A stretch of DNA of 41,293 nt, taken from contig JACPOW010000086.1 of the NCBI GenBank assembly GCA_016191335.1, forward strand, positions 1-41,293. Reading direction: 5' to 3'. Of this stretch, positions 1 to 41,293 are shown piece by piece. This stretch comes from Elusimicrobiota bacterium (lineage in GTDB: Bacteria > Elusimicrobiota > Elusimicrobia > UBA1565 > UBA9628). The translations under genes were made by a program, and so were the position numbers. Positions within the stretch are counted from its first letter, which is position 1. The number at the start of each line of letters is the position of its first letter. The notes under the pieces were generated by a model that saw only the letters and a program-made list of their open reading frames with translations, did not search any database and was not told where the DNA came from.

Positions 1-138
1 CTCACACCTGAAGGCGCTGGGCGTAGTGCGCCTGGCCGCCTCATGAAGGCCGCTATCCGAACCGCCGGATGCGTCACGCGCACGTCCGGTGGTGTGGGAG
101 GGGGCGGGTAGGACGATCCTACCTGCCTCCTACCCGAT
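1..138 (+). mobile_element. Group II intron, 3' end (domains V and VI), truncated by window start
   Basis: The RNA folds as a group II intron tail. Domain V spans 61-93: bases 61-69 pair with 85-93, a two-base CG bulge lies at 83-84, and 70-73 pair with 79-82 under a small loop. Domain VI spans 96-135: 96-98 pair with 133-135, 99-101 with 129-131, 104-113 with 117-126. The unpaired A at 132 is seven bases from the end, where a group II branch point belongs. The intron therefore ends at 138 (CCCGAT). The sequence style, including the CCTACCCGAT end, resembles bacterial class C introns. Domains I-IV and most of the maturase lie outside the window. The 3' exon starts at 139, just ahead of the glycoside hydrolase gene. 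Confidence 0.85.
2..46 (+). CDS. C-terminal tail of group II intron reverse transcriptase/maturase (partial)
   Basis: A reading frame open at the window edge codes SHLKALGVVRLAAS and stops at TGA 44-46, 14 bases before domain V. Intron-encoded proteins sit in domain IV and end a few tens of bases before domain V, so position and spacing fit. Fourteen residues cannot identify a family by themselves; the assignment rests on the intron RNA that follows. Confidence 0.55.
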   Translation, partial: SHLKALGVVRLAAS

Positions 139-205
139 TATGGCTAGGCCTTATGCCGTCCCCCGGCGTCCCTTACTGCCCAGGCCCTTGGACGGCGGCG
201 GTGTT

Positions 206-2776
206 ATGATTGAAAAGGTGAGACTTTTCACGAAGTCCGCGGCCCTGGCCGTCCTCCTGTCCGCGCCTATCCATGAGGCGGCGGCGCAGACCGTCGGACC
301 GGCGAGCAAGGCGGGCGCGGCGTCCCTTCCGGCCGCGAGCGTCGTCCCGGCGTTGGGGCTGACGGCGGGAGCGCCTTCGCTCTCGCCGCTGAGCGTCCCG
401 ACCCCGGGCCTCGCGGCGTCGATCTTGCCCGCGCCGTCAATCGTGCCCGCGCCCGCGGTCGCGCCCGTCCCGGCCGCCGCGGCCGCCACTTTGTTCGCGC
501 GCGCCGCTCTGATCCAGGCGATGGCCCCCGCTCCGGCGGAAGAGATGCCCGGACGCCTGAACGCGCTGTACGCCGGAGGCGCGATGAAGCGCGACCCGGA
601 CTCCGATCCCGTCTCCCCGGCGCCGGCCGCGCCGGCGGGCGTCGAAGGGCTCGTCGCGGAGTATCGCGCCGAGGGCCGGGCCGCGAGCGGTCGCAAGCTG
701 CGCTTCACCGGAATCGGCGGCCGCGACGCCTACAACCCGACGGCCCCCTTCCTGACGCGCTTTCGCGGCAAGAAGATCGAGGTCCTGGCCGCCCGCGTCG
801 AGGCGCGCGACAGCGAGGAGTCCGAGGTGATCTTCTTCGAGAGGACCCGCTCGGGCTGGCGCCCGCTCGCCGGCGCGCCGCGCCTGCGTCTGCAGGACCC
901 TTTTGTCGCGAGGATCGGCGGCGAGTTCGTGATGGGCGGCGTCGAGACCTTCCCGAAGGACGGCGGCCTCGGCTATCGCACCGTCTTCTACCGCGGCGCC
1001 TCGCTGTCCTCGCTCAAGCGCTTCGCGCAGGGCCCCGACGGCATGAAGGACATCCGGCTGGCCGAGCTGCCGGACGGGAGGCTCCTCGTCGTCACTCGGC
1101 CGCAGGGCGCGGTCGGCGGCCGCGGCAAGATCGCGATGACGGTGCTCGACGGTCTCGGCTCGCTCGAGCCCGGCGCGGTCTCCCGCGCCGTCGTGCTCGA
1201 GGGCCTGTTCCGCGACGACGAATGGGGCGGCGCCAACGAGCTTCACGTCCTGAGCGACGGACGCGTCGGCGTGATCGGCCACGTCGCCCGTTTCGACGAG
1301 CGCGGCGGACGCCATTACTACCCGATGGCCTTCGCGCTCGATCCGGCGACCGGGCGGCGCACGCCGATGAAGATCCTCCTCGAGCGCGGCCGGCTCCCGG
1401 CCGGAGCGTCGAAGCGGCCCGACCTGGAAGACGTGCTCTTCAGCGGCGGCCTCGTCCGCGGCAGGAACGGCAGAGCCGCGCTCTACGTCGGGGCGGGCGA
1501 CGCGGAGGCCTACCGCGTCGACATCGAGGATCCTTTCCCGGCCGCGCCGAGCGCGGGCGCGTCCGGCTTCAGCCGGAGCGACGAGCGCTTCCTCGACGAG
1601 GTCCAGCGCAAGGCCTTCCTCTATTTTTGGGAGCAGACCGACCCCGTCACGGGCCTGACCAAGGACCGGGCGGGGAATTTCGGCGGGACCGACCGCGGGA
1701 TCGCCTCGATGGCGGCCACCGGCTTCGGCCTGACGGGCCTGACGATCGCGGAACGCCGCGGCTGGATCACGCGCGAGCAGGCCTACGCGCGGGCGCTGAC
1801 GACCTTGCGGCACCTGAGAACCCGCCAGGCCCACGAGCACGGCTGGTTCCACCATTTCGTCGACGCCGCCAGCGGCGAGCCTTCGGCCCACGCCGAGGTG
1901 TCGTCGATCGACACGGCGCTCCTGCTGGCCGGCGCGCTCACCGTCGGGAGCCATTTCGCCGGCACCGAGGTCGAGCGTCTGGCGCGCGAGATCTACGAGC
2001 GCGTCGATTTCCCGTGGATGATGACCGACGGCGGCGCCAGGCCCGGGTCGCGCACGCTCTCGATGGGCTGGACGCCGAAGGGCTTCATCGCGGCCCGCTG
2101 GGACGCCTACAGCGAGCACCAGATCCTCTACATCCTCGGCCTGGGCTCGCCGACTTTTCCGCTGCCCGCCGAGTCGTGGCGGGCGTGGAAGCGCCCGGAG
2201 AAGGGCCCGCTGACCCAGGCGTCGGGGCCCCTGTTCACGCATCAGTACTCCCAGCTGTGGCTCGACCAGCGCGGCTGGAACGACGCGGGCCAGGACTACT
2301 TCGCCAACTCGGTGAAGGCGACTATGGCCCACCGCGACGCGGCGCTCGCCGCGCGCGGGGAATACGCGACGTACGGCCCTGATTGCTGGGGCCTGACCGC
2401 CTGCGACGGCCCCCTGGGCTACCGAGCCTACGGCGCCTACCCCAACGCGACCATCCAGGACGGGACCATCGCCCCGGCGGCGGCGGGCGGGTCGATGGCG
2501 CACACGCCGGCGCTCTCGGTCGCGGCCCTGCGTTCCATGAAGGCGAGGTACGGCGACCGCATCTGGGGGCGCTACGGCTTCTCCGACGCCTTCAACACCG
2601 ACCCGCGCTGGCGGGAGCGCTTCAACGCCGACGGCCTGTGGCGCTCTCCGGACGCCGTCGGCATCGACCAGGGCGCCATCCTGCTGGCCGCCGAGAACGC
2701 CCGCTCCGGGGGCGTCTGGGCGGAGTTCATGGCCACCGAGCACGCCCGCCGGGCCTTCGAGAAGCTCGGCCGCTGA
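206..2776 (+). CDS. Secreted two-domain glycoside hydrolase: DUF1861 beta-propeller plus GH144-like glucoamylase fold
   Basis: This is a secreted protein of about 856 residues. A signal peptide (KSAALAVLLSAPIHEAAAQ) is followed by an Ala/Pro-rich linker of about 130 residues. The next ~310 residues resemble DUF1861, a five-bladed propeller related to GH130; conserved blocks include KDIRLAELPDGR, DDEWGGANELH and RPDLEDVLFSGGLVR. The last ~410 residues resemble PF10091/GH144, whose characterised members cleave beta-1,2-glucan; blocks include FLYFWEQTDPVTGL, RTLSMGWTPKGF, SEHQILYILGLGSPTFPL and DCWGLTACDGP. The likely role is trimming of an extracellular glucan or mannan; the substrate is inferred. 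The reading frame continues upstream into the intron (to 89), which is not believable. ATG 206 is used here, but a TGtTATGAT extended -10 at 202-210 overlaps it and points to GTG 218 (MRLFTKSAAL) as a leaderless start. Confidence 0.8.
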   Translation: MIEKVRLFTKSAALAVLLSAPIHEAAAQTVGPASKAGAASLPAASVVPALGLTAGAPSLSPLSVPTPGLAASILPAPSIVPAPAVAPVPAAAAATLFARAALIQAMAPAPAEEMPGRLNALYAGGAMKRDPDSDPVSPAPAAPAGVEGLVAEYRAEGRAASGRKLRFTGIGGRDAYNPTAPFLTRFRGKKIEVLAARVEARDSEESEVIFFERTRSGWRPLAGAPRLRLQDPFVARIGGEFVMGGVETFPKDGGLGYRTVFYRGASLSSLKRFAQGPDGMKDIRLAELPDGRLLVVTRPQGAVGGRGKIAMTVLDGLGSLEPGAVSRAVVLEGLFRDDEWGGANELHVLSDGRVGVIGHVARFDERGGRHYYPMAFALDPATGRRTPMKILLERGRLPAGASKRPDLEDVLFSGGLVRGRNGRAALYVGAGDAEAYRVDIEDPFPAAPSAGASGFSRSDERFLDEVQRKAFLYFWEQTDPVTGLTKDRAGNFGGTDRGIASMAATGFGLTGLTIAERRGWITREQAYARALTTLRHLRTRQAHEHGWFHHFVDAASGEPSAHAEVSSIDTALLLAGALTVGSHFAGTEVERLAREIYERVDFPWMMTDGGARPGSRTLSMGWTPKGFIAARWDAYSEHQILYILGLGSPTFPLPAESWRAWKRPEKGPLTQASGPLFTHQYSQLWLDQRGWNDAGQDYFANSVKATMAHRDAALAARGEYATYGPDCWGLTACDGPLGYRAYGAYPNATIQDGTIAPAAAGGSMAHTPALSVAALRSMKARYGDRIWGRYGFSDAFNTDPRWRERFNADGLWRSPDAVGIDQGAILLAAENARSGGVWAEFMATEHARRAFEKLGR

Positions 2777-2819
2777 GCCGGGCTTGCCTCGCGTCAGATG
2801 AAATCGGCCGTCGATGATG

Positions 2820-2825
2820 TAAAAT
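2820..2825 (+). promoter_or_regulatory. -10 element of hemB promoter (leaderless start)
   Basis: TAAAAT lies seven bases before ATG 2833, so transcription would start at or beside the start codon. No convincing -35 is seen. No Shine-Dalgarno sequence precedes the ATG. Confidence 0.5.
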
Positions 2826-2832
2826 GCGGCCT

Positions 2833-3804
2833 ATGAGCTTCCCTATCTCGCGCCCCCGCCGCCTGCGCTCCAGCCCCGCCCTTCGCGCCCTGATCCGAGA
2901 GACCGATCTGACCGCCAAGGACTTCGTGCTTCCCCTGTTCATCCGCCCCGGCAAGGGCGAGAAGCGCCCGATCTCGTCCATGCCCGGCCACTACCAGTAC
3001 TCGGTGGACATGGCGGTCAAGGCCGCCGACGCCGCCGTGCGCGAGGGCATCCCGGGCCTCATCCTCTTCGGCATCCCCGACAAGAAGGACGGGAAGGCCA
3101 CCGGCGCCTACGCCGACAACGGCATCGTGCAGAACGCGGTGAAGGCGATCAAGGACAAGCACCCCAACCTCCTGATGATCGCCGACCTGTGCTTCTGCGA
3201 GTACACCGACCACGGCCACTGCGGCATCGTCAAGGACGGCAAGGTCTTGAACGACCCGACCTTGGCGCTCTCGGCGAAGACCGCCGCGTCGCAGGCGAAG
3301 GCCGGCTTCGACGTCATCGCGCCCTCGGGCATGATGGACGGCCAGGTCGCCGCGATCCGCAAGTCCCTCGACGAGCACGGCTACGGCGACACGCCCATCC
3401 TCGCCTACGCCGCGAAGTACGCGAGCGCTTTCTACGGGCCGTTCCGCGAGGCCGCCGAGAGCCCGCCCAGCTTCGGCGACCGCTCCGGCTATCAGATGGA
3501 CCCGGCCAACTTCGACGAGGCGATGCGCGAGGTGGCGCTCGACGTCGAGGAGGGCGCGGACATGGTGATGGTCAAGCCCGCCCTGCCCTATCTCGACGTG
3601 CTGAAGGCGGTGAAGGTCCGATTCGGCCTGCCCACCTCGGCCTACCAGGTGTCGGGCGAGTTCGCGATGATCAAGGCCGCGGCCGCCAACGGCTGGATCG
3701 ACGAGAAGAAGATGGCCCTCGAGTCGCTGATGTCGATCAAGCGCGCCGGCGCCGACTTCATCCTGACCTACTACGCCCTGGAGGCCGCCAAATGGCTCGC
3801 CTGA
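2833..3804 (+). CDS. hemB: Delta-aminolevulinic acid dehydratase (porphobilinogen synthase)
   Basis: HemB condenses two molecules of 5-aminolevulinate to porphobilinogen in cytoplasmic tetrapyrrole synthesis. The 323-residue length is typical. The zinc-site cysteines C120, C122 and C130 ([12 protein letters not shown]) are all present, so this is the zinc-dependent form. The two Schiff-base lysines are K195 ([14 protein letters not shown]) and K248 ([12 protein letters not shown]). With the start at 2833 this numbering matches the E. coli enzyme almost exactly, which supports this ATG over the one at 2824. The gene overlaps hemL by 13 bases, so the two are translated together; hemB product feeds on the hemL product 5-aminolevulinate. 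Confidence 0.97.
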
Positions 3805-5096
3805 AGAAGAACCCCCGTCCGACGGACATGAAGAAGATCTTCGCCCGCGCGCGCCAGTCGCTCGTCGGCGGCGTCAACTCGCCGGTGCGCGCGTTCAAGT
3901 CGGTCGGCGGCACGCCTTTGTTCGTGCACGGCGGCTCCGGCGCGTACCTGTTCGCCGACGACGGGAAGTCCTACCTGGACTTCTGCCTGTCGTGGGGGCC
4001 GCTGATGTTCGGCCACGCCCGGCGCGAGCTCGTGCGGGCGGCGCAGGACGCGGTCGCGCGCGGCTCGACGTTCGGCGCGGCGACGCAGGCCGAGGTGAAC
4101 CTGGCGGAGCGCATCAAGAAGGCGCTGCCGTCGATCGAGCTGCTGCGCATGACCAGCTCCGGCACCGAGGCGGGCATGAGCGCGGCGCGCGCGGCCCGCG
4201 CGTTCACCGGCCGGGACCTGATCATCAAGTTCGCGGGCTGCTACCACGGCCATTTCGACAGCCTGCTCGTGGCGGCGGGCTCGGGGGCGACCACCTTGGG
4301 CGTGCCCGACTCGGCCGGCGTGCCGAAGAGCTTCGCGGCGACGACCATCGTGGTGCCGTTCAACGATCTGACGGCGGTCGAGAACGCGTTCAAGAAGAAC
4401 AAAAACAAGATCGCCGCTATCTTCGTCGAGCCCATTCCGGCCAACATGGGAGTGGTCTTCCCGAACAAGGGATTCCTAGAAGGCCTTCGGCGCATCACCA
4501 AGCGTGAGAAGGCGCTGTTGATCTTCGACGAGGTCATCACCGGCTTCCGCGTCTGCTACGGCGGCGCGCAGACCCTCTACAAGATCAAGCCCGACCTCAC
4601 CGTGCTCGGCAAGATCATCGGCGGCGGCATGCCGATGGGCGCCTACGGCGGGCGGCGCGACGTCATGTCGGTGATCTCCCCGGAAGGCCCGGCCTATCAG
4701 GCCGGCACCCTCTCGGGCAACCCGGTCGCGGTGGCGGCCGGCACGGCGATGCTCGACCTGCTGCACTCCGAGTCGCCGTACAAGCGCATGGCCCAGCTCG
4801 CGGACTACATGTGCGAGGGCCTGCGGCGCGTGTCGCTGCGCTCCGGCGTGCCCCTGCGCATCCAGTCCATCGGCTCGATGTTCACGCCCTTCTTCCTCGA
4901 GGGCGTGGTCACCGACTACGCCTCGGCGATGAAGGCCGACAAGGCGGCCTACGGGCGCTACTTCCACGGGATGATCAAGCGCGGCGTGTACCTGCCGCCG
5001 GCCCAGTGGGAGGCGGCGTTCGTCTCCTACGCCCACACCGAGAAGGACCTCAACTTCGCCATCGGGGCGGCGTCGGAAGCGTTCAAGGAGATCTAA
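3792..5096 (+). CDS. hemL: Glutamate-1-semialdehyde 2,1-aminomutase
   Basis: HemL is a PLP enzyme that converts glutamate-1-semialdehyde to 5-aminolevulinate in the C5 heme pathway. It has 434 residues, usual for the family. The PLP lysine is K274 in [12 protein letters not shown]; other signatures are [10 protein letters not shown] near the N-terminus, [26 protein letters not shown] and [14 protein letters not shown] 3792 lies inside the end of hemB; a second in-frame ATG at 3828 ([10 protein letters not shown]) is an alternative start. The order hemB-hemL with overlapping ends makes a two-gene heme unit closed by a terminator. The glutamyl-tRNA reductase gene is not in the window. Confidence 0.97.
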
Positions 5097-5107
5097 ACTC
5101 GCGAGCC

Positions 5108-5148
5108 GCGGCGGACAATCCGCAAGGATAGTCCGCCGCCGTCTTTTT
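5108..5148 (+). terminator. Rho-independent terminator after hemL
   Basis: Nine paired bases (5108-5116 with 5131-5139), an A/A mismatch, four more pairs (ATCC/GGAT) and a GCAA tetraloop are followed by TCTTTTT at 5142-5148. It lies 12 bases past the hemL stop and isolates the heme pair from the next operon. Confidence 0.9.
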
Positions 5149-5165
5149 GGGGGCGGAATCAGGCG

Positions 5166-5208
5166 TTGACAAGGTTGCGCCCTTCCTCAATACTATGGCG
5201 TCCCGGAG
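5166..5208 (+). promoter_or_regulatory. Sigma-70-like promoter and ribosome binding site of the AAA+ operon
   Basis: TTGACA at 5166-5171 and TACTAT at 5191-5196 are separated by 19 bases, slightly long. A short leader follows, with GGAG at 5205-5208 five bases before ATG 5214. Unlike most promoters here, this one leaves a leader with a Shine-Dalgarno sequence. Confidence 0.65.
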
Positions 5209-5213
5209 CGCCC

Positions 5214-6059
5214 ATGAGCGAACAACCCGATCCGCAGCCCCAAAAGTCGAAAGCCGACGCCGCGCCCAAGGCCGCGTCCGCGCCCCAAGGCCTCGACCCT
5301 TCCCGCGCCTCCGCCTACGTGCCGCTGCCGGGCCAGCCGGCGGCAAAGGGGAGGGGGATGCTGGTCCTCGCCGCTTTGATCGCCGCGGGGGCCCTGGCCG
5401 GGACCGCCATCCATTACCGCCAGCCGTCGGGGCCCGCGCCGGCCGCGATCGCCGCCGGCCAGGAGGACAAGGTCCTCACGGTGACCGACGCCGACCTCAA
5501 CGCGGCCGCCACCGAGCGCCTGCGCAATTCCCCGGCTCCCGCCGCGGCGGCCGCCGGCGCGGCCGTCGCGATGGGAGGAGACCCGGCGGCGCCGCAGACC
5601 CCCGCCGCCGCCGCGCCCGCCGCTCCGCTTCCCGCCGGGCCGGCGCCCGCCGTGCCCGCGGAGAACCGGGCCTCCTCGCCGCTGCCCGTCGTGCCGCCCG
5701 AGCTGATGTCGCCGGCGGCGACCGCCCCGCAGTCGGTGCTGACGCCGAGGGGGCAGGAGGCGGTGCGCTCCGACGGCTGGTCGATGTTCTCGATGCGGCT
5801 CATCGACGACGTGGACCAGGACGGCGACGTGGTGCAGATCTCCGTCGACGGCGTGCCGGTGTCGTACCTGGCCCTGACCCACGCGGGGGCGACGCTCGAG
5901 ATCCCGCTCAAGAAAGGCGAGTCGCACCGGGTGACGGTCACGGCGGTGCGCGACGGCGTCGGCGGCGTGACCCTCGGCCTGCAGACCTCGGCCGGGACCG
6001 TCGTCTCGCGCCGGATGCTGGTCGGCGAGAGCGACAGCTGGACCATCGACTACAAGTGA
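5214..6059 (+). CDS. Membrane-anchored exported protein with Ala/Pro linker and C-terminal beta-domain
   Basis: No family is recognised. The 281-residue protein has a hydrophilic N-terminus of about 48 residues, one membrane segment (GMLVLAALIAAGALAGTAIHY, about 49-69), a long Ala/Pro linker, and a C-terminal domain of about 95 residues that looks like beta-strands. That domain begins near SDGWSMFSMRLIDD and carries an acidic turn DDVDQDGDVVQ that could bind calcium. The predicted topology is N-in with the C-terminal domain outside the cytoplasmic membrane. The start at ATG 5214 is set by the promoter and GGAG before it. Its stop overlaps the GTG start of the next gene (GTGA), so it belongs with the AAA+ ATPase downstream. 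Confidence 0.75.
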   Translation: MSEQPDPQPQKSKADAAPKAASAPQGLDPSRASAYVPLPGQPAAKGRGMLVLAALIAAGALAGTAIHYRQPSGPAPAAIAAGQEDKVLTVTDADLNAAATERLRNSPAPAAAAAGAAVAMGGDPAAPQTPAAAAPAAPLPAGPAPAVPAENRASSPLPVVPPELMSPAATAPQSVLTPRGQEAVRSDGWSMFSMRLIDDVDQDGDVVQISVDGVPVSYLALTHAGATLEIPLKKGESHRVTVTAVRDGVGGVTLGLQTSAGTVVSRRMLVGESDSWTIDYK

Positions 6060-7168
6060 AATCGAGCTCCACTCATCCCCTCTTCGTCCTGATGGCCGTC
6101 ATGGCCATCGGCGGCACCTTGATCGCGGTGAAGCAGCGCGCCCCCGAGGCGCTGCCGTGGATCTTCGCGCTCGCCGGGGTCGGGATGATCTACCGCTTCT
6201 GGGCGGTCTCGCAGGAGGACGCGGCCGCGCGCGGCGAGGGCCTCGTCGACCACGAGGTCCTGCGCAAGATGCGCCTGCGCGACTACGGCAGCTGGATCAA
6301 GGAGAACGTGCGCGGGCAGGACGAGGCGGTGGACCTGATCGTGCACAGCATCCAGCGAGGCCTCGAGCTCGCCCGGCCCGGGCGGAGCCTGGGCTCCTTC
6401 CTGCTCGTCGGCCCGACGGGCACGGGCAAGACATTCCTCGCGCAGATGACGGCCATGGCCCTGTGGCCGGAGAAGGAGCCGGTGGTCCTGCGCATGAACC
6501 AGTTCAAGGACCCGCACGACCTGCAGGGCCTGCTGGGCGCGACGGGCGGCGCGGAGACCGGCTCGCTGACCGGGGCCCTGCTCGAGGACCCGTACCGCGT
6601 GGTGCTGCTCGACGAGATCGACAAGTGCCATCCCGACGTGCTGCACGGCCTGTTCGAGGCGCTCGACGGCGGGCGCGTGCGTGACCGGTCCTCGTCGAAG
6701 ATGGTGGACTTCAGCGGCTGCGTGTTCTTCGCCACCTGCAACGCGGGCGCGGAGCGCCTGCGCGCGCTCAAGAACGACGACGCCTCCTCGTTCGCCGCGC
6801 GGGCGCGCGACGCGCTGATGAAGGAGGGCGGTTTCGAGAAGGCCTTCCTCGCCCGCTTCAGCGAGATCGTGCTGATGGACGCGCTGGCTCCCATCCACAT
6901 CGCCGAGATCGCCTGCCTGCAGATCGCCAAGCAGTGGCGGGAGCAGGGCATCGTGGTCAGCTACCTCTCGCCGGAGCTGCTCGCGCGCGCGGTCGCGCTC
7001 AACGCCGAGTTCGGGGAGTACGGCGTGCGCCAGCTCACGCGCTGCCTGCGCCGCATGATGGACCCGCTGCTCGAGGAGGCGCGCCAGAAGGGCTCGAGCG
7101 CCGTGTCGCTGGGGCTCGACCCGCACACCGGCGGGGCGGTCCTGGGGCTGGCGAGGGAGCGGCCGTGA
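6056..7168 (+). CDS. Membrane-anchored ClpB-D2-like AAA+ ATPase
   Basis: The 370-residue protein starts with two membrane segments (about 8-26 and 33-51), then a linker and one AAA+ module. Walker A is GPTGTGKT with K125; Walker B is VVLLDEIDK; sensor 1 is in FFATCNAG; a sensor-2-like GVRQLTR lies near the C-terminus. The module resembles the second ATPase ring of Clp/Hsp100 unfoldases, without N-domain, D1 or middle domain. Where D2 rings have an aromatic GYVG pore loop, this protein has GLLGATGGAETGSLTGAL with no aromatic residue. No ClpP-docking loop was recognised. It starts with GTG overlapping the previous stop and ends overlapping the next start, so its partners are probably the two exported proteins and the soluble ATPase of this operon. 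The substrate is unknown. Confidence 0.85.
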   Translation: MKSSSTHPLFVLMAVMAIGGTLIAVKQRAPEALPWIFALAGVGMIYRFWAVSQEDAAARGEGLVDHEVLRKMRLRDYGSWIKENVRGQDEAVDLIVHSIQRGLELARPGRSLGSFLLVGPTGTGKTFLAQMTAMALWPEKEPVVLRMNQFKDPHDLQGLLGATGGAETGSLTGALLEDPYRVVLLDEIDKCHPDVLHGLFEALDGGRVRDRSSSKMVDFSGCVFFATCNAGAERLRALKNDDASSFAARARDALMKEGGFEKAFLARFSEIVLMDALAPIHIAEIACLQIAKQWREQGIVVSYLSPELLARAVALNAEFGEYGVRQLTRCLRRMMDPLLEEARQKGSSAVSLGLDPHTGGAVLGLARERP

Positions 7169-8436
7169 AGAAGCGCCTGCTCAAGGACACCTGGTTCCAG
7201 ATGTTCGCCGCCGTCGGAGGCGTGGCCTACGTGGTCTCCGTCCTGGGCACCGCGTCGTCGCGCCACGAATCCCTGCCGCCCCCCGCGGCGCCCGCGGCGG
7301 CGTCCGCCCCCGCGCCCGCCGCGCCCGTCGCGGCCCCCGCGGAGGTCATCACCCCGCCGGCGCCCGCCTCGTCGGACCTCGCGACCTATCGGGACCCCTC
7401 GTCGCTGGTCATGGGCCCGGCCGCGCAGCCGCCGAGCCCCGTCGCGCCGCCGCCTCCGCCGAGGGGGATCACCTTGACGGGCTCCGGCGTGGGGAACACC
7501 CAGGGCATCGTCGGCGCCCCGGCCGGAGGCATGGGAACGATCAACGCCCTGCTGAACAACCTCATGGGCGTGCCCCAGGCCGCGCAGGCGCCCGCGACGG
7601 CCGGGCAGGCGGCCCGGGCCGCGCTCCCTCCTGCGCTGCGCGTGACGCCGTCGCGGGTCGGCATCTTCACGGTGGGACCCGCCGGCATGGCGGGGGTGGA
7701 CACCTCGAGCTTGCGCGACGCGGTGTTCAGCGCGGCGGACGGCGACCTCATCCTGGTCAAGCCCGGCAGCTACGAGGGCCCGGTCGAGGTCGGCGGCAAA
7801 TCCATCCGCATCCGCGGCACCGGCTCCTATCCGGGCGCCGTCACGGTGAGCTGGACCGGCCCCGGCGCGACGATCAGCGTGCGCAACGGCGGCCTCGAGC
7901 TCGAGAAGGTCCTCGTCGAGCGCGGCTCCCATTTCGAGTACCCGAAGACCGAGCCGGGCGGGGCCGTCTACGCCGTCGCGTCGGCCCTGACGGTGCGCAA
8001 CGCGCAGATCAACAGCAACGACTCCGCCGCGCCGCCGCTGATCGTCGAGCAGGGCGGCGGGAGCGCGCGCCTCACTGTCGAGGACGTCCGCCTCACCGGC
8101 TCGTCGGCCAACGTCCTCATCCGGGGGGCGGTCAAGGCGAAGTTCACGCTGACGACCTTCGACGCGTACACGCGGCCGCTCGCGGCCTGGATCGACTCGG
8201 CCGTCGAGCTCGTGGACTGCCGCTTCCTCGACACCACGGCGGAGATCGTGATCCTCGCCTACGAGGGCGCGCGGGTGACGGTGACGGGCAAGCAGAAGCC
8301 TCGCATCGTCACGACGCGCGGCGCCGAGGCGACGGGGTACGAGGACAGCTTCGGCGTGAGGCGGGCGGCGATCGCGCGCGGCGGCTTCGTGCGGGACATC
8401 TTCCGGCGCGGGCGCCGGGCCGGGACTTTGCCATGA
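7165..8436 (+). CDS. Membrane-anchored right-handed beta-helix protein
   Basis: The 423-residue protein has a short basic N-terminus (MKKRLLKD), one membrane segment (about 12-28, MFAAVGGVAYVVSVLG), a Pro/Ala-rich stretch to about residue 160, and then a parallel beta-helix. The helix opens with SLRDAVFSAADGDLILVKPG, a pectin-lyase-like entrance motif, and continues with repeated valine-rich turns. A basic tail (FRRGRRAG) ends it. Beta-helices of this kind bind or cut polysaccharides, but no catalytic residues stand out, so a structural or binding role is as likely. GTG 7165 overlaps the ATPase stop. Same body plan as the gene at 5214: N-in anchor, flexible linker, outside domain. Confidence 0.78.
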   Translation: MKKRLLKDTWFQMFAAVGGVAYVVSVLGTASSRHESLPPPAAPAAASAPAPAAPVAAPAEVITPPAPASSDLATYRDPSSLVMGPAAQPPSPVAPPPPPRGITLTGSGVGNTQGIVGAPAGGMGTINALLNNLMGVPQAAQAPATAGQAARAALPPALRVTPSRVGIFTVGPAGMAGVDTSSLRDAVFSAADGDLILVKPGSYEGPVEVGGKSIRIRGTGSYPGAVTVSWTGPGATISVRNGGLELEKVLVERGSHFEYPKTEPGGAVYAVASALTVRNAQINSNDSAAPPLIVEQGGGSARLTVEDVRLTGSSANVLIRGAVKAKFTLTTFDAYTRPLAAWIDSAVELVDCRFLDTTAEIVILAYEGARVTVTGKQKPRIVTTRGAEATGYEDSFGVRRAAIARGGFVRDIFRRGRRAGTLP

Positions 8437-8446
8437 GGAGACAACG

Positions 8447-9448
8447 GTGAGCGACCTTTCCAAGATGACGGACTGGACCAAGCTCCAGGGCATGCTCAAG
8501 GCCTCGGACTCGGAGAGCAAGCGCTTCACGGTCGACGAGGCCAAGCTCGTCGAGCACCTGCGCTCGCGCGTGAAGGGCCAGGACGAGATCGTCGAGGACG
8601 TGGCGCGCCTCATCCGCCTGAGCTGGATGAAGGACAAGCGCACGCGGCCGGTGTGCAACCTCCTGTTCCTCGGGCCGACGGGCACGGGCAAGACCGAGCT
8701 GGCGAAGGCCATCTGCGAGTACCTGTTCGGCGACGAGCAGGCCCTGCTGCGCTTCGACTGCTCCGAGCTGGCCAGCGCCGAGATGGGCAAGTCCCGCCTG
8801 ACGGGCGCGTCCTCCGGCTACGTGGGCGCCGAGCAGGGAGGGCAGCTGACGCGCCCCATGTTCGCCAACCCCAAGCGCGTCGTGCTCTTCGACGAGATCG
8901 AGAAGGCGCACCCGACCGTGTTCGACCTCCTCCTGCAGGTCATGGGAGAAGGGCGCCTGACCGAGCAGGGCAGCGGCAAGACCGCCGACTTCACCCAGTC
9001 GGTGATCATCATGACGAGCAACTCGCTCGCCGACTCGATGGGCAAGGCGGTGCAGGGCCTCACCGACTATCCGCGCATCATGAACGCGATCAAGACCTTG
9101 CTCGCCGAGAGCGGGACCTTCCGCCCCGAGATCCTCGGCCGCGTGGACAAGGTCTACCTGTTCAAGCCGCTGGCCGGCATGCAGGTCGCGGAGATCTCGC
9201 TGCTCAAGATCTCCAAGCTCGGGCAGGAGTACGGCATCGAGACGCACTTCGTGGCGCCCGAGCTCATCATCCAGGCCCTCGAGGCGAACATCCGCGTCAG
9301 CAAGTTCGGCATCCGCGAGCTCGAGCGCATCCTGTTCGACCGCTACGCCTCCTACTTCGTCGAGGCGCGCGCCGCGGGGGCCAAGTCCGTCTCCTTCGAG
9401 GTCGCCGACGACGGGAACATCGTCTGCAAGCGCGACCCGGCTCCCTGA
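8447..9448 (+). CDS. Soluble ClpB-D2-like AAA+ ATPase
   Basis: The 333-residue cytoplasmic protein has no membrane segment. After about 45 residues comes one AAA+ module: Walker A GPTGTGKT (K82), the pore loop SGYVGAEQGG with Y125, Walker B VVLFDEIEK, sensor 1 IIMTSN, an arginine-finger region FRPEILGRVDKVYLF, and sensor 2 FGIRELERIL. This is a complete Hsp100 D2 engine lacking the N-domain, D1 and middle domain. The pore tyrosine implies it can thread protein. GTG 8447 follows a clear AGGAGA at 8436-8441. It ends one base from the stop of the convergent gene 9450-10613. Together with the membrane ATPase it may form a mixed ring or a cytoplasm-membrane relay; this is inference. Confidence 0.87.
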   Translation: MSDLSKMTDWTKLQGMLKASDSESKRFTVDEAKLVEHLRSRVKGQDEIVEDVARLIRLSWMKDKRTRPVCNLLFLGPTGTGKTELAKAICEYLFGDEQALLRFDCSELASAEMGKSRLTGASSGYVGAEQGGQLTRPMFANPKRVVLFDEIEKAHPTVFDLLLQVMGEGRLTEQGSGKTADFTQSVIIMTSNSLADSMGKAVQGLTDYPRIMNAIKTLLAESGTFRPEILGRVDKVYLFKPLAGMQVAEISLLKISKLGQEYGIETHFVAPELIIQALEANIRVSKFGIRELERILFDRYASYFVEARAAGAKSVSFEVADDGNIVCKRDPAP

Positions 9449-9449
9449 G

Positions 9450-10613
9450 CTACTTCGAGGTCAGCCAGACGTTGGCGTAGATCCCGCGCGAGCCGTCGGG
9501 GCGCGAGAACGCGGCGCCGGGGTGCAGCGACAGGCCGTTGCCGCGGCCGTCGAACTCCCGGGCGGGCTCGGCCGGGGCCTCGGTGAACGAGATCTCGCGC
9601 ACGCCCGCCGTCTTCAGGGAGACCGGCGCGCGGTTGAACCCGCCGACCTTCATCTTCAGGCCGTAGGCCTTCTCCAGCGCGGCGAGCGCGGGAGCGTCGA
9701 GCAGGCCGCGCGCCCGGGCGTCGGGCGGCAGCACCCCGTCGCGCGAAGCCCGGTCCACGAACGCGCGCAAGGTCGCGAAGCCGTCGGGGAAGCCGTCGGC
9801 CTTCCCGTCGCCGTTGAGGTCGCTCTGGTCGCCGAACAGCTCCAGGCCGGTCCGCCCCGAGGCGCCGTCCTTGTCGGCGTCGAAGACGAGGATGCCCATC
9901 CCCTCCTCGACCTCGTTGAGCCACTTGAGCTTGTCGTCGTCCTTCGTCCCGGTGATCCCGTAGATGGCCTTGCGGGCGCTGGTCTTGATGCCGGTGTTCG
10001 CCAGGTCGAAGACGAGGGGGTCCTGCTGGACCGGCAAGGTCGGGAGGTTCAGCTCCGACTCGACGCGGTCGCGCTCCGTGCCGTCGGAGAGGACCTGGTG
10101 GTACAGCGAGCGCCGGCCGGGGACGCCGCCGGGGTTCCAGGACAGGATGGTCTGCCGCAGGATGGTCAGGGGGGCGCCCGTCGCCGGCGCGCCGGAGCCG
10201 CCGGACAGGGCCCTGGTGAAGGAGCCCTTGAGCTGGGCCGGCCACTTCCACGCCACCGCGGGCGCGGCGAAGGCCAGCGCGGCGGCGGACGCGGCCGCGG
10301 GGGCCGCCGAGCCGCCCTCCGCGCCGGCGAGCAGGGGCGGAATCAGGGACGCCGCGGCCTTGGGACGGGGAGCGGCGGCGGCCGGCATAGGCAGCGCCGG
10401 CGCCGGGACCGCGGCGGCGGGCGCGGGCGGCGCGACCGGGGCGGGGGCAGGGGCCTTCGTCGCGGAGAAGCCGGGGGCGAGCAGCCAGGTCAGCCCCACC
10501 GCCGCGGCGATCGACGCGCCGGCGACGGTGAGGCCGGAGGATCCGCCCGTCTTGCGGGGGCGCGGCGGAGCGGTGTACGCGCCGGTCAGGGGGTCGTGGT
10601 CGTGTTTTCCCAT
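9450..10613 (-). CDS. Membrane-anchored exported protein with calcium-site domain
   Basis: The 387-residue protein has a polar N-terminus of about 28 residues (MGKHDHDPLTGAYTAPPRP), one membrane segment (about 29-50), a long Ala/Pro linker, and an outside domain. That domain resembles the calcium-binding module found in secreted RTX-type proteins: PLVFDLANTGI, then GILVFDADKDG, TGLELFGDQSDLNGDGKADG and FATLRAFVD. The DxDxDG-like acidic turns suggest one or two calcium sites. No catalytic function is recognised. It is convergent with the AAA+ operon (one-base gap) and shares the body plan of its exported members, so a functional link is plausible. Its own promoter is a perfect TATAAT six bases before the ATG. 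Confidence 0.72.
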   Translation of the reverse strand: MGKHDHDPLTGAYTAPPRPRKTGGSSGLTVAGASIAAAVGLTWLLAPGFSATKAPAPAPVAPPAPAAAVPAPALPMPAAAAPRPKAAASLIPPLLAGAEGGSAAPAAASAAALAFAAPAVAWKWPAQLKGSFTRALSGGSGAPATGAPLTILRQTILSWNPGGVPGRRSLYHQVLSDGTERDRVESELNLPTLPVQQDPLVFDLANTGIKTSARKAIYGITGTKDDDKLKWLNEVEEGMGILVFDADKDGASGRTGLELFGDQSDLNGDGKADGFPDGFATLRAFVDRASRDGVLPPDARARGLLDAPALAALEKAYGLKMKVGGFNRAPVSLKTAGVREISFTEAPAEPAREFDGRGNGLSLHPGAAFSRPDGSRGIYANVWLTSK

Positions 10614-10619
10614 GCGCCC

Positions 10620-10625
10620 ATTATA
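10620..10625 (-). promoter_or_regulatory. -10 element (TATAAT) of the calcium-site protein gene
   Basis: A consensus TATAAT on the minus strand lies six bases before ATG 10613, so the mRNA would be leaderless. The -35 region is poor (a possible TGATTT 16 bases upstream). Confidence 0.6.
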
Positions 10626-10675
10626 ATCGAGCGCGGCCGGGAAATCATTTCACGCGGTTAAATGTTCGGTAAAGC

Positions 10676-11377
10676 CTAGTCCCGGCGGCGGCCGGTCAGT
10701 CGCAGGAGGCTCAGGAACAGGTTGATGAAGTCGAGGTACAAGGTGAGCGCGCCGGAGATCGCCTCCTTCGTGTCCTCGTCCGTGCCCGCGTTGCCGATGA
10801 CGTTCATCGCCTTGATCTTCTGGGTGTCGTAGGCGGTCAGGCCGGTGAAGACGATCACGCTCAGGATCGAGACGGCCCACTCGACGGCGGGGCTCTTGAC
10901 CCACCAGTTCACGACGGAGGCGAGGATGACGCCGACGAGGCCCATCATCATGAAGTTGCCCATCGAGGTGAGGTCGGTCTTCGTCAGATAGCCGTAGGCG
11001 CTCATGACGGCGAACATCCCGCCGGTCAGGAAGAAGGCGTTGGCGATGGAGCCGCGGGTGTAGACCAGGAAGATGACCGACAAGGTCACGCCGCTGAGCG
11101 CCGCGTAGAAGAGGAACGCCAGGCGCGCGGTGCCGACCTCCATCGTCTTGACCCAGCCGGACAGGAAGACGACCAGGCCGAGCTCGGCGATCATCAGGCC
11201 GTAGAAGAGGATCTTGTTCTGGACCAGGGCCATGATCATGCGCGGGTCCGAGGCCATGTACAGGGCGCAGGCGCCGGTGACGGCGAGGCCGACGCTCATC
11301 CAGGCATAGACCTTCTGGATGAAGGCGCGCGACTCGATCTCGGCGGCGGACATCAGTCCCGGGGGGTTGTAGCTCAT
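10676..11377 (-). CDS. Bax inhibitor-1/YccA family integral membrane protein
   Basis: The 233-residue protein has about seven hydrophobic helices and the BI-1 (UPF0005) signatures: QKVYAWMSVGLAVTGACA at the start, SGVTLSVIFLVYT in the middle, and the C-terminal pair TGLTAYDTQKIK and ALTLYLDFINLFLSLLRL. Members are proposed calcium-leak channels or modulators of the membrane protease FtsH; which applies here cannot be told. It stands alone, divergent from the receiver gene with a 65-base gap. Confidence 0.93.
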   Translation of the reverse strand: MSYNPPGLMSAAEIESRAFIQKVYAWMSVGLAVTGACALYMASDPRMIMALVQNKILFYGLMIAELGLVVFLSGWVKTMEVGTARLAFLFYAALSGVTLSVIFLVYTRGSIANAFFLTGGMFAVMSAYGYLTKTDLTSMGNFMMMGLVGVILASVVNWWVKSPAVEWAVSILSVIVFTGLTAYDTQKIKAMNVIGNAGTDEDTKEAISGALTLYLDFINLFLSLLRLTGRRRD

Positions 11378-11384
11378 GGGAGCC

Positions 11385-11393
11385 AGTGTAACA
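11385..11393 (-). promoter_or_regulatory. Extended -10 promoter of the BI-1 gene
   Basis: Minus strand TGtTACACT (extended -10) ends seven bases before ATG 11377. No -35 is evident, as usual for extended -10 promoters. The transcript would be leaderless. Confidence 0.5.
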
Positions 11394-11409
11394 GTTTGTT
11401 GACTGGGCC

Positions 11410-11437
11410 TTGTGTATCTCGCGACACCTGTTAAGCT
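11410..11437 (+). promoter_or_regulatory. Promoter of the receiver-domain gene
   Basis: TTGTGT (11410-11415) and TAAGCT (11432-11437) are 16 bases apart, and the -10 ends five bases before ATG 11443. A TTGACT at 11399-11404 is too far for this -10. Confidence 0.4.
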
Positions 11438-11442
11438 TAGGT

Positions 11443-11844
11443 ATGCGAAAACACGATTTTTCCGTCAAGCCGCGGATACTCGTCGCCGACGAGACGCGCG
11501 ACCTCGCCGACGTCTACGGCTTCCTCTTCACCGCGGCCGGCTACCGCGTCACCCGGGCCTACGACGGCCTCACCGCGGCGGCGCTCGCGAAGGTGCTCAA
11601 GCCGGAGATCGCGATCCTCAACCAGGACCTGCCGGGCCTGACGGGCCTCACCATCCTGAGGGAGCTGCGCGCGGCGGGCGCGGGGACGAAGGTGATCCTC
11701 ACCAGCACCAGGGACGATTTCGCCTCGCTGGCCTCGCGCGCGCGGTCGGAGGGCGCGGAGTTCTGCGTGCGCCAGCCCTGCCCCGCCGAACGGCTCCTGA
11801 AGATGGTCTCCGCGCTGCGCGCTACATCTGCTCGGGGGCGCTGA
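11443..11844 (+). CDS. Stand-alone pseudo-receiver domain protein
   Basis: The 133-residue protein is a single response-regulator receiver domain (CheY-like) without an output domain. It reads RILVADETRD (acidic pocket kept), then EIAILNQDLPGLTG, where the phosphate-accepting aspartate is replaced by N60, then VILTSTRDD (conserved threonine) and FCVRQPCP, where the usual lysine is Q111. Loss of both the aspartate and the lysine means classical phosphorylation is unlikely; it may act as a constitutive adaptor by protein contact. The 11 upstream in-frame codons are ignored because the -10 lies within them. The last 23 bases overlap the 3' end of argS on the other strand. Confidence 0.85.
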   Translation: MRKHDFSVKPRILVADETRDLADVYGFLFTAAGYRVTRAYDGLTAAALAKVLKPEIAILNQDLPGLTGLTILRELRAAGAGTKVILTSTRDDFASLASRARSEGAEFCVRQPCPAERLLKMVSALRATSARGR

Positions 11845-13459
11845 CGCCCAGCAGGTCCAGCCCTTCGCGGATCGCGTCCCGGACGCCCGCGATGAGCAGC
11901 AGGCGCGCCTTCCCCTGCTCGGGGTCCTCGGCGGACACGACCGGGCACTTCTCGTAGAACGGGTGGAACAGGCCCGCCAGCTCCATCAGGTAGTTCGCCA
12001 GCGGATGCGGCGAGAGCAGGCGCTCGCTGTCGAGCAGCGCCTCGGGGAACCAGGCGAGCTTGTTGAGGAGCGCGCGCTCCTCGGGGGCGAGCAGGAAGCG
12101 GGCGTTGGGCATCGTCAGCTGCGACCCGGCCGGGTGCAGGCCCGTCTCGGCGGCCTTGCGGAAGATCGAGCAGATGCGGGCGTGCACGTACTGCACGTAG
12201 AACACCGGGTTCTCGCTCGACTGCTTCTTGGCCAGCTCGAGGTCGAAGTTCAGGTGGCTGTCGGGCGTGCGCAGCGCGAAGAAGAAGCGGCAGGCGTCCT
12301 TGCCGACTTCATCAAGGATTTCCCGTAGGGAAATGAAGGTGCCGGCGCGCTTGCTCATCTTCACCGCTTCCTGGCCGCGGAAGAGATGGATGAGCTGATG
12401 GACGATCGCGTGGTAGCTCTCGGGCGCCTTGCCGAGAGCGGCGATCGCCGCCCGCATGCGCGGGACGTAGCCGTGGTGGTCGGCGCCGAAGATGTCGATG
12501 ACGCGTTCGAAGCCGCGGTCGTACTTATCCTTGTGGTAGGCGATGTCGGGCAGGAAGTAGGTCGGCTTGCCGGTGTTCTTGACCAGCACGCGGTCCTTGT
12601 CGTCGGTCGAGCCCTCGGCGTTCATGGTGCCGAGCCAGACGGCGCCGTCCTTCTCGAACACCATGCCGCGACCCTTGAGGAACTCGAGCGTCTTCTCGAC
12701 GGCGCCCGAGGCGAACAGCTCGCTCTCCAGGTACCAGCGGTCGAAGTGCGCGTCGAACACCTTCATGTCGTCCTTGTGGGAGGCGAGCAGCGCGTCCATC
12801 GCGTAGCGTCCCCACTGCTGCTCGGTCCACTGATCCTTGGCCGGCGGAGCGGCGGCGGCGAGGTCGACGAGGTACTCCCCCTGGTAGCCCTTCTCCGGGA
12901 CGGGGGTGCCCTTGTAGCGGGCCATGATGGACTGGCCGAGGAGGACGACGCGGTCCCCGCCGTCGTTGACGTAATACTCGGCGCGGGCGTCCCGGCCGAG
13001 GCGCTTCATGATCCGGACCAGGCTGTCCCCGAGGGTCGCTCCTCGTCCCGAGGCCATGTGAAGCGGGCCGGTCGGATTGGCGGACACGAACTCCACCAGG
13101 ACCTTGGTCTTCGGCCCGCCCTCGTCCTCTCCGTACGACTTCGGCGACAAAGTGATGGCCTTGAGGTTCGCGCACAGCGCGGTGTTGCGCAGGACGATGT
13201 TGACGAAGCCGGGCGGGGCCGGAGCGGCGCTCTCGACCTCCGGGACCCGGGAGAGGTGCTCGGCCAGGGACTTGGCGAGCTCGATCGGGTTCTTCTTGGC
13301 GGCCTTCGCGGCGGCGAGCGGCCAGGGCAGGGAGAGGTCGGCCTTCACGTGCGCGGGAGGGGCGTTGACCGGCAGGTTCTCCGGCAGCGGCACGCCCGCG
13401 GCGTCCGCCCATTTGCGGGCCTCGTGGGCCAGCTTCTTGCGCAGCGCGGCGATGATCAT
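11822..13459 (-). CDS. argS: Arginyl-tRNA synthetase
   Basis: ArgS charges tRNA-Arg in the cytoplasm. The 545-residue length is typical. Visible parts are the N-terminal Arg-tRNA domain, the class I signature region VEFVSANPTGPLHMASGRGA, the KMSK loop AVKMSKRAGTFISL, and the C-terminal DALR anticodon-binding domain. The HIGH motif is HMAS, one of the relaxed forms seen in some bacterial ArgRS. ATG 13459 overlaps the pilT stop (ATGA), so it is the last gene of the seven-gene minus-strand operon starting at nadD. Confidence 0.96.
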   Translation of the reverse strand: MIIAALRKKLAHEARKWADAAGVPLPENLPVNAPPAHVKADLSLPWPLAAAKAAKKNPIELAKSLAEHLSRVPEVESAAPAPPGFVNIVLRNTALCANLKAITLSPKSYGEDEGGPKTKVLVEFVSANPTGPLHMASGRGATLGDSLVRIMKRLGRDARAEYYVNDGGDRVVLLGQSIMARYKGTPVPEKGYQGEYLVDLAAAAPPAKDQWTEQQWGRYAMDALLASHKDDMKVFDAHFDRWYLESELFASGAVEKTLEFLKGRGMVFEKDGAVWLGTMNAEGSTDDKDRVLVKNTGKPTYFLPDIAYHKDKYDRGFERVIDIFGADHHGYVPRMRAAIAALGKAPESYHAIVHQLIHLFRGQEAVKMSKRAGTFISLREILDEVGKDACRFFFALRTPDSHLNFDLELAKKQSSENPVFYVQYVHARICSIFRKAAETGLHPAGSQLTMPNARFLLAPEERALLNKLAWFPEALLDSERLLSPHPLANYLMELAGLFHPFYEKCPVVSAEDPEQGKARLLLIAGVRDAIREGLDLLGVSAPEQM

Positions 13460-14544
13460 GAGGCCTCGTGGGACGCGACGACGGGGATGCCCATCAGGCG
13501 CTTGACGGTGTCGCCGTCGTGCGCGGCGGCGAGGGCCTCGTCGAGCTCCAGGAGGTTCTGCTTGAGGAGGAACGCCAGGTACTGGTCCATCGTGATCATG
13601 CCGTGCTTGGCGCCGGCCTCGATGGCTCCGTAGATCTGGTGGGTCTTCGCCTGGCGGATGAGGTTGGCGATGCCCGAGGTGATCTTCATGAACTCGCGCG
13701 CGCAGACCTGGCCGCCGCCGCCCTTGCGGGGCAGCAGCTGCTGGCAGACGACGCCCTGGAGGACGGTCGAGAGCTGGACGCGGACCTGCTGCTGCTGGTG
13801 GGCGGGGAACACGTCGATGATGCGGTCGACCGTGGTCGCGGCGTCGTGGGTGTGGAGCGTCGCGAAGCACAGGTGCCCGGTCTCGGCGGCGGTGATCGCG
13901 AGCTGGATCGTTTCCAAATCACGCAACTCGCCTATTAAGATCACGTCGGGGTCCTGGCGCATCGAGTGGCGCAGGGCCTCGGCGAAGGACTTCGTCGTCG
14001 AGCCGATCTCGCGCTGGAGGATGACGGACTGCTTGTCCTCGTAGACGAACTCGATCGGGTCCTCGATCGTCAGCACGTGCTTCTGGTGCTTCTGGTTGAT
14101 CTGCTCGATCATCGTCGCGAGCGTCGTGGACTTGCCCGAGCCCGTCGGGCCGGTGACGAGGACGAGGCCGCGGGGGAGGTCGACGAGGTTCGTGATCGAG
14201 GGCATCAGCCCGATCTCGGCGGGGGTCGGGATCTTCGCGGAGATGACGCGGAAGACGGCGGCGATGCCGTTCTTCTGGCGGAAGACGTTGAGGCGGAAGC
14301 GGGAGACGCCGGGCAGCGATACGGAGCCGTCGAGCTCCCAGTTCTCCTCGAACTTCGCGCGCTGGGCCTCGGTGAGCACCGAGTAGATCATGCGCTCGCA
14401 TTCCTCGGCCTTGACCTCGGGCAGGCCCGGGAGGGGCTCGATGATCCCCTGGCGGCGCACCATCGGGGGCTTGCCGACGACGAGGTGCAGGTCGCTCGCG
14501 CCCAGGCGCGCGGTCTGCGTCAGGACTTCCGTCAGTTCCGCCAT
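13456..14544 (-). CDS. pilT: PilT-type twitching ATPase (copy 1)
   Basis: The 362-residue protein is a type II/IV secretion superfamily ATPase that powers pilus retraction at the inner membrane. It shows the N-terminal PAS-like part (ASDLHLVVGKPP), Walker A GPTGSGKST, the Asp box around EDPIEFVYED, Walker B DVILIGELRD and the His box HLCFATLHTHDA. The C-terminal AIRNLIRE motif of PilT is represented by IANLIRQAKTHQI. GGAG lies seven bases before ATG 14544, inside the end of rsfS (13-base overlap). The paralogue at 15771 is clearly different in sequence. Pilin or assembly genes are not nearby. Confidence 0.93.
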   Translation of the reverse strand: MAELTEVLTQTARLGASDLHLVVGKPPMVRRQGIIEPLPGLPEVKAEECERMIYSVLTEAQRAKFEENWELDGSVSLPGVSRFRLNVFRQKNGIAAVFRVISAKIPTPAEIGLMPSITNLVDLPRGLVLVTGPTGSGKSTTLATMIEQINQKHQKHVLTIEDPIEFVYEDKQSVILQREIGSTTKSFAEALRHSMRQDPDVILIGELRDLETIQLAITAAETGHLCFATLHTHDAATTVDRIIDVFPAHQQQQVRVQLSTVLQGVVCQQLLPRKGGGGQVCAREFMKITSGIANLIRQAKTHQIYGAIEAGAKHGMITMDQYLAFLLKQNLLELDEALAAAHDGDTVKRLMGIPVVASHEAS

Positions 14545-14882
14545 GCCAGCTCCTTGGCGCCGTCGTGCAGCCTCTCGAGCGCGTACAGCTCCCGCGCCTC
14601 CTCGACCATCAGGTGGACGATGAGACCGCCGAAATCGAGCACGCGCCACAGGTCGCTCTGCGGGCGGTTGCGGTGATGGACGCGCAGCCCGGACTTCTCG
14701 AGCTCCTCGGCGAGCTTGTCCTCCAGGGACTCGAGGTGGGGGCGGGACAGGGCGGTCGCGATGATCATGTAGTCGGACAGCGGGCTCGTCTTGCGCACGT
14801 CGAGCACGACGATGTTCGCGGCCTTGTTCTCGTTCATCGCGCGCGCGGCCGAGATGGTGACCGTCTTAAAAGCTTTGGGCAT
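14532..14882 (-). CDS. rsfS: Ribosomal silencing factor RsfS (Iojap family)
   Basis: The 116-residue protein binds uL14 and blocks subunit joining when nutrients are short. Family features are VVLDVRKTSPLSDYMIIAT, RPHLESLEDKLAEEL, and the C-terminal WRVLDFGGLIVHLMVEEAREL. RsfS usually sits next to nadD and yqeK; here those genes are at the head of the same operon, but three other genes have come between. It overlaps its neighbours on both sides (17 bases upstream, 13 downstream). Confidence 0.95.
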   Translation of the reverse strand: MPKAFKTVTISAARAMNENKAANIVVLDVRKTSPLSDYMIIATALSRPHLESLEDKLAEELEKSGLRVHHRNRPQSDLWRVLDFGGLIVHLMVEEARELYALERLHDGAKELAWRN

Positions 14883-15768
14883 TGGACCTCGTTTGAAGAC
14901 GGCGGCGTAGCGCCTCGTCGGCGCGGAAATCGATGTTCTCGAGCGCCGAGGAGAGCAGGCGCGCGACGGCGGTCATGGTGCGGGCCGTCTCGGCGCGGCG
15001 GCCCGCGTCGGCGGCGGCGGCGGCGCGCAGGCGCAGAGTCGCCAGGAGCTTCTCGGGGGAGCGCAGCACGAGGACGAAGGTGCGGTCGTCCGTCCAGGCC
15101 TGGTCCGGGGCGTCCTTGGGGGGCAGGGCGGCGGCCTCCGGGCCGAAGGCCTCGGCGCCGGCGGCGCCGGCCGGGTCCATCTCCTCGTTGTAGGGGTTGT
15201 AGGCGTGGGCGCAGGCCGACCAGTCCCCGTCCAGGTGGGGCAGGACGCGGCCCAGGGCGCGCTCGAGCAGGGCGACGGCGCTCGCGGCGGGCTCGATGAG
15301 CAGGAGCGACAGGTCGTACATCAGCGCGAGCTCCGCGGAGGTGCGGCGCAGGCGGCGCGACTGCACCTGCACGAGCTCGGCGAAGAACCCCATCGCGTCC
15401 TGCGGGTTGGCGGACAGCCAGGACTTCAGGTCGTCGCGCTTGAGGCGCAGGAGCTCCGCCTGGCCCGACGCGTACGCCCCGGCCGACCGGGCGACGGCGT
15501 CGAGCAGGGCCATCTCTCCGAAGCAGTCGCCGGCGCCGAGCGACGCCAGGTCCTTCTGCCCGCCTCCGGACAGGCGCTTGGTCACGCGCACCCGGCCGGA
15601 GAGGACGAAGTACAGCCCGTCGCCGATGGAGCCCTCGGCGAAGACCTCGCCGCCGTCGGGGAACGAGAGCGGCTCCAGGTAGGCGGACAGCGCCCGCAGG
15701 CGCTCCTCGGGATATTGATCGAAGAGCTCCAGGGAACGGAGCAGCGCGACGCGGTCGGTGTCCGCCAT
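14866..15768 (-). CDS. Cyclic-nucleotide-binding domain protein
   Basis: The 300-residue protein begins with a cNMP-binding domain (about 10-125): PLSFPDGGEVFAEGSIGDGLYFVLSGRV, then GDCFGEMALLD, the phosphate-binding cassette position. The usual RS/RT after ALLDAVARS reads as VARSAGAYA, so ligand binding is possible. The second half (about 150-300) is Ala/Leu-rich and vaguely GAF-like (DLSLLLIEPAASAVALLERALGRVLPHL); no DNA-binding helix-turn-helix was seen. It lies between the two pilT genes, two bases behind the upstream one, which suggests it tunes pilus retraction in response to a nucleotide. Confidence 0.82.
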   Translation of the reverse strand: MADTDRVALLRSLELFDQYPEERLRALSAYLEPLSFPDGGEVFAEGSIGDGLYFVLSGRVRVTKRLSGGGQKDLASLGAGDCFGEMALLDAVARSAGAYASGQAELLRLKRDDLKSWLSANPQDAMGFFAELVQVQSRRLRRTSAELALMYDLSLLLIEPAASAVALLERALGRVLPHLDGDWSACAHAYNPYNEEMDPAGAAGAEAFGPEAAALPPKDAPDQAWTDDRTFVLVLRSPEKLLATLRLRAAAAADAGRRAETARTMTAVARLLSSALENIDFRADEALRRRLQTRSNAQSF

Positions 15769-15770
15769 CC

Positions 15771-16856
<1,086 letters not shown>

Positions 16857-16864
16857 GGTCTCTC

Positions 16865-17836
16865 CTAGTAGCTACAGTCTCCGCCGAGCTCGACGCTGGC
16901 GTCGACCCCGCGCAGAGGGTCGATGCGGGTCGCCGCGATCGCCGTCGGACAGCCGAGCGCCGCGCGAACCCGCGCGGCGCGCTCGAAATCCCCGATCCGG
17001 TCATACACGACCGTACGCGAACGAGGATGCGGGGTCTGGCCCATGACCATCGCATCCATCTCTTTTAATCTTAGAACTTTAGCCGCCTGAGCCGCCAGAC
17101 CCGGCACGTCGGTGCCGTTGAGCACCTCGACGACGACGGCCTTCTCCTCGCCGCGCGGCTCGAGCCGGGGAGCGAAGGCGCGGGCGAGGAAGCCGGGCGC
17201 GGCGGCGTCGTCGGGGAGCAAGGCGGGCTGCAGGCTCTCGAGCGGGACGCGGCGCAGCTCGAGCGTCAGGAGAAGGGCGTCGGCCGCGGCCTTGTCTCCC
17301 TTCAGGAGGCCGTCGACGGCCCGCCGGGCCAGCGGCCACAGGGCGCGCGGCGAGCGCCCGCGGGCCTTGAGGGCGCGGGCGGCGGAGACGGCGAGCTCCT
17401 CCTCGTCGTCGCCGGGCTCCAGGTCCAGGCTCAGGCGGCCGGCGCCGTCCCAGCGGGGCGACTCCAGGGACAGCTCGGAGATCCGGATCTGCGCCAGGTC
17501 CTCGACGGCGCGCGCCGCGGCCGCGGCGTCGTCGGTGGCGCGCAGCGCGTCAAGATAGGCGCGGGCGGCGGTGAGCTTGCCCTGGAGCCTGGTCGTTTCC
17601 GGCAGGTGGATCAGGACGAGCACGCCGCGGAGGGGATGGTACACCCCGAGAAGCAGGGCCGGCGCGGCCGCGCGGCCGGGTTCCCGGACGGTGAGCCAGA
17701 ACGGCCAGGGGGCGTCGGCCCGCAGGCGCGAGGCGAACGGCGAGCCGCGCTCGACGAGCGCGACGCCGAGGACCGCGGCGAGCAGGACGAGGGCGAGCGC
17801 GCGCTGGGCGTTCAGGGCAGCGCGAGGGAGTTCCAT
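16865..17836 (-). CDS. Membrane-anchored LytR C-terminal-domain protein
   Basis: The 323-residue protein has one N-terminal membrane segment (about 10-28, ALNAQRALALVLLAAVLGVAL). The C-terminal ~90 residues match the LytR_C domain (VVVEVLNGTDVPGLAAQAAKVLR, then a typical YDR...ERAARVRAALG). The middle part (GVLVLIHLPETTRLQGKL) resembles a worn LytR-CpsA-Psr domain but lacks the conserved arginine/aspartate pattern needed for cell-wall polymer transfer, so catalysis is doubtful. LytR_C proteins commonly sit between nadD-yqeK and rsfS, as here. It overlaps the nadD-yqeK end by 25 bases. Confidence 0.8.
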   Translation of the reverse strand: MELPRAALNAQRALALVLLAAVLGVALVERGSPFASRLRADAPWPFWLTVREPGRAAAPALLLGVYHPLRGVLVLIHLPETTRLQGKLTAARAYLDALRATDDAAAAARAVEDLAQIRISELSLESPRWDGAGRLSLDLEPGDDEEELAVSAARALKARGRSPRALWPLARRAVDGLLKGDKAAADALLLTLELRRVPLESLQPALLPDDAAAPGFLARAFAPRLEPRGEEKAVVVEVLNGTDVPGLAAQAAKVLRLKEMDAMVMGQTPHPRSRTVVYDRIGDFERAARVRAALGCPTAIAATRIDPLRGVDASVELGGDCSY

Positions 17837-18936
17837 AATCTCACGGTGAGGGGGTGGAGCCAGGCGTCGCGGGAGACGGCGTGGAGGAGCTTGTCCGCGA
17901 TGCAGCGCTTGAGGGCGGCGTCGAGGTCGTCGAAGGCGAGGGCCCGGGTCGCGGCGGAGGTCGCGTGGGTGCGGTCGATCGCGCAGGCGTCGGCGACATA
18001 GAGGATCTTGTCGAGGAGGCCGAGGCGGCGGTCGCCGAGAGTATGGCGACGAACGGCATTCAGGATCTCGGGATCGGTCACGCCGAATTCGCGCCTCGCC
18101 AGGTCGGCCGAGACGTAAGCGTGAAGAAGCATCGGCGCCAGGTCGAGGATGATGGCCCGTTCAGGGACCGCCAGACGCCGTTGGCGCGCGTAGCGCGCCA
18201 ATTCGTTCGGGGGATACCGCCGTCCCGCGTCGTGGAGGAGCCCGGCGAGGCGCGCTTTGACCGGGTCCGCGCCCCAGCGGCGGGCGAGGGATTCGGCGAG
18301 AGAGGCGACGTTGAGGGTGTGCTCGAAACGGCTGGGGGACAAAGTCGTTCTGAGTCGAGCCACCATCCTTTTGCCGTACAGGTTCCGTTTGCCGATGTAC
18401 GACGCAACGGAGGGGTGCAGCTCCTTGGAGCAGTCCTGGTCGAGGGCGAGCTTGGAACGAAGTTCGGTCGAAGAGATGGAGGGGAACCCTCCTGGGACGA
18501 GGCGGAAGTGCGAGGGAGGACGGTCCTCGGCGCCGGGGCGGGCGCCGTACCACCACGTCGCCAGGGCCTTCAGGCGGGAAGGCTCCTTCCACTTGGGAAA
18601 AGAAACGGCGGAGTCCTGGCCGCAGAGGAAATGGAGGTCGGTTCCTTCGAGCGCGCCGAGCGTCTCGACGGTGAAGACCTGACGGCGCGCGCGCGCTTCG
18701 CGCGCGTCTATGCGGCAACGGCTCCTCCATTTCAACGGCAACGGATCGAGAATACCCAGACGGGCCATGGTCAGACGATCCTTGGAGCTTGCCTGCGGCG
18801 CGTCCTTCAAAGGAGCCCTGAAGGCGGGAACGATCAAAATCCTATCCGGATTTAATTTTTTCGCGGCGGCAAGAAGGAGCGCGGCGTGGCCGCGATGAGG
18901 AGGATCGAAGCTGCCGCCGTAGACGAGGACTCGCAT
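17812..18936 (-). CDS. nadD: Nicotinate-nucleotide adenylyltransferase fused to YqeK-type HD hydrolase
   Basis: The 374-residue protein joins two enzymes. Residues 1 to about 190 are NadD, which makes deamido-NAD from nicotinate mononucleotide: GGSFDPPHRGH nucleotide site and SISSTELRSKL. Residues about 195-374 are a YqeK-like HD domain, whose relatives split Ap4A into two ADP: FEHTLNVASLAESLARRWG, the HD pair in GLLHDAGRRYPP, MLLHAYVSADLA and LYVADACAIDR. In most bacteria these are adjacent separate genes. The start is ATG 18936, because the -10 (TAGAAT 18947-18952) overlaps the upstream ATG 18948. This gene heads the minus-strand operon. Confidence 0.93.
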   Translation of the reverse strand: MRVLVYGGSFDPPHRGHAALLLAAAKKLNPDRILIVPAFRAPLKDAPQASSKDRLTMARLGILDPLPLKWRSRCRIDAREARARRQVFTVETLGALEGTDLHFLCGQDSAVSFPKWKEPSRLKALATWWYGARPGAEDRPPSHFRLVPGGFPSISSTELRSKLALDQDCSKELHPSVASYIGKRNLYGKRMVARLRTTLSPSRFEHTLNVASLAESLARRWGADPVKARLAGLLHDAGRRYPPNELARYARQRRLAVPERAIILDLAPMLLHAYVSADLARREFGVTDPEILNAVRRHTLGDRRLGLLDKILYVADACAIDRTHATSAATRALAFDDLDAALKRCIADKLLHAVSRDAWLHPLTVRLWNSLALP

Positions 18937-18946
18937 GGGAAGGTTC

Positions 18947-18998
18947 ATTCTACCGTCCTCGGAGCGGCTTGACAATGAGAGCCTGTAAACGGGATGAT
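18947..18998. promoter_or_regulatory. Back-to-back promoters with shared -35 (nadD minus, DUF1015 plus)
   Basis: Minus strand: TTGTCA (18970-18975), 17-base spacer, TAGAAT (18947-18952) for nadD-yqeK. Plus strand: TTGACA (18969-18974), 18-base spacer, GATGAT (18993-18998), ending five bases before ATG 19004. The two -35 boxes overlap in TTGACAA, so polymerase can hold only one direction at a time. Confidence 0.65.
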
Positions 18999-19003
18999 GA
19001 TTT

Positions 19004-20167
19004 ATGGCAGATGTCCGACCTTTTCGGGGAGTGCGTTACTCCGCCCCTTCGCTGAACTCCGCGCTGTGTCCTCCGTACGATGTGATAGGACCGGAGCTTG
19101 CCGCCGCTTTGCGGCGGCGAACGGATAACGCGGTCCATTTGGAATTGCCGCAGGGGGAGCCGCCCGCGAAGTACGGCCGGGCGGCGGCTCTTTGGAGACG
19201 GTGGACCGTGGATGGGACTCTCTCCAGGGACCCTCGGCCTGCGTTCTACGCCATCGAGGAGCGCTACGCGCTCAACGGCCGCAAATATACACGGCGTGGG
19301 ATCCTTGCGGCCCTCGGGGCGACCCCCAAGGCGGCCGAGGCGATCATCCCGCACGAGCGGACCCTTGCGAAGCCCAAGGTCGATCGTCTTAAGATGCTCG
19401 ACGCCGTCGGCGTCAACATCTCCCCGATCTTCGGCGTCTTCGCCGACCCGTCCGGCGCGGCGCGCCGGGCGATATCGGCCGGCATGAAGGGCCGCCCCGA
19501 CGCGGCGGGCCGCTCTCACGCGGGCGTCGATTACAGGCTGTGGGTCGTGGATGAGCCGAGGCTCGTCGCCGCCATCCATCGATCGCTGACCCCGCGCTCG
19601 ATCCTGATCGCCGACGGCCATCACCGCTACTCGGTGAGCCGCGACCATCACGCGAAGACGAAGGGCCCGGGCACCGACGCGGTGCTGACCTACCTCGTCC
19701 CCGACGAGGACAAGGGGCTGGTCGTCCTGCCCACGCACCGGATCGCCGCGAAGAGCCTGCTCGCGCGCGCCGCGGCGCTCGCTTCCCTTAAGAAGGCCCG
19801 GAGCCTCGCGGAGCTCGAGAAGCTCGTCGACAAGTCCCGGAACCCGTACGCGTTCGGCCTCATCGAGGACGGCTTCTTCTTCGGCGAGCCGAAGCCCCGC
19901 GGCTGCCGCAGCGGGCTGGCGGTCGAGTGGCTCGGTTCCCAGCTCCTCGCGGGCGTCAGGCCCGACGAGATGAGCTACACCCCCGACGCGGCGCTCGCGG
20001 CCAGGAAGGCCAAGGCGCTCGGCGGCGCGGCGGTGCTGGTCAAGCCGTTCTCCGTGGCGCAGGTGCGGCGCGCCGCCAAGGCCGTCGGCCTCCTGCCCCA
20101 GAAGTCCACCTACTTCTTCCCGAAGATCGCGACCGGCCTCGCCTTCCGCCCCCTGGACGCCGAATGA
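19004..20167 (+). CDS. DUF1015 family protein
   Basis: The 387-residue protein matches DUF1015 throughout: VRPFRGVRY, CPPYDVIGPE, FYAIEERYALNGRKYTRRG, IIPHERTLAKPKVDRLKML, the hallmark ILIADGHHRYSVS and, near the end, VLVKPFSVAQV. The family includes archaeal ADP-dependent free serine kinases (SerK), where the ADGHHR stretch is part of the active site, but most bacterial members are uncharacterised; a kinase role is only possible. The start is fixed by the promoter directly before it. It overlaps the glycosyltransferase gene by four bases (ATGA). Confidence 0.9.
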   Translation: MADVRPFRGVRYSAPSLNSALCPPYDVIGPELAAALRRRTDNAVHLELPQGEPPAKYGRAAALWRRWTVDGTLSRDPRPAFYAIEERYALNGRKYTRRGILAALGATPKAAEAIIPHERTLAKPKVDRLKMLDAVGVNISPIFGVFADPSGAARRAISAGMKGRPDAAGRSHAGVDYRLWVVDEPRLVAAIHRSLTPRSILIADGHHRYSVSRDHHAKTKGPGTDAVLTYLVPDEDKGLVVLPTHRIAAKSLLARAAALASLKKARSLAELEKLVDKSRNPYAFGLIEDGFFFGEPKPRGCRSGLAVEWLGSQLLAGVRPDEMSYTPDAALAARKAKALGGAAVLVKPFSVAQVRRAAKAVGLLPQKSTYFFPKIATGLAFRPLDAE

Positions 20168-20853
20168 AGTTCTCCGTCATCGTCGCGGCGTACAACGAGG
20201 GCCCTCAGATCGGCTCCTCCCTCAAGCGCCTGCGCCAGATCTCCCACACCAGCCCGATGGAGGTCATTGTCGTCGACGGCGGCTCCGACGACGGCACGGT
20301 GGCCGCCGCGCGCGAGTGGGCCGACGAGGTCATCGAGCTCGGCAAGCCGAACCGCGGCGCGCAGTGGCACGCGGGCGCGGAGAAGGCGACCGGCGACCTG
20401 CTCTTCTTCCTGCGCGCCGACGCCCAGCCGCCGGGGAGCTGGCAGCAGGCGCTCGAGCATTTCTGGCTGGCCACGCCGACGGGCGGCCTGGCCGCCACCG
20501 CGTTCTCCGTTTCCTACGGGGCCGGCGCGGGGCTCGCCCTCCTGTCGATGTGGTCCAACGCGCGCGTGCGCTCGGGCGTGGCCTCCTCCGACCACGGCCT
20601 GTGCACGACGCCGGAGATCTACAAGGCCGTCGGCGGCTTCCCCGCGTTCCCGGTCCTCGAGGACCTGGAGTTCTCCCGGCGCCTCGCCGCGCGCGGCCGC
20701 ATCGCGCTGCTGCCCGAGCGCCTGCGCCCCGCCGCCCGCCACGTCCACTCGATCGGCCCGCTCGCCTACATCGCGAGCCGCCTCTGGCTCGAGACGCGCT
20801 ACAAGATGGGCGACACCCCCGAGAAGCTCTTCGCCGCCGCGCCGAACCTGTAG
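20164..20853 (+). CDS. Family 2 glycosyltransferase (TIGR04283-like)
   Basis: The 229-residue protein is a compact GT-A fold enzyme: FSVIVAAYNEG, EVIVVDGGSDDGT, the acceptor-side GADLLFFLRADAQPP type motif (FFLRADAQ), and a late FPVLEDLEFSRRLAARGRI with the ED/R signature. It fits the small TIGR04283 group often annotated as rSAM/selenodomain-associated or arsenosugar glycosyltransferases. No radical SAM partner is nearby, so the acceptor is unknown. No membrane segment; cytoplasmic. Its stop is two bases from the convergent dus gene. Confidence 0.85.
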   Translation: MKFSVIVAAYNEGPQIGSSLKRLRQISHTSPMEVIVVDGGSDDGTVAAAREWADEVIELGKPNRGAQWHAGAEKATGDLLFFLRADAQPPGSWQQALEHFWLATPTGGLAATAFSVSYGAGAGLALLSMWSNARVRSGVASSDHGLCTTPEIYKAVGGFPAFPVLEDLEFSRRLAARGRIALLPERLRPAARHVHSIGPLAYIASRLWLETRYKMGDTPEKLFAAAPNL

Positions 20854-20855
20854 AG

Positions 20856-21875
20856 CTACTCCGCGAGGAGGATCGGGACCGACGGGGGAGGGGCGTCGGC
20901 GGGGAGCTGGTCGAAGAACTTCGAGATCAGGCGGGCGATCTCGTCGCAGTCCATCGTCGAGCAGACGCCGACGCGCATGACCTTGTTGTGCGGAAGGCCC
21001 TGGGAGTACCAGACCGTGATGCGGCGCATGTTCAGCGCGGCCTGCCGGTCGCCGAGGAGCGAACGCTCGAGGGCGAAGTGCTTGAGCAGAGTCTCCTTCC
21101 TTTCAGGCACGGTCGGGACGTAGGGGGACTCGCGGCGGCCGTTCATCGCGTCGTCGAGGTTGCGGTAGATCCACGGGTTGCCGAGGCCGCCGCGGCCGAT
21201 CATGATGCCGTCGCAGCCGGAGACCTCGAGCAGGCGCCGGGCGTCCTCGGGCGTGAGCACGTCGCCGTTGCCGATGACGGGTATGCTCACCGCGCGCTTG
21301 ACCTTCCCGATGGCCTCCCAGTCCGACCGGCCGGCGTAGCCCTGGGCCTGGGTGCGGCCGTGGATGGTGACGGCGCACAGGCCCGCGCCCTCGGCGCGCT
21401 TGGCGAGCTCGACGGCCTCGTCGCCCGACGGGTCCTTGAAGCCCTTGCGGGTCTTCATCGTGACCGGGACCTTGACGGCGGCGCGCACGGCGCGGAACAC
21501 CGCCCCGGCTTTCGCCGGGTCCTTCAATAACGCGGAACCCTCGCCGTTGCCGACGACCTTCTTGACCGGGCAGCCGAGGTTCATGTCGATGAGGTCGAAG
21601 CCCATCTCCTCGAGGATGCGCGCGGCCTCGGCCATCATGTCGGGGTCGCAGCCGAGGAGCTGAGCGCCGAGCGGCTTGTCCTCGGGGGTGGTGACGAGCA
21701 TGCGCCGGGTCTTGGCGTTCTCCCGCGTCAGCGACTGGGCCGAGACCATCTCCAGATAGCAGAAGCCCAGCCCCTTCTCGCGCGCGATCAGACGGAAGGG
21801 CAGATCGGAGCACGCGGCGAGGGGGGACTGGATGATCTTCGACGGGAGGCTCAGCGAGCCGATCTTGAGGGCCAC
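20856..21875 (-). CDS. dus: tRNA-dihydrouridine synthase (DusB-like)
   Basis: The 339-residue flavoenzyme reduces uridine in tRNA D-loops. Signatures: SPLAACSDLPFRLIAREKG (FMN site), LLGCDPDMMAEAA, IDMNLGCPVKKVVGNGEGSALL with the catalytic cysteine, VTIHGRTQAQGYAG, PVIGNGDVLTPEDA and IMIGRGGLGNPWI. Starts at GTG 21875, which lies six bases behind a TAAAAT. It is transcribed alone, divergent from the dioxygenase gene. Confidence 0.95.
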   Translation of the reverse strand: MALKIGSLSLPSKIIQSPLAACSDLPFRLIAREKGLGFCYLEMVSAQSLTRENAKTRRMLVTTPEDKPLGAQLLGCDPDMMAEAARILEEMGFDLIDMNLGCPVKKVVGNGEGSALLKDPAKAGAVFRAVRAAVKVPVTMKTRKGFKDPSGDEAVELAKRAEGAGLCAVTIHGRTQAQGYAGRSDWEAIGKVKRAVSIPVIGNGDVLTPEDARRLLEVSGCDGIMIGRGGLGNPWIYRNLDDAMNGRRESPYVPTVPERKETLLKHFALERSLLGDRQAALNMRRITVWYSQGLPHNKVMRVGVCSTMDCDEIARLISKFFDQLPADAPPPSVPILLAE

Positions 21876-21881
21876 GACGGG

Positions 21882-21887
21882 ATTTTA
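21882..21887 (-). promoter_or_regulatory. -10 element of dus
   Basis: TAAAAT on the minus strand ends six bases before the GTG start at 21875; leaderless start expected. No good -35. Confidence 0.45.
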
Positions 21888-21903
21888 GCAGTTCGGGGAC
21901 GCC

Positions 21904-21933
21904 TTGACGGGCCGCGCCCCGCCCCGCTACACT
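21904..21933 (+). promoter_or_regulatory. Promoter of the dioxygenase gene
   Basis: TTGACG (21904-21909), 18-base spacer, TACACT (21928-21933). The -10 ends eight bases before ATG 21942, the first codon of a six-codon open frame that runs into the dioxygenase start. Confidence 0.6.
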
Positions 21934-21941
21934 GCCTCGCC

Positions 21942-21962
21942 ATGAACGAGGAACGAACGTGA
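21942..21962 (+). other. Possible six-codon leader peptide (MNEERT) overlapping the dioxygenase start
   Basis: ATG AAC GAG GAA CGA ACG TGA begins where a leaderless mRNA would begin, contains GAGGA at a proper distance from GTG 21959, and its TGA overlaps that GTG (GTGA). Ribosomes entering at the 5' end would finish exactly on the start codon of the next gene. It may be a coupling device or merely chance. Confidence 0.35.
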
Positions 21963-22711
21963 GGCTGTCCGCCGCGCAGAAGAAGCGCCTGCGCGAGGAC
22001 GGCTTCGTCGTGGTCCCCGGCGTGGTCCCCGAGGCGCGGCTCGACGCGGCCCTGCGCGAGATCAACCATCGCCTCGGCACCGGGCTCCATCCGTCCAAGG
22101 ACGCCTACGCCGACGACGAGGATTACCTGTCGGAGCGCTCCGACACCCCGGCGATCCTGGCGCTCCTGTACGAGAGCCCGCTCTGGGGCCTGGCCCAGTC
22201 CCTGCTCGGCGAGGGGTGCGTTGAACGTCCCTCGCAGGGCCAGATCGCCCTGCGCTTCCCGGCGGCGAAGGACGAGCACGACGGCGAGGTCCACGCGCAC
22301 ATCGACGGGATGTGGTCGAAGAACAACCCGAAGGCGATCGAGCGGTTCACGATGTGCGCGGGCATCCTCCTGACCGACCTCCCGCGCAAGGACATGGGCA
22401 ACCTGACCGTCTTCCCCGGCTCGCACGACCGGATCGCCAGGCTCGTCAAGCGCAGCGGCACCGGCTTCTGGAAGACCCGCCTGGTGGATTCCATCGAGCT
22501 GCCCGAGCCGGCGCAGGTGACGGGCAAGCGCGGCGACGTCGTGCTCTTCAACTTCCAGCTCGCCCACGACCGCGGACGCAACATCGCCGCGCCGATCCGC
22601 TGCATGGTCTACTTCCGCTTCTCGCACAAGAACGCGTGGCGCAACGACGACGTCGCCTACCTGCGGCGGGCCATGACCGATCCCTGGCTCGAGTGGCCCG
22701 GGCTCCGGTAA
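21959..22711 (+). CDS. Phytanoyl-CoA dioxygenase (PhyH)-like Fe(II)/2-oxoglutarate oxygenase
   Basis: The 250-residue protein has the PhyH arrangement: LREDGFVVVPGVVPE at the N-terminus, the iron ligands in VHAHIDGMW (HxD), and a later histidine in FNFQLAHDRGRN followed by R in PIRCMVYFRF, the likely 2-oxoglutarate clamp. LTVFPGSHDRIA is the family's PGSH motif. Substrates of bacterial members range widely, so none is proposed. GTG 21959 has GAGGA seven bases upstream, inside the small leader frame. Confidence 0.87.
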   Translation: MRLSAAQKKRLREDGFVVVPGVVPEARLDAALREINHRLGTGLHPSKDAYADDEDYLSERSDTPAILALLYESPLWGLAQSLLGEGCVERPSQGQIALRFPAAKDEHDGEVHAHIDGMWSKNNPKAIERFTMCAGILLTDLPRKDMGNLTVFPGSHDRIARLVKRSGTGFWKTRLVDSIELPEPAQVTGKRGDVVLFNFQLAHDRGRNIAAPIRCMVYFRFSHKNAWRNDDVAYLRRAMTDPWLEWPGLR

Positions 22712-22714
22712 AGC

Positions 22715-22720
22715 TACAAT
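22715..22720 (+). promoter_or_regulatory. -10 element of the 2-hydroxyacid dehydrogenase gene
   Basis: TACAAT four bases past the dioxygenase stop and seven bases before ATG 22728; leaderless start expected. -35 not clear. Confidence 0.5.
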
Positions 22721-22727
22721 AACCACA

Positions 22728-23693
22728 ATGGCCAAACCGAGAGTCCTCGTCACGCGCCGCGTCCCCCGGGAGTGCCTCGAGCTCCTTAAGAAGCACTTCG
22801 ACGTCGAGCACTACGACAGGGGAACGGCGATCCCGCGCCGGCGCCTGCTCAAGAGCGTGAGGGACAAGGACGGCCTGCTGTGCCTGCTCACCGACCGCAT
22901 CGACGCGGAGCTGCTCGCGGCCGCGCCGAGGCTCAAGGCGGTCTCCACCTTCTCCGTCGGCTACGACCACATTGATGTCCCCGCATGTAAAGCGCGGGGC
23001 ATCAATGTGACTAATACGCCCGGCGTGCTGACCGAGTCCACGGCGGATTTCACCTGGGCGCTGCTGATGGCCGCCGCTCGCCGCGTCGTCGAGGGCGACG
23101 CCTTCATGCGCGGCGGGAAGTTCAAGGGCTGGGACCCGCTGATGCTCCTCGGCGGCGACGTGCACGGCAAGACCTTGGGCATCATCGGCTTCGGCCGGAT
23201 CGGGCAGGCGGTGGCCAAGCGGGCGGGGGGCTTCTCCATGCGCGTGCTCTACTACGACACCCGCCGCGCCGCGCCCGAGGCGGAGAAGGCGCTGGGCGCG
23301 AGGTTCGCCCCGCTCAAGGAGCTGCTGCGCGAGTCGGACTTCGTCTCGGTCCACACCGTCCTCGACGAGAGCACGCGCCACCTCCTCGACGGGAAGGCCT
23401 TCCGCCTGATGAAGCGGTCCGCCTACCTGATCAACGCCGCCCGGGGCCCGATCCTCGACGAGAAGGCGCTGGTGCGCGCCCTCAAGTCGGAGAGGATCCG
23501 CGGCGCGGGCCTCGACGTGTACGAGCGGGAGCCGAGGACGATGCCCGGCCTCGCGTCCTGCCGGAACGCGGTGCTGGCTCCTCATCTGGCCTCGGCCACG
23601 GTCGAGACGCGCCGGAGGATGGGCGTGATGGCCGCGTCGGGCCTCGTCGACGCCCTGATCTGCAAGGCGCGCTCGCCCTACGCCGTCTCCTAG
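22728..23693 (+). CDS. D-isomer-specific 2-hydroxyacid dehydrogenase (glyoxylate/hydroxypyruvate reductase type)
   Basis: The 321-residue NAD(P)H enzyme reduces 2-keto acids such as glyoxylate or hydroxypyruvate. It shows STFSVGYDHIDVPACKARGI, TNTPGVLTESTADFTWALL, the dinucleotide site GIIGFGRIGQAVA, and the catalytic trio: R in NAARGPILDE, E in DVYEREP and H in VLAPHLASAT. The ASP/ARR position after the cofactor strand (YYDTRRAAPEA) has DTRR, where arginines favour NADPH. It is a single-gene unit; stop codons of this and the next gene abut in TAGCTA. Confidence 0.93.
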   Translation: MAKPRVLVTRRVPRECLELLKKHFDVEHYDRGTAIPRRRLLKSVRDKDGLLCLLTDRIDAELLAAAPRLKAVSTFSVGYDHIDVPACKARGINVTNTPGVLTESTADFTWALLMAAARRVVEGDAFMRGGKFKGWDPLMLLGGDVHGKTLGIIGFGRIGQAVAKRAGGFSMRVLYYDTRRAAPEAEKALGARFAPLKELLRESDFVSVHTVLDESTRHLLDGKAFRLMKRSAYLINAARGPILDEKALVRALKSERIRGAGLDVYEREPRTMPGLASCRNAVLAPHLASATVETRRRMGVMAASGLVDALICKARSPYAVS

Positions 23694-24344
23694 CTAGGGC
23701 GCGTTCAGGAAGCGGAGCAGGGCCGCGATCGCGGCCTCGACCCGGGTCAGCACGAACAAGGTGATCTCGTCGCGCATCCCGGCCTCGCCGCGCGTGACCG
23801 TGAGGAACTCGGCGAGGTTGCGGCGCGCGCGGCGGACGACGTAGGCGCGGCGACGCTCGGTCCGCGGGGCGCGGTCGAGCAGCTCCTTGAGCCGGTCGAG
23901 CTCCAGGCGGCTTCCGGCCTCGGCCACCAGGGCCTGCCAAGGCTTGCCCCGGCGCTCGGGGGGGAGGGCCTCGGTGTCGAAGAGCGTCTTGATCCGGGCC
24001 TGGGCGAGGACGAGCTTGACCGCCTCGCGGCGGGCCTTCGGCTCGACGCCGGGCTCGAGGTTGAAGGAGAGGTCCGCGTAGTCGCCGGGCGTCAGGAGCT
24101 TCTCGAAGGTCTCCTTGTGGTCCATCAGCGCGCCCGGCTTGAGGAAGGAGTCCCGCAGGTCCTCGTGCAGGCGGGCGCAGGCCTCGTCGTACAAGGCCCG
24201 CTTGTACTCGCGCAGGGGGCCAGCGCATTCCTCGAGCTTGCGGCGCAGGTAGCTCCAGGGGTCGGTCTCGTAGTTGCGCACGGCCTGCGGGAAGCTGGCG
24301 GCCTCCCCCAGGCGGGCGAGGAGGGGCAGCGCGGTGGCGCTCAA
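23694..24344 (-). CDS. Unrecognised helical cytoplasmic protein
   Basis: No family is recognised. The 216-residue product is charged and probably all-helical, without signal peptide or membrane segment. Conserved-looking stretches include YETDPWSYLRRKLEECAGP, ETFEKLLTPGDYADLSFN and RNLAEFLTV. The frame has no ATG near its head; TTG 24344 overlaps the TGA of the upstream gene (TTGA), the same coupling used elsewhere here, so it is taken as start. It is co-transcribed with the secreted protein at 24341-25045. The upstream part of the frame runs antisense over that gene and is discarded. Confidence 0.6.
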   Translation of the reverse strand: MSATALPLLARLGEAASFPQAVRNYETDPWSYLRRKLEECAGPLREYKRALYDEACARLHEDLRDSFLKPGALMDHKETFEKLLTPGDYADLSFNLEPGVEPKARREAVKLVLAQARIKTLFDTEALPPERRGKPWQALVAEAGSRLELDRLKELLDRAPRTERRRAYVVRRARRNLAEFLTVTRGEAGMRDEITLFVLTRVEAAIAALLRFLNAP

Positions 24345-25045
24345 GGCTTCTTCTCGGCCCGGTCCGGCAGGCCGTGGAGGAAGTACTCGGCCGGGAAGCG
24401 GCCGCCGGGCGCCGACTCGTCCCAGGCCCCGTAGGCGTACACGTTCGGGCGCCCGTCCTCCCAGGGGTCGAAGGCCAGGCAGACCGTGGGCGAGTCCGAC
24501 GGGGAGCAGACGACGGCGGCGGTGTGGTAGGGCCGGGTCGCGCGGCGCTCGTCCCGCGCGCCCCAATGCTCGAGGTCCATGGCCGTCAGCTCCGACCAGA
24601 TCAGGTCCGACCAGTCCCGGCACAGGCCCTTCTCGCGCTTGTTCTTGGCGACGAGGCGGGCGAGCTCGTCGCGCTTGGCCTCGAGGGCGGCCCTCAGGCG
24701 CTTGTCCTTGTAGGGGTCGTCCCCGGAGAGGGAGGCCAGCGATTCCTGGAGGCCGGCGATCTCCTTCTTGCGGAGCTCGATCATGCCCTCGACGAGGCGG
24801 GCGGGCTGGAAAGGCTCGTCGACGTCCTCGATGACGGCCTCGCTGAGCACCCCGGTGCGCCAGCCCGCCTCGAGCTTGCGGGCGACGACCTCCCGGTAGC
24901 GGCGGTACATCTTCTTGAGCTCGACGCGCGCCGCGGGCGGCAGGGCGTCCACCAGCTCCCGGGCCTGCTGGGCGCGCAGGCCGGCCTCCCCGTCCTGGGC
25001 GGCGGCGGGGGAGGCGAGCAGGAGGGCCAGAAGGAGGGCGCGCAC
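24341..25045 (-). CDS. Unrecognised secreted protein with central coiled coil
   Basis: No family is recognised. The 234-residue protein has a clean signal peptide (MRALLLALLLASPAAAQDG), a helical, charge-rich middle (about 35-140) likely to form coiled coil, and a C-terminal ~90 residues with SDLIWSELTAMDLEHWGARD, TAAVVCSPSDSPTVCLAFDPWEDG and ending near EYFLHGLPD. Three cysteines there could form disulfides. The start is GTG 25045: TTGACG and TATCCT are spaced 17 bases apart and the -10 ends six bases before it. The longer frame upstream is antisense to glgP and is rejected. Confidence 0.75.
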   Translation of the reverse strand: MRALLLALLLASPAAAQDGEAGLRAQQARELVDALPPAARVELKKMYRRYREVVARKLEAGWRTGVLSEAVIEDVDEPFQPARLVEGMIELRKKEIAGLQESLASLSGDDPYKDKRLRAALEAKRDELARLVAKNKREKGLCRDWSDLIWSELTAMDLEHWGARDERRATRPYHTAAVVCSPSDSPTVCLAFDPWEDGRPNVYAYGAWDESAPGGRFPAEYFLHGLPDRAEKKP

Positions 25046-25051
25046 GACGAC

Positions 25052-25080
25052 AGGATAGTCGTCCCCGCGGGCGGCGTCAA
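25052..25080 (-). promoter_or_regulatory. Promoter of the secreted coiled-coil protein gene
   Basis: Minus strand TTGACG (25075-25080), 17-base spacer, TATCCT (25052-25057), then six bases to GTG 25045. Leaderless start. Confidence 0.6.
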
Positions 25081-25084
25081 GGGC

Positions 25085-25113
25085 TTGGACGCCCCGTCGA
25101 TAAAGTGTAGAAT
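25085..25113 (+). promoter_or_regulatory. Promoter of the glgP-pcrA-gatCA operon
   Basis: TTGGAC (25085-25090), 17-base spacer, TAGAAT (25108-25113), then seven bases to ATG 25121. Its -35 is five bases from the -35 of the divergent promoter. Confidence 0.65.
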
Positions 25114-25120
25114 CATCGTT

Positions 25121-27265
25121 ATGGTTATCACCGACTCCTACAACGACTGGCAGCTCCCTCCCCGTCTCGCCCGCCTCAAGGACCTGGCTTACAACCTCTG
25201 GTGGAGCTGGCACCCCGAAGCCCGCGCCCTGTTCAAGGAGATAGACCTCACCCTTTGGGCGGAGACGCACCACAACCCCGTTTCCCTGATGCGCAGCGTC
25301 CCTCCGGCCCGCCTGGAGCAGCTGTCGGCCGATTCCGCGTTCCTGTCCCGCCTCGACGCGGTCATCGCCGCCTTCGACCGCTACATGACGACGGACCAGA
25401 CCTGGTTCGCCAAGAACCACCCCGACATGAAGGGCAAGAACATCGGCTACTTCTCGGCCGAGTTCGGCGTCCACAACTCGCTGAAGATCTACTCCGGCGG
25501 CCTCGGCATCCTGGCCGGCGACCATTGCAAGTCGGCCTCCGACCTGGGCGTGCCCCTCGTCGGCGTCGGCTTCATGTACCCCGAAGGCTACGTCGTCCAG
25601 AAGATGTCCTCCGACGGCTGGCAGCAGAACGTGTACGAGTCGGTCAACTGGGACGTCTCCCCGGTCCGCCCCGTGTTCGGCCCGTCGGGCGGGCGCATGC
25701 TGCTCGATATTCCCCTGGGCCGCGGAACTATTAAAGTCGCGGTGTGGAAGGTCCAGGTCGGCCGCGTGCCCCTGTTCCTGATGGACACGAACGTGGACGG
25801 CAACTCGCCGCTCGACCGCGAGATCTCCGGGCGCCTGTACGGCGGCGACCGCACGATGCGCCTGCGCCAGGAGATCATCCTCGGCATCGGCGGCGTTCGC
25901 GTCCTGCGCGCCCTCGGCGTGCACCCGGCGGTGTTCCACGCCAACGAGGGCCATTCCTCCTTCTTGTTCCTCGAGCTCGCGCGGGAGAAGGTCGCCGGCG
26001 GCACCTCCCTCGACGAGGCCCTGCGCCAGGTCGGGGAGAACGCCGTGTTCACGACCCACACGCCCGTCGAGGCCGGCCACGACGTGTTCGCCGAGGAGAT
26101 GATCGCGGAGTACTTCTCGTCCTACTGGCCCCAGCTCGGCGTGGACCGCGAGCGCTTCATGGATTTCGCGCGCGTCCCCGGCCACACCGGCTGGAACATG
26201 ACCGCGTTGTCGCTGAAGATCGCGGGACGGCGCAACGCGGTCAGCCGCCGCCACGGCCAGGTCTCCCGCGAGATGTGGAAGACCCTGTGGCCCTCCCTGC
26301 CGGAGAACGAGATCCCGATCGCGCACGTCACCAACGGCGTGCACCTGCCGACCTGGGTCAACCAGGAGCTCGGCGAGCTCTACGACCGCTACCTCGGGGC
26401 CGACTGGCGCGTGCGCCAGGACGACGAGGCCGTCTGGTCCAAGGTCGCGTCGATCCCCGACGAGGTCCTCTGGCTCCAGCACAACCGCAACAAGAGCGCG
26501 CTCCTGCAGCTGGCGCGCGCCCGCGCCCGCGCCCGCTGGATGAAGGAGAAGCACGACCCGGCCCAGGTGCTGGCCAGCGGCGCGCTGCTCGACCATCCCG
26601 CGCTCGTCATCGGCTTCGCCCGGCGCTTCGCCTCCTACAAGCGGGCGACTTTGATCCTGAGCGACCTGCCGCGCCTGAAGAAGATGCTGTTCGACCCGTG
26701 GCGCCCCGTCCAGCTCGTGTTCGCCGGCAAGGCGCACCCGGCCGACGACGGCGGCAAGGCCCTCATTCAACAGGTCTATCAGCTCGCGAAGAACCCCGAG
26801 TTCGGCGGCCGCATCGCCTTCATCGAGGACTACGACATGCACGTCGCGAGGTACCTGGTCCAGGGCGTCGATATGTGGCTCAACAACCCGTTGGCGCCCC
26901 TCGAGGCCTGCGGCACCTCCGGCGAGAAGGCCGGGGCCAACGGCGTGCCGAACTTCTCCGTGCTCGACGGCTGGTGGGAGGAAGGCTTCAACAACGGCAA
27001 CGGCTGGCCCATCGGCCAGGCCGGCGGCCGCGGAGCCGGGCCCGAGGCCGACAAGGCCGACGCCGACGACATCTATCGCACGCTCGAGGAGAAGATCGTG
27101 CCCCTGTACTACGACCGCGACGAGCACGGCATCCCCCGCGGCTGGGTCAAGGTCATGAAGGAGTCCATCCGCTCCGTGGCCTCGCAGTACGGCGCCGACC
27201 GCATGGTCAAGGATTACTGCAACATGCTGTACGCCCCGAAGCGGGAGGCCGTCGGCTCGCGCTGA
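25121..27265 (+). CDS. glgP: Alpha-glucan (glycogen/maltodextrin) phosphorylase, short form
   Basis: The 714-residue GT35 enzyme releases glucose-1-phosphate from alpha-1,4-glucan. It is the short TIGR02094 type with the N-terminal LKDLAYNLWWSWHPEARALF, then IGYFSAEFGVHNSLKIYSGG, FHANEGHSSFLFLE, HVTNGVHLPTWV, ARRFASYKRATL and the PLP region EACGTSGEKAGANG with the PLP lysine at K603. GVPNFSVLDGWWEEG follows. The start is ATG 25121, behind its promoter; the long frame upstream is antisense to the secreted protein gene. It heads a run of eight tightly packed genes, though it has no metabolic tie to gatCAB. Confidence 0.95.
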   Translation: MVITDSYNDWQLPPRLARLKDLAYNLWWSWHPEARALFKEIDLTLWAETHHNPVSLMRSVPPARLEQLSADSAFLSRLDAVIAAFDRYMTTDQTWFAKNHPDMKGKNIGYFSAEFGVHNSLKIYSGGLGILAGDHCKSASDLGVPLVGVGFMYPEGYVVQKMSSDGWQQNVYESVNWDVSPVRPVFGPSGGRMLLDIPLGRGTIKVAVWKVQVGRVPLFLMDTNVDGNSPLDREISGRLYGGDRTMRLRQEIILGIGGVRVLRALGVHPAVFHANEGHSSFLFLELAREKVAGGTSLDEALRQVGENAVFTTHTPVEAGHDVFAEEMIAEYFSSYWPQLGVDRERFMDFARVPGHTGWNMTALSLKIAGRRNAVSRRHGQVSREMWKTLWPSLPENEIPIAHVTNGVHLPTWVNQELGELYDRYLGADWRVRQDDEAVWSKVASIPDEVLWLQHNRNKSALLQLARARARARWMKEKHDPAQVLASGALLDHPALVIGFARRFASYKRATLILSDLPRLKKMLFDPWRPVQLVFAGKAHPADDGGKALIQQVYQLAKNPEFGGRIAFIEDYDMHVARYLVQGVDMWLNNPLAPLEACGTSGEKAGANGVPNFSVLDGWWEEGFNNGNGWPIGQAGGRGAGPEADKADADDIYRTLEEKIVPLYYDRDEHGIPRGWVKVMKESIRSVASQYGADRMVKDYCNMLYAPKREAVGSR

Positions 27266-27270
27266 CCCGC

Positions 27271-29448
27271 ATGGGCGTCGATCTCGACAAGCTCAACCCT
27301 GAGCAGAGGGCCGGGGCGACGCACCTGGACGGAGCCTTGCTCGTGCTCGCCGGCGCGGGCACGGGCAAGACCCGGGTCATCACCTACCGGATCGCGCGCC
27401 TCATCGAGACCGGGGTGCCCCCGGACCGCATCCTGGCGGTCACCTTCACGAACAAGGCCGCCGGGGAGATGCGCAAGCGCCTCGAGGAACTGGCGCCCGG
27501 CAAGGGCGCCCTGGTCTGGGCGTTCACCTTCCACTCCTTCTGCGCGAAGCTCGTCCGCATCCACCATCAGGAGCTGGGCCTGCCGCGCCATTTCACGATC
27601 TACGACCAGGGCGACCAGAAGAAGCTCGTGACCGAGGCGATGAAGGAGCTCGGCCTCGACGACCAGAAGTCGAAGGCGGGCCTGTTCGTCAACATCATCT
27701 CGCGCGCCAAGGACGACCTGCTCGACGCGGGCTCCTACGAGATCCACGCGATGTCCTCCATCGACCAGTCGAGGCAGACGGCGGCCAAGGTCTACAAGGT
27801 CTACGAGAACAAGCTCGGCAAGGCGGGGGCGCTCGACTTCGGCGACCTCCTGCTGAAGACCTGCCAGCTCCTGCGCGACCACCCGGAGGTCCGGGAGAAG
27901 TGGCAGAACCACTTCACGCACCTGCTGGTCGACGAGTACCAGGACACGAACCACGCCCAGTACATCCTCACGAAGACCCTCGCGGCGAAGCACAAGAACG
28001 TCTGCGTCGTCGGCGACGACGACCAGTCCATCTACTCCTGGCGCGGCGCCAACATCCGCAACATCCTCGAGTTCGAGCGGGATTTCCCCAACACGATGGT
28101 CGTGACCCTGGAGCAGAACTACCGGTCGACGGCGAGGATACTCGACGCCGCGGCCCTGGTGATCCACCACAACAAGACGCGCAAGTCCAAGAAGCTCTGG
28201 ACGCAGGCCCCTCCCGGCGACGAGGTCCGCGTCCAGGAGCTGCCCAACGAGCACGAGGAAGCGACCTACGTCGTGCGCCGCATCCAGGACGAGGTCCAAA
28301 ACGGCCGTTCCCTCAAGGACGTCGCCGTCTTCTACCGCACGAACGCCCAGTCCCGCTCCTTCGAGGAGGCCATGCGCCGCGCGCGCATGCCTTACAAGAT
28401 CGTCGGCGCCATGCGCTTCTACGAGCGCAAGGAGATCAAGGACGCGATGGCCTACGCGCGCGTCGTGGTCAACAAGCGCGACTCGGTGTCCCTCGACCGC
28501 GTCATCAACTGCCCGCCGCGCGGCCTCGGCGCCAAGAGCCTCGAGCTCGCCGAGAACTACGCCGCCGCGCACAACCTCTCCCTGTGGGACGCCTTCTGGG
28601 CGCACGGGCAGATCGACGGCCTCGGCGCGAAGGCCCACTCCGCCTTCAGCGACTTCACCCAGACGCTCGACAAGCTGCGCGAGACGACGGAATCCCTGCC
28701 CGCCGGGGGCGCCATGGCCCTCATCTTCGAGACGACCGGCTACTGGGCCTGGATCGAGTCCGAGATGGACACCGACCCCGAGGCCGCGGGACGCCTCGCC
28801 AACCTCCAGGAGCTCCTCAACGCCGTCAAGGAGTACGACGACAAGGAGAAGCAGGCGGGACGCACGAGCACCTTGGCCACCTATCTGGAGGAGGTCGCCC
28901 TGCAGACGGGCCTCGACGATTACGACGAGAACACCCCGGCCGTGACCTTGATGACGATCCACCTCGCCAAGGGCCTCGAATACCCCGTCGTGTTCCTGAC
29001 CGGGCTCGAGGAGGGCCTGTTCCCGATCGGCGGCGGCAACGCCACCCCCGAGGACCTCGAGGAGGAGCGGCGGCTGTGCTACGTCGGCATCACGCGCGCC
29101 CGCGAGCGCCTGTACATGACCTACGCCGCCACGCGCCGCCTGTTCGGCCAGGTCTACGCCAGCCTGCCCTCCCGCTTCATCATCGAGGCCAAGCTGTTCG
29201 GCTCGGCCGCCCGCGAAGCCTCGCCCGGCGGCGCCCAGGCGTTCGTCCGCCCCGCGGCGGCCGGCGCGGCGCCCTCCGCCCGCGCGACCGGCTTCAAGAA
29301 CGGCCAGCGCGTGAAGCACCCGCAGTTCGGCCGCGGGATCGTCGCCGAGATCTCCGGCGCCGGCGACACGATGAAGGTGACCGTGCGATTCGACGACGGC
29401 CGCGTGGCCAAGCTGCTGACGCGCTACGCGCCCCTGGAGCCCGCCTGA
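27271..29448 (+). CDS. pcrA: UvrD/PcrA-family 3'-5' DNA helicase
   Basis: The 725-residue superfamily 1 helicase acts in repair and clearing of replication forks. Motifs in order: LNPEQRAGA (Q), LAGAGTGKT (I), VTFTNKAAGEMRKR (Ia), LLVDEYQDTN (II), VGDDDQSIYSWRGA (III), LEQNYRST (IV), VTLMTIHLAKGLEYPVVFLTG (V) and RRLCYVGITRARERL (VI). The tail (NGQRVKHPQFGRGIVAEISG) is the DUF3553 tudor-like domain that binds RNA polymerase in PcrA. pcrA and uvrD are hard to tell apart here; the tail favours PcrA. Five bases separate it from glgP, and gatC follows without a gap. Confidence 0.95.
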   Translation: MGVDLDKLNPEQRAGATHLDGALLVLAGAGTGKTRVITYRIARLIETGVPPDRILAVTFTNKAAGEMRKRLEELAPGKGALVWAFTFHSFCAKLVRIHHQELGLPRHFTIYDQGDQKKLVTEAMKELGLDDQKSKAGLFVNIISRAKDDLLDAGSYEIHAMSSIDQSRQTAAKVYKVYENKLGKAGALDFGDLLLKTCQLLRDHPEVREKWQNHFTHLLVDEYQDTNHAQYILTKTLAAKHKNVCVVGDDDQSIYSWRGANIRNILEFERDFPNTMVVTLEQNYRSTARILDAAALVIHHNKTRKSKKLWTQAPPGDEVRVQELPNEHEEATYVVRRIQDEVQNGRSLKDVAVFYRTNAQSRSFEEAMRRARMPYKIVGAMRFYERKEIKDAMAYARVVVNKRDSVSLDRVINCPPRGLGAKSLELAENYAAAHNLSLWDAFWAHGQIDGLGAKAHSAFSDFTQTLDKLRETTESLPAGGAMALIFETTGYWAWIESEMDTDPEAAGRLANLQELLNAVKEYDDKEKQAGRTSTLATYLEEVALQTGLDDYDENTPAVTLMTIHLAKGLEYPVVFLTGLEEGLFPIGGGNATPEDLEEERRLCYVGITRARERLYMTYAATRRLFGQVYASLPSRFIIEAKLFGSAAREASPGGAQAFVRPAAAGAAPSARATGFKNGQRVKHPQFGRGIVAEISGAGDTMKVTVRFDDGRVAKLLTRYAPLEPA

Positions 29449-29736
29449 ATGAGCGTGTCCAACGACGAAGTGAAGAAGATCGCCAAGCTCGCGCGCCTGC
29501 GGCTGACCGACGCCGAGGTCGCCCTGTACGGGGGCCAGCTCTCCAAGATCCTCGACTCGATGGCGGAGCTCTCCAAGGCCGACACGAGCGGCGTGGCGCC
29601 GACGACCTCGGTCCTCGGCGCCGTCAACGTGATGCGCGACGACGAGCCCAAGCCCTTCGCGGACGCCGAGGCCCTGCTGGCCAACGCCCCGGAGCGCGAC
29701 GGCCCCTACTTCAAGGTGAGGAAGGTGATCGAATGA
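29449..29736 (+). CDS. gatC: Asp/Glu-tRNA amidotransferase subunit C
   Basis: The 95-residue GatC stabilises the GatCAB complex that turns Glu-tRNA-Gln (and Asp-tRNA-Asn) into Gln-tRNA-Gln (Asn-tRNA-Asn). Family features: EVKKIAKLARLRLTDAEV, LSKILDSMAELSKADTSGV, LRDDEP-type VMRDDEPKPF, and GPYFKVRKVIE at the end. Its ATG follows the helicase stop without a gap, and its end overlaps the next gene by four bases. Confidence 0.94.
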   Translation: MSVSNDEVKKIAKLARLRLTDAEVALYGGQLSKILDSMAELSKADTSGVAPTTSVLGAVNVMRDDEPKPFADAEALLANAPERDGPYFKVRKVIE

Positions 29737-30965
29737 GGACTTTGCTCGCCGCTCTCGTCCTCGCCGCTCCGCTCGCCGCCTCGGCGGCGGCCCCCGACGC
29801 GAAGGCCAAGCGCGCCCTCTCGGCCGCCAACCGCCTGTATCACAAGCTCGACCTCGCCGAGGCCTCCGCGCGCTTCGACGAGCTCCTCGAGACCGTGCCG
29901 GGCTGGAAGACGGCGGCCGGCTTCCGCGCCTCCTGCCGCTGGACGCTCGGCGACCTGTCCGGCGCCGCCGAGGACGCCAGGCTCGCGGCCAAGCTCAAGC
30001 CCAACGACGCGCAGTCCTACGCCGCGCGCGGCAAGGCCCGCCTCGTCCTCAAGGACCACGCCGGCGCGCTGTCCGACTTCCGCGCCTCCTCCGAGGCCGA
30101 CAACCGCTCGATCGAGGGACCGCTCGGGGAAGGCAGCGTGCTGTCGGCGATGGGCAAGACGCGCGAGGCCCTGCCGGCCCTGAACAAGGCCCTCAAGCTC
30201 GACCCGTCCTCCGCGTCCGCCCTGCTGATGCGCGGCTCGGTCAAGGACCGGCTGCGCGATTTCCGCGGCGCCGCCGACGACTACGGCGCCATCGTCGAGC
30301 TCAACCCGAAGTTCGCCTGGGCCCGCTACTACCGGGGCAAGGCCCTGCGCGAGCTCAAGGACTACCGCGGCGCCGACGCCGAGTTCTCCGCCTTCCTCGA
30401 GACCAACGACGAGCACGAGGGCTCCTTCTACCTGCGCTCCAACGTGCGCTTCCTCCTCGGCGACTACCGCGGCGCCGTCGCCGACCTGACCAAGGTGATC
30501 GCCCTGAACCCGCGCAAAGGCCTGGCCTACTCCAACCGCGGCCAGACGCGCGCCTTGCTCGGCGACAAGCCGGGAGCCGTCGCGGATCTCAGAAAGGCGC
30601 TCGAGCTCGACCCGCAGCGCCGCGACAAGATCCAGGCCGCCATCGCCGCGATCGAGTCCGACGCCGCCCCCGAACCGGAGCCGGAGCCCGAGCCCGCGGC
30701 CCCCGCTCCGGAGAAGCCCGCTCCCCGCCGCGCCCGCGCCGAGGACCGCGACGCCCCGTCCTTCGGCGACGACGGCCCCGCCGTCAGCATCGAGAAATCC
30801 GGCAAGGACGTGGCCCCCAAGCGCGTCAAGGCCCCGGAGTCCGACCTCGACGAGCTGCCGTCCAAGCCGGAAAAGCCCGACGCGACCCCCGCCCGCCGCG
30901 CCCGCAAGGGGACGGTGGAAGAGCGCCACAACGGCGAGGAAGAATCTCTCTTCATCGACAAGTAA
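29733..30965 (+). CDS. Secreted TPR-repeat protein
   Basis: The 410-residue protein has a signal peptide (MRTLLAALVLAAPLAASAAA), about eight tetratricopeptide repeats (about residues 25-300; e.g. LLMRGSVKDRLRDFRGAADD and LAYSNRGQTRALLGDKPGAV), and a charged, disordered C-terminal tail containing an EPEPEPEP run and many Lys/Arg/Asp. It is probably a periplasmic scaffold. It is wedged between gatC and gatA with a four-base overlap on one side and zero gap on the other, so it is translated with the amidotransferase though there is no obvious tie. Confidence 0.85.
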   Translation: MRTLLAALVLAAPLAASAAAPDAKAKRALSAANRLYHKLDLAEASARFDELLETVPGWKTAAGFRASCRWTLGDLSGAAEDARLAAKLKPNDAQSYAARGKARLVLKDHAGALSDFRASSEADNRSIEGPLGEGSVLSAMGKTREALPALNKALKLDPSSASALLMRGSVKDRLRDFRGAADDYGAIVELNPKFAWARYYRGKALRELKDYRGADAEFSAFLETNDEHEGSFYLRSNVRFLLGDYRGAVADLTKVIALNPRKGLAYSNRGQTRALLGDKPGAVADLRKALELDPQRRDKIQAAIAAIESDAAPEPEPEPEPAAPAPEKPAPRRARAEDRDAPSFGDDGPAVSIEKSGKDVAPKRVKAPESDLDELPSKPEKPDATPARRARKGTVEERHNGEEESLFIDK

Positions 30966-32417
30966 ATGGATATCACTGAAAAATCCGCCGCCCAGATCTC
31001 CGACGCCGTCCGCGGCGGGGAGGTCACGGCCGAGGCCGTCGCCGCCGCGCACTTCGAGCGAATCTCCAAGCTCGACGGCTCGATCAAGGCGTTCCTCGCG
31101 GTGACGAAGGACCGGGCGCTCGAGCAGGCGCGCGCCGTCGACTTGAAGCGCAAGAAGGGGGAGAAGCTCGGCGTTCTGGCGGGCGTCCCCGTCGCGTTGA
31201 AGGACAACATCCAGCTCAAGGGCGTCGAGACCACGTGCGCGTCGAAGATCCTGAAGGGCCACATCGCGGCGTACGATGCGACCGTCACGGAACGGCTGTT
31301 GCACGCGGACGCGGTGATCGTCGGCAAGACCAATCTCGACGAGTTCGCCATGGGCTCCTCCACCGAGAACTCCGCGTTCCAGAAGACCGCGAACCCGTGG
31401 GACCACGCCTGCGTCCCCGGCGGCTCCTCCGGCGGCTCGGCCGCGGCCGCGGCGGCGCGCCTGTGCTCCTTCTCGCTCGGCTCCGACACCGGCGGCTCCA
31501 TCCGCCAGCCCGCGGCGTTCTGCGGCGTCGTGGGGCTCAAGCCCACCTACGGCCTCGTCTCCCGCTTCGGCCTCGTGGCCTTCGCCTCCTCCCTCGACCA
31601 GATCGGGCCGTTCACCCGCACGGTCGGCGACGCGGAGCTGGCCCTGTCCGTCATCGGCGGCCACGACCCCAAGGACACGACCTCCGCGGTGAACGCGCCT
31701 CCGGCCCCGTCCCCGGCCCCCAAGGACCTCAAGGGCCTGCGCATCGGCCTGCCCAAGGAGTACTTCATCGACGGCCTCGACCCCGAGATCGAGAAGTCGG
31801 TGCGCGACGCCGTGGCCGCCCTCAAGTCCCTCGGCGCCGAGATCAAGGAGGTGAGCCTGCCGCACACGAAGTACGCGGTCGCGGCCTATTACATCATCGC
31901 CCCGTCCGAGGCGTCCTCCAACCTCGCGCGCTTCGACGGCATCCGCTACGGCTTCATCGACAAGGGCGCCACGAGCCTGCAGGAGGTCTACGAGATGACC
32001 CGCGGCGCCGGCTTCGGCTCCGAGGTCAAGCGCCGCATCATGCTCGGCACCTACGCGCTCTCCTCCGGCTACTATGACGCCTATTATTCGAAGGCCCAGC
32101 GCGTGCGCACCTTGATGGCGAACGATTTCAAGGAGGCGTTCAAGCAGGTGGACCTCATCGCCGGCCCCACCACGCCCACGCCGCCCTTCCGCTTCGGCGA
32201 GAAGACGAACGACCCGATCGCGATGTACCTGTCGGACATCTTCACCATCCCGTCCAACATGGCGGGCAACGCCAGCGTCTCGGTTCCTTGCGGGCTATCG
32301 AAGTCCGGTCTTCCCATAGGCCTCCAGCTCATCGGCGACGTTTTCCAGGAAAAGAAGCTCCTCTCCGCGGCGAAGGCCCTCGAGGCCGTGAAGCCGTTCG
32401 CGGTCCTGAAGGGATGA
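30966..32417 (+). CDS. gatA: Asp/Glu-tRNA amidotransferase subunit A
   Basis: The 483-residue amidase subunit frees ammonia from glutamine for GatB. The catalytic Lys-Ser-Ser triad is complete and at standard numbers: K79 ([12 protein letters not shown]), S154 ([10 protein letters not shown]) and S178 ([11 protein letters not shown]). Other family blocks are [19 protein letters not shown] and the late [17 protein letters not shown] 30966 abuts the TPR stop. Confidence 0.97.
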
Positions 32418-32827
32418 AAGAGGCGAAGGAGTACGCGGCGGGCGGCGTCGTCGAGAGGAACGGCAAGGTCCTGCTCGTGAAGGTGGCCAACCTCTCGGGC
32501 GAGGTCGTCTGGACCTTCCCGAAAGGACATCTGGAGAAGAAGGAGACCCCGCTCAAGGCCGCTTTGCGCGAGGTCGAGGAGGAGACGGGCTGGAAGTGCC
32601 GGAGCGTCGGCCCGCTCGCCTTGGTCCGCTACCGGTTCAATCGCAACGGCCGTCCCGTGGCCAAGAAGGTGCGCTGGTACCGGATGGAGCCGGTCGAGAA
32701 GACCGGGCGTCCGGACGAAGTCGAGATCATGAAGACGAAGTGGGTGGCGAAAAAAACAGCGGCAAAAAGACTTTCTTATCCGAGCGATCTGCGGTTGATT
32801 GCCCGCTATTTGAACTCGCCAATGTGA
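32414..32827 (+). CDS. Nudix hydrolase
   Basis: The 137-residue pyrophosphohydrolase has a full Nudix box ([23 protein letters not shown]). [12 protein letters not shown] and the short length fit Ap4A/dinucleotide-polyphosphate hydrolases (MutT/NUDT2 type), but substrate cannot be told. The start overlaps the gatA stop (ATGA). Base use becomes A/T-richer in the last ~80 bases, although the protein sequence there ([14 protein letters not shown]) still looks like a normal Nudix tail. Confidence 0.93.
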
Positions 32828-33834
32828 TGACAAAGAATATTCGAGTGCTGATTGATATGGCGTTGAAGAGCCCTGTATGGCGCGGAGTGTGGGCGGTTTG
32901 CGGCGTCCTAGTCATCGCAGGCTGCTTGAAGCCTCAGCCTGAAAGGCCGATCGAGATAAAGCTGGCCCTCGCCAAGCCTGGCATACAAGCCGGCGAGTAC
33001 CTATGGTATCGCGTCGAGATGAAGAACGTCGGGCGAAAACCTATTCCCGTCGAGGATTCATTCTGGTGTCGACAGGAATATTTTGGGCAGACCCAGGTGG
33101 AGATCATCGGCCCTGATGGCGAAAAAGTATTTGCCCGAAGGTTGCCGTGGGGGCGCCACCTGGAGCATAAATTTTGGACGAATGATTTCGGCGGCGACGG
33201 ACTATGCGCGCAAGAGTCTCGCCCGCCGACACGTCCCCTGCGGGGCGGAGAAACCTGGGTCGCCACCCCATCTAAGGTATCAGCTGTCCGCCCGCGCGAC
33301 CCTCATGTCCTCTTCGACCCCGGGGATGCTCGCGCTTTGCCGGAAACACCGAAGGGCTGGTCGCCGCAGCAGATCGAGGAGTTGAGGAAAAATTGGAAGG
33401 CGACGGTGGAGCAAAGCGGGTATTTGTACGGCGATCCGACGTTCCTCTCAACGTCGGCGGCCTCCGCAGTCGAACGTCTTCAGGGCTACCGCGTGCTCGA
33501 CGTTTATAGCTTCGACAAGCCGGGGAAGTATCGCATGCGCATGGTCTACTCACCGTTCGGGCGGCATGCAACCGTGAAAGGGGAAGAAAGCCGACTCAAT
33601 GCGAACGGCGAGACGATCGAAGACTATTTGACGCTTTGGGGTTGGCCTAAAGAGACGCGAGTTCTGGATTTCGAATCGAATTGGGTCGAGTTCGAGGTTT
33701 TCCGAGCCCCGTTTCCAAAGCATTTGTTTAACCGCAGCAAAGCTCAAACGCCTCAGCAAAAGAAACTTTCCGAGTGGCTTGAACGCCGAATGCGGGAGAG
33801 CGGCGGCTGGTCGGAACCGGCTCCTCGCAAATGA
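32827..33834 (+). CDS. Unrecognised lipoprotein (lower-GC pair, first gene)
   Basis: No family is recognised. The 335-residue protein has an N-terminal signal with lipobox VLVIAGC, giving a lipid-modified cysteine at residue 33. The first domain (about 35-120: LAKPGIQAGEYLWYRVEMKNVG) looks like an immunoglobulin-like beta-domain; later comes FDKPGKYRMRMVYSPFG, also strand-rich. ATG 32827 overlaps the Nudix stop (TGATG). Codon use is visibly richer in A and T than in the rest of the window. The next gene overlaps it by four bases, so the two act together, probably in the periplasm. Confidence 0.75.
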   Translation: MTKNIRVLIDMALKSPVWRGVWAVCGVLVIAGCLKPQPERPIEIKLALAKPGIQAGEYLWYRVEMKNVGRKPIPVEDSFWCRQEYFGQTQVEIIGPDGEKVFARRLPWGRHLEHKFWTNDFGGDGLCAQESRPPTRPLRGGETWVATPSKVSAVRPRDPHVLFDPGDARALPETPKGWSPQQIEELRKNWKATVEQSGYLYGDPTFLSTSAASAVERLQGYRVLDVYSFDKPGKYRMRMVYSPFGRHATVKGEESRLNANGETIEDYLTLWGWPKETRVLDFESNWVEFEVFRAPFPKHLFNRSKAQTPQQKKLSEWLERRMRESGGWSEPAPRK

Positions 33835-35531
33835 AGCACTTGTTGAGCTTGGCGCTCATGTTTTCTCCCGGGCTTCTGCGGGCGGAGATTGTGACTGCGA
33901 GCTTGGATCAACAAGCTGAAATCATAATGCACATCGAAAAGGCTCGGCATGCGACCGACCTGACTGAAGATGCTCATGGCAATAGGCGGAATTCCTCTTA
34001 TTACAATGCGGCGATGAATAAGAGGGATTTGGAAAGAGCTATGGGCATACCCTTCGATGCCCAGGGAAATCCGCTGCGACAGCCCACTGAAAAGGATTTA
34101 AATAAAATCTCCGGAGGGTGGTTCGGTCGTGACAGGCGTGGCGATTACGCGCAGGCGGCGCGGGAATTCCAGGCCGCCCGCCAGAAATCTCTTGACGAAT
34201 TCGATAGAGCTCTAGAATTAACGGTGTCGTATTACAATATCAAGCCGCTTCCGCAGTTCGTCTCCGGCACCGTCGTCAATGGCCCGCCATGGGAAAGGGG
34301 GAAATATCTGGCGTGGTCCCCGAAATTTAGCGATAAGCCTCAGCCCGACGAATCCGGTCTAGGCGAAGCAGGGTACCGGGATGCCAAGAAAAATCGTCCT
34401 GCCTTCATCCGGGAAGACGGCCAGGTAATATTGAGGGATGAGGCATTCTTCGATAATAGCGGGCGGCCTTCACCGGGCGCTCTGGCGTCTTTGGTTTATC
34501 ACGAGCATCGACATGTGGTCGATTCCTTGACCCCGGAATCGTGGTCTAAGGACTTGCGGAATATTCCGGCCACGGAGATGTATCATCGCCTCGCTGAACT
34601 GACTAAACAGGAAATCTTCGAGCTTCCAGCTTACGATTGGAAGCAGAATCTTAAGAACCTGGCTTGGCAAAATGAGCTGGCAACCAAGTGGCAGAACGCG
34701 ATTGCGGTGGGCAAAGACCCTTATAACCTGGATGATCGGCAGCGGATTTTCGATCAACTTTCGATTCCTGCGGAGCGGACGGCGGAAATCGATCGGCAGG
34801 TCGAGAATGACCTGGTTCTGATGGCCGCGGCGGATTCAGGCGATGTCGCCGCGTTCGAGCGGCTCAAAGCTCAGGCTCAAAGCGACTTCTGGAATTACAT
34901 CTCCGATGACAGCATGAAAAGACTTGTAGGCGGGTGGAAGAGGGCTCGTGAGGTGGATGCGCTTAGGAATCAACGGGAACGCGAGTTGTCCGCCCAGCAG
35001 ATGAAGCATGAAATCCTCCGCTGTGGGTTCGAGCCGCGATATAGCGGGGCCGGCGTGCTGTATGGGTTCCGGCACTCCGGCGCAGGGATGGGCGCCTCAT
35101 TTACGACCCCTCGTTACGCGCCATTGGAAGAAACTTTGTCAATGGACCAGTTGAAGGTGAGCATTCTGCTGCTGAGGGCATGCTGGTCCGCGATGCGAGG
35201 GGAAGCGATTCCTGGGTCATGCAACGAGGGGCTGGATGTCAGTAATCGATTTTGGACCGCCCCAGGTTTTACCGGACCTTTGATCGAGGGTGGATCCGAG
35301 CATCAGTGTATGGCTTATCTCCGGGATCGCTGGGCGGTGCCGATGGATGAGGCTGCATTGCATCGGCTGCTCGAGCCCATAATAAAAGCCGTCAAGGAAT
35401 CAAATCGTCGCCGAAATGACAACCGCGACGATGATAGGGATCGTCGTCCCGGCGGTGATGATCGCCGTCCGCCTGAATCGCCGAACCATGATGAGGTTTG
35501 GGACCGAATTGGGCCGATCATCGGGCGATGA
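33831..35531 (+). CDS. Secreted protein with HExxH zinc-site motif (lower-GC pair, second gene)
   Basis: The 566-residue protein has a signal peptide (MKHLLSLALMFSPGLLRAE). Residues 224-228 are HEHRH in LASLVYHEHRHVVDSL, an HExxH zincin signature preceded by a hydrophobic helix, so it may be a metallopeptidase; the third zinc ligand is not certain. The rest is helical and unrecognised, with several cysteines around LRCGFEPRY and IPGSCNEGL, and a low-complexity acidic/basic tail (RRNDNRDDDRDRRPGGDDRR). Base composition is mixed but clearly lower in GC (26 of 60 G+C in 33961-34020, against 43 of 60 in 31801-31860). It is coupled to the lipoprotein gene. Confidence 0.72.
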   Translation: MKHLLSLALMFSPGLLRAEIVTASLDQQAEIIMHIEKARHATDLTEDAHGNRRNSSYYNAAMNKRDLERAMGIPFDAQGNPLRQPTEKDLNKISGGWFGRDRRGDYAQAAREFQAARQKSLDEFDRALELTVSYYNIKPLPQFVSGTVVNGPPWERGKYLAWSPKFSDKPQPDESGLGEAGYRDAKKNRPAFIREDGQVILRDEAFFDNSGRPSPGALASLVYHEHRHVVDSLTPESWSKDLRNIPATEMYHRLAELTKQEIFELPAYDWKQNLKNLAWQNELATKWQNAIAVGKDPYNLDDRQRIFDQLSIPAERTAEIDRQVENDLVLMAAADSGDVAAFERLKAQAQSDFWNYISDDSMKRLVGGWKRAREVDALRNQRERELSAQQMKHEILRCGFEPRYSGAGVLYGFRHSGAGMGASFTTPRYAPLEETLSMDQLKVSILLLRACWSAMRGEAIPGSCNEGLDVSNRFWTAPGFTGPLIEGGSEHQCMAYLRDRWAVPMDEAALHRLLEPIIKAVKESNRRRNDNRDDDRDRRPGGDDRRPPESPNHDEVWDRIGPIIGR

Positions 35532-35662
35532 TTCGTATTAGGTTGGGGCACGACGACGCCATTGAGAAAAATGCCCGCTGTACAGGACGTGACCGTAGTC
35601 CCAGGGCTTGTGTCCACTCCAGCCTGGAATAACCGTCAAATTTCAGTCACAATGAGAACCGC
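35532..35662 (+). other. Intergenic stretch before gatB
   Basis: 131 bases, the longest gap between confident genes. No terminator hairpin stands out. A CACAAT at 35648-35653, nine bases before the gatB GTG, could be a -10, but no -35 was found. It marks the downstream edge of the lower-GC pair. Confidence 0.4.
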
Positions 35663-37114
35663 GTGAAACAATACGAACTGATCATCGGCCTGGAAGTCCA
35701 CTGCCAGCTCGCCACCAAGACCAAGCTGTTCTGCGGCTGCGGCACCGACGGCTTCGGCCAGGCGCCGAACAGCCGCGTCTGCCCCCTGTGCACCGCCCAG
35801 CCCGGCGTGCTGCCGGTGCTCAACCGGCGCGCCGTCGAGCTCGCGTTCCAGGCGGCCATGGCCCTCGACTGCAAGCTCTCCGACCAGTCGATCTTCGCCC
35901 GCAAGAACTACTTCTACCCCGACCTTCCCAAGGCCTACCAGATCTCCCAGTACGACCAGCCCTTCTCCCAGCACGGCAAGCTCGCGATCACGGTCGACGG
36001 GAAGGTCAAGACCATCGGCATCACCCGCATACACATGGAGGAGGACGCCGGCAAGCTCGTCCACGACCTGGCCGGCTCCAAGCTCGACGGCTCGCTCGTG
36101 GACCTCAACCGCGCGGGCGTGCCGCTCATCGAGATCGTCAGCGAGCCCGACATGCGCACCTCCGACGAGGCCTACGCCTACCTGACCGCCCTCAAGGAGG
36201 TCATCCAGTTCACCGGCTCCTCGCGCTGCGACATGGAGAAGGGGGAGATGCGCTGCGACGCGAACGTGTCGGTCCGGCCCGTCGGCCAAAAAGAGTTCGG
36301 GACCAGGACCGAGACGAAGAACCTCAACTCGTTCAAGAACGTCAAGGACGCGATCGACGCCGAGTTCCGGCGCCAGGTCGAGGTCATCGAGAGCGGCGGC
36401 AAGATCGTCCAGGAGACCCGTCTCTGGGACGCGGCCCTGCAGGCCGGGCGCTCGATGCGTACTAAGGAAGACGCCCACGATTACCGCTATTTCCCCGACC
36501 CCGACCTCGTGCCCCTCGTCGCGGACCCGAAATGGGTTGACGAGCTCCGGGCTAAATTACCCGAGCTCCCCGTGAAAAAAAGGGCTCGCTTTACGGGCGA
36601 ACTGGGGCTATCCTCCTACGACGCCGAGGTTCTGACGGGCGACAGGGTCCTCTCCGAGTACTTCGAGAAGGCCGTCGCGGCCGCCCCCTCCGGGTCCGCT
36701 AAAACCGTGTCCAACCTATTGACCACCGAGATGCTGGGCCGCCTCAACGCCGAAGGCAAGACCGCGCCGCAGTCGCCGGTCGCGGCCGCCCACCTCGGCG
36801 AGCTCGCCGGCCTCATCGCGGGCGGGACCCTGTCCTCGAAGGGAGCCAAGGACGTCTTCGCGAAGATGTGGGAGACCGGCAAGGGGCCGAAGGCGCTCGT
36901 CGACGAGCTCGGCCTCTCCCAGGTCTCCGACGACAAGCAGGTCATGGAGTGGGTGCTTCAGGCGCTCGCGGCCAATCCCAAGGCCGCCGCCGACCTGAAG
37001 GGAGGCAAGGACGCCGCCATCGGCTCGATCGTCGGCGGCGTCATGAAGCTCTCCAAGGGGAAGGCGAACCCCGCCCTCGTCAACAAGCTCATCAAGGAGG
37101 CCGTCAAGGCATGA
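35663..37114 (+). CDS. gatB: Asp/Glu-tRNA amidotransferase subunit B
   Basis: The 483-residue subunit binds and activates the misacylated tRNA. It opens with YELIIGLEVHCQLATKTKLF and FCGCGTDGFGQAPNS, whose cysteines with CPLCTAQPGVLPVLN form the zinc site, then KNYFYPDLPKAYQISQYDQP, RIHMEEDAGKLVHD, DLNRAGVPLIEIVSEPD and EMRCDANVSVRP. The C-terminal YqeY-like helical domain is present. Start is GTG 35663. It is separated from gatCA by the TPR, Nudix and two lower-GC genes, and its end overlaps the NHL protein gene by four bases. Confidence 0.97.
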   Translation: MKQYELIIGLEVHCQLATKTKLFCGCGTDGFGQAPNSRVCPLCTAQPGVLPVLNRRAVELAFQAAMALDCKLSDQSIFARKNYFYPDLPKAYQISQYDQPFSQHGKLAITVDGKVKTIGITRIHMEEDAGKLVHDLAGSKLDGSLVDLNRAGVPLIEIVSEPDMRTSDEAYAYLTALKEVIQFTGSSRCDMEKGEMRCDANVSVRPVGQKEFGTRTETKNLNSFKNVKDAIDAEFRRQVEVIESGGKIVQETRLWDAALQAGRSMRTKEDAHDYRYFPDPDLVPLVADPKWVDELRAKLPELPVKKRARFTGELGLSSYDAEVLTGDRVLSEYFEKAVAAAPSGSAKTVSNLLTTEMLGRLNAEGKTAPQSPVAAAHLGELAGLIAGGTLSSKGAKDVFAKMWETGKGPKALVDELGLSQVSDDKQVMEWVLQALAANPKAAADLKGGKDAAIGSIVGGVMKLSKGKANPALVNKLIKEAVKA

Positions 37115-40100
37115 ACTCTATGAAGCAACTCGCTCTCGCGCTGCTGCTGGCCGTTCCCGCGCGCGCCTACGACACGATCCGCTTCCTCGAGCCCATCAAG
37201 GGCGACGAGATGGCCAAGCCCGTCGCGGCGGCGGCCGCGGCCGACCGTCTCTACGTCGTCGACGAGAAGAAGAACTCCCTCTTCCTTTACGACATGGTGG
37301 GCAAGCTGATCAAGACCGTGGGACGCTCCGGCAACCAGCAGGGCGCCTTCAGCTCGCCGCGCGGCGTCGCGGTCGGCCCGAAGGGCAACGTGTACGTCGC
37401 CGACACCGGCAACAGCCGCGTCGAGATCTTCGACCGCGACGGCAACTTCGTCTACGCCTTCGGCGAGAAAGGGTCCGAGCCGGGCAAGCTCAAGAACCCG
37501 GAGTCGGTGGCCGTCGGCGCCGACGGACGCATCTACGTCTCCGACACCGGGAACAACCGCATCCAGGTCTTCAACGACGAGGGCATCCTGCTCTTCTCCT
37601 TCGGGCGCTACGGCAAGGAGCCGGGCCTGCTCAACAACCCGACGCGCATCGCCGTCGACCCGTCCGACAACGTCTTCGTCCTCGACCGCAACAACGAGCG
37701 CATGCAGAAGTTCGACGCCTCGGCCAAGTTCGTCAAGGAGTACGCGCTGCTGGGCAACGACTTCACGGCCGACCAGTACGGCTTCCTGTATGTCGTCGAC
37801 GGCAAGAACGGCAAGGTCATCGAGCAGTCCGGCGAGGGCTTCATCATGGGCAAGTTCGGCTCGCTCGGCTCCGGCGTCGGCCAGATGCGCAAGGCCGAGG
37901 GCATCGCCATCACTCCCGACGGCATATTGATCGTGCTCGACACCGGCAACAACCGCATCCACCGCGTCGAGCTGACCAACAAGCTCAAGGTCAAGGCGCT
38001 GCCGATCAACCTGCAGACCAAGATGGCCGTCTCCGGGCCTTCCCGGACCTGGCCTTATTCGGCCTCGATCCTCGCGCCGCACGGCGACGACCTGTACGCC
38101 TGGCTCCCGAAGGAGATGCAGTTCGTGCTCATCGACGAGAAGGGCAAGGAGAAGCAGCGCTTCGGCTCGTCGAAGGGCAAGGGCGGAGAGGTCACGCGCG
38201 GCGTCGGCGGCATGGCCGCGATGAAGTCGCCGAAGGTCGAGGGGCTGTACGTCACCGACCTGCCGAACCACCGCCTCCAGCAGTTCGGCCTGGACGGCAA
38301 GTGGAAGTCCAACGTCGGCGAGGCCCAGGGCTTCTTCGATTCCAAGCGCCGCGAGGGCCGCATGAAGAACCCCAACGGCGTGGCGATCAACGGCGAGGGC
38401 GTGGTGTACGTGGCCGACACCGGCAACCAGCGCATCGACGCGTTCAGCCCAGAGGGCGTGTTCCTGTTCGGCTTCGGCCCCAAGGTCGGCTCCTACATGC
38501 TGCTCGAGCCGGTCGCGGTCGCCTGGGACAAGGCGGGCTTCATCTACTTCGTCGACAAGGGACTCAAGCGCGTCTTCAAGTGCGAGCCGTCCGGAGCCTA
38601 CATCGCCTCGTGGGGCGAGGACGGCGACGGGCCCGGCGAGTTCAAGTCTCCCGTCTCGATCGCCTTCGACGGGCAGAACTACCTCTACACTCTGGACTCC
38701 CAGCTGCGCCGCGTCAGCGTCCACACCAAGGACGGCAAGTGGCTTGCCGACTTCTTCGCGGGCGGCAAGCAGGAGCGCGAGCTGCTCGAGCCGATCGCGG
38801 TCTCCGTCCAGGGCGACAAGCTCGTCATCGCCGACAAGGGCAAGAGCCGCCTCGTCAGCTACGACCTGCACCCGATGCTCACCGCGCCGGCCGCGCTCTC
38901 CACCTCGACCAAGGACGGGATCGTCTCGCTCTCGTGGGAGCCCGTCGCCGACCCGTGGACGGGCGGCTACGTCGTCTCCCGCTCCACCGGGGCGTTCGGG
39001 CCGTGGACGAGGGCCGGCGAGACGAAGACCGAGAAGTTCGAGGACTCGGAGGTCACGCCGTACGAGAAGTACTGGTACCGCGTCGCGACCAAGGCCAAGA
39101 CCTCGGACGTGGGCCCGGCCGGCCGCCCGGTCGACGTGTTCGTCGCGGGCTCCTTCAACCGCTCCCCCGTCGAGATCTCGACGATCACGCTCGGCGACAT
39201 CTTCGCCGCGAACTACAAGTGGTACCTGCGCAACCCGATGGGCTCGGCCGTGCTCACGAACAACGTGAACGTGGCCTTCCAGAACGTGAAGCTGACCTTC
39301 AAGCTCAAGGACTACATGGACTTCGGCTTCGACACCGAGGTCAAGAAGCTGGAGCCGAAGCAGACCGTCGAGATCCCGCTGATCGCGACCCTCAACAACA
39401 AGGTGCTCGACGTCAGCGAGGACACGCCGATCCAGGCCGAGTTCACGATGACCTACTTCGAGAGCGGCAAGCAGCAGACGGTCTCGATCACGAAGCCCCT
39501 GCGCCTGTACTCGCGCAACGCGATCACGTGGCAGGACCCGCAGCGCATCGCGAACTTCGTGACGCGCAAGGACCCGCCCGTGCGCGACTTCGTGCGCGGC
39601 GTCTCGACGCTCGAGTTCAAGAACCGCAAGGCGGCCGCGCTCAACGAGCCGGTGGTCAAGGCGATGCGCCTGTGGAACGCGATGTCGGAGTTCGGGATCA
39701 AGTTCGTCGCGAACGCGGCCAACCCGTTCGAGGCCGCCCACGACGACCCGAACTTCCCGGTCGACTACACGCAGTTCCCGCGCGAGACCCTGCGCAGCAA
39801 GGCCGGGCAGTGCTCGGACCTGACGTCGCTGTACGGCGCCATGCTCGAGGACAGCGAGGTCCGCGTGGCCATCCTCGACTACCCCGGCCACATGACGATG
39901 ATGTTCGACACCGAGGCCGAGGACGCCGCGGAGGCGGGCATGCCCGCCGACCTGCTCGTCGAGCACGAGGGCACGATGTGGGTGCCCGTCGAGGTCACCT
40001 ACGTCGGCAAGCCGTTCATCGACGCGGTCTCCAAGGCCGCGTACGCCTACAAGACCGAGGCCGAGAAGGGCCGGGTGAAGGTGTACTCCCTGCACGCGGC

Positions 40101-40614
40101 CTGGGGCACCTACGAGCCGGTGACGATGCCTCCGACCGACTTCAGCCCGAAGCTCCCCGAGGCCGCCGGGCTCGAGCGCCGCTACGACGACCAGGTCAAC
40201 GTGCTCGCCAAGGACCGCTACGAGTTCCTGAAGAAGGAATACGAGACCGACATCAAGCGCAACGGCAAGGACGTCGACGCGCAGCTCCAGCTGGGGATCA
40301 TCGAGTACCAGTTCGGCAACCGCGAGGCGGCTCTGACCGAGTTCAACAAGGTGCTGGCGCTCGACCCGGCGAACGCGGCGGCGCTCAACAACCTCGGCAG
40401 CGTGGCCTTCCTGGAGGGGGACAACGTCGAGGCGGAGCGGCGCTTCACCCAGGCGTCCGACGCCGAGCCGAACGACCCCACGATCTGGCTCAACCTCGTG
40501 AAGACCTCGCTGAGGCTCAAGAAGCTGGACAAGGCGAAGGCGATGGGCGAGAAGGCCGTGGCCCTCGCCCCGGCGTACAAGCCGGCCGTCGACAGCCTGA
40601 TCAAAGGAAGCTGA
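37111..40614 (+). CDS. Secreted NHL/FnIII/transglutaminase/TPR multidomain protein
   Basis: The 1167-residue exported protein has a signal peptide (MKQLALALLLAVPARA). Residues about 35-590 hold a long series of NHL propeller blades (e.g. GNVYVADTGNSRVEIFDRDG, GRIYVSDTGNNRIQVF, EGVVYVADTGNQRIDAFSPE). About 600-690 is fibronectin type III-like (LSWEPVADPWTGGYVVSRST). Then comes a beta-domain, a transglutaminase-like fold with the triad C901 (AGQCSDLTSLYGAML), H927 (YPGHMTMMF) and E961 (WVPVEVTYVG), and C-terminal TPRs (about 1045-1160). It could crosslink or cleave envelope proteins, with the propeller and TPRs as binding faces. It overlaps gatB by four bases but is not functionally tied to it. 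Confidence 0.87.
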   Translation: MNSMKQLALALLLAVPARAYDTIRFLEPIKGDEMAKPVAAAAAADRLYVVDEKKNSLFLYDMVGKLIKTVGRSGNQQGAFSSPRGVAVGPKGNVYVADTGNSRVEIFDRDGNFVYAFGEKGSEPGKLKNPESVAVGADGRIYVSDTGNNRIQVFNDEGILLFSFGRYGKEPGLLNNPTRIAVDPSDNVFVLDRNNERMQKFDASAKFVKEYALLGNDFTADQYGFLYVVDGKNGKVIEQSGEGFIMGKFGSLGSGVGQMRKAEGIAITPDGILIVLDTGNNRIHRVELTNKLKVKALPINLQTKMAVSGPSRTWPYSASILAPHGDDLYAWLPKEMQFVLIDEKGKEKQRFGSSKGKGGEVTRGVGGMAAMKSPKVEGLYVTDLPNHRLQQFGLDGKWKSNVGEAQGFFDSKRREGRMKNPNGVAINGEGVVYVADTGNQRIDAFSPEGVFLFGFGPKVGSYMLLEPVAVAWDKAGFIYFVDKGLKRVFKCEPSGAYIASWGEDGDGPGEFKSPVSIAFDGQNYLYTLDSQLRRVSVHTKDGKWLADFFAGGKQERELLEPIAVSVQGDKLVIADKGKSRLVSYDLHPMLTAPAALSTSTKDGIVSLSWEPVADPWTGGYVVSRSTGAFGPWTRAGETKTEKFEDSEVTPYEKYWYRVATKAKTSDVGPAGRPVDVFVAGSFNRSPVEISTITLGDIFAANYKWYLRNPMGSAVLTNNVNVAFQNVKLTFKLKDYMDFGFDTEVKKLEPKQTVEIPLIATLNNKVLDVSEDTPIQAEFTMTYFESGKQQTVSITKPLRLYSRNAITWQDPQRIANFVTRKDPPVRDFVRGVSTLEFKNRKAAALNEPVVKAMRLWNAMSEFGIKFVANAANPFEAAHDDPNFPVDYTQFPRETLRSKAGQCSDLTSLYGAMLEDSEVRVAILDYPGHMTMMFDTEAEDAAEAGMPADLLVEHEGTMWVPVEVTYVGKPFIDAVSKAAYAYKTEAEKGRVKVYSLHAAWGTYEPVTMPPTDFSPKLPEAAGLERRYDDQVNVLAKDRYEFLKKEYETDIKRNGKDVDAQLQLGIIEYQFGNREAALTEFNKVLALDPANAAALNNLGSVAFLEGDNVEAERRFTQASDAEPNDPTIWLNLVKTSLRLKKLDKAKAMGEKAVALAPAYKPAVDSLIKGS

Positions 40615-40631
40615 TCTAGGAGGAGGACAAC

Positions 40632-41102
40632 ATGAAGACGATCGTTACCGCCGTCATCGCCGCGATGCTCGTGATCCCCGCGCGCGCCGACGAGAAGGCC
40701 GCCCCGGCGGCCGCCAAGTCCGGCTGGTCGGACTTCTTCAAGAACCTCAAGAACACCCTCGCCCAGTCGGCCGTCGGCGGAGAGCGCAAGAAGGGGCGCG
40801 GCGCCCAGGGCGTCGCCGCCGTCCGGGGAGCCGGCCAGGGCAAGAGGAACATCGCCGACCCGAACGAGCCCGGCCTCATGGGCGACGCCAAGAGCGCGAA
40901 GGTCAAGAAGGAGATGGGCTACGACCTGGAGCTCGAATCCGCCGTCGACCAGGTCGCCGCGGGCAAGCCCGAGGACGGCCTCAAGGCGCTCGAGAAGTTC
41001 AAGGCCGCCCACCCGAAGCACCGGGCCGCCGACGTGGACAAGGCCATCGAGGGCGCCAAGGCCATGATCGCCGAGAAGGGCTCGGCGCCCGCCGCCGAAT
41101 AA
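40632..41102 (+). CDS. Small exported helical protein
   Basis: No family is recognised. The 156-residue protein has a signal peptide (MKTIVTAVIAAMLVIPARA, cut near ADEKAA), a basic glycine-rich middle (GGERKKGRGAQGVAAVRGAG) and a helical C-terminal part with a TPR-like ring (VAAGKPEDGLKALEKFKAAHP). AGGAGGA (40621-40627) is the strongest Shine-Dalgarno in the window, five bases before ATG. It follows the NHL gene by 17 bases and is the last gene before the terminator, so it is probably an envelope partner of that protein. Confidence 0.78.
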   Translation: MKTIVTAVIAAMLVIPARADEKAAPAAAKSGWSDFFKNLKNTLAQSAVGGERKKGRGAQGVAAVRGAGQGKRNIADPNEPGLMGDAKSAKVKKEMGYDLELESAVDQVAAGKPEDGLKALEKFKAAHPKHRAADVDKAIEGAKAMIAEKGSAPAAE

Positions 41103-41120
41103 GCCGTCCCGGCGGACGCG

Positions 41121-41156
41121 AAGGGCCCTCGCCGGAAGGCGGGGGCCCTTATCTTT
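41121..41156 (+). terminator. Rho-independent terminator, target of the right-hand intron
   Basis: Thirteen pairs (41121-41133 with 41138-41150, one G/T) close a GGAA tetraloop and are followed by ATCTTT. The group II intron begins at the very next base. Confidence 0.92.
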
Positions 41157-41293
41157 GTACGCCCAGCATGACGCACGACTGAAGAGGTGGAAGTCCTCTG
41201 GGAACCCGGTCGCAGGGACCCGAGGGAAACGCAAGGGCGGGGTCGCGAGGCCCTGTCCGAAGGAAGCGTGGAACGAATTCCTGAGCCGACGAA
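41157..41293 (+). mobile_element. Group II intron, 5' end (domain I), truncated by window end
   Basis: The sequence begins GTACGCCCAGCATG, a slight variant of the GTGCG start of bacterial group II introns, and continues with AGAGGTGGAAGTCCTCT, a hairpin, and the purine-rich domain I pattern CAGGGACCCGAGGGAAACGC and GTCCGAAGGAAGCG. It starts directly behind the T-tract of a terminator, the insertion habit of class C introns. Maturase and 3' domains lie beyond the window. Confidence 0.82.

Follow-up and report, generated by a model that had tools for sequence, protein, structure and literature searches.

The window, which is the whole 41,293-nt stretch of DNA that was analysed, ends in what is almost certainly a class C group II intron, a mobile element that starts at position 41157 and entered the T-tract of an intrinsic terminator by retrotransposition (probability about 0.96). 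The window is the complete contig G000:C40, and the assembly ends there at 41293. The assembly holding it has 135 contigs and 3.66 Mb. The features of the window are listed in Table 1.

Table 1. Positions of the features at the two ends of the window and in the upstream transcription unit, with the evidence for each.
Feature	Position	Strand	Evidence
3' end of another type A intron copy (last 138 nt, ending CCCGAT)	1..138	+	RF00029 at 60-138; identical in 11/11 type A 3' ends
C-terminus of maturase frame, SHLKALGVVRLAAS-stop	2..46	+	Translation; resembles the LGVPRLA ends of complete maturases
Domain V	60..94 (about)	+	RF00029 alignment and fold
Domain VI, single bulged A at 132	95..138 (about)	+	Fold and RF00029 alignment
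Upstream NHL/TPR repeat protein	37075..40614	+	Marker used to locate orthologous loci in relatives
Final open frame of the upstream unit (156 aa, without a Pfam match)	40632..41102	+	Homologue in G016
Intrinsic-terminator hairpin (13 bp, loop GGAA)	41121..41150	+	Sequence; fold; 5/5 inspected same-genus loci with an orthologous hairpin
T-rich tail ATCTTT, closing the 5' exon (IBS1 region)	41151..41156	+	Sequence; exon ends TT in 11/11 type A sites
Type A group II intron (first 137 nt, the rest cut by the contig end)	41157..41293	+	RF02001 at 41239-41293

The original prediction placed a group II intron right behind the T-tract of a 13-bp hairpin, and this was confirmed. The arms of the hairpin are AAGGGCCCTCGCC (41121-41133) and GGCGGGGGCCCTT (41138-41150), and the loop lies at 41134-41137. 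One of the 13 pairs is a G-T wobble. The predicted fold had an energy of -29.6 kcal/mol (z -4.66), which was equalled by 0 of 200 shuffles. The first intron base is G41157 and the intron opens with GTACGCCCAGCATG, with zero bases separating it from the T-tract. Rfam family RF02001 (group-II-D1D4-3) matched 41239-41293 with 36.3 bits against a gathering score of 32, the match being clipped by the window end. Ten further 5' ends of the same type, each with at most 2 mismatches, were found in the genome and support 41157-41293 as intron. The stop codon of the last open frame of the upstream unit lies 19 bases 5' of the hairpin. This transcription unit keeps its terminator, as originally proposed, because the hairpin and its tail remain intact upstream of the insertion.

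The first bases of the window belong to an intron as well. RF00029 matched this region with 39.5 bits and was absent from the default scan of the window because the score is 0.5 under the gathering score of 40. The short frame at 2-46 gives the last 14 codons of a maturase. The bulged A132 lies seven bases from the intron 3' end (AT138). The window contig is a segment flanked by two intron copies.

The upstream NHL/TPR gene was found in 18 of 19 same-genus genomes including that of the window. The orthologous terminator was present and the intron absent at all of the five closest other loci (G016, G008, G015, G006 and G010); the check covered these five of the 17 other same-genus loci. The insertion had also been called harmless. 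This stood for the upstream unit and probably fails for a convergent neighbour, whose last two codons would be changed if contig C88 carries the other flank of the intron. It is quite probable that the insertion was not neutral, having hit the final two codons of a convergent cytidylyltransferase-like gene whose stop codon overlapped the terminator tail. It is equally probable that this gene would now read into the antisense intron and end NRVGGR-stop instead of KR-stop. The next gene downstream in G006 is convergent, encodes a cytidylyltransferase-like protein (PF01467) and shares 90% identity across 761 nt with the 3' flank of a type A 3' end on C88. Joining window 41100-41156 to the C88 flank (L036) restored a frame ending GLIKRLQGKR-stop, which is also how the G006 homologue ends. 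With the intron in place the convergent frame reads LQGNRVGGR-stop. All 16 recovered 5' flanks were joined to the C88 flank as a control, and exact LQGKR-stop came from the window's flank only. Against this, three other flanks put the stop no more than one codon away from that position (LQGK-stop in two and LQGKKR-stop in one). About 190 nt separate the terminator and the convergent gene in G006, and in G016, the closest relative, another gene lies downstream. A search for that G016 gene in the genome of the window gave 78 matches, the best being 40% identical over part of the query, and no clear orthologue. The pairing of C40 with C88 is also deduced, from synteny and the rebuilt frame, and C88 is on these grounds probably the other flank of the window's intron. 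If C88 is the partner, the intron would have gone precisely into the final two codons of the convergent gene.

A search with the end of the window recovered 16 intron 5' ends in its own genome, 11 of type A (GTACG) and 5 of type B (GTGTG). Among type A 5' ends 40 of 55 pairs were identical over their shared length, with a maximum of 2 mismatches in any pair. Type B 5' ends had 0 mismatches across 10 pairs. A search with RF00029 recovered 18 intron 3' ends, 11 of type A and 7 of type B, which were identical within each type over 126-140 nt. The genome therefore contains at least 18 copies of two types. The 5' types were matched with the 3' types as A and B from their counts and from the likeness of type B to a complete intron in G037, so the pairing of the labels is putative. 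RF02001 gave a full-length match of 128.6 bits in another copy, on contig C92. The near-identity of the copies at many sites suggests that the introns may have been active recently. Two copies in this genome (L008 and L011) lie behind terminators 3' of tRNA genes, Thr and Leu.

All 34 intron ends (16 5' and 18 3') sit at contig ends and make up 34 of the 270 contig ends of the assembly. Three contigs (C40, C78 and C92) have an intron end at both contig ends. The assembled 5' pieces run for approximately 90-260 nt from the intron start, and the 3' pieces cover the last 126-140 nt. The location of every intron end at a contig end is explained by the way in which assemblers break at long near-identical repeats. 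No complete intron was found in the assembly, and queries with GIIM, RVT_1 and whole maturases gave 0 matches in it. An exact 27-base pattern searched in the genome contigs also gave 0 matches. Other contig ends carry the 3' halves of introns, with domain V, domain VI and the maturase C-terminus.

Complete introns were found in relatives. Among 147 genomes, including that of the window, RF02001 matched in 9 and the 5' intron DNA in 7. The complete introns are in G061, G037 and G015 (L051-L053) and encode proteins of 446, 452 and 491 aa. Each of these maturases contains TIGR04416, RVT_1 and GIIM and no other Pfam domain; an endonuclease domain is absent from all three. The closest PDB chain to the G037 maturase was the GsI-IIC RT (6ar1, E 2.1e-130), with other group II maturases next. 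The complete maturases end in YFDQLGVPRLA and YFKSLGVPRLAEG, which resemble the type B end YFDELGVPRLAA-stop in the genome of the window. The latter was translated from assembled DNA, and the maturase of this genome is known from its C-terminal residues. Judged from these relatives, the introns of the window's genome would encode a full maturase. Their placement in class C is likewise putative and combines the proteins of the relatives with the insertion rule. A check for a maturase and a class C domain V beyond 41293 had been proposed, and its outcome is indirect. Domains V and VI and the maturase C-terminus came from the 3' halves in the same genome, and the whole maturase came from the complete relatives. 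A domain I-like stretch without a recognisable intron start (L054 / L042, G009:C94) was also found and is probably a degraded fragment. No maturase was present among the frames of this 4.2-kb contig.

The empty maturase searches in the window's own assembly would also fit short non-autonomous or degenerate group II fragments that lack a maturase and were spread by the machinery of another element. This explanation is very unlikely. The cuts in all copies fall at contig ends, the pattern that long identical repeats produce in an assembly. The 3' pieces begin with the maturase C-terminus immediately 5' of domain V, and the complete relatives carry intact maturases. The missing maturase is read here as lost in an assembly gap, where a long near-identical repeat was not resolved, and not as absence.

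The position of the mobile intron behind a terminator was repeated throughout the genome. At 16/16 recovered 5' ends the first base of the intron directly follows the T-rich tail of a strong hairpin, with hairpins of -20.7 to -36.5 kcal/mol and at least 5 T among the last 8 bases, under hairpin and T thresholds chosen after the sites had been seen. A loose hairpin threshold of -9 was dropped after 130 of 192 control positions passed it. A threshold of -20 was used for this genome because -9 is useless in GC-rich DNA. The 5' flanks of the same loci were used as a control on both strands. Of these 45,434 positions 308 had at least 5 T, and the full criterion (hairpin and at least 5 T) was satisfied at 15, representing 7 distinct places. 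The hairpins differ among sites and the introns are nearly identical, which indicates that the hairpin is the target and not the cargo.

A scan of named genomes gave at least 80 loci. A first 5'-end pattern matched in 68 of the 80 loci listed, included false sites and was rejected. With a stricter pattern 56 of the 80 loci listed had a clean 5' end, in named genomes of many phyla, and 24 were dropped ahead of the count. A hairpin of -10 kcal/mol or better was present at 54 of the 56 clean junctions, a threshold that is lax in GC-rich DNA. Such a hairpin together with 5 or more T among the last 10 bases was present at 46. Intergenic terminators are common, but a chance landing in an intergenic region that happens to hold one has next to no probability and is refuted by the counts, with 16/16 junctions at the T-tract itself against 15 qualifying control positions and with 46/56 junctions of the relatives in agreement under a laxer criterion. 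At locus L130 the exon just 5' of the junction resembles the terminal domains V-VI of a second group II intron (GGTGTGGCAGGGG and CTATGCCGATG). One intron seems to lie directly behind another at this locus.

To locate EBS1, 61 introns were aligned (56 named, 4 from relatives and 1 from the genome of the window). The pairing of each 5-base stretch with the intron's own 5' exon was scored against permuted exons. One place stood out among the 61 introns with a z of 13.4, the runner-up having 3.0, and is most likely EBS1. The type A EBS1 is AATTG, as read from the single copy that was long enough (L006). The two final exon bases pair with it at 11/11 sites, and the third base does so at 2/11. Two to four of its five positions were paired. 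As the type A EBS1 fits so few exon bases, the hairpin, more than IBS1, would have to carry recognition.

Related introns of a sister genus (G028 and G037) lie behind hairpins without a T-tract, and their 5' exons end CCGGCG and CGCGCG. The G037 EBS1 starts CGTGC and, read by eye, fits its own exon at five positions with one G-T pair. Six of the seven recovered 5' ends in G028 are inside a repeat, and five intron-free copies of the repeat were also found. The complete repeat is approximately 440 bp with inverted ends around CAATGCCGGTCACTTA. The 3' junction on G028 contig C20 enters the same repeat, reading CGAT at the end of the intron followed by CGACGATA, and the empty copies read CCGGCG followed by CGACGATA. 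An internal hairpin of this repeat (L189, G028:C8:27900-28900; L190-L193, L067-L072 and L188) is the target of a class C intron. Several copies of the repeat abut a TAG or TAA stop codon on one or both sides. These introns raise the possibility, judged at slightly under even odds, that the class C lineage of this family retargets by changing EBS1 and always keeps the hairpin requirement. T-tracts would then be used in the species of the window and GC-rich exons in the sister genus, and the G028 intron would feed on or ride with another mobile element. The EBS1 of the G028 intron, on which this retargeting would depend, lies outside the assembled sequence.

The mechanism of class C intron mobility given here follows published work. 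The present analysis itself showed where the intron lies, its hairpin, both intron ends, domains V and VI, the presence of many copies, the terminator rule and the intron-free terminators in relatives. The excised intron RNA and its maturase would recognise the DNA hairpin plus the short IBS1 just 3' of it. The intron RNA would reverse-splice at that point, and the reverse transcriptase of the maturase would copy the intron. The two related introns, A and B, may each have spread by this route and between them occupy at least 18 sites in the genome.

The intron kind is already known and its members here are new. According to a passage of PMC8919778, which cites Robart et al. 2007, the C-type introns of bacteria have their insertion sites immediately behind rho-independent terminators. 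The same passage states that this limits their effect on host genes. The preference of class C introns for terminator hairpins had been named as known in the original prediction, and the 16 sites agree with it. The introns of the window's genome resemble known class C introns in the site directly after a rho-independent terminator, in domains V and VI and probably in a short IBS1-EBS1 pairing. A maturase free of an endonuclease domain, a further class C trait, was seen in the relatives. A section of PMC7161350 describes a mobility assay with a terminator-like hairpin plus IBS1. Compared with known class C introns nothing essential differs; here at least 18 copies of two types occur in one draft genome. 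Particular to type A are the start GTACG and an EBS1, known from one copy, that fits only two or three exon bases. The GsI-IIC RT, which among solved chains comes nearest to the complete G037 maturase, is from another host. An IBS1-EBS1 pairing of 3-4 bp and the use of attC hairpins as targets are reported in a portion of PMC7923331. The G028 introns are like these group IIC-attC introns in that a non-terminator hairpin can be the target. They differ in that their hairpin is part of the repeat of approximately 440 bp with its inverted ends, and in their 5' exon, which is CCGGCG where the attC consensus given there is TTGT/T.

The intron copies account for fragmentation of the draft assembly. 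The published insertion rule was borne out at 16 recovered sites of a draft genome, and the sister genus lends itself to a natural test of whether the hairpin or the T-tract is the essential part of the target. The convergent gene suggests that a site behind a terminator protects the upstream unit but not always the convergent neighbour.
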